Positions 1 through 64,000 of a stretch of 64,000 nt of DNA are shown here, piece by piece. Origin of the DNA: Amycolatopsis umgeniensis (lineage in GTDB: Bacteria; Actinomycetota; Actinomycetes; Mycobacteriales; Pseudonocardiaceae); NCBI RefSeq assembly GCF_014205155.1, contig NZ_JACHMX010000001.1:4960001-5024000 (forward strand). Reading direction: 5' to 3'. The notes below the pieces were generated by a model. It did no database searches. It was given only the letters and a program-made list of their open reading frames with translations, and was not told where the DNA came from. The number at the start of each line of letters is the position of its first letter. Positions within the stretch are counted from its first letter, which is position 1. Made by a program: the position numbers and the translations under genes.

Positions 1-872
1 AGCAGATCACCCGCAACGGCGACCTGAGCCGCGCGGGCGCGGACAGCCTCGTGCGGGCGGTCGAATCGGCGAAGGCGTCGGCCCTGCGGCTCGGCTGCGA
101 AGACGTCATGGCCTTCGCGACCTCCGCGGTCCGCGAAGCCAAGAACGCCCCGAAGGTACTGGCGAAGGTCCAAGAAGAGACCGGCGTCGAGTTGAAGGTG
201 CTTTCCGGGGTCGACGAGTCCCGGCTCACCTTCCTCGCCGTCCGCCGCTGGTTCGGCTGGTCGGCGGGCAAGCTGCTGGTGCTCGACATCGGCGGCGGCT
301 CGCTGGAGGTCGCGATGGGCCGCGACGAGGAGCCCGAGCTAGCCGAGTCCCTCCCGCTGGGCGCGGGCCGGACCACCCGGACGCGGTTCCAGCACGACCC
401 GCCGACCCGATCCGAGCTCATCGCGACTTCGGCGTGGCTCGAAGAACAACTGGCCCCGCTCGCGAAGAAGGTCGCCAAATTGGGTGAACCCGATCGTGTC
501 GTGGCGACGTCGAAGACGTTCCGGTCACTCGCTCGGCTGACCGGGGCGGCGCCGTCGACCAGCGGGCCGCATGTGCGCCGTACCCTGACCGACACCGCGT
601 TGCGCCAGCTCATCGCGTTCATCTCCCGGATGACCGCCCATGACCTGGCACAACTCGAGGGGGTCAGCGCGAGCAGGTCGCATCAGCTGGTGGCGGGCGC
701 GCTCGTCGCACAAGCCACCATGCGGGCGCTTTCCCTGGAAGAACTGGAGATCTGTCCGTGGGCACTGCGAGAAGGTGTCATCCTGCGACGGCTGGACCAT
801 TCGAACGGTGCGGACGAGACTGGGGGCGGCAGCGCCCGACTGGACTTCGTCGAAGGAGAACGGGCACGGTGA
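1..872 (+). CDS. ppx: Ppx/GppA exopolyphosphatase family protein (5' truncated)
   Basis: The reading frame is already open at base 3 and runs to a stop at 872, so the N-terminus lies outside the window. The visible part carries the sugar-kinase/actin-like ATPase signature: LDIGGGSLEVAMG (phosphate-binding DIGGGS) and an earlier FATSAVREAKN segment typical of Ppx/GppA enzymes. Family members hydrolyse long-chain polyphosphate or pppGpp; which one this does cannot be read from sequence. In mycobacteria a Ppx gene precedes the same next genes (membrane protein, TIM-barrel protein, proC), which supports orthology. The C-terminal 40 or so residues are acidic and poorly conserved. Confidence in family is high and in exact substrate low. 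Confidence 0.9.
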   Translation, partial: QITRNGDLSRAGADSLVRAVESAKASALRLGCEDVMAFATSAVREAKNAPKVLAKVQEETGVELKVLSGVDESRLTFLAVRRWFGWSAGKLLVLDIGGGSLEVAMGRDEEPELAESLPLGAGRTTRTRFQHDPPTRSELIATSAWLEEQLAPLAKKVAKLGEPDRVVATSKTFRSLARLTGAAPSTSGPHVRRTLTDTALRQLIAFISRMTAHDLAQLEGVSASRSHQLVAGALVAQATMRALSLEELEICPWALREGVILRRLDHSNGADETGGGSARLDFVEGERAR

Positions 873-977
873 AGAGGTGACGGAAATGCGGATGACGGTG
901 GATAGCGCGCGCGACGCCGCCGATGCCCCGTCGCGTGCCGGTTCGCAACGGCTGGAGCGCGCATTGGACATCACGGT

Positions 978-2555
978 ATGACGGACGAGACAGAGAGCGG
1001 CCCGCCGCAGAAGACCGTGGCGGAGCTGCTCGCGCAGCACGGAGCCCAGCCCGAAGGCGGGCGCCGCAGGCGACGCCGCGCGGCCGACGACGAGGACGAG
1101 GCTCCCGAGCCGACGCGCGGCAGGCGAGCGCCGTCGGTGAGCGACACCGCGCCGCAGGCCATCATCGACAGGGTGTCCGGCGACACCCCGCCGCCGCCCA
1201 ACCGTCCTCCGCGCCGCTCGCGGCCTCAGGACTCCGGCGCGCGTCCCCTTCCGCCGCAGGAAACCGGCGCGCGCCCGGTTCCGCCGCCACAGGATTCCGC
1301 GCCGCTGCCGGTGCCGCCGAACGCCGCGGCCCCGACCAGGCAGACACCGCCGGTGCGCCCGCCGCAGGAGCAGTCCGGCTACCAGCAGCGCCCGCCGCAG
1401 CAGTCGGGTCAGTTCGTGCGACCGACTCCGCCGCAGGAGCAGTCGGGTTATCAGCAGCGCCCGCCGCAGCAGCCTCAGCAGTCTGGTCAGTTCGTCCGGC
1501 CGACTCCGCCGCAGGAACAGTCCGGCTACCAGCAGCGTCCGCCGGATTCCGAAGGTCTGCCCCCGCGCGGCCGTCCGCGGCCCGCCGGTCCGGAGGAGAC
1601 CCGCGGCGCGGTGCCGCCGGTCCGCCGCCGCCCCGAGCCGCCCGCCGGACCCCCGTCTTCGGGGCTTTCGGCGAGACTCGACGGCGGGGCCGACGCTCCG
1701 CCCGAAGACGTCCAGGAGGCGCCCGGCCCGATGCCCAGCGGCGCGTTCGCGACACCGCCCGCACAGCCGGCGCGGCGCCGCCGTCCGCCGGGCCGTCCGG
1801 CCCAGCCCAAGGCCGAGCCGAGCACCGAGCAGTTCGCCGCGGTCGGCGACGACACCGCGCCCGAAGCCGAGGCGTCCGCGCCCGTCGAGCCCGCGGCTCC
1901 GCCCGCCGGTCTCGCCGGCTGGCGCAAGCGCAGGCAGAAGGTGCAGTCCGAGGACACCGAGATCGGCGGGATCCCGCCGGTGCCGCTCCCGGTCGCGCCC
2001 GTCGAACCCGACACCGACCCCGAACCGGACCCCTTCGACGCCGGGCCGCCCACCATGGGCCATCCCGCGCCGATGCCGTTCGTGCCCCCGCATTCGCTCG
2101 ACGAACGCGATCGGCAGGACAACCTCGACGACTACGAGCGCGAATTCGCCGACCCGGCGTACCCCGACGGCGGCCCGGACTTCGGCCGCGAGGAGTACGG
2201 CTACCGCGCCGACGACTACGAGGACGACTACGACGACCGGGAAGCGGAAGTCGCCGACGAGGACGAGCCCGAGGCGCCCGCCGAGAACACCTCGCCGGGC
2301 AAGCAGTGGCTGGCACTCGCCGGTCAGCTCGCCCTCGGCGTGGTCGGCGGCGCCGGGGTCTGGCTGGGCTTCAACTGGCTGTGGGTGAACATCCCCGCCG
2401 CCGCGCTGGTCGCCGCGCTGCTGGTGATCGTCGCGCTGGTGTGGATCGTCCGGAAGATCCGCAAGGCCGAGGACCTGCAGACCCTGGTGCTCGCGGTGCT
2501 GGTCGGACTGGTGGTGACGGTCTCACCGGCCGCACTCCTGCTCGTCGCGCGCTAG
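978..2555 (+). CDS. Proline/glutamine-rich membrane protein with tandem repeats, C-terminal transmembrane segments
   Basis: A 525-residue protein of unknown function. About 430 N-terminal residues are low-complexity (Pro, Arg, Gln, Asp, Glu) and predicted disordered and cytoplasmic. From residue 128 it holds three near-identical copies of a PPQEQSGYQQRPPQQ-type unit with 23- and 26-residue periods (bases 1359-1427, 1428-1505 and from 1506). The last 80 residues contain hydrophobic helices (QLALGVVGGAGVWLGFNWLW, AALVAALLVIVALVWIV, LVLAVLVGLVVTVSPAALLL). A membrane protein occupies the same slot after ppx in mycobacteria, so it is probably an ortholog with a fast-evolving tail. The ATG at 978 is the first good start after ppx. 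It could scaffold cell-envelope proteins; that is a guess. Confidence 0.8.
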   Translation: MTDETESGPPQKTVAELLAQHGAQPEGGRRRRRRAADDEDEAPEPTRGRRAPSVSDTAPQAIIDRVSGDTPPPPNRPPRRSRPQDSGARPLPPQETGARPVPPPQDSAPLPVPPNAAAPTRQTPPVRPPQEQSGYQQRPPQQSGQFVRPTPPQEQSGYQQRPPQQPQQSGQFVRPTPPQEQSGYQQRPPDSEGLPPRGRPRPAGPEETRGAVPPVRRRPEPPAGPPSSGLSARLDGGADAPPEDVQEAPGPMPSGAFATPPAQPARRRRPPGRPAQPKAEPSTEQFAAVGDDTAPEAEASAPVEPAAPPAGLAGWRKRRQKVQSEDTEIGGIPPVPLPVAPVEPDTDPEPDPFDAGPPTMGHPAPMPFVPPHSLDERDRQDNLDDYEREFADPAYPDGGPDFGREEYGYRADDYEDDYDDREAEVADEDEPEAPAENTSPGKQWLALAGQLALGVVGGAGVWLGFNWLWVNIPAAALVAALLVIVALVWIVRKIRKAEDLQTLVLAVLVGLVVTVSPAALLLVAR

Positions 2556-2577
2556 CGGCTTCGTGGAGGATGCCGGA

Positions 2578-3375
2578 ATGGCTGTTCCGATTCCGGTGGG
2601 TGTCTCGACCGCGTCCGTCTGGCCGTTGAAGGCGGGCGTGGCCTTCGAAATGGCCGCCGACCTCGGCTACGACGGCGTCGAGGTGATGATCTGGGCCGAC
2701 CCGGTCAGCCAGGACGTCTCCGCGCTGCGCCGCTGGTCGCGCCGCACCGGCGTGCCGGTGCTGTCGATCCACTCGCCGTCGCTGCTGATCACCCAGCGCG
2801 TGTGGTCGCCGGATCCCGAGGTGCGCCTGCGGATGTCCGTGGACGCGGCACTGGAACTCGGCGCGCGCACGGTCGTGGTGCATCCGCCGTTCCGGTGGCA
2901 GCGCCGCTACGGCGACGCGTTCGGCGACCTCGTCGACGAACTCGAGGAAGAGAGCGGCATCGAGATCGCGGTCGAGAACATGTTCAAGGTCCGCCCGCCC
3001 GGCGGCTCGCGGACGTCGCGCGTTTCGGCTTTCCGGCCCTCGATCGACCCTACGGACGTAGGGTTTCGCCACTACACGCTCGACCTGTCCCATACGGCGG
3101 CGGCCGGGATGGACGCCCTCTCGCTCGCCGAACGGATGGGTTCCGGGCTCACGCACGTCCATCTGGCGGACGGCACGGGCCTCCCGAAGGACGAGCATCT
3201 GGTGCCCGGACGCGGGATCGAACCCTGCGCCGAACTTCTCGAAAAGCTCGTGAACAGCGATTTCTCCGGGCAGGTCGTGCTGGAGATCAACACCCGCCGG
3301 TCGCCGAGCGCGGCGCAGCGGTCGCGGGACCTCGCGGAGTCACTTCTGTTCGCGAGGTTTCACCTCGGTCAGTGA
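2578..3375 (+). CDS. Sugar phosphate isomerase/epimerase-like TIM-barrel protein
   Basis: A 265-residue protein of the xylose isomerase-like/AP endonuclease family 2 TIM-barrel superfamily. Visible landmarks are ADLGYDGVEVMIWAD near the N-terminus, VVVHPPFRWQ, EIAVENMF, HYTLDLSHTAAAGMD and THVHLADGTGLPKDEHLVPGRG with the metal-binding Glu, His and Asp positions of the fold. The ATG at 2578 is chosen because GGAGG at 2565-2569 sits eight bases upstream; the GTG at 2563 would lie inside that ribosome-binding region. It follows the membrane protein by 22 bp and is probably cotranscribed. The substrate is unknown. The equivalent mycobacterial gene lies in the same place before proC. Confidence 0.85.
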   Translation: MAVPIPVGVSTASVWPLKAGVAFEMAADLGYDGVEVMIWADPVSQDVSALRRWSRRTGVPVLSIHSPSLLITQRVWSPDPEVRLRMSVDAALELGARTVVVHPPFRWQRRYGDAFGDLVDELEEESGIEIAVENMFKVRPPGGSRTSRVSAFRPSIDPTDVGFRHYTLDLSHTAAAGMDALSLAERMGSGLTHVHLADGTGLPKDEHLVPGRGIEPCAELLEKLVNSDFSGQVVLEINTRRSPSAAQRSRDLAESLLFARFHLGQ

Positions 3376-3435
3376 CAAAGATCGTCCCCAGGTGCGGAGA
3401 TTCATTCCTGCCTGCGCCCGAGGCGCTGGTACACG

Positions 3436-3441
3436 TAAAGT
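3436..3441 (+). promoter_or_regulatory. Predicted -10 box for a leaderless transcript
   Basis: TAAAGT fits the actinobacterial TANNNT -10 pattern and is followed by exactly seven bases and then the GTG at 3449. That geometry puts the transcription start on the start codon, giving a leaderless mRNA. No convincing -35 is visible, as is common in such promoters. Inference from spacing only. Confidence 0.4.
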
Positions 3442-3448
3442 TCCGACC

Positions 3449-3520
3449 GTGAACCAGCTGCGCTTGTTGATCTCCCGCACCCCGATGGATCGGCTCGTGG
3501 CCTGGGTCAGTGCTCGGTGA
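3449..3520 (+). CDS. Putative 23-residue leader peptide, translationally coupled to the thioesterase gene
   Basis: GTG at 3449 opens a 24-codon frame (start VNQLRLLISR, end AWVSAR) whose TGA at 3518-3520 overlaps the GTG start of the thioesterase gene by four bases (GTGA). No Shine-Dalgarno is present for either start, but a TANNNT box lies seven bases before this GTG. The arrangement suggests a leaderless short ORF whose translation delivers ribosomes to the downstream start. The peptide matches no family I recognise. It could instead be chance, since 72 bases open in high-GC DNA is not rare; the precise 4-base overlap and promoter geometry are the arguments for it. Confidence 0.4.
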   Translation: MNQLRLLISRTPMDRLVAWVSAR

Positions 3521-4347
3521 GCGCGGCCGACGACACGGGCACCTCCTTCGACGCGGCATGCGCGACTCGATCACTGGGTGACGGCACGTTCACGGCGGTA
3601 CTGCGCACCGAATGGTCGGTCGGCGGCCATCCGCACGGCGGCTTCCTGATGGCCCTCATGGCACGAACCGCCCTTTCGCTCCTGCACGAACGCGGTGAGC
3701 CGCCATCCGAGCCGCTGGCGATCAGCGCGGAGTTCCTGCACCCGCCCGCCGTGGGCCCGGTGCTGCTGCGCACCGACGTCCGGAAGGTCGGAAGGCGCGC
3801 CTCGGTCGTCGCTGTCCTGCTGGAGCAGCGGGGCCGCAGTTGTGTCGAGGCCAGGGTGACCACCGGTCGGCTGCCGATGCGGCGTCCGGAATGGACCGAC
3901 GTCCCGGCGATGCCCGCCGAGCCGCCGCCCGGAGCGGTGCCGATGACCGGCGAGACCTCCGAAGGCATGTTCAACCTGGCGAAAGGCTGCGAAGTCCGGC
4001 TGGATCCGGCGAGCGTCGGCTACCTGCACGGCCGGATCGGCGACCCGCCGAAGATCCGGCTGTGGGTCCGGCCGCGGCACGGTCTGCCGGATCCGTACTT
4101 CGCCCTGCTCGCGGGGGACGTGAACCCGCCGGTGGTCTACAACCTCGGCCGCGTCGGCTGGGCGCCGACGGTGCAGTTGACGGCGTTGCTGCGCACCCGT
4201 CCGGCGCCGGGCTGGCTGAGGGTGATCGTGGAGGCCCAGTCGGTGCACGAGGCCTGGTTCGACTCGGACGCCGTCGTGGTCGACTCGCAGGGCAGGCTCG
4301 TCTGCCAGTCGCGCCAGCTGGCACTTGCCCCGGCGCCCGGGGGCTGA
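3517..4347 (+). CDS. Acyl-CoA thioesterase family protein (double hot-dog)
   Basis: A 276-residue protein resembling TesB-type or thioesterase-superfamily enzymes built from two hot-dog domains. The first shows a GGHPHGGFLMALMART helix with the family's conserved Gly-rich turn and SAEFLHPPAVGPVLL; the second includes the NLGRVGWAPTVQLTALLR and SVHEAWFDSDAVVVDSQGRLVCQSRQLAL segments. Such proteins hydrolyse acyl-CoA thioesters; the chain length is unknown. The GTG start at 3517 overlaps the stop of a 23-codon ORF, so translational coupling is likely. The gene ends 24 bp before proC. In mycobacteria a different small gene occupies this slot, so it may be a lineage-specific insertion in the block. 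Confidence 0.8.
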   Translation: MSAADDTGTSFDAACATRSLGDGTFTAVLRTEWSVGGHPHGGFLMALMARTALSLLHERGEPPSEPLAISAEFLHPPAVGPVLLRTDVRKVGRRASVVAVLLEQRGRSCVEARVTTGRLPMRRPEWTDVPAMPAEPPPGAVPMTGETSEGMFNLAKGCEVRLDPASVGYLHGRIGDPPKIRLWVRPRHGLPDPYFALLAGDVNPPVVYNLGRVGWAPTVQLTALLRTRPAPGWLRVIVEAQSVHEAWFDSDAVVVDSQGRLVCQSRQLALAPAPGG

Positions 4348-4371
4348 CGGCGGTTTGGCACGCTGAAAGGC

Positions 4372-5181
4372 ATGAGCGTGATCGCGGTTCTCGGCGCCGG
4401 AAAAATCGGGGAAGCCCTGCTCTCGGGCCTGCTGCACGGCGGGCACAGCCCCGATGACCTGCTGTTCACCGAGCGATATCCGGCACGCGCGGCAGAGCTG
4501 ACCGAACGCTACGGCGTGCACGGGGTCACCGTCGCCGACGCCGCGCGCCGCGCCGACGTGCTGGTCGTCGCGGTCAAACCCCAGGACATCGACCCGGTGC
4601 TGGCCGACCTCGCCCCGCTGCTCGGCGAGAGCTCGCTGGTGGTCTCGCTGTGCGCGGGCCTGCCGACGGCCCTGTACGAGCGCAGGCTGGCCGAGGGCGT
4701 CCCGGTGGTGCGGGTCATGCCGAACACCCCGATGCTCGTCGGAGAGGCGATGAGCGCGGTTTCCGCGGGCGCGCACGCCACCGCCGAGCACATCGCGGTG
4801 GTGAAGGACCTGCTCTCGCACGTCGGGCAGGTGGTCGAGGTGCCGGAGTCGCAGCAGGACGCCGTCACGGCGCTGTCCGGATCCGGGCCCGCCTACTTCT
4901 TCTACCTGGTCGAGGCCATGATCGACGCCGGGATCCTGCTCGGCCTGCCGCGTGCGCTCGCCGGGCAGCTGATCATCCAGTCGGCCGTCGGGGCGGCGAA
5001 GATGCTCGCGGAGTCCGAGGAGCACCCGGTGCTGCTGCGCGAAGCCGTCACTTCGCCCGCCGGAACCACCATCAACGCCATCCGCGAGCTGGAAAAGCAC
5101 GGTGTCCGCGCGGCCCTGCTGGCCGCCATCGAAGCCGCGAAGGACCGCTCGACCGAGCTGGGACGTGCCCACGAAGGCTGA
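4372..5181 (+). CDS. proC: Pyrroline-5-carboxylate reductase
   Basis: ProC reduces 1-pyrroline-5-carboxylate to L-proline with NAD(P)H, the last step of proline synthesis, in the cytosol. The 269-residue length is typical. The N-terminal Rossmann motif is VLGAGKIGEALLSGLL, followed by VVAVKPQDI, VRVMPNTPMLVGEAMSA and the C-terminal dimerisation signature beginning ALSGSGPAYFFYLVEAM and continuing into SPAGTTINAIRELEKHGVRA. A GAAAGG ribosome-binding site precedes the ATG. The ppx/proC/HTH/bS22 order matches the mycobacterial block. No anomaly is seen in the active-site region. Confidence 0.97.
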   Translation: MSVIAVLGAGKIGEALLSGLLHGGHSPDDLLFTERYPARAAELTERYGVHGVTVADAARRADVLVVAVKPQDIDPVLADLAPLLGESSLVVSLCAGLPTALYERRLAEGVPVVRVMPNTPMLVGEAMSAVSAGAHATAEHIAVVKDLLSHVGQVVEVPESQQDAVTALSGSGPAYFFYLVEAMIDAGILLGLPRALAGQLIIQSAVGAAKMLAESEEHPVLLREAVTSPAGTTINAIRELEKHGVRAALLAAIEAAKDRSTELGRAHEG

Positions 5182-5228
5182 AATCCGCTGGATACAGGCC
5201 CATCTCGGTGACTCGCGTCGCTTTAGCC

Positions 5229-5308
5229 ACACGTGTCCCGCTACTCTCAGGAGAGCACGTGCGTGTCGATACCACAGGTGGGGAAGCCTCGTGGCGCGAC
5301 ACGTGTCG
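5229..5308 (+). promoter_or_regulatory. Three CACGTG palindromes upstream of the small HTH gene
   Basis: ACACGTGT at 5229-5236, GCACGTGC at 5255-5262 and CGACACGTGTCG at 5297-5308 all share a CACGTG core, within the 142-bp gap before the HTH gene at 5325. A TANNNT box (TACTCT, 5242-5247) lies between the first two. Three copies of one palindrome in so short a stretch suggest a dimeric regulator's operator, possibly autoregulation by the HTH protein. Direct evidence is only the sequence pattern. Confidence 0.4.
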
Positions 5309-5324
5309 AAGGACACGGTGAATC

Positions 5325-5540
5325 ATGCCGCCGAACAAGAAGGATGATCTGCCCTCGGTGGGACAGGTCCAGTTCCTGACGGTCGCCGAGGTGGCCACGC
5401 TGATGCGGGTCTCCAAGATGACCGTCTACCGACTGGTTCACTCGGGCGAGTTGCCCGCGGTGCGCGTCGGGAAGTCGTTCAGAGTGCCCGAAAAGGCCGT
5501 TCACGAGTATCTGCAGGGCGCGTACTTCGACGTGGGCTGA
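5325..5540 (+). CDS. Excisionase/BldC-like helix-turn-helix protein
   Basis: A 71-residue protein that is essentially one MerR-like winged helix: FLTVAEVATLMRVSKMTVYRLVHSGELPAVRVGKSFRVPEKAVHEYL. It is the family annotated as HTH_17 or excisionase-type DNA-binding domain, and the equivalent mycobacterial gene (Rv0500A position) is also between proC and the bS22 gene. It differs from the true BldC at 33659 in its recognition helix and wing (VGKSFR in place of GGHRRF). The ATG at 5325 gives the expected length. Three CACGTG palindromes precede it. It is likely a small transcription factor or nucleoid-type binder; its targets are unknown. Confidence 0.85.
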   Translation: MPPNKKDDLPSVGQVQFLTVAEVATLMRVSKMTVYRLVHSGELPAVRVGKSFRVPEKAVHEYLQGAYFDVG

Positions 5541-5685
5541 GGCTCGCTTCGCGGAGCACAGCGTGCCCGCCCGAGGGCGTCTTCCGGGGCGCGAGTACCC
5601 TGGAAGACCGCTCGTGCCTGTGCGCTCCACCCGTTGGACGCTGCGCCGGGCAGCGTGACCGACGACGAAGGAAGGAGCGCTCTCG

Positions 5686-5787
5686 ATGGGCTCTGTGATC
5701 AAGAAGCGCCGTAAGCGCATGTCGAAGAAGAAGCACCGGAAGTTGCTGCGCCGGACGCGCGTTCAGCGTAGGAAGGCCGGCAAGTAA
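5686..5787 (+). CDS. Small basic ribosomal protein bS22 (AURKAIP1/COX24 family)
   Basis: A 33-codon ORF encoding a very basic peptide that begins [20 protein letters not shown] and ends VQRRKAGK, with about 20 Arg/Lys residues. It matches the short actinobacterial protein seen in the small ribosomal subunit of mycobacteria and named bS22, which sits after proC and the HTH gene there as well. A strong GAAGGAAGGAG ribosome-binding site at about 5667-5677 supports translation. It binds rRNA near the decoding region according to published mycobacterial ribosome structures (recalled, not checked). A strong hairpin terminator follows within 20 bp. Its small size makes it easy to miss. Confidence 0.9.
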
Positions 5788-5802
5788 GACACAGCCGGTG
5801 AG

Positions 5803-5829
5803 TGGCCCGTCCAGTTTCTGGACGGGCCA
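5803..5829 (+). terminator. Intrinsic-type hairpin after bS22 gene
   Basis: A perfect 11-bp stem, TGGCCCGTCCA (5803-5813) pairing with TGGACGGGCCA (5819-5829), closes a five-base loop. It lies 15 bp after the bS22 stop and is followed by a short T/C-rich run rather than a long U tail. Confidence 0.75.
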
Positions 5830-6073
5830 TTCCCATTTAGTGGACGGTTTCCGCCCATTCGAGTGAGACGTGCGTCCCCTCTGCGAGCGCCTGGTTAATA
5901 GCATGTAAGCGCTGGCTCGACTACCCCTAATGAGCGGTAACATCTCAAGGGCAGCCGCGCGATGCTTCCAGTGAGTGCAGGTACGCGCACGCTCGGTGGA
6001 TCAATTCGCGCTCAAGGTCATCAGGACCCCGTGATCGAAAGTCCGAGAACCGCCCAAAGCCGCAGGGAGTCCT

Positions 6074-7123
6074 ATGCCGTCGAACATCGTGCTCGTGACC
6101 GGGGTCGGGGGAGACCTTGGCGGGAAGCTGCTCGCCAGACTCGGCAACAATCCGGAGTTCGAGCGGGTGATCGGCGTGGACACCACGCCCCCGCAGAAGT
6201 CGGTGCTGCAGCGCATGGGGCGCGCTGAGTACGTCCGTGCCGACATCCGCAATCCGCTGATCGCCAAGGTGATCAGCACGGCCAAGGTCGACACCGTCGT
6301 GCACGCTTCGTGCACCGCGCATCCGGCCGGTCCCGCTCGCCGCACGGCGATCAAAGAGGTCAACGTCATCGGCACGATGCGGCTGCTGGCGGCCTGCCAG
6401 CGCTCGCCGCTCGTGCGCAAGCTCGTGGTGAAGTCGACGGCCGCGGTCTACGGCGCGGGCGCGCGCTCCCAGGCCGTCTTCACCGAGGATTCCGAGCTCA
6501 TCCCCACCTCGACCAGCGGCTACGCGAAGGACGCCGTCGAGATGGAGGGTTACGTCCGCGGGCTCATGCGCCGCCGTCCCGACATCACGACGACGCTGTT
6601 CCGGTTCGCCAACATCATCAGTCCCGAGATCGACACCGTGCTCTCGCGCTACTTCGCGCTCCCGGTGGTCCCGACCGTCTTCGGCTACGACGCGCGCATC
6701 CAGCTGCTCCACGCCACGGACGCGCTGGCCGTCTTCGAGCAGGCGACGGAGTACGACAAACCGGGCGTGTTCAATGTCGGCTCGGAGGGGGTACTCACGC
6801 TTTCACAGGCGATCCGGCGAGCCGGCCGGGTCGAACTGCCGATGCCCAGCGGTGTCGTGCCGTCGGTCGGCAAGGTGCTGCGCGGAGCCCGCGTGGTCGA
6901 CTTCTCCGCCGATCAGGTCCGGCTGCTGAACTTCGGCCGTGTCGTGGACGTCACGAAGCTCAAGAAGGACTTCGGCTACACCCCACGGTGGACGACGCGC
7001 GAGGCGTTCGACGACTACATCACCGGCCGCGGGCTCAGGCCCGTGGTGGACGGCGGCAGGCTGGCCGGATTCGCCGGCAAGGTCCTGGTGGCCGCGGCGA
7101 CCGGGCAGGCGGCGCACCGGTGA
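6074..7123 (+). CDS. NAD-dependent epimerase/dehydratase family (extended SDR) protein
   Basis: A 349-residue extended short-chain dehydrogenase/reductase. The N-terminus has the dinucleotide-binding TGxxGxxG motif (VTGVGGDLGGKLLARL) and a later KSTAAVYG strand. The usual catalytic YxxxK is not intact: the segment reads SGYAKDAVEMEGY, with Lys two residues after Tyr. The mycobacterial protein at this position (annotated GalE2) has, as I recall, a similar SGxxKDxVExEGYVRG segment, so a UDP-galactose epimerase reaction should not be assumed. GGGAG lies just before the ATG. The stop overlaps the acyltransferase start by four bases, implying one operon. It may act on a lipid- or sugar-linked substrate for the next enzyme. 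Confidence 0.85.
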   Translation: MPSNIVLVTGVGGDLGGKLLARLGNNPEFERVIGVDTTPPQKSVLQRMGRAEYVRADIRNPLIAKVISTAKVDTVVHASCTAHPAGPARRTAIKEVNVIGTMRLLAACQRSPLVRKLVVKSTAAVYGAGARSQAVFTEDSELIPTSTSGYAKDAVEMEGYVRGLMRRRPDITTTLFRFANIISPEIDTVLSRYFALPVVPTVFGYDARIQLLHATDALAVFEQATEYDKPGVFNVGSEGVLTLSQAIRRAGRVELPMPSGVVPSVGKVLRGARVVDFSADQVRLLNFGRVVDVTKLKKDFGYTPRWTTREAFDDYITGRGLRPVVDGGRLAGFAGKVLVAAATGQAAHR

Positions 7124-8223
7124 GCAGGCCGCACGAGGACACCCCCGAAAACTCTCACGAAGGCGAGGCGGAAGACGTGAGCGGCGCTGAAGCGCAGGTC
7201 ATCCCGTTGCACGGCCCCGGCAGAGAGAAGCCGGACCCGGCCGCTCAGGCGGATCGGGATCTTCGCGAGTCCGAAGAGGCGCAAGAGCAGCTGAACCAGG
7301 AGCGCGGGGTGGACGCGCCCGTCGTCGAGTTCCCCGGGGCGGCGCGGGTCTCGCCCGCCCGGACCCGTCCGGCCGACGCGGACCTCCTCCCGGCCTCGCT
7401 CAGGACGGCGCTGGGGTTCCTGCGGGACCGGCTGACCGGTGACTACACCGTCGACGAGTTCGGCTTCGACGCCGAGCTCACCGAAACCCTGCTGCTGCCG
7501 CCGCTGCGCGCGCTGTACGAGAAGTGGTTCCGGGTCGACACCTTCGGCGTCGAGAACCTGCCCGCCGACGGCGGCGCGCTGCTGGTGTCGAACCACTCCG
7601 GCACGCTGCCGCTCGACGCGCTGATGACCGCCGTCGCGGTGCACGACCACGTCCCCGGCGGCAGGCACCTGCGCGGCCTCGGCGCGGATCTGGTGTTCCA
7701 GGTCCCGCTGGTCGGCTCCTTCGCCCGCAAGTCCGGGCAGACGCTCGCCTGCAACGCCGACGCGGAACGCTTGCTGCGCAAGGGAGAACTCGTCGGCGTC
7801 TGGCCGGAAGGGTTCAAGGGGATCGGGAAACCGTTCTCGTCGCGGTACAAACTGCAGCGGTTCGGCCGCGGTGGTTTCGTTTCCGCCGCGCTGCGGACCG
7901 GGGTGCCGATCATCCCCGTGTCGGTCATCGGCGCGGAGGAGATCTACCCGAAGATGGGCGACATCAAGCTGCTCGCGCGGGTGCTCGGCCTGCCGTACTT
8001 CCCGGTGACGCCGTTCTTCCCGCTGCTCGGCCCGCTCGGCGCGATCCCGCTGCCGACGAAGTGGAGCATCGAGTTCGGCGAGCCCATCCGCACGGACACC
8101 TACGACGCGGACGCCGTCGACGACCCGATGCTGGTGTTCACGCTGACCGACCAGGTCCGCGAGTCGATCCAGCAGTCGCTGTACAAACGCCTTTCGCAGC
8201 GGAAGAGCGTCTTCAAGGGCTGA
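7120..8223 (+). CDS. 1-acyl-glycerol-phosphate acyltransferase (PlsC)-family protein
   Basis: A 367-residue lysophospholipid acyltransferase family protein. After a hydrophilic, acidic N-terminal extension of about 110 residues it carries the HX4D catalytic motif in SNHSGTLPLDALM, then FARKSGQT, the VWPEGFKGIGKPFSSRY block (EGxK/R substrate-binding element) and GVPIIPVSVIGAEE. These enzymes transfer an acyl group from acyl-CoA or ACP to a glycerophosphate acceptor at the inner membrane. The GTG at 7120 overlaps the SDR stop in a GTGA arrangement and is chosen over an in-frame GTG at 7177. The equivalent mycobacterial gene pair (Rv0501-Rv0502 position) has the same order. Confidence 0.88.
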   Translation: MSRPHEDTPENSHEGEAEDVSGAEAQVIPLHGPGREKPDPAAQADRDLRESEEAQEQLNQERGVDAPVVEFPGAARVSPARTRPADADLLPASLRTALGFLRDRLTGDYTVDEFGFDAELTETLLLPPLRALYEKWFRVDTFGVENLPADGGALLVSNHSGTLPLDALMTAVAVHDHVPGGRHLRGLGADLVFQVPLVGSFARKSGQTLACNADAERLLRKGELVGVWPEGFKGIGKPFSSRYKLQRFGRGGFVSAALRTGVPIIPVSVIGAEEIYPKMGDIKLLARVLGLPYFPVTPFFPLLGPLGAIPLPTKWSIEFGEPIRTDTYDADAVDDPMLVFTLTDQVRESIQQSLYKRLSQRKSVFKG

Positions 8224-8230
8224 CGCTCCA

Positions 8231-8245
8231 CGCGTTTAGTCCTCT
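8231..8245. repeat. Half-copy of the GCGTTTAGTCC palindrome family
   Basis: CGCGTTTAGTCCTCT matches the first 15 bases of the 64-nt palindromes at 27482 and 28373 and then diverges. It lies eight bases after the acyltransferase stop, the same place relative to a gene end as the intact copies. It is probably a decayed remnant. Confidence 0.5.
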
Positions 8246-8269
8246 TGTGGCGGTGGGCTCCGCGTCACT

Positions 8270-8391
8270 CACGTGATCAGAATCGTGACTCGCGTGATTG
8301 GGGGCGTGACTCCCGTGTTTGGGGCCGGAACTCTTGAGTTCCGGCCCCAAACACGCGAGTCACGGCGTGACTCACGCGTGTGACGGGTCAG
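8270..8391. repeat. 21-nt phased repeat array with long inverted repeat, between convergent genes
   Basis: The units are recognised by a CRCGTGAT-like end at 8277, 8298, 8319 (CCCGTGTT) and about 8340 (degenerate), exactly 21 bases apart, followed by two units in the opposite orientation whose ACACGCG/TCACGCG cores begin 21 bases apart (8350, 8371). Bases 8305-8333 and 8336-8364 form 29-bp arms with one mismatch and a two-base loop. The array fills the gap between the acyltransferase and HAD genes and probably terminates transcription from both sides. Related arrays are at 20294, 43470 and 49920. Confidence 0.75.
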
Positions 8392-9290
8392 CGGCGCCGG
8401 TAGGCCATGCCGGCCGCGACGGCGCCGGCCACGGCACCGACGCCGAGCACCGAAGGCACGCCGATCTTCGCGGCCTTCCGCCCGGTCCGGAAATCGCGGA
8501 TCTCCCAGCCACGCGCACGCGCGACGTCCCGGAGGCCGCCATCCGGGTTCACCGCGACCGCGGTCCCGACGACCGACAGCATCGGGACGTCGTTCTGCGA
8601 GTCCGAGTACGCCGTGCAGCGCTTGAGATTCAGCCCTTCGCGTGACGCCAGCGCCCGGACGGCGTGGGCCTTCGCGCGGCCGTGCAGGAGGTCGCCGACG
8701 AGACGGCCGGTGTAGACGCCGTCTTTGGTCTCCGCGACCGTGCCCAGCGCGCCGGTGAGGCCGAGGCGCCGCGAGATGATGGCCGCGAGTTCGATCGGGG
8801 TCGCGGTGACGAGCCAGACGCGCTGTCCGGCGTCGAGGTGCATCTGCGCGAGCGCCCTGGTGCCGGACCAGATCTTGTCCGCCATCAGCTCGTCGTAGAT
8901 CTCTTCGCTGATGTCGGTCAGTTCCTGCACGGTACGACCGGCCACAAAGGACAGTGCGCGCTCGCGGTGGGTTTTGATGTCTTCCTTGTTCTCCCGGCCG
9001 CCGAGCCGGAATTTCACCTGCTGCCAAACGAATCCGGCCAGATCGGCGGAGGTGAAGAACTTGCGCGCGGCCAGGCCGCGGGCGAAGTAGAAGATCGACG
9101 CGCCCATCATCATGGTGTTGTCGACGTCGAAGAACGCGGCCGCTGTCAGGTCCGGCGGGGCGGGCGGTGCGGGCGGTTCGAGGGCTTCGGCGGACGCGGT
9201 CGCCATGGCGGCCTCGGCCGACGCCTCGCCCGCCAGCTCGGCCAGCCGTTCGAGCTCTTGACTCTTATCCTTGCTCCGCCAAACTGACAC
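8388..9290 (-). CDS. HAD-IB family hydrolase with C-terminal membrane segment (SerB-like)
   Basis: A 300-residue haloacid dehalogenase-superfamily phosphatase. Motif I is [11 protein letters not shown] near residue 54 (nucleophile Asp plus general acid Asp); motif II is WLVTATPIE; motifs III/IV include the Lys-rich KAHAVRALA and the [11 protein letters not shown] acidic pair. Family members include phosphoserine phosphatases and lipid phosphatases. A hydrophobic C-terminal stretch ([20 protein letters not shown]) suggests tail anchoring in the membrane. The GTG at 9290 is preferred because GGAGG lies eight bases upstream; the GTG at 9296 is only two bases from it. The mycobacterial counterpart near this block is annotated SerB1. 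The true substrate is uncertain. Confidence 0.85.
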
Positions 9291-9386
9291 GCACACCGCC
9301 TCCGGAATCCCAGGTGCCTACGCACAGCGTAGCGAGAGCTCAACCGAGTCGTACCGGGTGTGGCGTCTCCCTCAGTCGACGCTCTG

Positions 9387-10475
9387 TCAGCCGATGATTA
9401 TCGGCGGTAACCCCGGGATGAGCGGCGGAATCGAAATCAGCGGCGGCGGGCGCGTGGTGGTCGTCGGGGGCGGCGTCTTCGTCGTGGGGGCGGGCGTCGC
9501 CACGACGGGCGGCGGTTTGCTTCCCGGCGGCGGTGCGAGCGGTCCTGTCGGGGTCGCGGTGTCCACTCCGGACGACGACGACGGCGGCGGCGAGGTCGGC
9601 GACGGTGATCCGGTCGGTGCCGAGGACGGCGCGGGCAACGTCACCGGCGGCACGGCGGCGTTGGGGGAGTCGGGGTTGCGGACGCAGTCACCGGCGGCCG
9701 GGACGGCGCCGAGATCGTCGGAAGAGCCCGTCGTGATCGTGTAGCAGACCAGCCTCGAGCCGAGATCCGTCGTACGCGCCTGGACCTTGTCGAGCAGGAC
9801 GCGGACCGAGGCGAACTTGTCGCGGGCGTCGACGGGGGCGTGCCCGATCTGGAGGCCGAGCCTGTCGGACTGCTGCCGTGCCCAGGTGCGGAGTTCGGCC
9901 AGCCGGGTCTGGCCGCCCTGATCGGTGACGATCGCCGTCAGCTGCGAGACGCCTGCCCGCAGATCGGTCTCGAAATCGGAGAGCCCGGTGAAGTACGCCC
10001 CGGTGGACGCGCCTTGCCGGGTCAGCTCGTCGAGTTCGCCGACGCGGTCGGCGGCGAACTCCAGATGCTTCTTCGCCTTGTCCTGCTCGTCGAAAGTGAG
10101 CCCGAGCGCGGCCGATTCACCCGCTCGTTTGATGCCGTAGAGCGGATCGCCCGGTAACGCGTCCTTGGACAGCAGCAGGGTGATGCCGCCCAGCGCGAGC
10201 ACGAGGGCGACGGCGGCGGCCGAAAGGTTGGCGATGGCGTGACCACGGCGCTTCGACGGGGCTTCGGCTTCGGCGAGGCGTCCGGCGATCTCGTCGCGGA
10301 TGCGCTTCCGTGTTTCGGCGTCGGGGGCGCCGCCGGCACCCAGCTCGCGCAAGCCGCCGACGAGCGCCAGTTCGTGCGCGAATTCGTCGTCGTCCGGAGC
10401 CGAGGTGCCGTCGACAAGGTCCGCGAAGCGGTCACCGTCCGCTCGCTCCCGTGCGAACCATCCCGGCACGCCCAC
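9387..10475 (-). CDS. rsbN: RsbN-like anti-sigma factor (DUF5667), membrane-anchored
   Basis: A 362-residue single-pass membrane protein directly downstream of the sigma-BldN gene. Residues 1-80 are cytoplasmic (the likely sigma-binding part), residues 85-102 form one transmembrane helix (SAAAVALVLALGGITLLL), and the outside part begins with KDALPGDPLYGIKRAGE, the hallmark of DUF5667, followed by a helical domain and a Pro/Thr/Ser-rich tail of about 110 residues. Streptomyces RsbN is a DUF5667-type membrane anti-sigma encoded next to bldN (recalled). A sigma-BldN-type promoter is predicted 50-78 bp upstream. Codon 107 is TTA (bases 10155-10157), which is rare here. The GTG start at 10475 has GGAG upstream. 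Confidence 0.8.
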   Translation of the reverse strand: MGVPGWFARERADGDRFADLVDGTSAPDDDEFAHELALVGGLRELGAGGAPDAETRKRIRDEIAGRLAEAEAPSKRRGHAIANLSAAAVALVLALGGITLLLSKDALPGDPLYGIKRAGESAALGLTFDEQDKAKKHLEFAADRVGELDELTRQGASTGAYFTGLSDFETDLRAGVSQLTAIVTDQGGQTRLAELRTWARQQSDRLGLQIGHAPVDARDKFASVRVLLDKVQARTTDLGSRLVCYTITTGSSDDLGAVPAAGDCVRNPDSPNAAVPPVTLPAPSSAPTGSPSPTSPPPSSSSGVDTATPTGPLAPPPGSKPPPVVATPAPTTKTPPPTTTTRPPPLISIPPLIPGLPPIIIG

Positions 10476-10524
10476 GGCGAAGTCTCCATCTGCTCAGCCC
10501 GGTCCTGACACCGGTCTGGCTGGG

Positions 10525-10553
10525 AAAACGAGCGGGAGCGCCCAAGGGTTACG
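10525..10553 (-). promoter_or_regulatory. Candidate sigma-BldN promoter for rsbN
   Basis: On the minus strand CGTAAC (10553-10548) and CGTTTT (10530-10525) are separated by 17 bases. The Streptomyces sigma-BldN consensus, as I recall it, is CGTAAC about 16 bases from CGTTGA, and rsbN there is itself a sigma-BldN target. The -35 match is perfect and the -10 match is four of six. Transcription would begin near 10518, about 43 bases before the GTG. Confidence 0.5.
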
Positions 10554-10584
10554 GCAAGGCCCGGTGAGGGATAAATATGGGACT

Positions 10585-11292
10585 CTAACGCAATCCTGTG
10601 GGCAGAAGTTGTGCCAAACGGCGTACCGCGCGGTGCTGGAGGGCCTTGATGGCGCCCTCGTTGCGCTTCATGATCGCCGCGGTCTCCGCGACCGAGAGCC
10701 CCTGCATGAACCGCAGCACGATGCACTCACGCTGGTCTTCGCCGAGTTCGGCGACGCAACGCAGCAGCTCGGCGCGGGTGGCGCGGCTGATGGCCTGCTG
10801 TTCCGGCCCCGCGACGGCCTGCACGCCGACGTTCCCGATCGGTGCCCCGTTCGGTTCGGCGACCTCGTCGGTGACGACCTCGAGGCGGAACCGGCTCGAC
10901 TTCACGTGGTCGAGGATGATGTTGCGCGCGATGGTGACGAACCAGGCGCCGACGTCACGTCCCTGGTAGCTCACCGACGTGATGCGGCGCAGCGCGCGCA
11001 GGAAGGTCTCGCTGGTGACGTCCTCGGCGAGGTCCCGGTCGCCGAGGCGGAACAGGACATAGCGGTAGACGACATCGACGTAGCGGTCGTAGAGCCTGCC
11101 GAAGGCGGACGTGTCGCCGTCTTGCGCGGCGCTGACCAGCTCCCACGCTTCGGCCTTCGCGGCCTCAGCGGCGGCGTCGGTGCTCTCGGTGGTGTCGCCG
11201 GCCTTGGACCGGGACGAGACCGAGGGGAAACCGCTCCGGCGGAGGATGTGGCCCGCCAGCATCGAGACGGGGTTCGGCGCGGGAAGGGTCAC
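10585..11292 (-). CDS. bldN: ECF RNA polymerase sigma factor, sigma-BldN/AdsA ortholog
   Basis: A 235-residue ECF sigma factor. After an N-terminal extension of about 55 residues come region 2 (AFGRLYDRYVDVVYRYVLFR, AEDVTSETFLRALRRI, YQGRDVGAWFVTIARNIILD) and region 4 (CVAELGEDQRECIVLRFMQG, SVAETAAIMKRNEGAIKALQ). The HVKSSRFRLEV linker and the QGLSVAETA to EGAIKxLQxRAVR stretch match Streptomyces BldN closely from memory. Orthology is backed by position beside rex-hemACD and by the adjacent DUF5667 anti-sigma. In Streptomyces BldN drives chaplin, rodlin and bldM expression during aerial growth and is made as a proprotein; the extension here is shorter. GGGAGG six bases before the GTG decides the start. 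Confidence 0.88.
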   Translation of the reverse strand: MTLPAPNPVSMLAGHILRRSGFPSVSSRSKAGDTTESTDAAAEAAKAEAWELVSAAQDGDTSAFGRLYDRYVDVVYRYVLFRLGDRDLAEDVTSETFLRALRRITSVSYQGRDVGAWFVTIARNIILDHVKSSRFRLEVVTDEVAEPNGAPIGNVGVQAVAGPEQQAISRATRAELLRCVAELGEDQRECIVLRFMQGLSVAETAAIMKRNEGAIKALQHRAVRRLAQLLPTGLR

Positions 11293-11554
11293 GCGGTACC
11301 TCCCGTTCCGGACAGGGAGAACCGGCCGGCATGTCCCACCGCCGCGTGGGCCTGCAAGATCTGCACGTCCGGACTCCCTTTCTCACCATCGAGTGATCAA
11401 CACCACTCGACGACGACCAGCAGCATACGTGTAGTTACCGCGAAGTAGGTAGCGGTGCCGGGGTTACGGAACTGCGACGAAAGCGAGTGACACCCATGAC
11501 GGTGGCCGAGATGACAAACTGGCAACGCCGTTCACCGAGGGAAGAGGTTCGCAG
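11293..11554. other. Divergent intergenic region between bldN and the acyl-CoA ligase gene
   Basis: 262 bp with no ORF I can support. It must carry the bldN promoter (reading left) and the ligase promoter (reading right). An imperfect inverted pair ACCGC/GCGGT spans about 11437-11456. A CGTAAC hexamer is present on the minus strand at 11463-11468 but has no CGTT partner at the right distance, so bldN autoregulation is not supported. Confidence 0.4.
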
Positions 11555-13069
11555 TTGAGCGCGGAGCAGGTTGCCGATCCAAGTGTGCCCACCTTGCTCG
11601 TCGAGGCCGCCCGGCAGTGGCCCGGGAAGGCGGCCGTTCAGGAGACCGGCGACGGGGTCGCGCTGACCTGGGCGGAACTCGACGCCGTCGTCCACGCGCT
11701 GGCCCGTGCCCTGCTCGACGCGGGAATCGAGCGGGGCGACAGGGTGGCGTTGCGGCTGCCGACGTCGGCCGCGTTCGCCGTCTCGCTGTTCGGGGCACTC
11801 CGGGCGGGCGCGGTGGTCGTCCCGATCTCGCCGCAGGCTCCGCTGGCGGAGTTGAACGGGCTGCTGGAGCACAGCGGCGCGCGGCTCCTCCTCGAACGCG
11901 AGACGACCGAGGACCTCTTCGACGGAGTGATCAGCCTCTCACCGCCGATTAATTCGGATGGAGCAGCCGAACCGGTCGACGCGGCCGGGGCCGGTGAGGA
12001 CATAGCGGTCATTTCGTACACCTCCGGAACGACCGGCCCGCCGCGCGGCGTGATGCTGTCGCACCGGGCGCTGCTGGCGAACCTCGACCAGCTGAGCCGG
12101 ATCGTCCCGACCCCGCTCGTCCACGGCGACCGCGTGCTCATCACCATCCCGCTGTTCCACGTCTACGGCCTCGGACCAGGCCTGTTGCAGACCACGTCGG
12201 TCGGCGCGACGGCGATCCTGTCCGAACGTTTCCTCGCCGAGCGGACCCTGGCCGACTGCGCCGAGTACCGCGTGACCTCCATCGCCGGCGTGCCCGCGAT
12301 GTACGCCGAATTCGCCGCGATGGACCCCGACGAACTCGGGGCGGGCCTTTCCACCGTTCGGCGGATGACCTCGGGCGCGGCGCCGCTGCACCCCAAGATC
12401 CTCACCTCGATCCGCGGCGCCACCGGGCTGGACGTCTACGAGGGCTACGGCCTCACCGAATGCGCTCCCGTGGTCACCACGACGCTGGTCACCGGCTACC
12501 CGAAGCCGGGTTCGGTTGGGCGGCCGCTGCCCGGCGTCGAGCTCCGGCTGGTCGACAGCGATGGCGACGCGGAGCCCGTTCCGCTCGACCCGGACGACCT
12601 CGGCGACGCTTTCGACGAGGACGGCGGTACCGGGCTGGTGTCGATCCGCGGCGCGAACCTGTTCTCCGGCTACTGGCCCGACGGCTCGCACGGCCCCGAC
12701 GAAGAGGGCTGGTTCCGCACCGGCGACGTCGGCTACCTCGACACCGACGGCGACCTGCACCTGGTGGACCGGGCCAACGACCTGATCATCGTCAACGGCT
12801 TCAACGTCTTCCCGCACGAGGTCGAGAACGTGATCTCGATGCTGGAAGAGGTCGTCGAGGCGGGTGTCGTCGGCGTCGTCGACGAGCGGACCGGCGAAGC
12901 GGTGAAGGCCGTCGTCGTCCCCGCGCCCGGCGCTTCGCTTTCGGAGCAGCAGGTCGTCGAGCACTGCGCGGAGCACCTGGCGGGCTACAAGGTGCCGCAC
13001 ACCGTCGAGTTCGCGGAGTCGCTGCCGCATTCCGCCACCGGCAAGCTCCGGCGTCTGAGGCTCAGGTAA
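11555..13069 (+). CDS. Class I adenylate-forming acyl-CoA ligase
   Basis: A 504-residue AMP-binding (ANL superfamily) enzyme that activates a carboxylic acid with ATP and transfers it to CoA. The visible A motifs are SYTSGTTGPPRGVMLSH (P-loop), YEGYGLTECAPV, GWFRTGDVGYLDTDGDL and the hinge and C-domain DRANDLIIVNGFNVFPHEVE, with the catalytic C-terminal Lys in SATGKLRRLRLR. The substrate is probably a fatty or aromatic acid; I cannot say which. The start is TTG with a GAGG site seven bases upstream. The glutaredoxin gene follows 10 bp downstream. It is divergent from bldN. It is not MenE, which is at 37538. Confidence 0.9.
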   Translation: MSAEQVADPSVPTLLVEAARQWPGKAAVQETGDGVALTWAELDAVVHALARALLDAGIERGDRVALRLPTSAAFAVSLFGALRAGAVVVPISPQAPLAELNGLLEHSGARLLLERETTEDLFDGVISLSPPINSDGAAEPVDAAGAGEDIAVISYTSGTTGPPRGVMLSHRALLANLDQLSRIVPTPLVHGDRVLITIPLFHVYGLGPGLLQTTSVGATAILSERFLAERTLADCAEYRVTSIAGVPAMYAEFAAMDPDELGAGLSTVRRMTSGAAPLHPKILTSIRGATGLDVYEGYGLTECAPVVTTTLVTGYPKPGSVGRPLPGVELRLVDSDGDAEPVPLDPDDLGDAFDEDGGTGLVSIRGANLFSGYWPDGSHGPDEEGWFRTGDVGYLDTDGDLHLVDRANDLIIVNGFNVFPHEVENVISMLEEVVEAGVVGVVDERTGEAVKAVVVPAPGASLSEQQVVEHCAEHLAGYKVPHTVEFAESLPHSATGKLRRLRLR

Positions 13070-13079
13070 GGATTGACGC

Positions 13080-13316
13080 ATGGCGCACCACGTGACCGTC
13101 ATGACCCGTACGGGCTGCCACCTGTGCGAGGTCGCGGAGCAGGACATCGAGCGGATCTGTGGCGAGCTGGGCGTCGCCTGGTCGGCGGAGGACGTCGACA
13201 GCGACCCCGAATGGCGGGCCGAATACGGCGACCGCGTGCCGGTGATCCTGGTCGACGACGCCGAGCACGGCTACTGGCGGGTCGAAGAGGACAGGCTCCG
13301 GAAAGCGCTGGCGTAA
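13080..13316 (+). CDS. Glutaredoxin-like thiol-redox protein
   Basis: A 78-residue thioredoxin-fold protein with the CxxC motif MTRTGCHLCEVAEQDI near residue 12 and the cis-Pro loop RVPVILVDD. These short actinobacterial proteins are annotated glutaredoxin family or DUF836; their partner reductant is often mycothiol-based or unknown. An AGGA site precedes the ATG. In mycobacteria a gene of this type precedes hemA directly (Rv0508 position), while here an oxidoreductase gene and rex lie between them. A cytosolic role in disulfide reduction is likely. Confidence 0.88.
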   Translation: MAHHVTVMTRTGCHLCEVAEQDIERICGELGVAWSAEDVDSDPEWRAEYGDRVPVILVDDAEHGYWRVEEDRLRKALA

Positions 13317-13374
13317 CACACTCGTAAGGGGCGAACGGCCGACCCGAAGCGGGTTTCGCTCCGAAGATGGAGTC

Positions 13375-14910
13375 GTGGACGACGAACGCAGGATCACCTT
13401 CCCGCAAGCCGCTCTGACCGGGCTGCTCGCTCTCGCCGCCGCGCTCGGCGTCGGACATCTCGTCGCGGGCTTCGTCGGGTACACGGCTTCGCCGTTCGTC
13501 GCCGTGGCGAACTTCGTCATCGACCACAGCCCGCACGCCGTCGTCGCCTGGGCCGAGCGGACGCTCGAGACGTGGGACAAGCCGATCCTCAAGATCGGCC
13601 TCGCCGTGGTGCTGGTGCTGATCGCGCTGCTCGCGGGACAGCTTTCGCGTCGCAAGCCGCTGCCCGGCCAGGTGATCGTCGGCCTGCTCGGCGCGGCGGG
13701 CGTCGCCGCCGTCTTCGTGCGCACCGACCTCGGGCAGATCGCGTTGCTGGCGCCGGTGGCCGCGACGGTCGCCGGACTCGTCGTCTTCACCTGGTTGCAG
13801 TCGTTCTTCCGCCCGCCGGTGTTCTTCGACGCCCGCGAGGGCGAGGGACCGGACAGGCGGAAGGTGCTGATCACCGGCGCTTCCGTCGCGGCCGGGGCCG
13901 GTGTCGCCGCGCTGACCGGCCAGTTCGTCGGAACGCGGAAGAACGCCGAGGAGTCTCGCGCCGCCGTCGGCAGGCTCGTCGCGGCGAAGACGGCGCCCCC
14001 GATCCCGCCCGACGCGGACTTCGTGAAGTTCGGCACCCCGCCGTACCTCACCCCATCGAAGGATTTCTATCGGATCGACACGGCGCTGGTCGTCCCGCAG
14101 GTCCGCACCGAGGACTGGAGTCTGCGGATCCACGGCATGGTCGGCCGCGAGGTCACCTATTCGTATGAGGACCTGCGCTCGCGGCCGCTGATCGAACGCG
14201 ACGTCACCCTGTGCTGTGTGTCCAACGAGGTCGGCGGTCCGTACATCTCCAACGCGCGCTGGCTCGGCATCGACCTGCGCGACCTGCTGAACGAGGCGGG
14301 CGTGAAACCCGGCGCCGAGCAGATGTTCGCGACCAGTGTCGACGGCTGGACCTGCGGAACCCCGGTCGAAGCGGCCCTGGATCCGGCGCGCGGCGCGATG
14401 CTCGCGATCGGCATGGACGGCGAACCGCTGCCGATCGAGCACGGCTTTCCCGCGCGCATCGTGATCCCCGGGCTGTACGGCTACGTGTCCGCCACGAAAT
14501 GGGTGACCGAGCTGGAGATCACCACCTGGAAGGACCGCGACGCGTACTGGCTGAACCGGGGCTGGGCGCGCGAGGGACCGGTGAAGACGCAGTCGCGGAT
14601 CGACGCGCCCGGTTCGGCGGTGACGGCGGGCAAGGTCGTCGTGTCCGGGATCGCGTGGGCGCAGCACACCGGCGTCGCGAAGGTCGAGATCCGGGTCGAC
14701 CAGGGGCCGTGGCGGGAGACCGTCCTTTCGGCCGAGACGACGAAGGACACCTGGCGCATGTGGTGGACCGAAGTCGACGTCGCCGCTGGTCAGCATCAGA
14801 TCGCCGTCCGGGCGACGGATCGGTCGGGCTACACGCAGACGGAGGAGCGCGTCGGAACCGTGCCCGACGGCGCCACCGGACTTCACACGGTGGCGGTCAA
14901 CGCGCGCTGA
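13375..14910 (+). CDS. Membrane-anchored molybdopterin oxidoreductase (sulfite oxidase/YedY family) with internal Tat-like signal
   Basis: A 511-residue protein. Four transmembrane helices occupy about residues 12-150 (including LKIGLAVVLVLIALLAG and LLAPVAATVAGLVVFTW). A twin-arginine-like segment DRRKVLITGASVAAGAG follows at residues 160-176 with a fifth helix, and the rest is a sulfite-oxidase fold: HGMVGREVTYSYEDL, the molybdenum-ligand Cys in VTLCCVSNEVGGPYISNARW, GTPVEAALDP and a C-terminal Ig-like dimerisation domain (KVEIRVDQGPWRET). The topology places RR in the cytoplasm and the Mo domain outside. Its function may resemble MsrP or an unknown oxidase; the electron partner is not seen. 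The GTG at 13375 follows GGAG. Confidence 0.85.
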   Translation: MDDERRITFPQAALTGLLALAAALGVGHLVAGFVGYTASPFVAVANFVIDHSPHAVVAWAERTLETWDKPILKIGLAVVLVLIALLAGQLSRRKPLPGQVIVGLLGAAGVAAVFVRTDLGQIALLAPVAATVAGLVVFTWLQSFFRPPVFFDAREGEGPDRRKVLITGASVAAGAGVAALTGQFVGTRKNAEESRAAVGRLVAAKTAPPIPPDADFVKFGTPPYLTPSKDFYRIDTALVVPQVRTEDWSLRIHGMVGREVTYSYEDLRSRPLIERDVTLCCVSNEVGGPYISNARWLGIDLRDLLNEAGVKPGAEQMFATSVDGWTCGTPVEAALDPARGAMLAIGMDGEPLPIEHGFPARIVIPGLYGYVSATKWVTELEITTWKDRDAYWLNRGWAREGPVKTQSRIDAPGSAVTAGKVVVSGIAWAQHTGVAKVEIRVDQGPWRETVLSAETTKDTWRMWWTEVDVAAGQHQIAVRATDRSGYTQTEERVGTVPDGATGLHTVAVNAR

Positions 14911-14942
14911 CGCGAGCTTGGACACAGCACCTACCAGTGACT

Positions 14943-14960
14943 TTGTGCCTGCGTTCACAA
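14943..14960 (+). promoter_or_regulatory. Rex operator (ROP) upstream of rex
   Basis: TTGTGCCTGCGTTCACAA matches the Rex consensus TTGTGAANNNNTTCACAA at 16 of 18 positions with a perfect right half. It overlaps the predicted -35 (TTGTGC, 14943-14948) and spacer, so Rex binding should block its own promoter. Confidence 0.85.
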
Positions 14961-14971
14961 GTGGCTACCGT
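14943..14971 (+). promoter_or_regulatory. Predicted rex-hemACD promoter
   Basis: TTGTGC (14943-14948), 17 bases, then TACCGT (14966-14971). Transcription would start near 14978, leaving a leader of about 110 bases before the rex GTG. This also excludes the upstream in-frame start at 14918. Confidence 0.55.
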
Positions 14972-15088
14972 AGATACGTCGCCTCCGAAAGCGCCCGGCA
15001 TCGAACCGGACTCAGCGCCGCGGGTCAAGAGCCGATTTCGTGGTTCGGGCGACTCATGTCGTCAGCAGGACCAGAGGAGCGGACAAGC

Positions 15089-15916
15089 GTGGTGTCGCAA
15101 CGAGGCCGGCGCACCCGGGTGACACCGGACGCCGACAACGCGCCCACCGCGGAGATGCCCGCCGTCGAGGCCACCGCCGAACCGGAAGCGGTCCGCGCGA
15201 AGTCGATCCCCGAGGCCGCCGTCGCGCGCCTCGCCGTCTACCTCCGCGTCCTTTCCGGGCTGGCCGAGCAGGGCGCGACGACGATCTCCAGCGAGGAACT
15301 CTCGCAGGCCGCGGGCGTCAACTCCGCGAAACTGCGCAAAGACCTGTCGTACCTCGGCTCGTACGGCACGCGCGGCGTCGGCTACGAGGTCAGCGTCCTG
15401 GTCAGCCAGATCGAGCGGATCCTCGGCCTGACCCGCAAGCACAAGGTCGCCGTGGTCGGGATCGGAAACCTCGGGCACGCGCTGGCCAACTACGGCGGGT
15501 TCCCCGGCCGCGGGTTCCCGGTCGAGGCACTGTTCGACCTCGACCCGGACCTGGTCGGCGTCCCGGTCGGCGGTCTCCCGGTCTCGCATCTCGACGAGAT
15601 CCCCAAAGTCTGCGCCGAACGGCAGATCTCCATCGGCGTCATCGCCACTCCGCCCACCGCCGCGCAGTCGGTCTGCGACAGGCTCGTCGCAGGTGGCGTG
15701 CAGTGCATCCTGAATTTCGCCCCGGTGGTGCTGCAGGTTCCGGCACATATCGAGGTGCGCAAGGTCGATCTCGCCGTCGAGCTGCAGATCCTGTCGTTCC
15801 ACGTCGCTCGCCGCGCCGATCTGGCCGCTCACGGCAACGGCGGAGGAGACGCCGCCCCCAAGGGCGCCGAGAATGGCAGCGTGAACGGCCACGGCAACGG
15901 AATGGTGGTGCGCTGA
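15089..15916 (+). CDS. rex: Redox-sensing transcriptional repressor Rex
   Basis: Rex senses the NADH/NAD+ ratio and represses respiratory genes when NAD+ is high. The 275-residue product has an N-terminal winged helix ([39 protein letters not shown] and [14 protein letters not shown]) and a Rossmann domain with [17 protein letters not shown] and [23 protein letters not shown] Gly/Asn-rich tail ends the protein. GTG at 15089 is chosen for GAGGAG nine bases upstream; ATG at 15056 is possible. The stop is two bases before hemA. The same rex-hemA-hemC-hemD order near bldN occurs in Streptomyces. A Rex operator overlaps its promoter, so autoregulation and NADH control of haem synthesis are expected. 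Confidence 0.96.
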
Positions 15917-15918
15917 AA

Positions 15919-17223
15919 ATGAGCGTGTTGGCTGTCGGGCTCTCGCACCGCAGTGCCGAGCTGAACACCCTGGAGCGCGTCGCGGTCCCCGCGACCGACG
16001 TGACCAAGGTGCTCCACGAACTGCAGCAGGCCGAGCACGTCAGCGAGGCGATCCTCGTCTCCACCTGCAACCGCATCGAGGTCTACGCGGTCGTCGAGAC
16101 CTTCCACGGCGGCCTGAACGACGTCTCCGACGTGCTCGCCCGCCAGGCCGGGATGGAGCCCGCGGACCTCTACGACTCGCTGTACGTGCACTACGCGGGC
16201 GCCGCGATCGAGCATCTGTTCTCGGTCACCTCCGGGCTGGACTCGATGGTCGTCGGCGAGACGCAGATCCTCGGCCAGATCCGGTCCTCGTACGCCACCG
16301 CGCGCGACGCCGGCACCGTCGGCCGCACACTGCACGAGCTGATCCAGACCACGCTGCGCGTCGGCAAGCGCGTTCACTCCGAGACCGGTCTGGACAAGCT
16401 CGGCGCGTCGGTGGTCTCCGAGGCGCTGGCCGCGGCCGGGGACATCGCGGGCAAGCACGCGCTGATCGTCGGCGCCGGTTCGATGGGCGCGCTGACCGCG
16501 TCCCAGCTGCGCAAGTCCGGGATCGGCGAGATCACCATCGCCAACCGCACCGAGGCCAGGGCCGCCCGTCTCGCCGCCGCGAGCGTCGAGCAGGGAGTGC
16601 CCGCCAAGGCCGTCCAGATGAGCGGGATCGCGGACGCGGTCGCCGAGGCGGACATCGTCATCTGCTGCACCGGCGCGAACGCCGCCGTGTTCACCGCCGG
16701 GCACGTCCCGGCCCGCGCCGGACGCCCGCTGGTCGTCTGCGACCTGGGCCTCCCGCGTGACGTCGAGCACGAGGTCGCCGAGCTGGCCGACGTCACCGTC
16801 GTCGACCTCGAGACCATCCAGCGCCGCATGCGCGAAGCGGGCGCCCCGACCACCGAACGCCAGACCGCGAAGGCCACCGGCATCGTGCTCGACGAGGTGC
16901 GCGAGTACCTCGCCGGACAGCGCAGCGCCGAGGTCACCCCGACGGTGACGGCGCTGCGGCGCCGCGCGGCCGAGGTGGTCGACGCCGAACTGCTGCGGCT
17001 GGACAACCGCCTGCCGGATCTCGAGGCCGGGGTCCGCGAGGAGGTCGGCCGCACGGTCCGCCGCGTGGTCGACAAGCTGCTGCACGCGCCGACGGTGCGG
17101 GTCAAGCAGCTGGCCGCCGAGACGGCCGACACCGACTACGCCAACGCGCTGCGCGAGCTGTTCTGCCTCGACCCGCAGGCGCCCGCCGCCGTGGCGAGTC
17201 CCACCGCGACGAAAGACGAGTGA
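15919..17223 (+). CDS. hemA: Glutamyl-tRNA reductase
   Basis: HemA reduces glutamyl-tRNA(Glu) with NADPH to glutamate-1-semialdehyde, the first committed step of the C5 haem pathway. The product has 434 residues. The catalytic Cys lies in [16 protein letters not shown] near residue 50; [13 protein letters not shown] and KRVHSETGL mark the catalytic domain; [16 protein letters not shown] is the NADPH site and the C-terminus is the helical dimerisation domain. The ATG is two bases after the rex stop, so expression is coupled to rex. Product hand-over to HemL (gene at 24963) completes 5-aminolevulinate formation. Confidence 0.97.
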
Positions 17224-17230
17224 TCATCAA

Positions 17231-18178
17231 GTGAGCAGAGTCATCCGGATCGGGACGCGCGGCAGCAAACTCGCCCTCGCGCAGACCGGCACCATCGCCG
17301 ACGCCTTGCGCGCCACCGGGGCCGAGGTCGAGCTCGTCACCGTGACGACCCCCGGCGACAAATCTTCCGCCCCGATCCCGACGATCGGGGTCGGCGTGTT
17401 CACTTCCGCGCTGCGCGAAGCCTTGCTGCGCGAGGAAGTCGACGTCGTCGTGCACTCGTACAAGGACCTGCCGACGAAGCCGGAGCCGGGCATCACGCTC
17501 GCCGCCGTGCCGCGCCGCGAGGACCCGCGTGACGCGCTGATCGCCCGTGACGGGCTCACTCTCGGCGAGCTCCCGCCCGGTTCGACGGTCGGCACCGGCT
17601 CGCCGCGGCGCACCGCGCAACTGCGCGCGCTCGGTCTCGGTTTGGAAATCGTGCCGATCCGAGGCAATATCGACACCCGCATGCGCAAGGTGACCGACGG
17701 AGAGCTCGACGCCGTCGTCCTGGCGCGTGCCGGACTGGCCAGGATCGGCCGGGCGGAGGAGATCACCGAGACCCTCGACCCGATCCAGATGCTGCCCGCG
17801 CCCGCACAGGGTGCGCTGGCGGTGGAGTGCCGGGCCGGTGACGTGGACATCGAGCACCTGCTCGGGTCCACAGTGGACGATGAAGGCACCCGTGCCGTGG
17901 CGACCGCCGAGCGGGCGTTGCTCGCGGCGCTGGAAGCCGGGTGCAGCGCACCGGTCGGAGCGCTGGCGGAGATCGTCGAGGACCTGGACGCCGATGGGCG
18001 GGTCGTCGAGCGGATCTCGTTGCGGGGCACCGCCGCCGTCGAAGGGGACGGGGACGCGGTCGACATGGTGCGCGCTTCCGCGCTCGCCGACAAGCACGAA
18101 GCCGAGCAGCTCGGGCGGACATTGGCCGCCGAACTGCTCAACCTGGGGGCCGGCGCGCTGTCCGGCCCCGCCCAGTGA
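17231..18178 (+). CDS. hemC: Hydroxymethylbilane synthase (porphobilinogen deaminase)
   Basis: HemC polymerises four porphobilinogen molecules into hydroxymethylbilane. The protein has 315 residues with [15 protein letters not shown] at the N-terminus, [13 protein letters not shown], the [13 protein letters not shown] loop, IRGNIDTRM, and the dipyrromethane-cofactor Cys in [10 protein letters not shown]. The GTG start is seven bases after the hemA stop. All conserved Arg and the catalytic Asp-region (HSYKDLPT) are present. Confidence 0.97.
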
Positions 18179-18238
18179 GTCAGAACGTTGAAGGTAGGGC
18201 CGCGATCGACTGCGGCCGCTCAAGAGGAGAACGCACAG

Positions 18239-19771
18239 ATGACCCCCGCGCGTAAGACCACCGGGCGTGTCGCCTTCGTGGGCTCGGGCCCCGGTGACGC
18301 CGGTCTCCTGACCGTCCGCGCTCAGGAGCTGCTCGCCAAGGCCGAGGTCGTGGTGACCGACCCGGACGTCCCTTCGGGCGTCCTGGCCCTCACCGCCGAG
18401 GGCGCCGAAGTGCGCCCCGCCGTCGGCGAGGCCACCGAGGTCGCCAAGGACCTGGTGAACGAGGCCAAGGCGGGACGGCTGGTGCTCCGGCTGATCGCCG
18501 GTGACCCGCTGACCCAGCCCGCCGTCGTCGCCGAGGTGCAGGCCGTTTCCCGGACCAGCGCCGTCTTCGACATCATCCCGGGCGTTTCGCCCGGCGCCGC
18601 CGTCCCGGCGTACGCCGGTGTCGCGCTTGGCGGCACCCACACCGAGGTCGACGTCCGCGGTGACGTCGAATGGGCCGCACTGGCCGCCACCCCGGGCCCG
18701 ATCGTGCTGCACGCGACTTCGGCGCATCTCGCCGAGGCCGCGTCCGCGCTGACCGAGCACGGGCTGCCGTCGAGCACCCCGGTCGCGGTCACGTCGAACG
18801 GGACGATCAACACCCAGCGCACCCTGGACACCACGCTGGCCACCGTCGCGAACGAGGCGGGCGAGCTCGTCGGCCCGCTGATCGTGACCATCGGCCAGGC
18901 CGTCGGCCAGCGCTCGAAGCTGTCGTGGTGGGAGTCGCGCGCGCTGTACGGCTGGAAGGTCCTGGTGCCGCGCACCAAGGAGCAGGCCGGTGAGATGGCG
19001 GAGCGGCTTCGCGGCCACGGCGCCACCTCGCACGAGGTCCCGACCATCTCGGTCGAGCCGCCGCGCAGCCCCGCGCAGATGGAGCGTTCGGTCAAGGGTC
19101 TCGTCGACGGCCGCTACCAGTGGATCGTCTTCACCTCGACCAACGCCGTCCGCGCGGTGTGGGAGAAGTTCGAGGAGTTCGGCCTCGACGCCCGCGCCTT
19201 CTCCGGCGTCAAGATCGCTTGCGTCGGCGAATCGACAGCCGCGAAGGTGCGCTCGTTCGGCATCATCCCCGAGCTGATCCCGGAAGGTGAGCAGTCCTCG
19301 GAAGGCCTCCTCGCCGAGTTCCCGCCGTACGACGACGTCCTCGACCCCGTCGACCGCGTGCTGCTGCCGCGGGCGGACATCGCCACCGAGACCCTTTCGG
19401 CCGGTCTGCGGGAACGCGGCTGGGAAATCGACGACGTGACCGCGTACCGCACGGTGCGGGCCGCGCCGCCGCCAGCCGAGACCCGCGAGATGATCAAGAC
19501 CGGCGGTTTCGACGCGGTCTGCTTCACCTCGTCCTCGACCGTGCGGAACCTCGTCGGCATCGCCGGCAAGCCGCACACCCGCACGCTGGTCGCGTGCATC
19601 GGCCCGAAGACCGCGGAAACCGCCGTGGAGTTCGGGCTGCGGGTCGACGTCCAGCCCGAGAAGGCCGACGTCCCGCACCTGGTCGACGCGCTCGCCGAGC
19701 ACGCCGCGCGGCTCCGCGCCGAGGGCGCGCTCCCGCCGCCGCGCAAGGCCAAGCGGGCTCGCCGCTCCTGA
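18239..19771 (+). CDS. hemD: Uroporphyrinogen-III synthase fused to a degenerate SUMT-like domain
   Basis: A 510-residue two-domain protein. Residues 1-235 resemble the uroporphyrinogen-III methyltransferase (CobA/CysG) fold: FVGSGPGDAGLLTVRAQELL is intact, but the usual GGDPFVFGRG motif reads AGDPLTQPAV and later SAM-site elements are weak. Residues 250-490 are the HemD domain (WKVLVPRTKEQAGEMAERLR, WIVFTSTNAVRAVWE, ACVGESTAAKVRSFG, AVCFTSSSTVRNLVG, ACIGPKTAETAVEFG), which closes hydroxymethylbilane into uroporphyrinogen III. The ATG at 18239 is chosen for GAGGAG nine bases upstream, over the TTG at 18188. A strong terminator follows, ending the rex-hem operon. Mycobacteria carry the same fusion. 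Confidence 0.93.
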   Translation: MTPARKTTGRVAFVGSGPGDAGLLTVRAQELLAKAEVVVTDPDVPSGVLALTAEGAEVRPAVGEATEVAKDLVNEAKAGRLVLRLIAGDPLTQPAVVAEVQAVSRTSAVFDIIPGVSPGAAVPAYAGVALGGTHTEVDVRGDVEWAALAATPGPIVLHATSAHLAEAASALTEHGLPSSTPVAVTSNGTINTQRTLDTTLATVANEAGELVGPLIVTIGQAVGQRSKLSWWESRALYGWKVLVPRTKEQAGEMAERLRGHGATSHEVPTISVEPPRSPAQMERSVKGLVDGRYQWIVFTSTNAVRAVWEKFEEFGLDARAFSGVKIACVGESTAAKVRSFGIIPELIPEGEQSSEGLLAEFPPYDDVLDPVDRVLLPRADIATETLSAGLRERGWEIDDVTAYRTVRAAPPPAETREMIKTGGFDAVCFTSSSTVRNLVGIAGKPHTRTLVACIGPKTAETAVEFGLRVDVQPEKADVPHLVDALAEHAARLRAEGALPPPRKAKRARRS

Positions 19772-19780
19772 CGATCGCCG

Positions 19781-19825
19781 AAAGCCCCCTTCTCACGTTT
19801 CGCGTGGGAAGGGGGCTTTTTCGTT
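19781..19825 (+). terminator. Strong intrinsic terminator after hemD
   Basis: A 17-bp stem (19781-19797 with 19803-19819, one G-T wobble) closes the loop TTTCG and runs into TTTTTCGTT. It begins ten bases after the hemD stop, marking the end of the rex-hemACD transcript. Confidence 0.9.
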
Positions 19826-19900
19826 CCTTAGTGAAGCTTTACCGCTTGCGAAGCGGTGGGCCCTAGCCTCGGTGGCTTCGACAAGCACTGGGGAGTGATC

Positions 19901-20266
19901 ATGAAGTCTCTTGCACGGGCCGCCACCGTCCTGGGTGTACTGGCCCTCGGTTCCGCCGGACTCGCGGGCGCGGCGGCCGCGGCTCCTACGCCGTTCGAGG
20001 TGTGCAGCCCGCTCGGCTGCGCGGTGCAGAGCGTCCAGTTCACCATCGGTACGGACACGGTGTTCGCCACGTTGACCGACAACTCGCCGACTGCGGCTCT
20101 CATCGCGCAGTTCATCGTGTCCTCGCCGGGTCAGATCGCCATCGTCCGCGTCGACGACGGGGTGTTCCACGCCGTGGTCAGGTTGCCCGCCGGTTGGAAG
20201 CAGTTGACGGTGAAGGCCTGCTCCACCGTGAACAACTGCAACAGCAAGACCATCATCCGGCTGTAA
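19901..20266 (+). CDS. Small secreted protein, function unknown
   Basis: A 121-residue protein with a clear Sec signal peptide (MKSLARAATVLGVLALGSAG, cleavage probably after the AAAAA region at about residue 28). The mature part is about 93 residues, beta-rich, with two CxnC pairs (CSPLGC and CSTVNNC) likely to form disulfides. GGGGAG precedes the ATG; the upstream in-frame start at 19856 lacks a ribosome site and would lengthen the signal peptide implausibly. It stands alone between the hemD terminator and repeat elements. I do not recognise the family. Confidence 0.75.
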   Translation: MKSLARAATVLGVLALGSAGLAGAAAAAPTPFEVCSPLGCAVQSVQFTIGTDTVFATLTDNSPTAALIAQFIVSSPGQIAIVRVDDGVFHAVVRLPAGWKQLTVKACSTVNNCNSKTIIRL

Positions 20267-20293
20267 GACCCCAGCGGTCGTGTTGGCCTTCCA

Positions 20294-20349
20294 ATCACGC
20301 GTGTCGTCCGTCTGATCACACGTGTCGTCCACCCAATCACGCGAAACAC
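20294..20349 (+). repeat. 21-nt phased repeat array, three units
   Basis: Three forward units begin at 20294, 20315 and 20336 (ATCACGCGTGTCGTCC, ATCACACGTGTCGTCC, ATCACGCGAAAC), exactly 21 bases apart. It belongs to the same family as the arrays at 8270, 43470 and 49920, here without an opposing arm. It lies just after the secreted-protein gene. Confidence 0.75.
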
Positions 20350-20432
20350 CGACTCGCCCGAACTGGTCGAGTGGCGACCAGAACGGCACCTGCCACTCGC
20401 CACCCCAGCCCGGCATCCCGCAGCCACCCTGA

Positions 20433-20487
20433 TGTCGCGAAAGCCACTTTCGGGACATCAGACGTCCCGAAAGTGGCTTTCGCGACA
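20433..20487. repeat. Double palindrome: 24-bp perfect hairpin whose arms are themselves palindromic
   Basis: Arms 20433-20456 and 20464-20487 pair over 24 bases with the 7-base loop ATCAGAC. Each arm contains CGAAAG-CCA-CTTTCG (or its complement), so each could fold alone. It lies between the secreted-protein and NRAMP genes, which converge, so a two-way terminator role is likely. Confidence 0.8.
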
Positions 20488-20521
20488 CCCGGAGCTTCGC
20501 CTCAACGGCCCCAGACGCCAC

Positions 20522-21808
20522 TCACGAGAAGAACTTCACGACCTCCGTGTACGCCAGATACGCGAACATCGCCAGGCACACCCCCAGCAGCCCGTTCGAA
20601 ACCCAGCCGGACCGCCCTTCGCGAGGCACCCGCGAAGTGTTCAGCAGTACCAGCAACGTCGCCGCCAGGAACGGCATGAACAACGAGCCCAGCACGCCGT
20701 AGATCACGGTGAGCTGGAAGGGCTGGTCGAGGAACAGCAACGCCATCGGCGGAAAAGTCAGCCACAGCACGTAACCCCGGTAGGCGGGACTGCGTTCCCC
20801 GGCCTTCTTTTCATACGTCTCAACGCTTTCCGTCGTGTCCGCGGGCAGCCGGAGGATGCGCCACCAGTCCGCGAAGAGCAGGCTCACGCCGTGCCAGACC
20901 CCGATCACCGACGTGAACGAAACCGCGAAGAAGCCGATGAGGAACGGGATCCGCGCCCATTGCCCGTAGTCCGCGGCGAGGGTGTCTCCGAGGAACAGCA
21001 GGCCCTTGTCGCCCGAGAGGATCTTCTGGCCCAGCAGCAGTTCCGCGCCGACGATCAGCATCGCGATCACGAAGATCCCGGTCATGAGGTAGCCGACGGC
21101 GTTGTCGGTGCGCATCATCGGCAGCCACTTCGCCGAACGCCAGCCTTTCGCGAGCGTCCAGTAGCCGTAGGCCGCCATGGTGATCGTGCCGCCGACGCCG
21201 CCGATCAGGCCGAGGACGTAGACGAGTGAGCCGTCGGGCAGCGTGGGGACGGCGCCCTTGAACAACTCGGCGAAGTTCGGCACGACGAGGATCGCGGTGC
21301 CGACGACGGTCACGAACATCACGCCGGTGAGCACCGTCATCAGCTTCTCGATGATCGCGTAGCGGCCGAACCACACCAGCGCGAAGCCGAGCAGGCCGCA
21401 GAGCATCGCCCAGTACCGCACCGAAAGCGCGGGGAAGAGCGCGTTCAGCGGCAGTCCCGACGCCGACATCGCGGTCGCGCCGTAGACGAACCCCCAGATC
21501 ACCGCGTAGATCCCGAAGTAGATCAGCGCCCAGATCCCCAGCGTCCGCCAGCCGGACAGGATCGTCCGACCCGAGGTCAGATGCCAGCGGCCGACGGCTT
21601 CGGCCAGCGCGAGTTTGAAGATCGTCCCGACGAGCACCGCCCACAGCAGCGTGTACCCGAAGCGCGATCCGGCCACCATCGTGGCGACGAGGTCGCCCGC
21701 GCCGACCCCGGTCGCGGCGGCCATGATCCCGGGCCCGACCTGGCGCAGCCGTGCGCGCCAGCCGACGGGCGGTTCTTCCAGTTGGTCGATCACCGGTGAA
21801 CTCGACAT
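20522..21808 (-). CDS. NRAMP (SLC11)-like metal ion transporter of a non-canonical type
   Basis: A 428-residue integral membrane protein with about 11 helices and the overall NRAMP fold: [20 protein letters not shown] in TM1 and [20 protein letters not shown] in TM6. Canonical Mn/Fe transporters have DPGN in TM1 and MPH in TM6; here these read GAGD and MAA, so the metal site differs and Mn2+ specificity cannot be assumed. A cluster of actinobacterial relatives shares this variant. ATG at 21808 gives a compact N-terminus; the longer in-frame extension antisense to hemB is spurious. It is divergent from hemB with 151 bp between. The haem neighbourhood hints at iron or another divalent metal, which is speculation. 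Confidence 0.8.
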
Positions 21809-21946
21809 GCGGTGGAAAGTAACCCGCGTCACACCACCGAGGGAACTGGACAAAGGTGACTCTTTACCGTCTCTTAGGGAATGCCGCCCGACTGGACCAA
21901 TGGGCCGTTCACCGCGCCTGCGGACCGGTTCCCGAGCGAGCCGGAG

Positions 21947-21952
21947 TACCGT
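21947..21952 (+). promoter_or_regulatory. Predicted -10 of a leaderless hemB promoter
   Basis: TACCGT lies exactly seven bases before the hemB GTG at 21960, the spacing of a leaderless transcript. Identical hexamer to the rex -10. No good -35 is visible. Confidence 0.45.
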
Positions 21953-21959
21953 CGTAGGG

Positions 21960-22931
21960 GTGTTTCCTGAGCATCGTCCCCGCAGGCTCCGTACCACTCC
22001 GGCCATGCGCAGGCTGGTCGGTGAGACGACGCTGCGCCCGCGCCAGCTGATCCTCCCGATGTTCGTGGCCGAGGGCATCGACGCGCCCCGCCCGATCGCC
22101 AGCATGCCCGGGGTCGTCCAGCACACCCGCGACACGCTGCGCAAAGCCGCCGTCGACGCGGTCAACGCCGGTGTCGGCGGGCTGATGCTGTTCGGCATCC
22201 CGAAGACGCGTGACGCGGAGGGTTCCGGCGCTGTCGACCCGGACGGCATCCTCAACGTCGCCCTGCGCGATCTGAGGTCCGAACTCGGTGACGCGACCGT
22301 CTTGATGGCCGACACCTGCCTCGACGAGTTCACCGATCATGGTCACTGCGGCGTCCTCGACGCCGAGGGCGGTGTCGACAACGACGCGACCCTGCGTCTT
22401 TACGCGGAAATGGGCCTCGCCCAGGCGGAAGCGGGCGCCCATCTGCTCGGGCCCAGCGGCATGATGGACGGCCAGGTCGGCGTCATCCGCGCCGCGCTCG
22501 ACCGCGCCGGGCGCACCGAAACCGGGATCCTCGCCTACTCGGCGAAGTTCGCCAGCGCGTTCTACGGCCCCTTCCGCGAGGCCGTCGACTCGCAGCTGAA
22601 GGGCGACAGGAAGACGTATCAGCAGGATCCGGGCAACGTGCGCGAAGCGTTGCGCGAGATCGAGCTGGACATCGCCGAGGGCGCCGACATGGTCATGGTC
22701 AAGCCCGCGCTGTCCTATTTGGACGTCATCAGGGCCGCCGCCGAAGCGTCGCCGGTTCCCGTGGCGGCGTACAACATCTCGGGCGAGTACGCGATGGTCG
22801 AAGCCGCCGCCGCGAACGGCTGGATCGAGCGCGAGCGCACGATCCTCGAGGTGCTGACGTCGATCCGCCGAGCGGGCGCGGACATGATCCTCACTTACTG
22901 GGCCGCCGAAGCCGCCGCTTGGCTGGACTAG
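21960..22931 (+). CDS. hemB: Delta-aminolevulinic acid dehydratase (porphobilinogen synthase)
   Basis: HemB condenses two 5-aminolevulinate molecules into porphobilinogen. The 323-residue product has both Schiff-base lysines: [14 protein letters not shown] and [13 protein letters not shown]. The metal-site segment reads [14 protein letters not shown]: two of the three Zn-type cysteines remain and the middle one is Asp, a mixed pattern between Zn-type and Mg-type enzymes. GTG at 21960 (protein start [19 protein letters not shown]) fits the family N-terminus and has a leaderless-type -10 seven bases upstream. It is separated from hemACD by a secreted-protein gene and a transporter gene. Confidence 0.96.
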
Positions 22932-22934
22932 GCT
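22929..22934 (+). promoter_or_regulatory. Predicted -10 of a leaderless promoter overlapping the hemB stop
   Basis: TAGGCT begins with the hemB stop codon TAG and lies seven bases before the GTG at 22942. The next gene may therefore have its own leaderless transcript in addition to readthrough from hemB. Confidence 0.35.
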
Positions 22935-22941
22935 GCCTCGC

Positions 22942-23487
22942 GTGAGCGACAGCAAAGCGGGCGAAACGGACGACGAGCGCCGCAAGCGGGGGAGGGCACC
23001 AGATCCGCTCCTCCCAGGTCAGGAGCCGGTGAAGCCCGCCGTGCCGAAGCCGGTCGCGCTCTCGTTCTGGTTGTGGATCGCGACCGGTGTCTTCCTGCTG
23101 GCCGGGCCGGTCTACCTGCTGATCGGCAGGCAGTCGGTGATCGACGAGTTCACCAAACAGAACGCCGAACAGCGCGACCCCGCGCTGAAGGTCGATCCGG
23201 CGCGGATCGTTGACGGGGTCGACGGGCTGATCCTGAACCTGTTCGTCGGAGCGATCACGTTCGCCCTGCTCTTCGCGCTCTTCGCCTACAAGGCCCGCGA
23301 GGGAACGCGTTCGGCCAGGACGGTGCTGACCGTTCTCGCGGTCGTACTGGCCCTCATCGGGCTCTTCTACCTCGCAGGTGCGATCTTCGTGGTCATCGGC
23401 ACGCTGCTGGCGGTGATCGCGCTGATCCTGATGTACCTGCCCAGCGTCGCCGACTACTACCCGAAGGTCGGGCGCAAGCTGCCATGA
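22942..23487 (+). CDS. Four-helix membrane protein of unknown function
   Basis: A 181-residue protein with a charged cytoplasmic N-terminus of about 40 residues and four hydrophobic helices (VALSFWLWIATGVFLLAGPV, LFVGAITFALLFALFAY, VLTVLAVVLALIGLFYLAG, VIGTLLAVIALILMYLP). There is no enzymatic motif. It follows hemB by ten bases and overlaps the next gene by four (ATGA), so three small membrane-protein genes form a unit here. A membrane protein of similar size follows hemB in mycobacteria. Confidence 0.8.
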   Translation: MSDSKAGETDDERRKRGRAPDPLLPGQEPVKPAVPKPVALSFWLWIATGVFLLAGPVYLLIGRQSVIDEFTKQNAEQRDPALKVDPARIVDGVDGLILNLFVGAITFALLFALFAYKAREGTRSARTVLTVLAVVLALIGLFYLAGAIFVVIGTLLAVIALILMYLPSVADYYPKVGRKLP

Positions 23488-23939
23488 CGCCCGAGCCGGC
23501 TCTTTACGGCGAACCCGGCGTCGGCTGGACGGCGCTGCTGTGGGCGCCGCTGTTCGCCCTCGCCGGGCTGCTCGCCGAACTGGCGACCGGCGGGCCGGTG
23601 CACTGGCCGGCCTGGATCCTGGTCGGCGTGGGACTGGTGGTGATCACCGTGCCGTGGGTCTACGCCCGCCGCCGGTACCTCTCGCTCGAAGTCACCGCCG
23701 ACGGCTACCGGCAGGGCCGCGAAACCCTGGAGGCGGCCCGGATCGCCGAGGTCCTCGAGGACGACGAGGCTCCGGTCGGGGCACGGGTCCTCGGTGGTGG
23801 CTGGACGATCCCCAAGAAGCACGGCGAGGTCGGGCTGAAGCTCGAAGACGGGGTGTTCGTCCGAGCCTGGGCCAAGGATCCGGACGCCCTCCGCGAGGCG
23901 CTCGAGGATTTGGTGCGTGCTCGCACCACAGAGTCATGA
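23484..23939 (+). CDS. Membrane-anchored protein of unknown function (DUF3093-like layout)
   Basis: A 151-residue protein with two N-terminal helices (WTALLWAPLFALAGLLAEL, WPAWILVGVGLVVITVPWVY) followed by a soluble beta-rich part of about 90 residues beginning RRYLSLEVTADGYRQGRETL. The layout, with an xGGGWTIPKKHGEVGLKLEDG segment and a final helix, resembles DUF3093 or bacterial PH-like domains, but I cannot assign it firmly. The start overlaps the previous stop by four bases. Confidence 0.7.
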   Translation: MTPEPALYGEPGVGWTALLWAPLFALAGLLAELATGGPVHWPAWILVGVGLVVITVPWVYARRRYLSLEVTADGYRQGRETLEAARIAEVLEDDEAPVGARVLGGGWTIPKKHGEVGLKLEDGVFVRAWAKDPDALREALEDLVRARTTES

Positions 23940-23952
23940 GAAACTGCTCACC

Positions 23953-24291
23953 GTGATCGACCTTCCCCAGCCGACCGGGGCCGACCTGTGGCCACCGGAG
24001 GACGCCCGGCCCGCGGCCCGGCTGCACAAACCCCTGCGCGCCGTGGTGGGTGCCGTGGAACTGATCCTCGCCGCTCTCGCGGTGTGGGGCGTTTTCGCGT
24101 GCTGGAAAGCAGGGGTCGTCCAGGTCGTGATCACCTACGGCGAAACGACGACCCTCGAATCACAGCGCTACTTCGGCGGTCCGCTCGCCGGCGCCATCGG
24201 GCTGGGTGTGCTGGCCGCGATCCTGGTCGTGGACGCCATCCGCCAGTTCCTGCTCGCGGTGCGCACAAAACAGCGCAAGCCCAAGGACTAG
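23953..24291 (+). CDS. Small two-helix membrane protein
   Basis: A 112-residue protein starting MIDLPQPTGADLWPPEDARP at GTG 23953, with two transmembrane helices (VVGAVELILAALAVWGVFA and AGAIGLGVLAAILVVDAIRQF) and a basic C-terminus. A start at 23917 would overlap the preceding gene by 23 bases and is less likely. The family is unknown. Its stop codon is part of the terminator palindrome shared with tspO. Confidence 0.65.
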   Translation: MIDLPQPTGADLWPPEDARPAARLHKPLRAVVGAVELILAALAVWGVFACWKAGVVQVVITYGETTTLESQRYFGGPLAGAIGLGVLAAILVVDAIRQFLLAVRTKQRKPKD

Positions 24292-24353
24292 GCACTGCCG
24301 GAGTAAGTCTGGTCGCGGTCTTCGCGCCCAGACTTACTCCGGCACCGCCTAGT
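24287..24353. terminator. Bidirectional terminator palindrome between convergent genes
   Basis: Arms 24287-24312 and 24328-24353 pair over 26 bases with two mismatches around a 15-base loop. The arms include the stop codons of both convergent genes (TAG of the membrane protein and TAG of tspO), so each stop lies inside the hairpin. Confidence 0.8.
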
Positions 24354-24840
24354 TGAGCCAGACGACGGCGGCGTTGACGGCCGTCGAGAACAGCAGCCAC
24401 AGCAGGTACGGCACGAGCAGCCAGGCCGCGAGCTTCGACCGGCGCCCGAACTCCATCATCGTGATGGGCACCACGAAGTCCAGCAGGACGACGTCGGCCA
24501 GCGCCAGGGCGTGCGCGCTGCCGGCGAAGAACAGCGGCGTCCACAACAGAGTCAGCAGCAGGCAGAGGCCGTAGAAGGCGAAGCCGCGCGTTTCGCCGTC
24601 CGTCCGCCAGTAGCACCAGCCCGCGACGGCGACCACGAGGAGCAGGGCCGACCACACCGGACCGTAGAGCCAGCCCGGCGGCGCCCATGACGGGCGTGCC
24701 AGCGCTTTGTCGGCCTCGGAGCGGGTGGCCACGGCCAACGCGGCCACCGCCCCCACGATCACCGAGAGGGCGATGAATCCCGTCAGGGCCTGCCAGCGCA
24801 GGCGACGGTGATGGGTCGGCGGTGACGGCACCGTGGACAC
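24349..24840 (-). CDS. tspO: TspO/MBR family tryptophan-rich sensory protein
   Basis: A 163-residue five-helix membrane protein. The signature is in [20 protein letters not shown], with the conserved W-P-W turn, and the C-terminal [21 protein letters not shown]. TspO proteins bind porphyrins and are linked to tetrapyrrole homeostasis and stress responses, which fits a position between hemB and hemL. GTG at 24840 has GGAGGA about six bases upstream. It is divergent from hemL with 122 bp between them. Confidence 0.9.
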
Positions 24841-24962
24841 GTGGATTCCTCCGCGAGTGTTTCGACAGGAGTGCTTCCCACCCTAGTGGGACCGGTCACG
24901 CCGCGCCCGGAACCGCGAGGACTCGGCGTCGGGTGTCATCCGGGATTTGCGAGACTGGGGGC

Positions 24963-26267
24963 GTGACTACCGGAGTCGATCAGTCCAAGGCATGGTTCGA
25001 ACGAGCGAAGGCCGTGGTCCCGGGCGGGGTGAACTCCCCGGTGCGGGCCTTCAACTCCGTCGGCGGTACCCCGCGGTTCATGGTGCGCGGCGAGGGCCCG
25101 TACCTGTGGGACGCCGACGACAACCGCTACGTCGATCTGGTCTCCTCGTGGGGGCCGATGATCCTCGGGCACGCGCATCCGGACGTCGTCGCCGCCGCGC
25201 GTGAAGCAGCCGTCGACGGACTGTCGTTCGGCACCCCGACCCGCGGTGAGGTCGAGCTGGCCGAGGAGATCATCCGCCGCGTCGAGCCGGTGGAGCAGGT
25301 CCGCCTGGTCAACTCCGGCACCGAAGCGACGATGAGCGCGATCCGGCTGGCCAGGGGGTTCACCGGCCGGGCGAAGATCATCAAGTTCGCGGGCTGCTAC
25401 CACGGCCACGTCGACGCGTTGCTCGCCGAAGCGGGCTCCGGCGTCGCGACACTCGGCCTCCCGACGTCGCCCGGTGTCACCGGCGCGCAGGCGGCCGACA
25501 CGATCGTCCTGCCCTACAACGACCTCGACGCGGTCCGGAAGTCCTTTGTGGACAACTCCGACTCGATCGCCGCGATCATCACCGAAGCCGCCGCGGGCAA
25601 CATGGGCGCCGTCGCCCCGTCCGAGGGCTTCAACGCCGGGCTCAAGGAGATCGCGAACGAGCACGGCGCGCTGCTGATCATGGACGAGGTGATGACCGGG
25701 TTCCGCGTCTCGAAGGCGGGCTGGTTCGGCCTCGAAGGCGTCGCCGGCGACCTGTACACCTTCGGCAAGGTGATGTCCGGTGGGCTGCCCGCCGCGGCCT
25801 TCGGCGGCCGCGCCGACGTGATGGCGAAGCTGGCCCCGGGCGGGCCGGTCTACCAGGCGGGGACGCTTTCGGGGAACCCCGTCGCCGTCGCCGCCGGGCT
25901 CGCGACGCTGCGCGCGGCCGACGACACCGTGTACGCGGCCCTCGACGCCAACGCGAAGCGGCTCGGCGACCTGTTCGACCGGTCGCTGACCGAGGCCGGG
26001 GTCACGCACACCGTGCAGTACGCGGGCAACCTGGTCAGCGTGTTCTTCAGTGAGAACCCGGTGACGAACTACCCGGGCGCGCAGGCTTCGGAGACCTGGC
26101 GGTTCCCCGCGTTCTTCCACGCGCTGCTGGACAACGGCGTGTACCCGCCGCCGAGCGCGTACGAGGCGTGGTTCGTCAACGCGGCCATGGGGGACGCCGA
26201 GTTCGAGATCATCGAGTCCGCGCTGCGCGTGGCCGCCCGCGCCGCGGCCGAGGCGGTCCAGGCGTGA
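24963..26267 (+). CDS. hemL: Glutamate-1-semialdehyde 2,1-aminomutase
   Basis: HemL, a PLP-dependent class III aminotransferase-fold enzyme, converts glutamate-1-semialdehyde to 5-aminolevulinate, following HemA. The 434-residue product shows [20 protein letters not shown] at the N-terminus, [41 protein letters not shown] and the PLP lysine in [21 protein letters not shown] at 24963 gives the usual length. The stop overlaps the next start by four bases (GTGA), so hemL heads an operon with the phosphatase and the TlpA-like gene, linking haem supply to cytochrome c maturation. Confidence 0.97.
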
Positions 26268-26896
26268 GCGAGACGACGATCGTGCACCTGCTCCGCCACG
26301 GTGAAGTGCACAACCCGGACAAGATCCTGTACGGCCGCCTGCCCGGCTTCAAGCTCTCCGACCGCGGTCAGCGGCAGGCGCTGACTGTCGCCGAAGCCGT
26401 CGCGACGCACGACATCACGCACGTCGTCGCTTCGCCGCTTCAGCGCGCGCAAGAGACCGCGGCCCCGATCGCGGCCGCGCACCGGCTCGACGTCGACACC
26501 GACGAGCGGCTCATCGAGGCGGACAACCAGTTCGAGGGCGAGCGGGTCGCCGTCGGCGATGGCGCCCTTCGCCAGCCGAAGCACTGGCCGAAGCTGGTCA
26601 ACCCGTTCCGGCCGTCGTGGGGTGAGCCGTACGTCGAGATCGCGCACCGCATGCTCGGCGCGATCTACCGGGCGCGGCAGGCGGCCGAGGGGCACGAGGC
26701 GCTGTGCGTCTCGCACCAGCTGCCGATCTGGACCGTGCGACGGTTCCTGGAGGCGAAGCGGCTCTGGCACGACCCGCGCGTCCGGCAGTGCTCGCTCGCT
26801 TCGCTGACCAGCCTGGTCTTCGAGGGCGAAGAACTTGTGCGGATCGTCTACAGCGAGCCCGCCGGCACCACCGACCCGAAGGTGACCGGGGCATGA
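26264..26896 (+). CDS. Histidine phosphatase superfamily protein
   Basis: A 210-residue phosphoglycerate-mutase-like phosphatase. The catalytic His is in [14 protein letters not shown] near residue 12; further motifs are [12 protein letters not shown] and the second-His region in [10 protein letters not shown]. The substrate is unknown. It overlaps hemL by four bases and the TlpA-like gene by four bases. The same hemL-phosphatase-thioredoxin order occurs in mycobacteria (Rv0524-Rv0526 position), so the association is conserved. Confidence 0.88.
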
Positions 26897-27474
26897 AGCG
26901 GATGCTGGCGGCCATGGCGGTGCTGTTGCTCGTCGTCACGGGCTGCACCACCGGCAAGGACGCCGTCGTCACCGGCGGCACGTTCAACTTCGTGTCGCCG
27001 GGCGGGAAGGTCGACATCACCTACGACGTCGCCGATCGCCAGCAGTCGCCGACGCTGTCCGGCGACGACCTCATGAACGAGGGCAAGCAGCTCTCGATCG
27101 CCGAGTTCCCCGGCAAGGTCATCGTGCTGAACCTGTGGGGCCAGTGGTGCGGTCCTTGCCGCGTCGAGGCGCCTGAGATGCAGAAGGTCTACGACCAGAC
27201 CAAGGCGTCCGGTGTCCAGGTGGTCGGCATCGACCTGCGTGACAACGACCGGGCACCGGCGCAGGACTTCGTGCGCGACCGGAAGCTGACGTACCCGTCG
27301 ATCTACGACCCGGCCGGGCGGACGCTGCTGCAGCTCTCGGGCTATCCGCGCAACATCATCCCGTCGACGATCGTGCTGGACAAACAGCACCGCGTCGCGG
27401 CGGTGTTCCTGCGCGACCTGCTGGCTTCGGACCTGCTGCCCGTCGTCGAACGCCTGGTGGCCGAACCGGCCTGA
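26893..27474 (+). CDS. TlpA/ResA-like thiol-disulfide oxidoreductase lipoprotein
   Basis: A 193-residue lipoprotein. The signal peptide ends in the lipobox VVTGC (Cys near residue 17), anchoring it to the outer face of the membrane. The thioredoxin-fold domain has the active site WGQWCGPCRVEAPEM and a downstream cis-Pro at IIPSTIVLD. It should keep apocytochrome c haem-binding cysteines reduced, using electrons passed by CcdA, in System II cytochrome c maturation. The ATGA overlap with the phosphatase gene shows cotranscription. The partner genes ccdA-resB-ccsB lie downstream, separated by the rhomboid cassette. Confidence 0.92.
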   Translation: MKRMLAAMAVLLLVVTGCTTGKDAVVTGGTFNFVSPGGKVDITYDVADRQQSPTLSGDDLMNEGKQLSIAEFPGKVIVLNLWGQWCGPCRVEAPEMQKVYDQTKASGVQVVGIDLRDNDRAPAQDFVRDRKLTYPSIYDPAGRTLLQLSGYPRNIIPSTIVLDKQHRVAAVFLRDLLASDLLPVVERLVAEPA

Positions 27475-27481
27475 CCCCTCG

Positions 27482-27545
27482 CGCGTTTAGTCCTCTGGAT
27501 GCGGTCCTTGCATGCGCAACTACCGCATCCAGAGGACTAAACGCG
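27482..27545. repeat. 64-nt palindromic element, left copy flanking the rhomboid gene
   Basis: Perfect 24-bp arms (27482-27505 and 27522-27545, outer sequence CGCGTTTAGTCCTCTGG) with a 16-base centre. It differs from the copy at 28373 at only three central positions. It begins eight bases after the TlpA-like gene's stop and may terminate that transcript. Confidence 0.85.
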
Positions 27546-27604
27546 TGGGGCTGGTTATCCTCCTCCTCTGCCGCACGGAGCGGCGCTGAACTGGGGAGAA
27601 GGAA

Positions 27605-28273
27605 ATGACGACTGCTTCGAACCTGCCCAGATCCGGGCAGCAGGACGCCGAGGCGATGATCGCCGAGGCCAAGAAGGCCTTCTGGGTCATGGTCGGCTTG
27701 CTCGTGGTGATCTGGGCGGTCCAGATCTTCAACGCGCTGGACGGATACGCGGTCTTCGAGACCGGGGCACGGGCGCGGGACATCAGCACGCTGCCCGCCA
27801 TTCTCTTCGCGCCCTTCATCCACACCGGCTGGGAGCACATCGAGGGCAATTCGGGCCCGCTGTTCATCTTCGGCTTCCTCGCCGCGTATCGCGGGGTGAA
27901 GAAGTTCTTCGGCGTCACACTGCTGATCGCCATGGCGAGCGGCCTCGGCGCCTGGTTCCTCTCGCCCTCCGGTCTGATCGGCTTCGGCGCGAGTGGCCTC
28001 GTGATGGGCTTCTTCGGGTACGTCCTGGTGCGCGGGATCTTCGACCGCCACAAGATCGACATCGTCATCGGGCTGGTGATGGCGCTGTGCTTCGCCTACC
28101 AGTTCGCCAGCCTGTTCCCTCAGAACGAGCTCGTGAGCTGGCAGGCGCATCTCTTCGGCTTCCTCGGCGGTCTGGTCGGCGGCTGGGTGTTCCGGGACCG
28201 CCGTCCCAAACCCGAGGTCACCGCGCCCGCCTTCCCCACCGTCCCGCTGACGCCGCCCGACACCCTCAAGTAG
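27605..28273 (+). CDS. Rhomboid-family intramembrane serine protease
   Basis: A 222-residue six-helix membrane protein. The catalytic Ser lies in GFGASGLVMGFFGY (GxSG motif) and the catalytic His in WQAHLFGFLGGL; HTGWEHIEGNSGPLF corresponds to the L1/TM2 His-Asn region of active rhomboids. All residues needed for activity are visible. The substrate is unknown. GGGGAGAAGG precedes the ATG. It is inserted between the TlpA-like gene and ccdA, which are adjacent in mycobacteria as I recall, and is bracketed by near-identical 64-nt palindromes. Confidence 0.88.
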   Translation: MTTASNLPRSGQQDAEAMIAEAKKAFWVMVGLLVVIWAVQIFNALDGYAVFETGARARDISTLPAILFAPFIHTGWEHIEGNSGPLFIFGFLAAYRGVKKFFGVTLLIAMASGLGAWFLSPSGLIGFGASGLVMGFFGYVLVRGIFDRHKIDIVIGLVMALCFAYQFASLFPQNELVSWQAHLFGFLGGLVGGWVFRDRRPKPEVTAPAFPTVPLTPPDTLK

Positions 28274-28320
28274 TCCTCTGGTTGCGGTAGTTCGTCAGCG
28301 AACTACCGCAACCAGAGGAC
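28273..28320. repeat. Palindromic element at the rhomboid 3' end, GTCCTCTGG family
   Basis: Perfect 22-bp arms (28273-28294 and 28299-28320) with the loop TCAG. The last base of the rhomboid stop codon is the first base of the left arm. It shares GTCCTCTGG and TGCGGTAGTT motifs with the 64-nt elements on either side but is a distinct variant. Confidence 0.8.
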
Positions 28321-28372
28321 GAAACGCGAGATCCTCGGTCACGACAGGGCTGGAGGGCCCCACCTCACGCCC

Positions 28373-28436
28373 CGCGTTTAGTCCTCTGGATGCGGTCCTT
28401 GCGCGTGCAACTACCGCATCCAGAGGACTAAACGCG
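28373..28436. repeat. 64-nt palindromic element, right copy flanking the rhomboid gene
   Basis: Perfect 24-bp arms (28373-28396 and 28413-28436) with a 16-base centre; 61 of 64 bases equal the copy at 27482. It lies between the rhomboid gene and ccdA. Confidence 0.85.
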
Positions 28437-28524
28437 CGAGAGAGGGACGGGACCAACGTCCTGACCGGGTGCGACGTAGGTCCCGTTGAGGGCGCCCCGG
28501 CGTTTTCACTCCGACCACACTCCC

Positions 28525-28530
28525 TACGCT
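28525..28530 (+). promoter_or_regulatory. Predicted -10 of a leaderless ccdA promoter
   Basis: TACGCT is seven bases before the ccdA GTG at 28538, and no Shine-Dalgarno is present. ccdA-resB-ccsB therefore probably has its own promoter, independent of the TlpA-like gene. Confidence 0.45.
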
Positions 28531-28537
28531 CAGCCGA

Positions 28538-29311
28538 GTGAACTCCGTTACCGAGCTGGCGCTCTCAGGGCCGCTGCTGCTCGCCGCGGGTGTCGCGCTG
28601 CTGGCCGGGACGATCTCCTTCGCGTCGCCGTGCGTCGTGCCGCTGGTGCCCGGGTATCTCGCGTACCTGGCGGCGCTGGTCGGCGCGGACGCCCCCGCGG
28701 TCAGCGCCGACGAGGAGCGCAAGAAGGGCCGCTACGCCGTCGTCGGCGCTGCGGCGCTGTTCGTGCTCGGGTTCACCGTCGTCTTCGTCGTGACACTGGG
28801 GACGCTGGTCTGGATCGCCGACGCCGTCGCGATCAACATGGACCTCCTCCAGCGCCTCGGCGGCGTGCTGACGATCGCGATGGCGCTCGTCTTCCTCGGC
28901 TGGATCCCCGGGCTCCAGCGCGAGTTCCGTTCCCACCACGTGCCGCGCGGCGGGCTGTGGGGCGCGCCCGTGCTCGGCGCGGTGTTCGGGCTCGGCTGGA
29001 CGCCGTGCATCGGGCCGACGCTGTCCGCGGTCATCTCCATGGCCAGCGCCACCGGCGGGGCGGCGGCACGCGGTTACGTGCTGATCCTCGTCTACTGCCT
29101 CGGCCTCGGCGTCCCGTTCCTCCTCATCGCGTTCGGCGCCCGCTGGGCCGTCCGCGCGACCGACTGGCTGCGCCGCCACGGCCGTCAGGTGCAGGTCTTC
29201 GGCGGCGTCCTGCTGCTGATCGTCGGCCTCCTGCTGGTGACCGGGCTGTGGGGCGACATGACCGGCTGGATCCGGAACACCCTCGTGACCGACCTCAGGC
29301 TGCCCTTGTGA
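28538..29311 (+). CDS. ccdA: Cytochrome c biogenesis thiol-disulfide transporter CcdA
   Basis: CcdA carries reducing equivalents across the membrane from thioredoxin to the TlpA/ResA-like protein. The 257-residue protein has six helices and the two conserved cysteines: SFASPCVVPLVPGYLAYLA in TM1 and FGLGWTPCIGPTLSAV in TM4. The GTG start follows a leaderless-type -10. Its stop overlaps resB by four bases. This is the short, DsbD-central-domain form typical of System II. Confidence 0.95.
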   Translation: MNSVTELALSGPLLLAAGVALLAGTISFASPCVVPLVPGYLAYLAALVGADAPAVSADEERKKGRYAVVGAAALFVLGFTVVFVVTLGTLVWIADAVAINMDLLQRLGGVLTIAMALVFLGWIPGLQREFRSHHVPRGGLWGAPVLGAVFGLGWTPCIGPTLSAVISMASATGGAAARGYVLILVYCLGLGVPFLLIAFGARWAVRATDWLRRHGRQVQVFGGVLLLIVGLLLVTGLWGDMTGWIRNTLVTDLRLPL

Positions 29312-30885
29312 CGACCGAATATCGCCAGACGCCGTTGAAGCGTGCCTTCGCCTTGCTCCGCAACACCTGGCGCGGGCTGACGTCGATGCGCACCGCGCTG
29401 GTGCTGCTGTTCCTGCTCGCGCTCGCCGCGATGCCCGGTGCCCTGCTGCCGCAGCGGAACCTCAACGCCGCCAAGACCGACGAGTACATCGCCGCGCACG
29501 GCTGGTGGGGTGAACTGCTCGAGCGCACGCAGTTCTTCGAGGTCTACGGCAGCGTCTGGTTCTCGGCGATCTACATCCTGCTGATGGTCTCGCTCATCGG
29601 CTGCCTCGCGCCGCGCAGCTTCGAATACGCGAAGGCGATGCGCGCGAAGCCGGTGATCACGCCGCGCAAGCTCTCGCGGATGCCGCATCACGTGTCCACC
29701 ACGACCGATCGGACCCCCGAGACGGTCATGAAGGACACGCACGCGCTGCTCAAGGGTTGGCGCCGCGTAGAGCGCGAAGAGGCCGACGGAGTCCGAAGCA
29801 TCTCCGCCGAACGCGGGTACCTCCGCGAGACCGGCAACCTCGTCTTCCACTTCGGCATGCTCGGCCTGATCATCTTCTTCGCGCTGGGCAAACTCTTCGG
29901 CTACGAAGGCCAGGTCATCGTCCAGGCCGACAACAGCCAGTGGTGCAACTCCGGCATCCTCGGCTACGACACCTTCAACGCGGGTCTCCGCGTCGACGGC
30001 ACCGACCTGAACCCCTTCTGCATCCGGCTCAAGGACTTCGAAGCGCGCTACACCGCGTCCGGGCAGGCGAACTTCTACCACTCCGACATGGAGTACCAGT
30101 CCGGAGAGGATCTGCAGACCGGCGCGTGGAAGCCGTACGGACTCGAGGTCAACTCGCCGCTGCGCACCGCGGGCGACCGCGTCTACCTGCTGAACTTCGG
30201 CTACTCCCCGAAGTTCACGGTGACCTTCCCGGACGGCACCGTACGCACCAACATCACGCCGTGGCGCCCCGCCGACGAACCGACGAAGCTCTCCGAAGGC
30301 GCGACGAAGATCGACCAGCCCGGCATCGCCGACCCGATCGAGCGCCGCACCCGGCAACTGGCGATCACCGGACTCCTCGCGCCGACGGCGTTCCTGCACG
30401 GCAACGTGCTGACGTCGTCGCGGCCCGAGGCGAACAAGCCGGCGGTGGCCGTCGACATCTACCGCGGCGACCTCGGCCTCGACGCCGGCCGCGGGCAGTC
30501 GATCTTCCAGATCGACCAGTCGCTCGTCGAGGACGGCAGGCTCAAGAAGCTCACCAGGCAGAACTTGAACCAGGGCCAGGAGACCGTGCTGGACGACGGC
30601 ACGAAGGTCCGTTTCGACGGCGTCCAGGAATGGGTCGCCATCCAGGTCTCGCACGATCCGGTGCAGGGCTGGGTGCTGGGCTGCGCGGTCGCGATGCTGA
30701 TCGGGCTGGCGGGATCGTTGCTGGTCAAACGGCGTCGGGTGTGGGTCCGGGTGACCCCGGCGCGCGAAGGTGACACAGGTACCGTGATCGAGGTCGCCGG
30801 GCTGGCGCGCACCGATCAGGCGGGCTACGGCGAAGAGTTCCAGCGGATCGGCGACAAGCTGGTCCAGGGGCAGAGAGGCAACTAG
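29308..30885 (+). CDS. resB: Cytochrome c biogenesis protein ResB
   Basis: ResB (Ccs1), with CcsA-type protein CcsB, forms the System II haem-export and ligation complex. The 525-residue protein has three N-terminal helices (TALVLLFLLALAAMPGALLP; WFSAIYILLMVSLIGCLAP; LVFHFGMLGLIIFFALGKLF), a large extracytoplasmic domain of about 370 residues and a last helix (GWVLGCAVAMLIGLAGSLLV). The N-terminal LRNTWRGLTSMRTALVLL is characteristic. GTG at 29308 overlaps the ccdA stop in GTGA. ccsB follows after five bases. Confidence 0.94.
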   Translation: MTTEYRQTPLKRAFALLRNTWRGLTSMRTALVLLFLLALAAMPGALLPQRNLNAAKTDEYIAAHGWWGELLERTQFFEVYGSVWFSAIYILLMVSLIGCLAPRSFEYAKAMRAKPVITPRKLSRMPHHVSTTTDRTPETVMKDTHALLKGWRRVEREEADGVRSISAERGYLRETGNLVFHFGMLGLIIFFALGKLFGYEGQVIVQADNSQWCNSGILGYDTFNAGLRVDGTDLNPFCIRLKDFEARYTASGQANFYHSDMEYQSGEDLQTGAWKPYGLEVNSPLRTAGDRVYLLNFGYSPKFTVTFPDGTVRTNITPWRPADEPTKLSEGATKIDQPGIADPIERRTRQLAITGLLAPTAFLHGNVLTSSRPEANKPAVAVDIYRGDLGLDAGRGQSIFQIDQSLVEDGRLKKLTRQNLNQGQETVLDDGTKVRFDGVQEWVAIQVSHDPVQGWVLGCAVAMLIGLAGSLLVKRRRVWVRVTPAREGDTGTVIEVAGLARTDQAGYGEEFQRIGDKLVQGQRGN

Positions 30886-30890
30886 AGGTC

Positions 30891-31862
30891 ATGCCGATCA
30901 ACGAGACGCTGTCCCAGTACAGCGACTACTCCTACACGACCGCGACGGCGATCTACGTCCTCGCGCTGATGTTCACCCTGTTCGAGCAGGGTTTCGGGGC
31001 GAAGGGCCGGTTGGCGACGGAGCGCAGCAAGCAGCGCGTCCGCGAATTGGTCGGCGCGGGCGGACCGTCGGTGACCACCGTGACGCCCGCCGAGCCTCCC
31101 CGCGAGGTCGGCCGCCCCGAGCGCATCGGCCGCATGGGCGCCGCGCTGCTGGTGCTCGCCGCGCTGCTGCACCTGGCCGCGATCGTGCTGCGCGGATTCG
31201 CCGTGCACCGCGCGCCCTGGGGCAACATGTACGAGTACGGCATGGCCACGACCTTCATCGCGGTCCTGACCTGGATCGTGATCCTGCGGAAGTTCCCGGT
31301 CCGCCACCTCACCGGCTTCCTGCTCACGCCGGTCGTGATCCTGATGTTCATCAACGGCACGATGCTGTACACGACGGCCGCGCCGGTGCAGCCCGCGCTG
31401 CAGTCGTACTGGCTGATCATCCACGTTTCCGCGGCGATCATCGGCTCGGGTGTCTTCCTGGTCCCCGGCGTCGCGAGCGTGCTCTACCTGTTCCGCGCGG
31501 CCCACGACGACAACCCGGCCAAGTTCCCCAAGTTCGGCCCGAAGCTGCCGACCGCGGACGTGCTCGACCGCATCGCCTACCGCACGACCATCTTCGCGTT
31601 CCCCGTCTTCACCTTCGGCGTGCTGTGCGGCGCCGTGTGGGCCGAGGCGGCCTGGGGCCGCTTCTGGGGCTGGGACCCGAAGGAGACCGTCGCGTTCGTC
31701 GCGTGGGTCGTCTACGCGGCGTACCTCCACTCCCGCGCCACCGCCGGCTGGCGGGGGAAGCGGGCGGCGATCATCAACGTCGTCGGGTTCTCGGCGACGG
31801 TGTTCAACCTGTTCTTCGTGAACCTGGTGACCTCGGGGCTGCACTCCTACGCCGGGGGCTGA
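30891..31862 (+). CDS. ccsB: Cytochrome c biogenesis protein CcsB (CcsA/CcmF family)
   Basis: A 323-residue protein with eight or so helices and the tryptophan-rich haem-handling motif WAEAAWGRFWGWDPKETVAFV, plus conserved external histidines (HRAPWGNMYEY, WLIIHVSAAI, LHSYAGG region). With ResB it presents haem to apocytochrome c outside the membrane. ATG at 30891 is five bases after resB. It closes the ccdA-resB-ccsB operon. Confidence 0.95.
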   Translation: MPINETLSQYSDYSYTTATAIYVLALMFTLFEQGFGAKGRLATERSKQRVRELVGAGGPSVTTVTPAEPPREVGRPERIGRMGAALLVLAALLHLAAIVLRGFAVHRAPWGNMYEYGMATTFIAVLTWIVILRKFPVRHLTGFLLTPVVILMFINGTMLYTTAAPVQPALQSYWLIIHVSAAIIGSGVFLVPGVASVLYLFRAAHDDNPAKFPKFGPKLPTADVLDRIAYRTTIFAFPVFTFGVLCGAVWAEAAWGRFWGWDPKETVAFVAWVVYAAYLHSRATAGWRGKRAAIINVVGFSATVFNLFFVNLVTSGLHSYAGG

Positions 31863-31941
31863 CCGTCGCCGCTGCACGCGAGCCGACTACCGTCAATACT
31901 GAGGTAGTGGGGGAAGACGTGCGCGGAGGAGGAATTCAGCG

Positions 31942-33267
31942 GTGACCGGACCCAGCGAAGAATCGGCTCCTGGCCACCCCGAACCCACCGAGAGCGCCCA
32001 GCCCTCGGAGCTGTTTTCCGAGGACAGGACGGACTCGGCGCCGCATCCGACGGCGAGCGGCTTCGAGGCCGAGCCGACGCAGGTCGTCCAGCCCCAGTAC
32101 CCGCCGCAGGCTCAGTACCCGCAGCAGCCCGCTCAACAGCAGCCGCCGTTGCCGCAGCCGTCGCAGGGGCAGTACCAGCAGCCCTACGACCAGAACCTGC
32201 CCCCGCTGCACCCTCAGCAGCAGGCCGCCCAGTACCCGCCGCAGCAGCGGTACGCGCCGCCGCCTCAGCAGCAGGCCGTCCAGCAGCCCGGCGTGCCGGG
32301 GCTCCCGCAGCCGCAGGGCAGGCACGCGCTCCCGGACGAACTCGCCACCGCGAGCCTGGTCAAGCCGCAGAAGCGCAAGCCGCAGTCGGGCTGGCGCAAG
32401 GCGCTTTACGTGGGCACCGGCAAGCTCCTCAACCCGGGGGAGAGCCCGGCCGACACCCGTAAGCGTGAACTGATCGCGCAGATCAACCAGCCACTGCGCG
32501 GGTGCTACAAGATCGCGATGCTGAGCCTCAAGGGCGGTGTCGGCAAGACCACCACGACCACCACGCTGGGCTCGACGTTCGCGTCGCTGCGCGGGGACAG
32601 GGTCGTCGCCGTCGACGCGAACCCGGACCGCGGGACGCTTTCGCAGAAGATCCCGATCGAGACCACCGCGACCGTCCGGCACCTGCTGCGCGACGCGGAC
32701 AAGATCACCCGCTACAGCGATGTCCGGTCCTACACCTCGCAGGGCGGGAGCCGGCTGGAGATCCTCGCCAGCGAGCAGGACCCGGCGGTTTCGGAAGCGT
32801 TCTCCGAGGACGACTACCGGCGCACGGTCAACCTGCTGGAGCACTTCTACAACATCGTGCTCACCGACTGCGGGACCGGTTTGATGCACTCGGCGATGAA
32901 GGGCGTCCTGGACGTCGCGGACGCGCTGGTGGTGGTCTCGTCAGGGTCCGTGGACGGGGCGCGCAGTGCTTCGGCGACGCTCGACTGGCTGGAGGCGCAC
33001 GGCTACGGTGACCTGGTCAAACGGTCCGTCGCGGTGATCAACTCGGTGCGGCCGAAGGGCGGCTCCGTCGACCTCGACAAGCTTTCCGCGCACTTCGGCG
33101 CGCGGGTCCGTTCGGTCTGCCGCATCCCGTTCGACCCGCATCTGGAAGAAGGCGCCGAGATCGAACTGGACCGGCTCGACGCCGACACCAGGCTGGCGCT
33201 GCTGGAACTGGCCGCCACCGTCGCCGACGGTTTCGGCGGCCAGCAGTATCAGCCGATCCAGCCCTGA
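31942..33267 (+). CDS. MinD/ParA-like ATPase with long Pro/Gln-rich N-terminus
   Basis: A 441-residue protein. Residues 1-130 are Pro/Gln/Tyr-rich and disordered; residues 170-430 are a SIMIBI-class ATPase with the deviant Walker A LSLKGGVGKTTTTTTLGS (signature Lys plus GKT), VVAVDANPDRGTLSQKI (switch I/A') and IVLTDCGTGLMHSAM (Walker B). Such proteins with disordered N-termini occur near type VII secretion (EspI-like) and in the equivalent mycobacterial slot after ccsB (Rv0530 position), where function is unknown. It is not a chromosomal ParA: no parB or parS is nearby. GGAGGAGG nine bases before the GTG gives strong translation. Confidence 0.85.
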   Translation: MTGPSEESAPGHPEPTESAQPSELFSEDRTDSAPHPTASGFEAEPTQVVQPQYPPQAQYPQQPAQQQPPLPQPSQGQYQQPYDQNLPPLHPQQQAAQYPPQQRYAPPPQQQAVQQPGVPGLPQPQGRHALPDELATASLVKPQKRKPQSGWRKALYVGTGKLLNPGESPADTRKRELIAQINQPLRGCYKIAMLSLKGGVGKTTTTTTLGSTFASLRGDRVVAVDANPDRGTLSQKIPIETTATVRHLLRDADKITRYSDVRSYTSQGGSRLEILASEQDPAVSEAFSEDDYRRTVNLLEHFYNIVLTDCGTGLMHSAMKGVLDVADALVVVSSGSVDGARSASATLDWLEAHGYGDLVKRSVAVINSVRPKGGSVDLDKLSAHFGARVRSVCRIPFDPHLEEGAEIELDRLDADTRLALLELAATVADGFGGQQYQPIQP

Positions 33268-33326
33268 GTCCATCCATGCCCCCGCCGCCACCCTCAACGG
33301 AGGAGCTTCGCTCCCAGGCCTAGTCT

Positions 33327-33509
33327 TTACTCTTTGTCTTCGTCTTTACCTTTGCGCTGTTGCTCACCGAGCTTGCGCAGGAAGTCGGGGTCGTCGTCCG
33401 GGGCCAGCGTCGGCCGCGCCGAGGGCACCCCGACGCGCTCGATCCCGAACGCGCGCCACAAGACCACGGCGACGGTGAGCGCTCCGATGGCCGCGAGCAG
33501 ATAGATCAT
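33327..33509 (-). CDS. 60-residue single-pass membrane protein
   Basis: A small protein with one N-terminal helix (MIYLLAAIGALTVAVVLWRA) and a charged tail rich in Asp, Glu and Lys (FLRKLGEQQRKGKDEDKE). The reading frame sits downstream of bldC on the same strand, separated by a hairpin. The family is unknown. A comparable tiny membrane protein near ccsB exists in relatives, which is the main support. Confidence 0.6.
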   Translation of the reverse strand: MIYLLAAIGALTVAVVLWRAFGIERVGVPSARPTLAPDDDPDFLRKLGEQQRKGKDEDKE

Positions 33510-33598
33510 GCTCGGTCCCTTTCCGCGTGGAGGACGTTGCTCAGTCCCACGAGGCTAGCCTCTTTGCCGCGCGCGGGGGGACTCATGGATACCCCAAT

Positions 33599-33630
33599 GT
33601 GACGAAGGGCCGTTACGAACCCTTCGTCAC
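33599..33630. terminator. Hairpin downstream of bldC
   Basis: GTGACGAAGGG (33599-33609) pairs with CCCTTCGTCAC (33620-33630) around a ten-base loop: a perfect 11-bp stem. It begins 29 bases after the bldC stop on the minus strand and separates bldC from the 60-residue protein gene. Confidence 0.7.
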
Positions 33631-33658
33631 CGGAGTCCCAATTGGGAGTAATGCGAGG

Positions 33659-33871
33659 TCAGACCTTGCGGGCGGGCTCGCTGGCGTCGGTGGTCAGCTC
33701 GGCGAGGAGCTCGTTCACTTCGGCCTCACGGAACCGGCGGTGCCCGCCGGGAGTGCGGATCGAGCCGATCCGGCCCGCGGTCGCCCATCGGGTCACGGTC
33801 TTGGGGTCAACCCGGAACAGGGCCGCCACTTCACCGGGGGTGAGCAACCTTCCGCCCATGGTCGCGGTCAT
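33659..33871 (-). CDS. bldC: Developmental transcriptional regulator BldC
   Basis: A 70-residue MerR-like winged-helix protein: LLTPGEVAALFRVDPKTVTR, WATAGRIGSIRTPGGHRRFR and EAEVNELLAELTTD. This is nearly the Streptomyces BldC sequence as I recall it. BldC there binds asymmetrically and cooperatively to AT-rich direct repeats and delays the onset of development. The ATG at 33871 has an excellent GGAGG site, which lies in the 3' arm of a predicted hairpin (33875-33912). Divergent from an Lrp-type gene. Together with bldN-rsbN it makes two bld loci within 25 kb. Confidence 0.93.
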   Translation of the reverse strand: MTATMGGRLLTPGEVAALFRVDPKTVTRWATAGRIGSIRTPGGHRRFREAEVNELLAELTTDASEPARKV

Positions 33872-33874
33872 TTT

Positions 33875-33912
33875 CCGCCTCCTTCACGGCTTCACTGCTA
33901 AACCGGAGGCGG
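33875..33912 (-). promoter_or_regulatory. Predicted SD-sequestering hairpin before bldC
   Basis: On the bldC mRNA, CCGCCTCC (complement of 33912-33905) can pair with GGAGGCGG (33882-33875) over 8 G-C-rich bases, looping out 22. The 3' arm is the bldC Shine-Dalgarno and ends three bases before the ATG. If the transcript starts upstream of 33912, initiation would be repressed unless the stem is opened. Confidence 0.45.
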
Positions 33913-34097
33913 GCACAGTGCCCGTCGTGCCGGGTAGCCAACACGGCAATCGTTGCATCTCACCCGTCAGGTACTCGAACGGTTGTCCAACAGTAAAGAG
34001 CCCTTAAAGGTCAAAACCGACAACCGCGACATGCCCCGCGCACTTGTCACGGATGTACGAAAACGCGCCCTGGTCATGCGAATCGGGCCATGGCACC

Positions 34098-34103
34098 TAA
34101 GGT
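34098..34103 (+). promoter_or_regulatory. Predicted -10 of a leaderless promoter for the Lrp gene
   Basis: TAAGGT is six bases before the GTG at 34110, and no Shine-Dalgarno is visible. Confidence 0.35.
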
Positions 34104-34109
34104 GTAGCG

Positions 34110-34583
34110 GTGGACCAGGTGGATCGGAAGATCATCGCGGCATTGCGGGAGAACGGCCGGGCTACCTACGCCGACCTCGGCCGGTCTGTCGGGCTCTCGG
34201 CTTCATCAGTGCACGAGCGGGTCGGGAAACTCGAGGCCGCCGGCGTGATCACCGGCTACCACGCCATGGTCGACCCCAGCACGGTCGGACTCGGGGTGAC
34301 GGCGCTGGTCGGCATCCACCCCACCGACACCGCGACCGAAGACGACGTCGCGGCGGCGTTGGGAGCACTGGACGAGGTCGAAAGCTGTTACGCCGTCGCG
34401 GGTGACGAGGCCTTCGTGGTCAAGGTGCGCGTGGCGACCGTCGACGATCTGGAGCGGTCGCTCGGCAGGCTGCGGCGGATCCCCGGCGTCGGCAGGACGA
34501 ACACCACCGTCGTGCTCTCCACCCGCTTCGAGGGGCGGCCCAACAACGCGGGCCTGGAGGACGAGCGGAACGGCAACGCGTAG
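34110..34583 (+). CDS. Lrp/AsnC-family transcriptional regulator
   Basis: A 157-residue feast/famine regulator. The N-terminal helix-turn-helix is DRKIIAALRENGRATYADLG followed by RSVGLSASSVHERVGKLEAAG; the C-terminal RAM effector domain begins near residue 65 (GVTALVGIHPTDTATEDDVA) and ends VGRTNTTVVLSTRFEGRP. It probably binds an amino acid. The downstream PLP-dependent cysteine-metabolism gene is a plausible target: Lrp regulators of this kind control cysteine desulfhydrase genes in some bacteria. Divergent from bldC. Confidence 0.9.
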   Translation: MDQVDRKIIAALRENGRATYADLGRSVGLSASSVHERVGKLEAAGVITGYHAMVDPSTVGLGVTALVGIHPTDTATEDDVAAALGALDEVESCYAVAGDEAFVVKVRVATVDDLERSLGRLRRIPGVGRTNTTVVLSTRFEGRPNNAGLEDERNGNA

Positions 34584-34594
34584 CCTCCGTTGAT

Positions 34595-34873
34595 GTGAGC
34601 GACAATCACCTGCCCCGAGACCTGACGTTGTACTTGCTGGCCAGGTTCGCCCTGGTCGGGGTCATCGGCGGCGGGTTGCTGCTGGCCAACGTCCCGCTGC
34701 TGGTGGCGCTGCTGATCGGGCTGCTCGTCGGGCTGCCGCTGGGCATGCTGCTGTTCCGCTCGCTGAACGTGCGCGTGACCGCCGGGCTCGCCCGCCGCAA
34801 CGAAAAACGCGCTCGCGCTCGTGCCGAACTACGCTCCCAGCTGCGTGGCGACCGAGCGGACGGGACAGCGTGA
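34595..34873 (+). CDS. DUF4229 family small membrane protein
   Basis: A 92-residue protein with two helices ([20 protein letters not shown] and [20 protein letters not shown]) and a basic Arg/Lys-rich C-terminus ([20 protein letters not shown]), the pattern of DUF4229. Function unknown. It overlaps the next gene by four bases (GTGA), and starts 11 bases after the Lrp stop. Confidence 0.8.
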
Positions 34874-35952
34874 GCAGGCTCCACAGCCGCAGCTGGGTCC
34901 GCGAAGCCGTCCGCATCATCGAGGCGGACGCGAACCGCAGCGCCGACACACACCTGCACGTCTTCCCGCTGCCCGCGGAATGGGGAATCGACCTCTACCT
35001 GAAGGACGAGTCCGTCCACCCGACAGGCTCGCTCAAGCACCGGCTCGCGCGTTCGCTGTTCCTGTACGGCCTGGTGAACGGCCAGATCGGGCAGAACACC
35101 GTGCTCGTCGAGGCGTCCAGCGGCTCGACGGCGGTTTCGGAGGCGTACTTCGCGCGGATGCTCGGCCTGCGGTTCATCACCGTGGTGCCGCGCAGCACGT
35201 CGCCGGAGAAGATCGCGCTCATCGAGTTCTACGGCGGTGAATGCCACTACGTCGACCGGGCGCCGGACATGTACCCGGAGGCCGAGCGGCTCGCCTCGGA
35301 ATGCGGTGGCCACTACCTCGACCAGTTCACCTACGCCGAGCGCGCGACGGACTGGCGCGGGAACAACAACATCGCCGAATCGGTGTACGCGCAGATGCAG
35401 TCCGAGCGGCACCCCGTGCCGACGTGGATCGTGGTCGGCGCCGGGACCGGCGGCACGAGCGCGACCTTCGGCCGCTACGTGCGCTACAAGCGGCACACCA
35501 CGAAGATCGCCGTCGTCGACCCGGAGAACTCATCGTTCTTCGGCGCTTGGCAGACCGGCGCGCTCGACTACAGCACCGGCATGCCTTCGCGGATCGAGGG
35601 GATCGGGCGGCCGCGCGTCGAGCCGTCGTTCGTGCCCGGCGTGATCGACGAAATGCTGCAGGTGCCGGACGCAGGTTCGCTGGCGGCCATCCGCGTGCTG
35701 CGCGAACGGACCGGTCACTGGGCGGGCGGCTCGACCGGGACCAACCTCTTCGGCGCGTTCACCCTGATCTCGCGGATGATCTCGGAAGGCCAGGCGGGCA
35801 GCATCGTCACGCTGCTGTGCGACGGCGGTGAGCGGTACGCCAACACGTACTACGACGACGAGTGGCTGGCGCGGAAGAACATCGACATCGCGCCCTATCT
35901 GGAGAAGTACCAGGAGTTCCTGGTGAGCGGAAAGCTCGCTCCGGAGGCCTGA
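34870..35952 (+). CDS. PLP-dependent cysteine synthase-family enzyme, probable L-cysteine desulfhydrase (Cds1-like)
   Basis: A 360-residue fold type II PLP enzyme. The PLP lysine is in [14 protein letters not shown]; the substrate loop is [20 protein letters not shown] and the phosphate-binding loop is [16 protein letters not shown]. It resembles the actinobacterial Cds1 group, shown in M. tuberculosis to release H2S, pyruvate and ammonia from cysteine (recalled), more than CysK or CysM. An Lrp-type regulator gene two places upstream fits cysteine-responsive control. H2S from this reaction affects respiration, which would suit the neighbourhood, but cysteine synthase or cystathionine-related activity cannot be excluded. 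Confidence 0.78.
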
Positions 35953-35980
35953 GTTCTGGCTGCCCGGCGTGCCGCGGGAC

Positions 35981-36033
35981 GTTGCGAAAGCCACGTTCGC
36001 AACGTTCAACGTTGCGAAAGTGGCTTTCGCAAC
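35981..36033. repeat. Double palindrome, GCGAAAGCCAC family
   Basis: Arms 35981-36004 and 36010-36033 pair over 24 bases with one mismatch and a five-base loop. The left arm alone can fold (GTTGCGAA with TTCGCAAC). It shares the GCGAAAGCCAC core with the element at 20433. It lies after the PLP-enzyme gene. Confidence 0.75.
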
Positions 36034-36254
36034 CCGCCGCCTTTGCCTGCCCCCTCAAGAACCCGATTTGTCACTCACTACCTGGGCTTACCTCAAGATC
36101 GCGGGATCACCAAAGGAGCGAGGGACCTTTGCTATCGCCTGGGCCACCCGTTGTGGTCGGCCCAGCGTGGGACGCCTACGGGTAGTGGGTCGAAGCGGGA
36201 AACCCAAGGAATGAACGGTCCGTTCACGCCTCCTCGCGCGCCCCGACCCGACGT
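36034..36254. other. Intergenic stretch without a recognisable gene
   Basis: Part of the 401-bp gap between the convergent PLP-enzyme gene and menA. Apart from the flanking palindromes it holds only a weak inverted pair CAAAGG/CCTTTG (36111-36131), possibly a decayed repeat. The short ORFs here have no ribosome-binding sites or protein-like composition. Confidence 0.4.
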
Positions 36255-36337
36255 GGGCTGAAGGGGCCCTTCGCCGCATCAGACGTAGCGAAGGGGCCCT
36301 TCGCCGCATCGCACGCGGTGAAGGGCCCCTTCAGCCC
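36255..36337. repeat. Triple GAAGGGGCCCTTC element with exact 30-nt period
   Basis: GAAGGGGCCCTTC begins at 36260 and 36290 and GAAGGGCCCCTTC at 36320. The outer arms 36255-36277 and 36315-36337 pair over 23 bases with one mismatch; the middle copy can pair with the third across the loop ATCGCAC. It lies 17 bases before the menA stop and probably terminates transcription from both sides. Confidence 0.8.
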
Positions 36338-36353
36338 GGCCCTAACCTAGGCT

Positions 36354-37223
36354 TCAGAGCGCCAGGGCGACCGCGGTCAGCGCCGCCCACCCCAGCATCG
36401 CGAACCCAGTGTCCCGCAGCGCCGGGATCAGCGCCCGCCCCTGCGCGCCGCCGCCGACGGCCTTGACCGACTTCAGCAGCAGCGGCGCGGTCAGCAGGCC
36501 CAGCAGCGCCCACGGCGTCACGAAGGCGAGCAGCGCGCTCACGACGTATGGCACCGCGATCAGCGTCAGGTAGAGCTGCCGGGTGCCGTCGTCGCCGAGC
36601 CGGGTGGCGAGCGTCCGCTTACCGGACTCGATGTCGGTCGGGATGTCGCGAAGGTTGTTGGCGGTCAGCACGCCGGTCGAGAACGAGCCGACGGCGACCG
36701 CGCAGCCGAGGGCCGTCCAGCTGATCTGTCCGGCCTGGACGTACACCGTGCCCAGCACGCCGGCCAGCCCGAAGAAGACGAAGACCGCGATCTCGCCGAA
36801 ACCGTAGTAGCCGTAAGGCTTCTTGCCACCGGTGTAGAACCAGGCGCCGAGGATGCAGACCGCGCCCATCGCCAGCAGCCACCACAGTCCGCTGATCGCG
36901 ACGAGCACGAGCCCGAGGACTCCGGCGAGCCCGAGGGATACGAGAGCGGCTGCCAGGACGGCTTTCGGCTTCGCGACCCCGGAGCCGACCAGCCGCAGCG
37001 GGCCGACGCGGTTCTCGTCGGTGCCGCGGATGCCGTCGGAGTAGTCGTTGGCGTAGTTGACGCCGACGATCAGCGCCAGTGAGACCAGCAGCGCGAGGAG
37101 CGACCGGGACCAGGAGAAGCCGTCGAGCGCGACCGCCGCGCCGACTCCGGCGACCACCGGCGCCACCGCGTTGGGCAGCGTCCGCGGGCGCGCCCCTTCG
37201 ATCCATTCACCAGCAGTCGCCAT
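36354..37223 (-). CDS. menA: 1,4-dihydroxy-2-naphthoate polyprenyltransferase
   Basis: MenA attaches the polyprenyl tail to 1,4-dihydroxy-2-naphthoate, forming demethylmenaquinone in the membrane. The 289-residue UbiA-family protein has about eight helices. The first prenyl-diphosphate-binding motif is [20 protein letters not shown] (NDxxD) and the second is [17 protein letters not shown]. It is followed on the same strand side by menE and menB upstream. The N-terminal [17 protein letters not shown] is typical of MenA. Confidence 0.95.
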
Positions 37224-37316
37224 GCCGCCATTCTGGCCCTGGCGACTACCGGCCGGTATGCGGGGCTCGTCACCCGCTCGCGGCGCCGAGCCACCGCGAG
37301 CAGGGGACGAATCGCG

Positions 37317-37475
37317 CTACTTCAGATCCTTGATCGTGTCTTCGAGCGTCCAGGTGAGTGTGCCGCTGTTCGGAACGGCGGTTTCCGGTTCGTCCGCCAG
37401 CGCGGGCCCGGCCAAAGCGACCAGACCCATCGTGACGGCGGTGCAGGCCAATACTGTGCGTGTCCAGCGCGTCAT
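37317..37475 (-). CDS. 52-residue secreted peptide, function unknown
   Basis: ATG at 37475 opens a 52-codon ORF with a convincing Sec signal peptide (MTRWTRTVLACTAVTMGLVA, then LAGPALA, cleavage after ALA near residue 27). The mature peptide would be only about 25 residues, DEPETAVPNSGTLTWTLEDT then IKDLK. The SGTLTW segment recalls the start of HtaA-type haem-binding domains, so this might be a truncated remnant, but one motif is thin evidence. It lies between menA and menE on the same strand. Confidence 0.5.
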   Translation of the reverse strand: MTRWTRTVLACTAVTMGLVALAGPALADEPETAVPNSGTLTWTLEDTIKDLK

Positions 37476-37537
37476 GGTTAGACGTAAACCCGCGGGTAAT
37501 GATCCTGTCAACAACGTCCCAGCAATCGGTGGGGAAT

Positions 37538-38662
37538 TCACGACCTTCGTAGGAGATTCCGGACGGCCGTCCTGTCGACCTTCCCGGGGCCCCGCAACGG
37601 TAGTTCTTCCGTGAATTCGACCCGCTTCGGAGCGGCCGCCGCACCGGCCTCTTCGCGGCAGGCGGCACGCAGCGAATCGACGTCGCAACCAGCGCCGACG
37701 ACGAGCGCGACGACGGCCTCGCCCCACTCCGGGTCAGGTACTCCGACCACGCACGCGTCACGGATTCCGGGCTGTGCGGTCAAGATCCGCTCGACGGCCG
37801 CGGCGGCCACCTTCACCCCGCCGGTGTTGATCATGTCGTCGATCCGCCCGAGGATCTCCAGCCGTCCGCCGGGCGACAACCGGCCGCGGTCGGAGGTGCG
37901 GAACCGGCCTGCCTCGAAGGCCTCCGCGGTCAGGTCGGGTCGCAGTCGGTAGCCGTGCGCGAGGACGTCACCCGTGATACAGACCCGCTCGTCTTCGAGT
38001 TCGACGTGTACTCCATCCAGCGGTACACCGTCGTAAACGCAGCCGCTGGCCGTCTCGCTCATGCCGTACGCGGGCACGATCTTCACGCCCGCTCCGGCCG
38101 CGCGCTCGCGGAGTTCCGCGGTGGTCGCCGCGGCGCCGACGATGATCGCGTCGAAAGCGCGGGCCGCCGCCAAGCCGGGGCCGCCCGCGTCGAGGAGCCG
38201 CCCGAGCTGAGTCGGGACGAGCGCGGTGTAGCGCGGCCCTTCCAGCGCGAGGATCGGCGCGGCCGCCGAGGCGAAGTCGTCCGGACGGAACCCGGGGGCG
38301 TGCAGCACGGCGGGCGTCGTCCCGGCCAGGAGCGAGCGGACCAGCACCTGCAGGCCGCCGATGTACTGCGCCGGTGTCGCGAGCAGCCAGTGTCCCGGCC
38401 CGCCGAGCCGCGCGTGGGTGGCGTGCGCGGACGCGGCCAGCGCGGCGGCCGAGAGCAGGACGCCCTTGGGCTCGCCGGTGGACCCCGAGGTGGCGATGAT
38501 CACCGCCGTCCCGGGCTCGGCCGGGCGTGTCGGCTCCATCGCGTCCCGGAGGGTCTCCGACGCGTAGGGGAGGACGGCCGGGCCGCCGCCGAGCGCCCCG
38601 GCCAGCGCCGCGGTCAGCTCGGTGATCGACTCCGGACTCCCGTCCACCCCTACCGCACGCAT
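37538..38662 (-). CDS. menE: o-succinylbenzoate-CoA ligase
   Basis: MenE activates o-succinylbenzoate to its CoA thioester. The 374-residue product is shorter than E. coli MenE (about 450), as in other actinobacteria. Motifs: IIATSGSTGEPKGVLLSA (P-loop), VPAYGMSETASGCVYDGVPL, FRTSDRGRLSPGGRLEILGR and hinge DDMINTGGVKVAAAAVE, and the C-terminal catalytic Lys in LPLRGPGKVDRTAVRNLL. A TAGGGT -10 six bases before the ATG suggests a leaderless transcript. The gene lies downstream of menB on the same strand. Confidence 0.95.
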   Translation of the reverse strand: MRAVGVDGSPESITELTAALAGALGGGPAVLPYASETLRDAMEPTRPAEPGTAVIIATSGSTGEPKGVLLSAAALAASAHATHARLGGPGHWLLATPAQYIGGLQVLVRSLLAGTTPAVLHAPGFRPDDFASAAAPILALEGPRYTALVPTQLGRLLDAGGPGLAAARAFDAIIVGAAATTAELRERAAGAGVKIVPAYGMSETASGCVYDGVPLDGVHVELEDERVCITGDVLAHGYRLRPDLTAEAFEAGRFRTSDRGRLSPGGRLEILGRIDDMINTGGVKVAAAAVERILTAQPGIRDACVVGVPDPEWGEAVVALVVGAGCDVDSLRAACREEAGAAAAPKRVEFTEELPLRGPGKVDRTAVRNLLRRS

Positions 38663-38668
38663 CCCGCC

Positions 38669-38674
38669 ACCCTA
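38669..38674 (-). promoter_or_regulatory. Predicted -10 of a leaderless menE promoter
   Basis: On the minus strand TAGGGT ends six bases before the menE ATG at 38662, with no Shine-Dalgarno between. Confidence 0.4.
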
Positions 38675-38693
38675 TGCGCCCGCCCGCCGGATC

Positions 38694-38713
38694 GCGTTTA
38701 GCCCGCTAAACGC
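38694..38713. repeat. Short palindrome related to the GCGTTTAG family
   Basis: GCGTTTAGC (38694-38702) and GCTAAACGC (38705-38713) pair perfectly around CC. It sits four bases after the menB stop, between menB and menE, and shares its outer sequence with the 64-nt palindromes at 27482 and 28373. Confidence 0.6.
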
Positions 38714-38716
38714 AGG

Positions 38717-39640
38717 TCAGTAGTAGTACGGGAAGGTCGACCAGTCGGGGGAGCGCTTCTCAAGGAAGGAGTCGCGGCCCTCGACGGCTTCGTCCTGCAT
38801 GTACGCGAGCCGCGTGGTCTCGCCGGCGAAGAGCTGCTGGCCGACCAGGCCGTCGTCGGTGAGGTTGAACGCGTACTTCAGCATCCGCTGCGCGGTCGGC
38901 GACTTGCCGTTGATCGCCCACGCCCAGTCCAGCGCCTCGGCCTCGAGCTCCGCGTGCGGGACGGCGGAGTTGACCGCGCCCATCGCCTGCATCTGCTCGG
39001 CCGTGTACTCGCGTCCGAGGAAGAAGATCTCCCGCGCGAACTTCTGCCCGACCTGCTTGGCCAGATACGCCGAGCCGTAGCCGCCGTCGAAGGAGCCGAC
39101 GTCGGCGTCGGTCTGCTTGAACCGCGCGTGCTCGGCGGAGGCGAGCGTGAGGTCGCACACCACGTGCAGCGAGTGCCCGCCGCCCGCCGCCCACCCCGGG
39201 ACCACCGCGATGACCACCTTCGGCATGAACCGGATCAGCCGTTGGACCTCCAGGATGTGCAGCCGTCCGGCCCTCGCCGGATCGATCGTGTCGGAGGTCT
39301 CCCCATCCGCGTACTGATACCCGGAGCGTCCGCGAATACGCTGGTCACCACCGGAACAAAACGCCCAGCCGCCGTCCTTCGGCGACGGGCCGTTGCCGGT
39401 GAGCAGGACGCAGCCGACGTCCGAGCTCATCCGCGCGTGGTCGAGCGCGCGGTACAGCTCGTCGACGGTGTGCGGACGGAAGGCGTTGCGGACCTCGGGA
39501 CGGTCGAACGCGATGCGCACGACACGTTTGCCTGAGCGGCTCTCAGAGGAGCGGTGATAGGTGATGTCGGTGAAGTCGAAACCTTCGACTTCTCCCCACG
39601 AGGCGGGGTCGAACAGCTCGGAAACCTGGGCGTCATCCAC
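38717..39640 (-). CDS. menB: 1,4-dihydroxy-2-naphthoyl-CoA synthase
   Basis: MenB, a crotonase-fold enzyme, cyclises o-succinylbenzoyl-CoA. The 307-residue length fits the actinobacterial form with a longer N-terminus. Key elements: VVRIAFDRPEVRNAFRPHTV, the CSGGDQRIRG loop, WAAGGGHSLHVVCDLTLAS (oxyanion hole) and DADVGSFDGGYGSAYLA with the catalytic Asp region; the C-terminus ends SPDWSTFPYYY, typical of MenB. GTG at 39640 is chosen because TATTCT lies exactly seven bases upstream (leaderless) and the upstream extension runs into menD. Confidence 0.96.
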   Translation of the reverse strand: MDDAQVSELFDPASWGEVEGFDFTDITYHRSSESRSGKRVVRIAFDRPEVRNAFRPHTVDELYRALDHARMSSDVGCVLLTGNGPSPKDGGWAFCSGGDQRIRGRSGYQYADGETSDTIDPARAGRLHILEVQRLIRFMPKVVIAVVPGWAAGGGHSLHVVCDLTLASAEHARFKQTDADVGSFDGGYGSAYLAKQVGQKFAREIFFLGREYTAEQMQAMGAVNSAVPHAELEAEALDWAWAINGKSPTAQRMLKYAFNLTDDGLVGQQLFAGETTRLAYMQDEAVEGRDSFLEKRSPDWSTFPYYY

Positions 39641-39647
39641 GTTTGGG

Positions 39648-39653
39648 AGAATA
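39648..39653 (-). promoter_or_regulatory. Predicted -10 of a leaderless menB promoter
   Basis: TATTCT on the minus strand (39653-39648) lies seven bases before the menB GTG. The divergent menD -10 candidate TAGTGT is at 39674-39679, so both promoters share a 57-bp gap. Confidence 0.5.
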
Positions 39654-39697
39654 GGACGTGTGGCCGTGAGTCGTAGTGTGAAATCCGAGGTCTGCCG

Positions 39698-41374
39698 GTG
39701 AATCCTTCCACCGCGCAGGCAAGGGTCATCGTCGACGAACTCGTTCGCAACACCGTCTCGCACGTCGTCCTCTGTCCGGGCTCACGGAACGCCCCGCTGT
39801 CGATCGCGCTCTACGACGCGGCGGCCGCCGGACGCCTCCAGTTGCACGTCCGCATCGACGAACGCGGCGCCGCCTTCCTCGCCCTCGGCATCGCCGCGCG
39901 CACCGGCCGTCCCGTGGCCGTGCTGTGCACCTCGGGCACCGCGGCCGCGAACTTCCACCCCGCCGTCCTCGAGGCCGACCGCGCGGGTGTCCCGCTGATC
40001 GTGCTGACCGCGGACAGGCCGCCCGAGCTGCGGGCCGCCGGCGCGAGCCAGGTCATCGACCAGCACCAGCTCTACGGCAACGCCATCCGCTACTTCGACG
40101 AGCTCGCCGTCGCCGAACGCCGCGCCGGGCAGAACTCGTACTGGCGTGGCCAGATCTGCCGCGCCTGGAACGCCGCGTACGGCGAGTGGCGCTGCGGGCC
40201 GGTGCATCTCAACATCCCGTTCCGCGAGCCGCTCGTCCCGGACATCGACGACGACGGCGAGTGGTACGAGTCACTCGAAGGGCGTCCCGACGGCGCTCGC
40301 TGGACCGAGCTCCCCGACTTCGGCGCGCTTCCCTCGTTCGTGGTGCCCTCGGCCCGCCACGGCCTGGTCATCGCTTGCGACACCGGCGTGCAGGCCGCCA
40401 GCGAATGGGCCGAGCTGCACGGCTGGCCCGTCGTCTCCGAGACCGGCGGAATCGGGCTGGCCGGTGGGACGGCGATCTCGTCCGGCGCGTGGCTGCTCGG
40501 CGTCGAGGAGTTCATCTCGCGGCACAAGCCCGAGCAGGTGCTCTGCATCGGCCGTCCGACGGTGTTCCGGCAGGTCCAGCGGGTGCTGTCCGATCCGGAC
40601 GTCGAGGTGCTGCTGGTCCGGCCCGATTCGGACTGGCCCGCGCCCGCGCACAACGTCCGCCAGGTCGGCCAGTGGTTCGACGAACCGACCAAACCGGCCG
40701 ATCCGGAGTGGCTCGCCAGCTGGCAGCGCGCGGACAAGGCGGCGTCGTCGGCGGTGGCCGAGGCGCTGGCCGACGAACCGTGGCCGAGCGGGCTGCGCCT
40801 GGCCACCGAGCTGGTCGACGCGGTCCCGGAGGGATCGCTGCTGGTCGTCGGCTCGTCCAACCCGACCCGCGACGTCGCGCTCGCCGGACGGCTGCGGCCC
40901 GACGTCCTCGTGCACCGCAACCGCGGTGTCGCCGGGATCGACGGCATGGTGTCGACGGCGATCGGTGCCGCGACAGTCCACAGGGGACACTCGTACGCCC
41001 TGCTCGGCGACCTGACGTTCCTGCACGACGCGAGCGGCCTGCTCACCGGTCCCGCCGAACAGCGCCCTGACCTGACCATCGTGGTCCTCAACGACGACGG
41101 TGGCGGCATCTTCTCGCTGCTCGAGCAGGGCGCCCCCGAGCACAACGCCAGCTTCGAGCGCGTGTTCGGGACGCCGCACGGCGCCGATCTCGGTGCCCTG
41201 TGCGCCGGCTACCGCGTGCCGCACGTCGTCGCCGAGACGCTCACCGAGTTCCGTGCCGCGCTGAAGCCCGCGCCGGGTTTGCGAGTGGTGGAAGTCCGGG
41301 TGGACCGAACGCGCCACCGCGAGCTCCACGCGCGACTCCGTACGGCGGTTTCCTCGGCCGTGCGCGCTGTCTAG
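39698..41374 (+). CDS. menD: 2-succinyl-5-enolpyruvyl-6-hydroxy-3-cyclohexene-1-carboxylate synthase
   Basis: MenD, a thiamine-diphosphate enzyme, joins isochorismate and 2-oxoglutarate, the first committed step of menaquinone synthesis. The 558-residue product has the N-terminal CPGSRNAPLSIALYDAA and the cofactor-activating Glu in RIDERGAAFLALGIA, a central TH3 domain and the C-terminal ThDP motif ALLGDLTFLHDASGLLTG to VVLNDDGGGIFSLLEQG. It is divergent from menB. GTG start; a TANNNT box lies 18 bases upstream, implying a very short leader. No menF, menC or menH gene is in the window. Confidence 0.96.
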   Translation: MNPSTAQARVIVDELVRNTVSHVVLCPGSRNAPLSIALYDAAAAGRLQLHVRIDERGAAFLALGIAARTGRPVAVLCTSGTAAANFHPAVLEADRAGVPLIVLTADRPPELRAAGASQVIDQHQLYGNAIRYFDELAVAERRAGQNSYWRGQICRAWNAAYGEWRCGPVHLNIPFREPLVPDIDDDGEWYESLEGRPDGARWTELPDFGALPSFVVPSARHGLVIACDTGVQAASEWAELHGWPVVSETGGIGLAGGTAISSGAWLLGVEEFISRHKPEQVLCIGRPTVFRQVQRVLSDPDVEVLLVRPDSDWPAPAHNVRQVGQWFDEPTKPADPEWLASWQRADKAASSAVAEALADEPWPSGLRLATELVDAVPEGSLLVVGSSNPTRDVALAGRLRPDVLVHRNRGVAGIDGMVSTAIGAATVHRGHSYALLGDLTFLHDASGLLTGPAEQRPDLTIVVLNDDGGGIFSLLEQGAPEHNASFERVFGTPHGADLGALCAGYRVPHVVAETLTEFRAALKPAPGLRVVEVRVDRTRHRELHARLRTAVSSAVRAV

Positions 41375-41483
41375 CCGATTTCCGTCTCAGTCCAGAGGGT
41401 AGGAACCCCTCCTTCGGACGTGTCTGCGTGCTGATCATCTGGCTACGTTCGAGCGCGCTGACAAATCCTGGGAGGGATTCGCA

Positions 41484-43004
41484 ATGCGCTTGAAGACTCG
41501 CGCCGGCTTCGCCGGATTGACCGCGGGCGTCGTCTCGGTGCTGCTCGTGGGCTCCGCGGCCGCCGCACCCGCGCCTGGTTCGATCGGCGTCGGCGACCCG
41601 TACTACCCGCACGCCGGGAATGGCGGCTACGACGTCGGGCACTACGACCTCAGATTGTCCTATCAGCCCTCGACGGACCTGCTGTCCGGGGCGACGACGA
41701 TCCTGCTCACCGCGACGCAAGACCTCTCGCGGTTCAACCTCGACTTCGGCCTCAAGGTGACGAGCGTCCGGGTCAACAACCGGCCCGCGCAGTTCGCGAC
41801 CTCGACCGACGGCACCGGCGAGCTGACCGTCACGCCGTCGACGCCGCTGAAGAAGGGCCAGACGGCGACCGTCGTCGTGGCCTACGCGGACACCCCGTCG
41901 AAGGTGAAGATCGACGGCTTCACCGCCTGGAAGAAGACCCCGGACGGCGCGCTGGCCGTCGACGAGCCGCAGAGCGCGGCCTGGTGGTTCCCGTCCAACG
42001 ACCACCCGACCGATCTGGCCACCTACGACATCTCGGTCGAGGTCCCGAACGACGTCGCCGCGCTGTCCAACGGCACGCTCGTGCGCAAGACGGTGCAGCG
42101 GCCGGGCTGGACGCGCTGGAACTGGCGCAGCACCAAACCGCAGGCGACGTATCTCACGTCGCTCGAGGTCGGCAAGTTCGAGGTGAACGAGCAGACCACG
42201 CCGGACGGCAAGCCGTTCATCACCGCCTACGGCGCGGACCTCGGCGAATCGCTCGGCGCGGCCAAGGCCAGCATCGAGCGGACGCCGGAGATCACCGAGT
42301 TCCTCGCCTCGAAGTTCGGGCCCTACCCGTTCGAGGCGCAGGGCGGCGTCGCCACCACCGGCATCACCTTCGCGCTGGAGAACCAGACGCGGCCGGTGTA
42401 CGGCGCGCGGGCGTTCCGATCCGGCTCCAACACGTCGGTCGTCGCGCACGAGCAGGCGCACCAGTGGTTCGGCGACAACGTCACGCTCGGCAAGTGGAGC
42501 GACATCTGGCTGAACGAGGGCTTCGCCTCCTACGGCGAGTTCCTGTGGTCGGAGGAGACCGGCGAGGGCACGGCCGACGAACTCGCCCAGTACATCTACG
42601 ACTCGGCGCCCGCCGAGGACCCGTTCTGGCAGGTCCTGCCCGCCGACCCCGGTGAGGCGAACCAGTTCCACGCGGCCGTCTACGACCGCGGCGCGCTCGC
42701 GGTGCACGCGTTGCGCAAGGCTGTGGGCGACGACACGTTCTTCCGGATCCTGCAGACCTGGCAGCAGGTGAAGAAGAGCAAGTCGGCGGTGATCCCGGAG
42801 TTCATCGCGCTGGCGGAGAAGATCTCGGGCAAGCCGCTGTACGACCTGTTCCAGACCTGGCTGTACACCAAGGGCAAGCCCGCGGTGAGTCCTAACGGGA
42901 CTCCGGCCGCCTCTCTCCGGGCGGCTTCCGTCCCGGTCGCGCCCAAGTCCTACCCGCAGATCAAGGCGACGCACGAATTCCTCGGCGAGCGACACGCCCA
43001 CTGA
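41484..43004 (+). CDS. Secreted M1-family metallopeptidase, short form
   Basis: A 506-residue exported zinc peptidase. A Sec signal peptide (FAGLTAGVVSVLLVGSAAAA) ends near residue 32. The N-terminal beta-domain is followed by the exopeptidase motif as TGITFALENQTRP (GxMEN variant), the zinc site VVAHEQAHQWFGDN (HExxH) with the third ligand in WLNEGFASYGEFLW. It lacks the large C-terminal domain of PepN, so it is nearer the actinobacterial secreted short form. GGGAGGGA precedes the ATG. It follows menD by 109 bp, likely as a separate unit. Substrate preference is unknown. Confidence 0.9.
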   Translation: MRLKTRAGFAGLTAGVVSVLLVGSAAAAPAPGSIGVGDPYYPHAGNGGYDVGHYDLRLSYQPSTDLLSGATTILLTATQDLSRFNLDFGLKVTSVRVNNRPAQFATSTDGTGELTVTPSTPLKKGQTATVVVAYADTPSKVKIDGFTAWKKTPDGALAVDEPQSAAWWFPSNDHPTDLATYDISVEVPNDVAALSNGTLVRKTVQRPGWTRWNWRSTKPQATYLTSLEVGKFEVNEQTTPDGKPFITAYGADLGESLGAAKASIERTPEITEFLASKFGPYPFEAQGGVATTGITFALENQTRPVYGARAFRSGSNTSVVAHEQAHQWFGDNVTLGKWSDIWLNEGFASYGEFLWSEETGEGTADELAQYIYDSAPAEDPFWQVLPADPGEANQFHAAVYDRGALAVHALRKAVGDDTFFRILQTWQQVKKSKSAVIPEFIALAEKISGKPLYDLFQTWLYTKGKPAVSPNGTPAASLRAASVPVAPKSYPQIKATHEFLGERHAH

Positions 43005-43014
43005 CGGGTAGCGC

Positions 43015-43020
43015 TACGCT
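43015..43020 (+). promoter_or_regulatory. Predicted -10 of a leaderless promoter (DUF3592 gene)
   Basis: TACGCT, the same hexamer as at ccdA, lies six bases before the GTG at 43027. No Shine-Dalgarno is present. Confidence 0.4.
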
Positions 43021-43026
43021 CGCGGC

Positions 43027-43470
43027 GTGACGGCCAAAGCGGAGCGGGTGAGGCGCATCGGGTGGTATGCCGCCCTCGTTGTCGCCTCACTCGTCACCGT
43101 GCTCTGCGTCTCGCTGCTGTTCGCCGCGTTCCGCAACGACAGCGCCATCGAAGCCGAACTCGGCCAGGCGACGGCGCAGGTCGAGTCGGTGACATTCGAC
43201 CGCACGATCATCAACTACGCCACCCCCGACGGCATCGTGCACAGCCCGGCCAACGGCGTGCTCTACCCGGCCGGGCTGGCCGCCGGGCAGCTGGTGAACA
43301 TCGAGTACGACGTCGGCGACCCGGAACTCGCGCGGGTGGCCGGGCGCTCGGCGTCGAACACGCTGCTGCCGCTGGGCAGCATGATCTTCTTCACCTGGCT
43401 GGTCGCCGGGCCGCTGCTGTGGTGGATCCGGCGGCTGAACACCCGGTCGCGCGCCGAGTCCCGCGCCTGA
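43027..43470 (+). CDS. DUF3592-type membrane protein
   Basis: A 147-residue protein with two helices (YAALVVASLVTVLCVSLLFA and GSMIFFTWLVAGPLLWWI) flanking an extracytoplasmic beta domain of about 75 residues with VEYDVGDPELARVAG, the hallmark of DUF3592. Function unknown. In mycobacteria a similar protein lies between menD and the mgtA region (Rv0556 position), so the placement is conserved. Confidence 0.8.
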   Translation: MTAKAERVRRIGWYAALVVASLVTVLCVSLLFAAFRNDSAIEAELGQATAQVESVTFDRTIINYATPDGIVHSPANGVLYPAGLAAGQLVNIEYDVGDPELARVAGRSASNTLLPLGSMIFFTWLVAGPLLWWIRRLNTRSRAESRA

Positions 43471-43651
43471 TCACGCGAGTTCCGCCCCCAATCACGCGTG
43501 TCGTCCCTCTGATCACGCGAGTCCCGCGTCTGATCACGTGAGTCGTCCGGATCGGCGCGTGCGCTTGCCGTGCGGAATCGGCGATCACGCGTGATCAGAC
43601 GGCGATCACGCGTGATTGAAGGCGGAACTCGCGTGATTGGAGGCGGGACTC
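43470..43651. repeat. 21-nt phased repeat array: four forward and three reverse units
   Basis: Forward units begin at 43470, 43491, 43512 and 43533, each ATCACGYG plus 13 bases. After a 35-base centre the same unit appears inverted, with CGCGTGAT ending at 43595, 43616 and 43637, and a part-unit reaches 43651. All steps are exactly 21 bases. It fills the gap between two convergent genes and slightly overlaps their ends. The units resemble each other more at the core than at the variable 3' third. Confidence 0.85.
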
Positions 43652-44480
43652 AGCCGACCGACTCCTGCCACCAGCCCAGCACCTCGTCGGCCACCCCCGG
43701 CGCCGCGACCAGAAGCGCGTCGACAGGCAAGGCCGAGCCCTCCCCGTGCCGGTCCAGCACCACGGCTCCCGCCTCGATGGCCAGCGCGACCGAGCCGGCG
43801 ACGTCCCATTCGCGGTAGTTGTGCAGCACCGCCGCGGCCGCGTGCCCCAGCGCGACCTGCGCGATCGCCAGCGCCGCCGAGCCCAGCACCCGGACCCCGG
43901 CGTGCGCGGCGGCGGCCCGTTCGATGAACTGGCCCATTCCCGGCCAGACACCCTTGCGCGTGAGTTCCGTGCAGACGATCGCCCCGGCTGTCCCGCGACG
44001 GTCGGTCAGCGTGATCGGCTTGCCGTTCGCCCGCGCGCCGCGGCCGCGCGCGGCCGCGTAGATCTGGGCGCGATACGGGTCCGCGACCACGCCCACCACC
44101 GGCCCCGAAGCGTCGATCAGGGCGAGGCTGTAGGCACACCAGGGGACGCCGGCGACGTAGTTCGCGGTGCCGTCGACAGGGTCGACCACCCAGCGGTATT
44201 CGGCGACGTCGGCACCGTGGTCGGCGCCGAATTCACCGCCGACGACGGGGATGCCGGGGAATTCCGCGGTCAGCACCCGGCGGGTGTGACGTTCGAGGAT
44301 CCGGTCCGTGTCGGTGACCCAGTCGAAGGGTGAGTCGTTCGGATCGGGCTGGGCGCCCCGGCCCGCGGTCGCGGTGATCACGTCGGTCGCGTCGTTGGCC
44401 AGCCGCCCGGCCACTTCGAGGGCCCTCGACAACAGCCCTGGCTCGACGGGCTGAGGCGGCCTTGACGACAGGAGGGTCAT
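43650..44480 (-). CDS. Inositol monophosphatase family protein
   Basis: A 276-residue lithium-sensitive-phosphatase-fold protein. The metal-binding motif is WVVDPVDGTANYVAG (DPxDGTxxF) and the second signature is REWDVAGSVALAIEAGAVVL (WDxAxG). The usual GEE segment reads GGEFGADH, with one Glu kept. It may act on inositol phosphate, PAP or fructose-1,6-bisphosphate; a link to phosphatidylinositol or mannoside synthesis with the adjacent mannosyltransferase-like gene is plausible but not proven. Divergent from mgtA-like gene by about 110 bp. Confidence 0.88.
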   Translation of the reverse strand: MTLLSSRPPQPVEPGLLSRALEVAGRLANDATDVITATAGRGAQPDPNDSPFDWVTDTDRILERHTRRVLTAEFPGIPVVGGEFGADHGADVAEYRWVVDPVDGTANYVAGVPWCAYSLALIDASGPVVGVVADPYRAQIYAAARGRGARANGKPITLTDRRGTAGAIVCTELTRKGVWPGMGQFIERAAAAHAGVRVLGSAALAIAQVALGHAAAAVLHNYREWDVAGSVALAIEAGAVVLDRHGEGSALPVDALLVAAPGVADEVLGWWQESVG

Positions 44481-44591
44481 GCCTGCCTAGTGTGGCCGAA
44501 ACTGGTTTCCGGAACACGACCTTGAGATGACATGTCGTCTGTTCCGTTTTTGTTGGCGTGGGCGTCACAACCGGATGCGACAGTGATCGGC

Positions 44592-45710
44592 GTGCGAGTC
44601 GCGATAGTCACCGAAAGTTTCCTGCCCCAGGTGAACGGCGTGACCAACTCCGTGCTCCGCGTCGTGGAACACCTCCGCGACCGTGCGCACGACGTGCTGA
44701 TCATCGCCCCGGGACCGGGTCCCGGGGAGTACCTCGGCGCCCCGGTCGTGCGCATTCCCGCCCTCGACTTCCCCGGCGTGAACTCCCTCCCGATCGGCGT
44801 GCCGACCAGGACGGTGCTCACCGCGCTGGCCGATTTCGGACCGGACGTCGTGCACCTGGCGTCGCCGTTCGTGGTCGGCGCCCGCGGTCTCGCCGCGGCG
44901 AGACGGCTGCGGGTGCCGTGCGTCGCGGTGTACCAGACCGACATCGCCGGTTTCGCCGCCGCGTACGGCTTCGGCATCGCCGCCCGCGCGGCCTGGCGCT
45001 GGGTGCGCCGCCTGCATTCGCGGGCCGATCGCACGCTCGCGCCGTCGTCCGATTCGGTGGAGCAGCTGAGACTCCACGGGATCCCGCGGGTGCACCGCTG
45101 GGCGCGTGGCGTCGACATCGAACGGTTCTCGCCGGCCCACGCCGTTCCCGCGTTACGCGCCGAGCTGGCGCCGAACGGCGAATTGCTGGTCGGTTTCGTC
45201 GGCAGGCTGGCGCCCGAAAAGGAGGTCGAGCGGCTGACCGCGCTCGCCGGTGTCGACGGGGTCCGCGTGGTCGTCGTCGGCGACGGGCCGGAGCTGCCGA
45301 TGCTGCGCGACCGGATCCCGGGTGCCGCGTTCCTCGGTGCCCGATACGGCGAGGAGCTTTCCGCCGCGTACGCGAGCCTCGACGTCTTTGTCCACACAGG
45401 ACCGCACGAGACGTTCTGCCAGGCCATCCAGGAGGCGATGGCGTCCGGGCTGCCGGTGCTCGCGCCGAACGCGGGCGGCCCGAAGGACCTGGTCCTGCCC
45501 GGCCGCACCGGCTATCTGCTGCCCGCCGACCGGGCCGGGTTCTCGACGGCGCTGGTGGAGAAGGTGAACGACCTGCGTGACGACGCGTTGCGCGCCAGGC
45601 TGGGGGAGAAGGCGCGCAAGGTCGTGCTGAACAGGACCTGGCCCGCGGTCTGCCGGGAACTCGTCGGCCACTACGAGGCGGTTCAAGGCAAGATCGCTCG
45701 CGCGGCTTAA
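44592..45710 (+). CDS. mgtA: GDP-mannose-dependent alpha-mannosyltransferase-like GT4 protein
   Basis: A 372-residue GT-B glycosyltransferase. [20 protein letters not shown] at the N-terminus and [16 protein letters not shown] to [20 protein letters not shown] (EX7E) at the C-terminus are the family hallmarks and match mycobacterial MgtA (Rv0557 position), which mannosylates a glucuronosyl or phosphatidylinositol-type lipid. The GTG at 44592 gives the usual N-terminus and has an imperfect GACAGT box seven bases upstream; GTG at 44583 is the alternative. A TTA leucine codon occurs at 45153-45155, one of only two I found in the window. Confidence 0.85.
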
Positions 45711-45754
45711 GAAATGCAGCGGCTGGGAAAGGGCCGGGCACGAGGCGGACTCGA

Positions 45755-46858
45755 ATGCATATAGTCCAGCTGGCCAACTTCTACGGGCCACGCTCGGGCG
45801 GGCTGCGGACGGCGCTGCACCACCTCGGCGCCGGTTACGTGGCGAGTGGCCACCAGGTCACCCTCGTGGTGCCGGGGCAGCGGTATGTGGACGAGACCCT
45901 GCCTTCGGGAGTCCGCCGGTTTTCCCTTCCGGCACCGCAGATCCCGGGGACGGGCGGCTATCGCGCCGTCGATCCGCACCGGGTGCGCGTGGTGCTGAAC
46001 CGGCTGGAACCGGACAGGTTGGAGGTCTCCGATCGGCTCACGCTGCGCGGCATGGGCGTCTGGGCGCGGCGCAACGGCGTGCCCAGCATGGTGATCTCGC
46101 ACGAGCGGCTGGACAGGCTGCTGGAGCAGTTCCTCATGCCGGAACCCGTCGCCCGGCGTGTCGCGGACGTCGCCAACCGGCGGATGGCGCGGCGCTACGA
46201 CACGGTCGTCTGCACGACGGCGTTCGCCCGCGCGGAGTTCGACAGGATCGCCGCGCCGAACGTGCGGCGCGTCCCGCTCGGCGTCGACCTCACGACGTTC
46301 GCCCCTGCTCGGCGCGACGACGGCTGGCGGCACACGCTGTCCGGTGACGCGGACGCGCTGCTCGTCCACTGTGGACGCTTGTCGCCGGAGAAGCACGTCG
46401 AGCGCAGTGTGGACACCGTCGCCGAGCTGACCGACGCCGGGCATCGGGTGCGGCTCGTGATCGCGGGCGACGGACCCCGGCGGCGGGCGCTGGAACGGCG
46501 GGCGCGCGGACTTCCGGTGACCTTCCTCGGCTTCCTCTCCGGACGCGGTGACGTCGCGCGCCTGCTGGCCAGCGCCGACGTCTCCCTCGCGCCCGGTCCA
46601 CACGAGACTTTCGGGCTGGCCGCGCTGGAGGCGCTCGCTTCGGGGACGCCGGTGGTGGTCTCGTCGTCGTCGGCGCTGCGGGAGATCGTGCGCCCCGGCT
46701 GCGGCGAGGCCGTCGACGATCTGGCTCCGGCTTTCGCGGGTGCCGTCACCGAGCTTTTGAAGAGACCAGAGATCCCCCGGCGGGCGGCGGCACGGGCGCG
46801 AGCGGAGGAATTCGCCTGGCCGCGGTCGGTGCAGGGAATGCTCTCCGCGCTCGCCTGA
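45755..46858 (+). CDS. GT4-family glycosyltransferase
   Basis: A 367-residue GT-B enzyme with IVQLANFYGPRSGGLRTALH at the N-terminus (GG loop), VVCTTAFARAEFDRIAAPNV, a nucleotide-binding LVHCGRLSPEKHVERSVDTV and HETFGLAALEALASGTPVVV (EX7E). It follows the mgtA-like gene by 44 bases on the same strand and may act on the same glycolipid. The acceptor is unknown. About 30% of such neighbours are annotated as phosphatidylinositol mannosyltransferases, but I will not claim that here. Confidence 0.85.
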   Translation: MHIVQLANFYGPRSGGLRTALHHLGAGYVASGHQVTLVVPGQRYVDETLPSGVRRFSLPAPQIPGTGGYRAVDPHRVRVVLNRLEPDRLEVSDRLTLRGMGVWARRNGVPSMVISHERLDRLLEQFLMPEPVARRVADVANRRMARRYDTVVCTTAFARAEFDRIAAPNVRRVPLGVDLTTFAPARRDDGWRHTLSGDADALLVHCGRLSPEKHVERSVDTVAELTDAGHRVRLVIAGDGPRRRALERRARGLPVTFLGFLSGRGDVARLLASADVSLAPGPHETFGLAALEALASGTPVVVSSSSALREIVRPGCGEAVDDLAPAFAGAVTELLKRPEIPRRAAARARAEEFAWPRSVQGMLSALA

Positions 46859-46862
46859 TCAC

Positions 46863-46879
46863 TTTGTATCCAATTTGTA
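46863..46879 (+). promoter_or_regulatory. Candidate SARP operator: TTTGTA direct repeat with 11-bp period
   Basis: TTTGTA occurs at 46863-46868 and again at 46874-46879, exactly 11 bases apart, 48 bases before the SARP GTG. Streptomyces SARPs bind heptameric direct repeats with an 11-bp period. An 8-bp palindrome TTGTACAA (46875-46882) overlaps the second copy. Both are unusually AT-rich for this genome. Confidence 0.5.
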
Positions 46880-46926
46880 CAACCGGCATTCATCGTCCCC
46901 TCAGCCATCGAGCGAGAGGACGGCAC

Positions 46927-47697
46927 GTGAGGTTCGAAGTACTGGGCACGTTCAGCATCTCTTCCGGTCCGAGGTCGGTCCCGTTGCACGGCCGGATGAG
47001 AAGAACGCTCCTCGGGGTGCTGCTGGTCCGGGCGAACACCTTCGTACCGGTGAACGTGCTCACCGAGGCCCTGTGGGAGAGCCGGTGGGAGCCGCGAGCG
47101 GTGCCGAAGCTGCACTGGCACGTCCACAAGCTGCGGCAGGCCTTGCCCGAAGGCGACCGCCTCGGATTCGACAACGGCGGCTACCGGCTGGAGGTCCACC
47201 CCGGCGAGCTCGACGTCGAGACCTTCGAGACGCTGGGAAGCCAGGCGCTGAAGTCCGCGGACCCTGAGCAGCGTGTCTCGCTGATCCGACAGGCCCTCAC
47301 GCACTGGCACGGCGCGCCCTACGAAGGCCTGGACGTCCCGCTGCTTTCGGACGAGACGATGCGCCTCTCGGAGCACCGCCTCGTCCTGCTCGAAGAGCTT
47401 CACCAGGCCGAACTGAGCCTCGGGCGGCACGCGAGCGCGGCCGTCGAGCTGGCGGATCTGGTGCGGCGGCATCCGTTGCGGCAGCGCGCTCAGTACCTCC
47501 TGATGGATGCTCTCTGGCGAGCCGGGCGCACTTCCGAAGCGCTGGCCGCGTATCGGCGTGCGCGCCGGGTCTCGGTCGATCAGCTCGGCCTCGAGCCGGG
47601 GCCGGAACTGCGGTTGCTGGAGCGGCGGATCCTCGCCGGCGAGGTCGCGGGGGCCGGTGCGCACCGTGCCCCGGCGTTGCTTCACCGGGCCAGGTGA
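46927..47697 (+). CDS. SARP/AfsR-family transcriptional regulator (wHTH plus BTAD)
   Basis: A 256-residue short SARP. Residues 1-90 are an OmpR-like winged helix (RFEVLGTFSISSGPRSVPLH, TFVPVNVLTEALWESRWEP, KLHWHVHKLRQALPEGDRLG) and residues 95-245 the bacterial transcriptional activation domain of TPR type (WHGAPYEGLDVPLLSDETMR, ALWRAGRTSEALAAYRRARR). GAGAGGA six bases before the GTG decides the start. SARPs usually drive antibiotic clusters, yet none is within view; neighbours are glycolipid and menaquinone genes. A TTTGTA 11-bp-phased direct repeat precedes it, suggesting autoregulation. Confidence 0.88.
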   Translation: MRFEVLGTFSISSGPRSVPLHGRMRRTLLGVLLVRANTFVPVNVLTEALWESRWEPRAVPKLHWHVHKLRQALPEGDRLGFDNGGYRLEVHPGELDVETFETLGSQALKSADPEQRVSLIRQALTHWHGAPYEGLDVPLLSDETMRLSEHRLVLLEELHQAELSLGRHASAAVELADLVRRHPLRQRAQYLLMDALWRAGRTSEALAAYRRARRVSVDQLGLEPGPELRLLERRILAGEVAGAGAHRAPALLHRAR

Positions 47698-47753
47698 CCC
47701 TACGGCGCGCCGCTTTGCTCCCGCTTGGCCGAGATGCCTCAGGACGAGCGAAG

Positions 47754-47759
47754 TAGTGT
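47754..47759 (+). promoter_or_regulatory. Predicted -10 of a leaderless menG promoter
   Basis: TAGTGT lies six bases before the menG ATG at 47766 and no Shine-Dalgarno is present. Confidence 0.45.
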
Positions 47760-47765
47760 TCGGGT

Positions 47766-48464
47766 ATGTCCCGAGCGAGTCTTGACAAGGATCCGCACGA
47801 AGTCGCCGCCATGTTCGACGACGTCGCGGACGGCTACGACCGCGCGAATTCGTTCATGACCTTCGGCTTCGACCGCCGCTGGCGTACCACCACCGCACGG
47901 GTGCTGGACGCCAAACGCGGCGAGAAGGTGCTGGACCTCGCGGCGGGCACCGGCGTGTCCACCGTCGAGTACGCGCGCAACGGGGCCTGGTGCCTCGCCG
48001 CGGACTTCTCGGTCGGCATGCTCAAAGCGGGCAAGCATCGCGGCGTGCCGATGGTCGCCGCCGACGCGTTGAAGCTGCCGTTCGCCGACGACAGCTTCGA
48101 CGCGGTGACCATCTCGCTCGCGCTGCGGAACTTCGTCGACACCAAAGCCGCGCTCACCGAGATCGCGCGCGTGGTCAAACCGGGTGGGCGCCTGGTCATC
48201 TGCGAAGTGTCGACGCCCACATTCCCGCCGATCCGGTTCCTGCACCGGACGTTCATCGCGAAGCTGCTCACCTGGGTCGGCAGCCGGACCTCGTCGAACC
48301 CCGAGGCCTACTCCTACCTGGCCGAATCCATGCTGGCGTGGCCGGATCAGCGGACGCTCGGCGAGATCATCGCGAGCGCCGGGTGGACCGAGGTGGAGTG
48401 GCTGAACCTCACGTTCGGCGTCGTCGCCATCCACCGTGCCAAAAAGCCCTCTGTAGATTCTTAG
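47766..48464 (+). CDS. menG: Demethylmenaquinone methyltransferase
   Basis: MenG (UbiE family) uses SAM to methylate demethylmenaquinone, the last ring step. The 232-residue protein has [20 protein letters not shown] at the N-terminus, SAM motif [17 protein letters not shown], motif [13 protein letters not shown] and the UbiE signature [27 protein letters not shown] box lies six bases before the ATG. menJ follows after two bases. Confidence 0.95.
48454..48459 (+). promoter_or_regulatory. Predicted -10 of a leaderless menJ promoter
   Basis: TAGATT, inside the last codons of menG, lies seven bases before the menJ ATG at 48467. menJ could therefore be transcribed separately as well as from the menG promoter. 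Confidence 0.4.
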
Positions 48465-48466
48465 GC

Positions 48467-49753
48467 ATGACCCGTCGCAACGCTGACCACGACGCCGAAG
48501 TCATCGTCGTCGGTGCCGGACCGGCCGGCTCCACCGCCGCCACGTACCTCGCCCGCGCGGGCGTCGACGTGCTGCTGCTGGAGAAGACCGAGTTCCCGCG
48601 CGAGAAGGTGTGCGGCGACGGCCTGACCCCTCGCGGCGTCAAGCAGCTCATCGACCTCGGCATCGACACCAGCGAGGACGCGGGCTGGGTGCACAGCCGC
48701 GGCCTGCGGATCCTCACCGGCGAGCTGACGCTCGAGCTCGACTGGCCGGACCTGACGAGCTACCCGCCCTACGGCGTTTCGCGTACCCGTCAGGACTTCG
48801 ACGACCTGCTCGCCAAGACCGCGGTCAAGGCGGGCGCGCGGCTCTACGAGCGCACCACCGTCACCGGCGCCATCACCAGCCCGGCAGGCCGCGTGATCGG
48901 CGTCGAGGCGAAGGTCGGCCCGGAGAAGACGCCGGTGAGTTACCGCGCTCCGCTGGTCCTGGCCTGCGACGGCGTCTCCGCGCGGCTCGCGCTGAGTGTC
49001 GGCATCCAGAAGAACGAGAAGCGCCCGATGGGCGTCGCGGTGCGCCAGTACTACAAGAGCCCGCGCCACGACGACCCGTTCATCGAGGGTCACCTGGAGC
49101 TGTGGGACCGCTCGGACCCGCGCGACCCGAAGCTGTTGCCCGGCTACGGCTGGGCGTTCCCGCTGGGTGACGGGACGGTGAACGTCGGCCTCGGCATGCT
49201 GTCGACGTCGGCCGCGTTCCGCAGCACCGACTACCGCGCTCTGCTGCGCCAGTGGCTCGACGGGACGCCTGAGGAATGGGGCTACCGCGAGGAGAACGCC
49301 ATCGGCAAGGTCGGCGGCGCCGGTCTCCCGATGGGCTTCAACCGCACCCCGCACTACCGCGACGGCCTGCTGCTGCTCGGCGACGCCGGCGGCATGGTCA
49401 GCCCGTTCAACGGCGAGGGCATCTCGGCCGCGATGGAGTCCGCGCAGCTGGCGTCGGAGTTCGTCGTGCAGGCCCTGGCGCGACGTGAGGGGCCTTCGCG
49501 TGAGCGGGCGCTGGAGGGTTACCCGCGCGCTGTCGGGGAGCTGATGGGCGGCTACTACCGGCTCGGCAACGTGTTCGCGAAGCTGATCGGGAAGCCGAAG
49601 ATCATGCACGCCGCGACGAAGTACGGCCTGCGGATCAACTCGATCCTTCCGCTGGTCTACAAGGGACTTTCAGGCTGCTACGACGCCAAGGGCGGGGACG
49701 GCGTGGACCGCCTCATCGCCGCTCTGGCGCGCGCCACCCCCACCCCGCGCTGA
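48467..49753 (+). CDS. menJ: Menaquinone reductase / geranylgeranyl reductase family flavoprotein (MenJ-like)
   Basis: A 428-residue FAD-dependent reductase. The N-terminal FAD site is VIVVGAGPAGSTAATYLARAG with the following acidic E-K-T-E-F-P-R-E-K-V-C-G-D-G-L region (family PxxYxW/GD elements), and the second FAD signature is LLLGDAGGMVSPFNGEGISA. The mycobacterial ortholog next to menG (MenJ) reduces one double bond of the menaquinone side chain, giving MK-n(H2). The ATG is two bases after menG. A strong hairpin follows within 11 bases. Confidence 0.9.
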   Translation: MTRRNADHDAEVIVVGAGPAGSTAATYLARAGVDVLLLEKTEFPREKVCGDGLTPRGVKQLIDLGIDTSEDAGWVHSRGLRILTGELTLELDWPDLTSYPPYGVSRTRQDFDDLLAKTAVKAGARLYERTTVTGAITSPAGRVIGVEAKVGPEKTPVSYRAPLVLACDGVSARLALSVGIQKNEKRPMGVAVRQYYKSPRHDDPFIEGHLELWDRSDPRDPKLLPGYGWAFPLGDGTVNVGLGMLSTSAAFRSTDYRALLRQWLDGTPEEWGYREENAIGKVGGAGLPMGFNRTPHYRDGLLLLGDAGGMVSPFNGEGISAAMESAQLASEFVVQALARREGPSRERALEGYPRAVGELMGGYYRLGNVFAKLIGKPKIMHAATKYGLRINSILPLVYKGLSGCYDAKGGDGVDRLIAALARATPTPR

Positions 49754-49763
49754 CGTTCGGGCC

Positions 49764-49806
49764 GAAGGGGCCCTTCACCGCATGCGACGCGGTGAAGGGC
49801 CCCTTC
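49764..49806. repeat. Double palindrome GAAGGGGCCCTTC, also a terminator candidate after menJ
   Basis: Perfect 18-bp arms (49764-49781 and 49789-49806) with the loop ATGCGAC. Each arm contains the near-palindrome GAAGG-GGC-CCTTC. It starts 11 bases after the menJ stop. It is a two-copy version of the 36255 element. Confidence 0.8.
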
Positions 49807-49919
49807 GTCGCGTCTGACGAGGGCAAAGTCCCCTTCAGGCGCCCGCGCAGGTGCCGGGGTCGTGAGTGGCGTTTCGGGCTAGGGCCAACCTGTCTCAGGT
49901 ACCTACAGTCGAGCGATCT

Positions 49920-50041
49920 CACGTGATCAGACGGACGACACACGTGATCAGACGGACGACACGCGGCGAGACCCCGGCCACACGCGTGTCGTCCATCCGG
50001 TCACGCGTGTCGTCCGTCTGATCACACGCGCCGTCCACTCA
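49920..50041. repeat. 21-nt phased repeat array: reverse then forward units
   Basis: CACGTGAT ends at 49927 and 49948 (a third, decayed unit would end at 49969); the orientation then flips and CACGCGTGTCGTCC-type units start at 49979, 50000 and 50021. All intervals are exactly 21 bases. The order of arms is the opposite of that in the 43470 array. Confidence 0.8.
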
Positions 50042-50318
50042 CGCACGCCCCACCCGACCCACGCCCCACCGCCGCCCTGTTCCTCACCGCGAGACGTCCC
50101 ACCTGCGGTGGTTCCACACGTCTGGACCAATCGCCGGTACTCCGCGCAGTGGTATCGGTCACAGGACAAACGTGGTCAAACGGACTCCCCGACTCGATCT
50201 TGAGAACGACGTCGCAGGTCACCGGTATCGCACGCCGGAAGAACCCGTACTGGCCGTGCGGCCAAGTTAGGGCAGCCTTATAGCACGGGGCCTAGGGACA
50301 AGAATGTGAGTCACGTCC

Positions 50319-50324
50319 TACACT
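50319..50324 (+). promoter_or_regulatory. Candidate -10 box of the nuo promoter
   Basis: TACACT fits TANNNT; GGGACA (50295-50300) lies 18 bases upstream as a possible -35. Transcription would start near 50331, so both Rex operators would lie just downstream and act as roadblocks. Uncertain; other starts are possible. Confidence 0.35.
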
Positions 50325-50335
50325 CGCCCCATGCT

Positions 50336-50353
50336 TTGTGAATCGCTTCACAT
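50336..50353 (+). promoter_or_regulatory. Rex operator 1 upstream of nuoA
   Basis: TTGTGAATCGCTTCACAT matches the Rex consensus at 17 of 18 positions counting the free centre. Confidence 0.88.
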
Positions 50354-50367
50354 CCTCGACGGGAGGC

Positions 50368-50385
50368 TTGTGAACTATTTCACAA
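50368..50385 (+). promoter_or_regulatory. Rex operator 2 upstream of nuoA
   Basis: TTGTGAACTATTTCACAA is a perfect match to TTGTGAANNNNTTCACAA. It lies exactly 32 bases (about three helical turns) from operator 1, so two Rex dimers would bind the same DNA face. Confidence 0.92.
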
Positions 50386-50411
50386 GCAAGGGGGCCGTCA
50401 TGCACGGCCCG

Positions 50412-50430
50412 TAAGGGTTGCCTAACCCTC
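50412..50430 (+). promoter_or_regulatory. Iron-box-like palindrome (DtxR/IdeR type) in the nuoA leader
   Basis: TAAGGGTTGCCTAACCCTC agrees with the DtxR consensus TTAGGTTAGCCTAACCTAA at about 15 of 19 positions, counting W positions. It can also fold as a hairpin (AGGGTT with AACCCT), and a GGGCCGT/ACGGCCC hairpin (50392-50410) precedes it, so an RNA role is the alternative. Confidence 0.45.
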
Positions 50431-50526
50431 GGCGGTGTGACCCAGGTGACTTAGGGTGCCGACCGAGGGAAGCGGTGAACCCCGACTCGAAAACCGCAGC
50501 GGCGCGGAAAGGATGGCGAAAACCCC

Positions 50527-50940
50527 GTGCTGATGTTGCCCGTGCTGGCCCAGGCGGACACCCCTACGGTGCCCAACCTGGACATGTACCTCCCCCTGGT
50601 CCTCCTGTTCGTCCTCGCTCTCGGATTCGCGGTGCTCTCGGTGCTGCTCGGCCCGCTCGTCGGCCCGAGCCGGGCCAACAAGGCGAAGCTCGCGGCCTAC
50701 GAATGCGGCATCGAACCGTCGCCGCAGCCGGTCGTCGGCGGCGGCCGGATGCCGGTCGCGTACTACATCACCGCGATGCTGTTCATCCTGTTCGACATCG
50801 AGATGGTCTTCCTCTACCCGTTCGCGGTCTCCGCGGACGCGCTGGGCATGTTCGGCCTGGTGGAGATCGTGCTGTTCATCGCGACGGTCGGTTTCGCGTA
50901 CGCCTACGTATGGCGTCGCGGCGGCCTGGATTGGAACTAG
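50527..50940 (+). CDS. nuoA: NADH-quinone oxidoreductase subunit A
   Basis: NuoA is a three-helix membrane-arm subunit of complex I near the quinone site. The 137-residue product contains KLAAYECGIEP (conserved Glu and Cys loop) and MLFILFDIEMVFLYPFAV. The GTG start lacks a close Shine-Dalgarno; a GGAAAGGA stretch ends 13 bases upstream, so ATG at 50533 is possible. It heads the nuo operon and is preceded by two Rex operators. Confidence 0.95.
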   Translation: MLMLPVLAQADTPTVPNLDMYLPLVLLFVLALGFAVLSVLLGPLVGPSRANKAKLAAYECGIEPSPQPVVGGGRMPVAYYITAMLFILFDIEMVFLYPFAVSADALGMFGLVEIVLFIATVGFAYAYVWRRGGLDWN

Positions 50941-50946
50941 AGAAGC

Positions 50947-51495
50947 ATGGGCCTCGAAGAAAAACTCCCCAACGGCATCCTGCTGGCCAGTCTCGAAGGC
51001 CTGGTGAACTGGGCCCGCAAGAACTCGATGTGGCCCGCCACCTTCGGTCTCGCCTGCTGCGCGATCGAGATGATGACCGTCGGCGGTTCCCGCTACGACA
51101 TCGCCCGCTTCGGCATGGAGCGCTTCAGCGCGACGCCGCGCCAGGCGGATCTGATGATCGTCGCGGGCCGCGTCACGCAGAAGATGGCGCCGGTGCTCCG
51201 CCAGATCTACGACCAGATGGCCGAGCCCAAGTGGGTGCTGGCGATGGGCGTCTGCGCCTCGTCCGGCGGCATGTTCAACAACTACGCCGTGGTGCAGGGC
51301 GTCGACCACATCGTCCCGGTCGACATGTACCTCCCCGGCTGCCCGCCGCGCCCCGAGATGCTGCTCGACGCGATTTTGAAGCTGCACGCCAAGATCCAGG
51401 ACGAGCCGATCAACGCCCGCCGGGCCGCGATCCGCGCCGCCAGTGGTGAGCGCACCGAGCTGATCGCCTCCTCGATCAAGTACGCGAAGAAGTGA
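50947..51495 (+). CDS. nuoB: NADH-quinone oxidoreductase subunit B
   Basis: NuoB binds cluster N2, the last Fe-S centre before quinone. The cysteine ligands are in [21 protein letters not shown] and [12 protein letters not shown]. 182 residues. ATG six bases after nuoA; the stop overlaps nuoC by four bases. Confidence 0.97.
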
Positions 51496-52262
51496 GCGAA
51501 GTGCCTGAAGAGACTCCCGAGACCCCGGAAACCGGCGGCGAGCAGTCCAGCGCGGACAGGCCCGAAGGCGGCTTGGAGCCGCAGGGCGTCCGCCCGGCCG
51601 AACCGGTCGTCACCGGTAAAGAGCGCCAGGGCATGTTCGGCGTGCACGGCACCGGTGACACCTCCGGTTACGGCGGCGTCCGCCTCCCCGCGTTCAACCC
51701 GCCCCCGGCGGAGCGTCCGTACGGCGGCTGGTTCGACGAGTTCGCCGACGAGTTCTACGCGGCCTTGGCGGACAACAAGATCCCGGCCGACGCGGTCCTG
51801 CAGACCACCGTCGACCGCGGCGAGATCACCTTCTACGTCGCCCGCGAGCACCTCGTCGAGATCGCGCGGACCCTGCGAGACGACACCGGCCTCCGGTTCG
51901 AGCTGCTCAGCTCGGTCTCCGGGGTCGACTACGGCGTCGACGTCCCGCAGCGGCTGCATTCGGTCTACCACTTCACGTCGATGACCTACCGCCGTCGCAT
52001 CCGGCTGGAAGTCACCCTCGACATCGAGGATCCGCACGTCCCGTCGCTGGTCGGGCTCTACCCGACGGCCGACTGGCAGGAGCGGGAGACCTGGGACATG
52101 TTCGGCATTGTCTACGACGGTCACCCGGCACTGACCCGCATCCTCATGCCGGACGACTGGGACGGCCACCCCCAGCGCAAGGACTACCCGCTCGGCGGGA
52201 TCCCGGTCGAATACAAGGGCGCGGAGATCCCGCCGCCGGACCAGCGGAGGTCGTACTCGTGA
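51492..52262 (+). CDS. nuoC: NADH-quinone oxidoreductase subunit C
   Basis: A 256-residue peripheral-arm subunit. The N-terminal 80 residues are acidic, Pro-rich and apparently disordered, an actinobacterial extension. The core ends with VKLxDPxVPSL-type segment (here [20 protein letters not shown]), [15 protein letters not shown] and the conserved [20 protein letters not shown]. Overlaps nuoB and nuoD by four bases each (GTGA). Confidence 0.96.
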
Positions 52263-53590
52263 GCACCGAATTCCAGGAAACGGAAGTCCCCGAAGCCGAC
52301 TCCCGCGAGACCACCGAAGGCCGCGTCTACACCGTCTCCGGCGGTGACTGGGAAGACCTCATCGAGGACTCGCGCCACGACGAGCGCATGGTCATCAACA
52401 TGGGCCCGCAGCACCCGTCGACGCACGGCGTGCTCCGGCTCGTGCTGGAGATGGAGGGCGAGACCGTCACCCAGCTCCGCTCGGTCATCGGCTACCTGCA
52501 CACCGGGATCGAGAAGAACTGCGAGTACCGCACGTGGACCCAGGGCGTCACCTTCGTGACGCGCATGGACTACCTCGCGCCGCTCTCCACCGAACTCGCG
52601 TACTGCCTCGGGGTCGAGAAGCTGCTCGGCATCCAGGCCCCGCGCCGCGCCGAGCTGCTGCGCGTGATGCTGCTGGAGATCAACCGCATCGGCTCGCACC
52701 TGGTCTACATCGCCACCGGCGGTATGGAGCTCGGCGCGACCACCGCGATGACGCTCGGTTTCCGTGAGCGCGAAGAGGTCCTGCACCTGCTGGAGCACCT
52801 CACCGGTCTCCGGATGAACCACGCGTTCATCCGCCCCGGCGGCCTCGCGCAGGACATGCCGGACGACTACCAAGAGGTCGTCAGCGCGTTCGTCAAGACG
52901 ATGGACGAGCGGCTTCCCTTGTACGACAAGCTCTTCACCGGCCAGCCGATCTGGCGCAACCGGCTCAAGGGCGTCGGCTACCTGCCGGTGGACGCCTGCC
53001 TCGCGCTCGGTGTCACCGGTCCGGTGCTGCGCAGCGCCGGTCTCCCGTGGGACCTGCGCAAGACCGAGCCGTACTCCCGCTACGACGAGTTCGAGTTCGA
53101 CATCCCGACCTCGACCGACGCGGACTGCTGGGCGCGGTACCTGATCCGCGTCGAGGAGATGCACCAGAGCCTGCGGATCATCAAGCAGTGCCTGAAGAAG
53201 CTCGAGCCGGGCCCGGTCATGGTCGAGGACAAGAAGGTCGCCTGGCCCGCGCAGCTCTCGCTCGGCAGTGACGGCTTGGGCAACTCGCTCGAGCACGTCC
53301 GCAAGATCATGGGCCAGTCGATGGAATCGCTGATCCACCACTTCAAGCTGGTCACCGAGGGCTTCAAGGTCCCGGCCGGCCAGTCCTACACGACCGTGGA
53401 ATCGCCGCGCGGCGAACTCGGCGTGCACCTCGTGTCCGACGGCGGCACCAGGCCGCTGCGGGTCCACGTGCGCGAACCGAGTTTCGTGAACCTGCAGTCG
53501 ATGCCCGCGATGGCCGAAGGCGGCCTGGTGGCGGACGTCATCGCCGCCATCGCCTCGATCGACCCCGTCATGGGGGGAGTGGACCGATGA
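52259..53590 (+). CDS. nuoD: NADH-quinone oxidoreductase subunit D
   Basis: NuoD, related to the large subunit of NiFe hydrogenase, forms the quinone-binding cavity with NuoB. 443 residues with [18 protein letters not shown] (quinone-site His and Thr region), [17 protein letters not shown] and the C-terminal [20 protein letters not shown]. The first 35 residues are an acidic extension. The GTGA and ATGA overlaps show tight coupling. Confidence 0.97.
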
Positions 53591-54456
53591 CCCAGCCCGG
53601 AACGACACCGACGCCCGAGCCCGGCACCAGTTTCGCCGAGCAGACCCACGTCGCCGCCGGTGGTGACGTCGACGTGATCGCGATCGCGCCGGATCCCGCC
53701 GAGGCGGAAGGGATCCTGGAGAACGCGAAGCCCGAAGACATCTTCGACGCCGACACCCACGCCAGGGCGCAGAACCTGATCTCGCGCTACCCGCAGTCGC
53801 GCTCGGCGCTGCTGCCGCTGCTGCACCTCGTGCAGTCGGTGCAGGGTTACGTGAGCCAGGAGGGCATCGCCTTCTGCGCCGCGCAGCTGGATCTGTCCGA
53901 CGCCGAGGTCAGCGCGGTCGCGACGTTCTACACCATGTACAAACGCCGCCCGTGCGGCGAGCACCTGGTGAGCGTCTGCACCAACACGCTCTGCGCGGCC
54001 ATGGGCGGCGACGCGATCTACAAGAAGCTCCAGACGCATCTCGGTTCCGACGAGAAGCCGCTGGGGCACAACGAGACCGCGGGAACGCCGAACGAGCCCG
54101 GCTCGATCACGCTGGAGCACGCCGAATGCCTCGCGGCCTGTGACCTCGCCCCGGTCATCCAGGTCAACTACGAGTACTTCGACAACCAGACCGAGGACAA
54201 GGCCGTCGCGCTGGTCGACGCGTTGCAGGCGGGCAAGAAGCCCGCCCCGACGCGTGGCGCGCCGCTGACGAGCTTCAAGGGCGCCGAACTGCAGCTCGCC
54301 GGGTTCTTCCCCGACGACGCGCAGCAGTACCGCACGGATGTCGACGGGCCTTCGCAGGCCGTCGAAACCCTGCGGGGCGCGCAGGTCGCGCAGGACCGCG
54401 GTTGGACGGCGCCCGCCATGAAGGACGTGGCCTTGCCGGAAGTGGAGAAGAAGTAA
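53587..54456 (+). CDS. nuoE: NADH-quinone oxidoreductase subunit E
   Basis: NuoE carries a 2Fe-2S cluster (N1a) in the NADH-oxidising module. Ligands are in [14 protein letters not shown] and [19 protein letters not shown]. At 289 residues it is longer than E. coli NuoE (166): there is a Pro/Thr-rich, acidic N-terminal part and a C-terminal extension of about 75 residues (from [20 protein letters not shown]) as in other actinobacteria. ATGA overlap with nuoD; one-base overlap with nuoF. Confidence 0.95.
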
Positions 54457-55736
54457 TGGCAGATCCCATCACTCCGGTCCTCACGAAGCGCTGGCTTTCG
54501 CCCAACTCCTGGACGATCCAGTCCTACGAAGCCCTTGAGGGCTACACCGCGATCCGCAAGGCGCTCAAGGGCACTCCCGAGCAGATCGTCCAGCTGGTCA
54601 AGGACTCCGGCCTCCGCGGCCGGGGCGGCGCGGGCTTCCCCGCCGGCATCAAGTGGTCCTTCATGCCGCCGAACGAGGACAAGCCGCACTACCTCGTCAT
54701 CAACGCCGACGAGGGTGAGCCGGGCACCTGCAAGGACATCCCGCTGATGATGGCGGACCCGCACTCGCTGATCGAGGGCTGCATCATCGCCTCGTACGCG
54801 ATGCGCTCGCACCACTGCTTCATCTACGTCCGCGGCGAGGCGCTGCACTGCATCCGCCGCCTCAACGCGGCCGTGCGCGAGGCCTACGAAGCGGGCTACC
54901 TCGGCAAGAACATCCTCGACTCCGGATTCGACCTCGACATCACCGTGCACGCGGGCGCCGGGGCGTACATCTGCGGCGAGGAGACGGCGCTGCTGGACTC
55001 GCTGGAGGGCCGTCGTGGCCAGCCGCGGCTCAAGCCGCCGTTCCCGGCAGCCGCTGGTCTCTATGCCGCGCCGACCACGGTCAACAACGTCGAGACCATC
55101 GCCAGCGCGCCGTACATCATCAACGGCGGTTCCGACTGGTTCCGCCAGATGGGCCGCGAGAAGTCGCCCGGTCCGAAGATCTACTCGATCTCCGGCCACG
55201 TCGAGAAGCCCGGCCAGTACGAATGCCCGCTCGGCACCACGCTGCGCGAGCTGCTCGACATGGCGGGCGGCATGAAGGACGGCGTCCCGCTGAAGTTCTG
55301 GACGCCGGGTGGTTCGTCCACGCCGATGTTCACCAAGGAACACCTCGATGTTCCGCTGGACTTCGAAGGCGCGGCGGAAGCCGGGTCGATGCTGGGCACG
55401 ACGGCCGTGCAGGTCTTCAACGAGACCGTTTCCGTGCCGTGGGCCGTGATGAAGTGGACGCAGTTCTACGAGCACGAGTCCTGCGGCAAGTGCACGCCGT
55501 GCCGCGAGGGCACGTACTGGCTGGCGCAGATCCTGGAGCGCATGGTCGAGGGCAAGGGCACCGAAGAGGACATCGACACCCTCCTCGACGTCTGCGACAA
55601 CATCCTCGGCCGCTCGTTCTGCGCCCTCGGTGACGGCGCGGTCTCGCCGATCCAGAGCGGGATCAAGTACTTCCGGGATGAATTCCTGGCTTTGTGTAAC
55701 GCAAACAAGCGCGAATTGGTGGGGGCGCAGGCATGA
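54456..55736 (+). CDS. nuoF: NADH-quinone oxidoreductase subunit F
   Basis: NuoF binds NADH, FMN and the 4Fe-4S cluster N3. The 426-residue product has the Gly-rich NADH site [22 protein letters not shown]-site [14 protein letters not shown] and [20 protein letters not shown], and cluster ligands [20 protein letters not shown] with a later Cys. ATG at 54456 overlaps the nuoE stop by one base (TAATG). Confidence 0.97.
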
Positions 55737-58204
55737 CGATCGCACCCGACAGGCCCGAAACGTCCACAGAGGACATTCCGGTTCCCGAAGGCCACGTCAA
55801 GCTGGTCATCGACGGTGAGACGGTCATCGCGCCCAAGGGCGAGCTGCTGATCCGCACCGCCGAAAGGCTCGGCACGGTCATCCCGCGTTTCTGCGACCAC
55901 CCGCTGCTCGACCCGGCGGGCGCCTGCCGCCAGTGCCTGGTCGAGGTCGAAATGGGCGGCCGTCCGATGCCGAAGCCGCAGGCCTCGTGCACCATGACGG
56001 TCGCCGACGGCATGGTCGTGAAGACCCAGCTGACCTCGGCCGTCGCGGACAAGGCCCAGCAGGGTGTGATGGAGCTGCTGCTCATCAACCACCCGCTGGA
56101 CTGCCCGATCTGCGACAAGGGCGGCGAGTGCCCGCTGCAGAACCAGGCGCTCGCGCACGGCCGCGCGGAGTCCCGTTTCGTCGACACGAAGCGGACGTTC
56201 GCGAAGCCGCTGCCGATCTCCTCGCAGGTGCTCCTGGACAGGGAGCGTTGCGTGCTCTGCCAGCGCTGCACCCGGTTCTCGCGCGAGATCGCCGGCGACC
56301 CGTTCATCGAACTGCTCGAACGCGGCGCCCACCAGCAGATCGGCACCGCCGAGACCGCTGACGTGCTGGACCTGGCTTCCCGGACCACGTCGGGCCAGCC
56401 GTTCCAGTCGTACTTCTCCGGCAACGTCATCCAGATCTGTCCGGTCGGCGCGCTGACTTCGGCCGCGTACCGGTTCCGTTCGCGGCCGTTCGACCTGGTG
56501 TCCGCGCCGAGCGTGTGCGAGCACTGCTCGTCCGGCTGCGCCGAGCGCACCGACTTCCGCCGCGGCAAGGTCATGCGGAAGCTCGCGGGCGACGACCCCG
56601 AGGTCAACGAAGAGTGGCTTTGCGACAAGGGCCGGTTCGGCTTCCGCTACGCCACCGCCGAAGACCGCGTCCGCCGTCCGCTGGTCCGCAACGCCGACGG
56701 AGTGCTGGAAGAGGCTTCCTGGACCGACGCGCTGCGCGCGGCCGCGGCCGGGCTCGCCAAGGCGCGGGACGGCAAGGGCGCCGCGGTGCTGACTGGCGGC
56801 AGGTTGACTGTCGAGGACGCCTACGCGTACTCGAAGTTCGCGCGAATCGCCTTGGGCACCAACGACATCGACTTCCGGGCCCGTCCGCATTCGGCCGAGG
56901 AGCTCGGCTTCCTCGCCACGCACGTGGTCGGGACGACGCCGGAAAGCGGCGTCACCTTCGGCGAGATCGAGCGGGCGCGCACGGTGCTGTGCGTCGCGTT
57001 CGAGCCGGAGGACGAGGCGCCGATCGTGTTCCTGCGGCTGCGCAAGGCGGCCCGCAAGAACCGTACCCGCGTCGTCCACTTGGGACAGTGGACCACCTCC
57101 TCGGTCCGCAAGACCTTCGGTGAGCTGCTGGCCTGCGCGCCGGGCAGCGAAGCCGCCGCGATCGACGGGATCGCGCAGCACGCGCAGGACGTCGACCAGG
57201 CCCTGACGGCCGAAGGCTCCGTGATCCTCGTCGGCGAGCGTGCCGCCGAGGTCCCCGGCCTGTTCTCGGCCCTGCACCGGCTGGTGGAGCGCACCGGCGC
57301 CCGGCTCGCGTGGATCCCGCGTCGCGCGGGTGAGCGCGGCGCCCTGGCGGCGGGCGCGACGCCGACGCTGCTGCCCGGCGGCCGTCCGGTCACCGACGCC
57401 GCGGCTCGCGCCGAGGTCGAAAAGGCTTGGGGTGTCACGCTTCCCGCCACGGCGGGCCGCGACACCACCGCGATCCTCAAGGCCGCTTCCGGCAATGACC
57501 TCGACGGTCTGCTCGTCGGCGGGGTCGACCCGGACGACCTGGCGGATCCGGATCTGGCCCGTCGCGCGCTGGAGAACGCGAAGTTCGTGGTCAGCCTCGA
57601 ACTGCGGCACAGTGCGGTCACCGAGCACGCGGACGTCGTCCTCCCGATCGCCCCGGCGGTCGAGAAGGCGGGCACCTACCTCAACTGGGAAGGCCGCCAC
57701 CGCGAGTTCGCCGTCACCCTCGAAGGCACCGGCGCCCTGCCGGACTGCCGGGTGCTCGACACCCTCGCCGTCGAGATGGACGCCGACCTGTTCACCCAGA
57801 CCCCGGCCGCCGCGGCCGCCGATCTGGCCAAACTGCCCGGCAAGACCAAGCCCGCGACCTTCGAACCGGTGGCCGCCACGGCCGCCGCGATCGCGGGCGA
57901 CGGCAAGGTTCTCCTCGCCACCTGGCGTCAGCTGATCGACAACGGTTCGCTGCAGGACGACGAGCCGCACCTCAAGGGCACGCAGCGCGAGGTCGTCGCC
58001 AAGCTCTCGGCGAAGACCGCCGAAGGCTTGGGCGGCACCGTGAAGGTCTCCACCGAACGCGGTTCCATCACGCTGCCGATCGAGGTCGCGGACCTGCCGG
58101 ACGGCGTCGTGTGGCTCCCGGGCAACTCCGACGGCTCAGCCGTCCGCGCGGCGCTGGCCGCCGGACACGGTTCGGCCGTCAACCTCACCGGAGGTGAGAA
58201 GTGA
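55733..58204 (+). CDS. nuoG: NADH-quinone oxidoreductase subunit G
   Basis: The 823-residue NuoG chains electrons through 2Fe-2S and 4Fe-4S clusters. It has the ferredoxin motif [37 protein letters not shown], the [19 protein letters not shown] pair and [15 protein letters not shown] to [10 protein letters not shown], the last giving the extra cluster N7. The molybdopterin-oxidoreductase-like domain follows; no cofactor is expected there. Overlaps nuoF and nuoH by four bases. Confidence 0.97.
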
Positions 58205-59541
58205 CTCCGTTGCTCAGCCAGATGCCGGACGCCGCCGAACGGGCGGCGCTGCTGGCGGACGACCCGTTGTGGCTGGTCCTGATCAAGACGGTCGTCATCC
58301 TGCTGATCGGCCCGATCCTGACGATCTTCCTGATCGTCTGGGAGCGCAAGGCCGTCGGCCGGATGCAGAACCGCCCCGGCCCCAACCGGGTCGGGCCCGG
58401 CGGCTACCTGCAGTCCCTCGCGGACGCGATCAAGCTGCCGTTCAAGGAACAGATCATCCCGGACACCGCCGACCGCAAGGTGTACTTCCTCGCCCCGGTC
58501 ATCTCGGCGGTGCCCGCGCTGATCGCGCTGGCGGCGATCCCGTTCGGCCCGGTGGTCTCGATCTTCGGTGAGAAGACCGTGCTCCAGCTGGTCGACCTCC
58601 CGGTCGGCGTGCTGGTGATCCTCGCCTGCTCCTCGATCGGCGTGTACGGCCTGGTGCTCGCGGGCTGGTCTTCGGGTTCCCCGTATCCGCTGCTCGGTGG
58701 ACTGCGAAGCGCGGCGCAGGTGATCTCCTACGAGATCGCGATGGGCCTGTCCATCGTGGGCGTGATCCTCTACGCCGGTTCGATGTCGACCTCGCAGATC
58801 GTCGAGTCGCAGCAGGGCGGCTGGTACTTCTACCTGCTGCTGCCGAGTTTCGTGATCTACCTGATCTCCATGGTCGGCGAGACCAACCGCGCGCCGTTCG
58901 ACCTCCCCGAGGCCGAATCCGAGCTGGTCGGTGGTTTCCACACCGAGTACAGCTCGATGAAGTTCGCGATGTTCTTCCTCGCCGAGTACGTCAACATGGT
59001 GATCGTTTCGGCGTTCGCGACCACGTTGTTCCTCGGCGGCTGGAAGTTCCCGTTCGTCGGCGCCGACCACGCGCTCAACCAGGGCTGGCTCCCGCTGCTG
59101 TGGTTCACCGCCAAGCTGTTCATCCTGCTGTTCGGCTTCATCTGGCTGCGCGGCACGCTGCCCCGGCTGCGGTACGACCAGTTCATGCGGCTGGGCTGGA
59201 AGGTCCTGGTCCCGGTCAACCTGGTCTGGATCGTGGTGATCGTCACGGTCCGCGCGCTGCTGCGCCAGGAGGGTGGGCTCAGCGTCCCGCAGATCCTCAT
59301 CGGTGGCGGGGCGGTCCTCGTCTTCCTGGTCATCCTGAGCCTGCTGCTGCCGGACAAGAAGGTCCCGGAAGACGACTACATCCCGGTGACCGGCGGCGGG
59401 TTCCCGGTGCCGCCGCTCGACCTCCAGGTTCCGGACAAGACTCCGCGTCAGAAGGCCCTCGAGAAGGCCGAAGCCCGGGCGGCCAAGCGCAAGCCCGCGG
59501 CGGTTTCCAGTGGAAGGGAGGCCGGCGATGGGGATGTTTGA
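58201..59541 (+). CDS. nuoH: NADH-quinone oxidoreductase subunit H
   Basis: NuoH is the eight-helix membrane subunit joining the arms and lining the quinone tunnel. 446 residues with [40 protein letters not shown] and [20 protein letters not shown] segment ([20 protein letters not shown]). A soluble C-terminal tail of about 70 residues (Lys/Pro/Ala-rich) is longer than in E. coli. The end overlaps nuoI by 14 bases. Confidence 0.97.
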
Positions 59542-60070
59542 TCCCATCAAGGGTTTCGGTGTCACCTTCGGGATGATGTTCAAGAAGGTCGCCACCGAGG
59601 AGTACCCGGAGGCAGGCGCCCCCGCCGCCCCGCGCTATCACGGCAGGCACCAGCTCAACCGGCATCCGGACGGGCTGGAGAAATGCGTCGGCTGCGAGCT
59701 GTGCGCGTGGGCCTGCCCGGCGGACGCGATCTTCGTCGAAGGCGGCGACAACACCGAAGAGGCACGCTTCTCGCCCGGTGAGCGGTACGGCGCCGACTAC
59801 CAGATCAACTACCTGCGCTGCATCGGCTGCGGGTTGTGCGTCGAGGCCTGCCCGACCCGGTCACTGACGATGATCAACTTCTACGAGCTGGCCGACGACG
59901 ACCGGCAGCGGTTGATCTACACCAAGGAAGACCTCCTCGCGCCGCTGCTGCCCGGCATGGAGCAGCCGCCGCATCCGATGCGGCTCGGCGAGAACGAGCA
60001 GGACTACTACGTGAACGGCCCCGAGCTCGCGCGCCAGAAGTCGATCGAGTCGACGGAGGCCGTCCAGTGA
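59528..60070 (+). CDS. nuoI: NADH-quinone oxidoreductase subunit I
   Basis: NuoI holds two 4Fe-4S clusters (N6a, N6b): [18 protein letters not shown] and [18 protein letters not shown]. 180 residues. ATG at 59528 is chosen over the in-frame start at 59510 because GGGAGG lies about seven bases upstream, within the nuoH coding end. The GTGA overlap with nuoJ follows. Confidence 0.96.
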
Positions 60071-60912
60071 TCACGGCTTTCCTCGCCCAGACCGACGTTT
60101 CGGCCGGCATCACCACCGGCGAGACCATCGCGTTCTGGGTGCTCGGCCCGCTCGCGCTGCTTGGCGGACTAGGCATGATCTTCTCTCGCAACGCCGTGCA
60201 CTCGGCGCTGTGGCTGGTCCTCACGATGCTGTGCCTCGGCGCGCTGTACATGATCCAGCAGGCGCCGTTCCTCGGCTTCACGCAGATCATCGTCTACACC
60301 GGCGCGATCATGATGCTGTTCCTGTTCGTGCTGATGCTGGTCGGCAGGGAGAGCTCGGACTCGGTCGTCGAGGTGCTGCGCGGGCAGCGGGTCATGGCGA
60401 CCCTGCTCGGCATCGGCGTCGGCGGGCTGCTCGCCGCGGGCCTCGCCCGCGCGCTGGCCAACGTCACCCCGGCCCTGCCGCTCGACCCGGCGAACGTCGA
60501 CGGCGGCGGCCCCGGCGGGCTGGGACGGCTCATCTTCACCAAGTACCTGTTCCCGTTCGAGCTCACCTCGGCGCTGCTGATCACCGCCGCGCTCGGCGCG
60601 ATGGTGCTCGCCTTCACGGACAGGCACGCCAAGGGCGGCAAGAAGTCGCAGAAGGAACTCGTCGTCGACCGGTTCACCGGAAAGCACGACAGGCCTTCGC
60701 CGCTGCCCGGTCCGGGTGTCTTCGCGACCGCCAACTCGGTCGCCACCCCGGCGCTGCTGCCCGACGGTTCGATCGCCCCGGAGTCGCTTTCGGACATCAT
60801 CGAATCGACTTCGGCCTCGCGGCTGGAAGACGAGCGCAAGCAGGTGTCCGGCTCTGAACCGGGCCCGGACGCCCACGCGCTCGTCGGCAAGAAAGAAGGG
60901 GACGAGGAATGA
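60067..60912 (+). CDS. nuoJ: NADH-quinone oxidoreductase subunit J
   Basis: A 281-residue membrane subunit with five helices; [20 protein letters not shown] and [20 protein letters not shown] are the conserved parts. The last 110 residues are hydrophilic, ending EEG-like KKEGDEE, an actinobacterial extension. GTG at 60067 overlaps nuoI by four bases; ATGA overlap with nuoK. Confidence 0.95.
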
Positions 60913-61208
60913 CCCCGACGTACTACCTGCTCCTGTCCGCGCTGTTGTTCGCCATCGGCGCTGTCGGGGTGCTGGTGCGCCGCAACGCGATCGTCGTGTT
61001 CATGTGCATCGAGCTGATGCTGAACGCGGCGAACCTGTCCCTGGTCACGTTCGCCCGGATCAACGGGTCGCTCGACGGTCAGGTGATGGCGTTCTTCGTG
61101 ATGGTCGTCGCCGCCGCCGAAGTCGTGGTGGGCCTCGCGATCATCATGGCGATCTTCCGCACCCGGCGCTCGGCCTCGGTCGACGACACCAACCTGCTGA
61201 AGTACTAG
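60909..61208 (+). CDS. nuoK: NADH-quinone oxidoreductase subunit K
   Basis: A 99-residue three-helix subunit related to MrpC. Conserved Glu residues in the membrane lie in [20 protein letters not shown] and [18 protein letters not shown], part of the proton path. The stop is 12 bases before nuoL. Confidence 0.97.
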
Positions 61209-61220
61209 GGAGCACCGAGA

Positions 61221-63119
61221 GTGACCGCATCATCGTGGCTGCTGGTGGCCTTTCCCGCCCTCGGCGCCCTCATTCTTCTGCTGGCCGGGAAACGAGCCCG
61301 CCCCTGGGGACACCTCCTCGGCAGCGCGACCGTCTCACTGTCCTTTGTGTACGGACTGATCCTCTTCTTCACCGCCGACACGAAGAACATCGCGGACGTC
61401 AAGCTGTTCTCGTGGATCCCGGTCTCGGCGCTGCAGGTCGACTTCGGACTCCGGATCGACGCGCTTTCGCTGACCTTCGTGCTGCTGATCACCGGCGTCG
61501 GCATGCTGATCCACTTCTACTCGATCGGCTACATGTCCGAGGACCGCGATCGGTCGAGGTTCTTCGCGTACCTCAACCTGTTCGTCGCCTCGATGCTGAT
61601 CCTGGTGCTGGGGAACAGCTTCGTGACGCTGTACCTCGGCTGGGAAGGCGTCGGCCTCGCGTCGTACCTGCTCATCGGCTGGTACCAGGACCGCCCGTCC
61701 GCGGCCACCGCGGCGAAGAAGGCGTTCCTGATGAACCGCGTCGGCGACGTCGGGCTCGCGCTGGCGATCTTCCTGATGTTCAAGTACGTCGGGAGCACCG
61801 GTTACGCCGAGGTCTTCGGCGCCGTCGGCCAGATCCCGACCGGCGCCGTCACCGCGATCGCGATCCTGCTGCTGCTGGGCGCGTGCGGTAAATCCGGTCA
61901 GTTCCCGCTGCAGGCCTGGCTTCCGGACGCGATGGAGGGCCCGACCCCGGTCTCGGCCCTCATCCACGCGGCGACGATGGTCACCGCGGGCGTCTACCTG
62001 GTCGCCCGCGCGCACGAGATCTTCAACGCCACCCCGGACGGCCGCCTGATCGTCACCCTCGTCGGCACGGTCACGCTCTTGATCGGGTGCATCATCGGGT
62101 GCGCCTACGACGACATCAAGAAGGTCCTGGCGTACTCGACGGTCAGCCAGATCGGCTACATGATGCTCGCCGTCGGCCTCGGGCCGATCGCCTACGCGCT
62201 CGGCATCATGCACCTGGTGGCGCACGGTTTCTTCAAGGCCGGGCTGTTCCTCGGGGCCGGTTCGGTCATGCACGCCATGAACGACGAGGTCGACATGCGG
62301 AAGTTCGGCGGGCTGCGCAAGCACCTGCCGGTCACCTTCTGGACCTTCGCGCTCGGCTACCTCGCGCTGATCGGCATCCCGCCGCTTTCCGGCTTCTTCA
62401 CCAAGGACGCGATCATCGAAGCGGCGCTGAGCCAGGGCGGCTGGCGCGGCTGGGTGATGGGCGGCGCGGCACTGCTCGGCGCCGGGCTCACCGCGTTCTA
62501 CATGACGCGCCTGATGGTGATGACCTTCTTCGGCAAGGAACGCTGGAAGGAGATCAAGTCCAGCGACGGCCGCGACTTCCACCCGCACGAAAGCCCCGCG
62601 GTGATGAAGTGGCCGATGATCATCCTCGCCGTGGGTTCGATCGGCGCCGGTGCGTTCTTCGCCCTCGGCGACCGGTTCGCCGAATGGCTCTCGCCGGTGG
62701 TCGGCCCGCTCGAGGAGGGTGGCCACAGTGTCATCCCGCACCTGCTGGTCCCGTTCCTCACCGTGGCGCTGTCCGTCCTGGGCGCGCTCGCCGCTTGGCT
62801 CTTCGTCGGTCGTAAGGACGTTCCGGTGGAACGCCCCGAACGGGTCTCCGCCGTGGTCAAGGCCGCGCGCAACGACCTCTACGGCAACACCCTGAACGAG
62901 ACGCTGGTCGCCCGTCCGGGCACCTGGCTCGCCCGCGCGCTGGTCTACGTGGACAACCGCGGGGTCGACGGCGCGGTCAACGGCCTCGCCGCCGCGCTCG
63001 GCGGCGGATCCGGGCGACTGCGCCGCCTGCAGACCGGCTTCGTCCGCTCGTACGCACTGTCCATGCTGGGCGGCACATTCCTGCTTCTGGCGGCACTCCT
63101 GCTGGTGAGGTTCTCCTGA
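61221..63119 (+). CDS. nuoL: NADH-quinone oxidoreductase subunit L
   Basis: The distal antiporter-like subunit with the long lateral helix. 632 residues; [20 protein letters not shown] carries the key Glu, [20 protein letters not shown] the key Lys, and [16 protein letters not shown] the His-containing broken helix. The C-terminal helix region ([20 protein letters not shown]) is present. GTG start at 61221; one-base overlap with nuoM. Confidence 0.97.
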
Positions 63120-64000
63120 TGACTTGGCTCCTGGCAACCATCCTGGTGCCGCTGGTAGGTGCAGCGGTCGTCGCGGGGATGAAGAAGAACGACAGGCTGG
63201 CGACGCTCACCGCGCTCGCGGTGTCCATCCTGACGTTCCTGCTGGTGATCCCGCTGTGGGCGAGCTATTCGCCGACGGGGGACCGGATCCAGCAGAAGTC
63301 CTCGATGGACTGGATCCCGAACTTCGGCATCCACATCTCGTTCGGCATCGACGGCATCGCGCTGGTGATGATCGCGGTCATCGGGCTGCTGGTGCCGATC
63401 GTGGTCGGCTCGCTCGGCCTGACCGACAAGCTCCCGGCCGGTCGCTCGGCGGGCGGGTACCTGTCGCTGATCCTGGTGCAGCAGTCGTTGACCATCGCGG
63501 TGTTCGCCGCGACCGACGTCTTCCTGTTCTACGTGCTGTTCGAGATCATGCTGATCCCGATGTACTTCCTCATCGGCGGCTACGGCGGCGCGAACCGGCA
63601 GTACGCGGCGGTCAAGTTCTTCCTGTACTCGTTCCTCGGCGGCCTGATCATGCTGGCGTCGGCCATCGGGGCGTACTCGATGGCGTCGGACGAGCTCGGC
63701 AAGGGCACCTTCGACTGGGAAACGCTCGTCACCGTCGTCCGCGACGCTCCGACGGGCACCCAGATCTGGCTGTTCCTCGGGTTCTTCCTCGCCTTCGCGA
63801 TCAAGGCCCCTTTGGTGCCGTTCCACACCTGGCTGCCGGACGCCGCGGGACAGGCGCCCATCGGCGTCGCGGTCCTGCTGGTCGGTGTGCTGGACAAGGT
63901 CGGCACGTTCGGGTTCCTGCGCTACCTCCTCCCGATGTTCCCGGCGGCCAGCAAGGAACTCGCGCCGTGGGTGCTGGTGCTCGCCGTCGCGGGTGTCCTT
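63119..64000 (+). CDS. nuoM: NADH-quinone oxidoreductase subunit M (3' truncated)
   Basis: ATG at 63119 overlaps the nuoL stop (TGATG). 294 codons are visible and the frame is open at the right edge. The antiporter-like motifs FYVLFEIMLIPMYFLIGGYG (key Glu) and AFAIKAPLVPFHTWLPDAAG (key Lys) are present. nuoN is expected next, outside the window. Confidence 0.95.
   Translation, partial: MTWLLATILVPLVGAAVVAGMKKNDRLATLTALAVSILTFLLVIPLWASYSPTGDRIQQKSSMDWIPNFGIHISFGIDGIALVMIAVIGLLVPIVVGSLGLTDKLPAGRSAGGYLSLILVQQSLTIAVFAATDVFLFYVLFEIMLIPMYFLIGGYGGANRQYAAVKFFLYSFLGGLIMLASAIGAYSMASDELGKGTFDWETLVTVVRDAPTGTQIWLFLGFFLAFAIKAPLVPFHTWLPDAAGQAPIGVAVLLVGVLDKVGTFGFLRYLLPMFPAASKELAPWVLVLAVAGVL

Follow-up and report, generated by a model that had tools for sequence, protein, structure and literature searches.

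Background

Three described systems come closest to the repeats reported here. In PMC3733652, the REP/BIME repeats (GTAG- and CGTC-tagged) are high-copy, extragenic sequences that fold as inverted pairs and lie mostly in convergent or unidirectional gaps near stop codons; some REP families have no dedicated transposase. In Neisseria and Pasteurellaceae, a short word, the DNA-uptake signal, occurs as inverted pairs between convergent genes and has been co-opted as a terminator stem (PMC1852404). In Streptomyces clavuligerus, the highly structured 3' ends include 353 without and 182 with a U-rich tract (PMC8269248).

We analyzed a stretch of 64,000 nucleotides from Amycolatopsis umgeniensis (contig NZ_JACHMX010000001.1, positions 4,960,001 to 5,024,000, hereafter called the window), in which the original prediction had pointed to phased intergenic arrays of a 21-base repeat. 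We read these arrays, with moderate confidence, as high-copy gene-end hairpin elements of Amycolatopsis, whose likeliest job would be 3'-end formation of the flanking genes through termination of their transcripts. Such 21-base arrays are undescribed among the matches listed in the open-licence PubMed Central literature, outside which most subscription journals fall.

Anatomy of the arrays and of their repeat unit

The seven core positions that had been given for the array at 43470-43651 hold (see the two arms below), and three further arrays, at about 8267-8381, at 20294-20356 and at 49920-50037, each have the same 21-base step. The change of orientation in the middle, which had been ascribed to the arrays, was found in three of the four in the window; the array at 20294 has a single arm. 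The features are as follows.

43455..43652, no single strand: the whole array, with about four forward and three to four reverse 21-nt units (from the sequence, tandem repeats and core matches)
43470..43553, forward strand: forward arm of four units, starting at 43470, 43491, 43512 and 43533 (the unit at 43533 is weak)
43575..43637, reverse strand: reverse arm of three units, ending at 43595, 43616 and 43637, two of them with the palindromic core ATCACGCGTGAT
43468..43470, forward strand: TGA stop codon of the upstream gene 43027-43470, within the repeat sequence CTGATCACGCG (from the sequence and the gene call)
43650..43652, reverse strand: TGA stop codon of the convergent inositol-monophosphatase gene 43653-44480, within the repeat-like TGAGTCCCGCC
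8267..8381, no single strand: reverse-then-forward array between convergent genes (z -7.2)
20294..20356, forward strand: one-armed array between convergent genes, folding weakly (z -3.1)
49920..50037, no single strand: two-armed T-type array in a co-directional gap, downstream of the gene 48467-49753 (z -7.7)

The array at 43455..43652 occupies the entire gap between the two convergent stop codons and is predicted to form a single long hairpin (-130.4 kcal/mol, z -10.0). That at 8267..8381 contains an inverted repeat of 28 bp whose one mismatch is central (GGAACTC-TT-GAGTTCC), and that at 20294..20356 is composed of two T-type forward units (see below) and a third, end-like unit, TCACGCGAAAC. 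Among 41 arrays from the 1.2-Mb segment and from loci L001-L030, the arm order was reverse then forward in 22, forward then reverse in 4 and mixed in 1; since the reverse-then-forward order is the usual one elsewhere in the same genome, the array at 43470-43651 represents the rarer type. The core ATCACGCGWGT, with up to one mismatch, occurred 17 times in the window, against a mean of 3.0 and a maximum of 8 in 100 dinucleotide shuffles. No Rfam family was detected within the 64-kb window at the gathering threshold, one search of plasmid records gave no match to the stretch 49800-50700, and no exact tandem pair of the repeat unit was present in the viral contigs.

The core itself has to be redrawn. 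The sequence ATCACGCGTGTCGTCC, which had been taken for the conserved core, is present in one of the four forward units of the array at 43470-43651, and the part that is in fact conserved is ATCACGCGWG(T). The view that a core is kept while the end of the unit varies stands, but the variation extends over all 10 bases after the core (positions 12-21) and not over the last five or so. Two sub-types can be distinguished: A-type units have A at position 9 and linkers such as TCCGC or CACGC, and T-type units have T at position 9 and mostly the linker CGTCC. The T-type arrays have a common outer end, TTTCGCGTGA, followed by the unit sequence (13 exact copies in G000:C1, including 4980323-4980346), as if the T-type element were bounded by a defined terminus. 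A MITE is characterized by terminal inverted repeats, a target-site duplication and a parent transposon. A CRISPR array consists of near-identical repeats with unique spacers of like length between them, accompanied by cas genes; here, the units stand head-to-tail with a varying 10-base linker and no spacers, and judged on this repeat anatomy the arrays are, as had been stated, not a CRISPR.

The unit also varies among genomes. In G288 it is ATCACGCGTGTCGACCCTTCG, with a changed linker and with the core common to both clades (the pieces were picked by core match). G012, a genome without a match to the main unit, has a different 21-nt unit, GCAAACNCGCGCGCGTGGGCG, in 20 tandem pairs; a search of 35 genomes, 21 of which belong to the genus (A. 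umgeniensis included), found this unit in 1. We also considered whether arrays are one-armed when they are of the T-type, as neighbouring T-type units can pair with each other, and set this idea aside as weak (Fisher p 0.03 for the 41 arrays, a set that includes loci L001-L030 selected by exact match, and p 0.17 for the unbiased segment).

Location at gene ends and hairpin formation

The arrays are located at the 3' ends of genes. In 1.2 Mb around the window, a weight matrix detected 68 units in 27 clusters, 8 of which were single units. A simple gene caller based on codon usage placed 24 of these 27 clusters between genes; 15 of the 122 convergent gaps contained one, as did 8 of the 425 co-directional gaps and 1 of the 193 divergent gaps. 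The 3 clusters within genes were single matches, a number near the approximately 2 false positives expected from the threshold. Known DNA-uptake signals are common in coding sequence; the exact 11-base core was outside genes in 24 of 25 cases and coding in 1, though 87% of the sequence is coding. The 8-base heart of the core does occur in genes (38 of 84 copies of CACGCGTG and 52 of 97 copies of CACGCGAG). For the GCAAACNCGCGCGCGTGGGCG unit of G012, all four clusters in 400 kb were at gene ends, three in convergent gaps and one in a co-directional gap.

The laddered hairpin that the original prediction envisaged was recovered by folding for three of the window arrays (z -10.0, -7.2 and -7.7), with a weaker value of -3.1 for the one-armed array at 20294. 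Depending on which of two rules was applied, 25-27 of 41 arrays (from the segment and from loci L001-L030) had two arms and 14-16 had one. When the arms of the 22 reverse-forward arrays were swapped, the native combinations were more stable (mean -80.5 kcal/mol, versus -72.6 kcal/mol for the swapped ones; permutation p 0.0003); the same test on the forward-reverse arrays was not significant (n = 4, p 0.12). Paired units were alike at 6.4 of 10 linker bases, and unpaired combinations within an array at 5.2 (p 0.012), a comparison that is biased because the partners were picked by the fold. A stricter mirror test without gaps, on the 6 arrays that share a single centre length, did not reach significance (linker p 0.13). 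Most arrays thus have the potential to form a hairpin, and 7 of the 24 intergenic clusters showed no unusual folding (z above -2).

Note that convergent gaps without arrays were equally structured (median z -5.6, n = 30, versus -5.2, n = 24, with arrays), so that strong folding belongs to the slot and not to the 21-base family. In the A. umgeniensis segment, perfect stems of 12 bp or more are a common feature of gene ends: one was detected in 73 of the 117 convergent gaps, in 56 of the 395 co-directional ones and in 8 of the 191 divergent ones, compared with 2 of the 703 coding control pieces. Of the 168 perfect-stem regions, just 5 were 21-nt arrays with two or more units, because mismatches between the arms are common and break perfect stems, and the counts of perfect stems therefore mostly represent other hairpin families.

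A T-rich 8-mer (at least four T) was found within 20 nt of an array at 1 of 38 array sides, versus 1202 of 6840 background windows. A canonical intrinsic terminator was rejected accordingly: most arrays have the stem, but the U-tract is absent.

Replacement of hairpins in orthologous slots

The 3' flanks of three genes were read in relatives as a sample of turnover. Eight of the 10 clade-1 species have an array in the inositol-phosphatase slot, and the number of units per arm differs between them. Across 22 genomes, this slot was occupied by an array in 8, by another perfect stem of at least 12 bp in 5 (G015, G011, G003, G005 and G010) and by neither in 9; among 80 named relatives an array was found in 8, all of them among the first 11 listed and including A. 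azurea and A. keratiniphila. In clade 1, the slot of the Nramp-like gene (20525-21790) had an array in 2, another stem in 11 and neither in 3 of 16 genomes, G018 being counted as non-array there, yet having a single strong unit. The corresponding numbers for the slot of the gene 48467-49753 were 1, 14 and 2 of 17 genomes. Four unrelated stem families recur at both of the latter slots. The contents of the slots therefore change fast, and the unrelated hairpins often found in orthologous slots point to hairpin formation, and not phasing, as the property that they have in common.

An arm of the GTCGTGAGTGG hairpin family was found within 90 bases of 4 of 19 arrays, versus 3 of 173 other gaps (lengths unmatched), which suggests that the elements land in or next to one another.

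Several other repeats were observed on the way. At locus L188 (G018) and at 49859-50046 of the window, units are flanked by the apparent arms of a GTCGTGAGTGG...CCACTCAC hairpin and look like an insertion into its loop. Another gene-end hairpin family, TGTCGCGAAAGCCACTTTCGGGAC..., is present at 20431-20488 of the window, and its stems recur in two gene-end slots in 7 genomes. The GAAGGGGCCCTTC family is represented by a hairpin at 49764-49806, which follows the stop codon at 49753, and by a 30-base tandem form at 36260-36332. The non-carrier G003 favours intergenic repeats with a period of 30 (7 of 21).

Strictness of the 21-base step

The 21-base spacing holds beyond the window, almost without exception, in three lineages. 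Same-strand neighbours (up to 130 bases apart) were separated by 21 bases in all 31 cases from the unbiased 1.2-Mb segment, in 24 of the 25 from the distant species G288 (63 in the remaining one; 11 pieces picked around known matches) and in all 35 for the GCAAACNCGCGCGCGTGGGCG unit of G012 (17 pieces picked around matches, L241-L257, e.g. G012:C1:6931573). In the inositol-phosphatase slot of relatives, 38 of 39 distances were 21 and the other was 20; in A. roodepoortensis, one arm in this slot has 12 reverse units. A looser count of same-strand core pairs (up to 130 bases apart, up to one mismatch) gave 21 in 29 pairs, 42 or 63 in 11, and 41, 51, 62, 72, 93 or 114 in the remaining 9, and some of these off-step pairs result from palindromic cores that are read on both strands. 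The step is also maintained across the flip: the distance from the last reverse to the first forward unit was 8 or 9 modulo 21 in 20 of 25 reverse-forward arrays, a set that was pooled from several genomes, is non-independent, and leaves out 5 presumed double-called palindromes.

Since the intergenic autocorrelation for a 21-base period was blurred by 3-base periodicity, Tandem Repeats Finder was used. It assigned a period of 21 to 24 of 62 intergenic arrays in 1.2 Mb of the A. umgeniensis genome, to 3 of 16 in G012, to 1 of 21 in G003, and to just 1 of 11 in G018 (0.36 Mb), though the latter is a carrier with 100 pairs.

Because the step is so strict in the three lineages, and also across most flips, a phased protein remains a rival explanation. 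The units would then be putative DNA-binding sites: a protein (a regulator, a nucleoid protein or a gyrase-like factor) would occupy every CACGCGWG core, two helical turns from the next, and DNA between transcription units would be organized or insulated by the arrays, as has been proposed for BIMEs. The core that is common to the clades while the linker differs (in the G288 pieces picked by core match) is in line with such a protein, and one-armed arrays that do not fold still keep the step. We nevertheless consider this explanation unlikely: the full 11-base core is nearly absent outside the arrays, though its 8-base heart occurs in genes, the orthologous slots of sister species are often filled by unrelated hairpins, and the unit length would also be kept by tandem duplication alone. 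Tandem duplication from one ancestor, together with the need to keep the two arms in register, would also explain the strict step.

Abundance and distribution

Four arrays in 64 kb had suggested a genome-wide system, and the 9.2-Mb genome indeed contains 286 tandem pairs (two cores exactly 21 bases apart, with up to two mismatches; 147 forward and 139 reverse), against none for the reversed pattern. Of 80 Amycolatopsis genomes, A. umgeniensis included, 38 have between 2 and 447 pairs each, and the other 42 have none; the reversed-pattern control was also 0 in the other genomes of the genus, with their up to 447 pairs. Other Pseudonocardiaceae, which had been proposed as a place to look, gave no such result: in a family sample of 297 genomes searched with up to one mismatch, matches were found in 16 of the 26 same-genus genomes (A. 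umgeniensis among them) and in 0 of 271 from other genera, and 0 of 24 other genomes of the order matched. Among the genomes searched, the family is limited to Amycolatopsis.

Close relatives within the genus can differ roughly tenfold in their number of pairs (G000 has 286, G329 has 33 and G019 has 26). On a one-gene tree of 30 genomes, the carriers (more than 10 pairs) fall into two groups (15 of 17 and 5 of 7), and the carrier label needs 5 changes, at least 3 of which are forced by well-supported branches; the deep branches and the root of this tree are weak. The record JOAA01000019.1 (L308), titled Rhodococcus rhodnii and listed among Pseudonocardiaceae, has an inositol phosphatase that is 88% identical, and its label may be wrong.

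This variable copy number and the patchy presence in the genus are what would be expected from selfish miniature repeats without a host role, which would be spread by a replication or recombination process and be seen at gene ends as insertion elsewhere is harmful. The defined T-type end in its 13 exact copies and the arms of another hairpin family close to some arrays (with gap lengths unmatched) would fit as well. We regard purely selfish repeats as improbable, however, because convergent gaps are preferred to divergent ones, beyond mere avoidance of genes, because native arms match better than swapped arms, and because the RAYT-type (Y1) transposase is absent. The RAYT search (PF01797) was negative in all 36 genus genomes, A. 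umgeniensis included, and positive in 5 of 14 named controls and 3 order genomes; RAYT-driven spread was rejected on this absence. The possibility that GC-rich intergenic stretches are alike by chance, or that the arrays arose in assembly, has nothing but the high GC in its favour and a negligible probability, being refuted by the reversed-pattern control (0, against 286 pairs here and up to 447 in other genomes of the genus) and contradicted by the orthologous arrays in named species.

A proposed role in 3'-end formation

We favour the reading of the arrays as gene-end elements for 3'-end formation, since the slots across species mostly share a long stem after the stop codon, and neither sequence nor phase. 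The arms, made of 21-base modules, would fold in a transcript of either strand into a long stem right after the stop codon and would form the 3' ends of the flanking genes, mainly of convergent pairs, for which the element would work in both directions. RNA polymerase may stop or stall at the stem, which would probably act as a terminator of the U-less 'I-shaped' or the Rho-assisted kind, and the stem may also protect the 3' end of the RNA. The lack of a U-tract beside the arrays points to U-less terminators, or to stems that stall the polymerase or protect 3' ends. Modules would be gained by tandem duplication and lost by deletion, and the exact 21-base step would put every unit of one arm in register with every unit of the other; as the step keeps the pairing register, the hairpins would survive changes in copy number. 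The arrays are probably a fast-changing, two-way transcription stop signal built of 21-base blocks that can be added or lost, and in our reading they form a modular family, one of several kinds of gene-end hairpin that can replace each other.

A more far-reaching proposal can be made tentatively, although we think it rather doubtful as a whole. Amycolatopsis gene ends might be sockets for interchangeable mobile hairpin cassettes. In one cassette type, a modular ladder, selection might act on the 21-bp, two-turn unit length itself, and the sequence of the unit would meanwhile drift or be exchanged (most carriers have ATCACGCGWGT..., and G012 has GCAAACNCGCGCGCGTGGGCG). The arms might grow by tandem duplication and template switching, and the resulting bacterial satellite-like hairpins might need no RAYT transposase to spread and might insulate transcription in both directions.

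These repeats bear on how high-GC actinomycetes terminate transcripts without U-tracts, and on the fast replacement of gene-end hairpins between close species. They offer many natural variants in which the arms at one and the same gene end differ in number, so that any dependence of termination, RNA protection and protein binding on unit number and spacing can be tested. If the arrays are stop signals, unnoticed two-way stops between genes would matter for the cloning and engineering of Amycolatopsis antibiotic clusters.

Comparison with known systems

The arrays share with the REP/BIME repeats (PMC3733652) the copy number, the extragenic location at gene ends and the inverted pairing, and the CGTCC linker of the T-type unit recalls the CGTC tag. 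They differ in that the 21-nt unit is not itself a short-loop stem-loop of 20-40 bp; their arms consist of tandem 21-nt modules. Neither the GTAG nor the CGTC tag is present in the common A-type units, and in T-type units CGTC lies inside the linker and not at the stem end. Actinobacteria, Amycolatopsis and Streptomyces are not mentioned in the accessible part of PMC3733652.

With the uptake-signal terminators (PMC1852404), the arrays have in common a short repeated word and inverted pairs between convergent genes, but the Amycolatopsis cores are outside genes in 24 of 25 cases and the word is arranged in phased tandem arrays. The 'I-shaped' terminators of S. clavuligerus are likewise GC-rich gene-end stems without a U-tract in a high-GC actinomycete; they are single stems derived from mapped transcript 3' ends (PMC8269248), whereas the Amycolatopsis arrays are a repeat family known from sequence. 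We file the arrays as a variant of the gene-end hairpin repeats, new in their tandem 21-base modules, in having no RAYT-type transposase in 36 genus genomes, in a core that is nearly absent from coding sequence, and in their restriction to one genus among the genomes searched.
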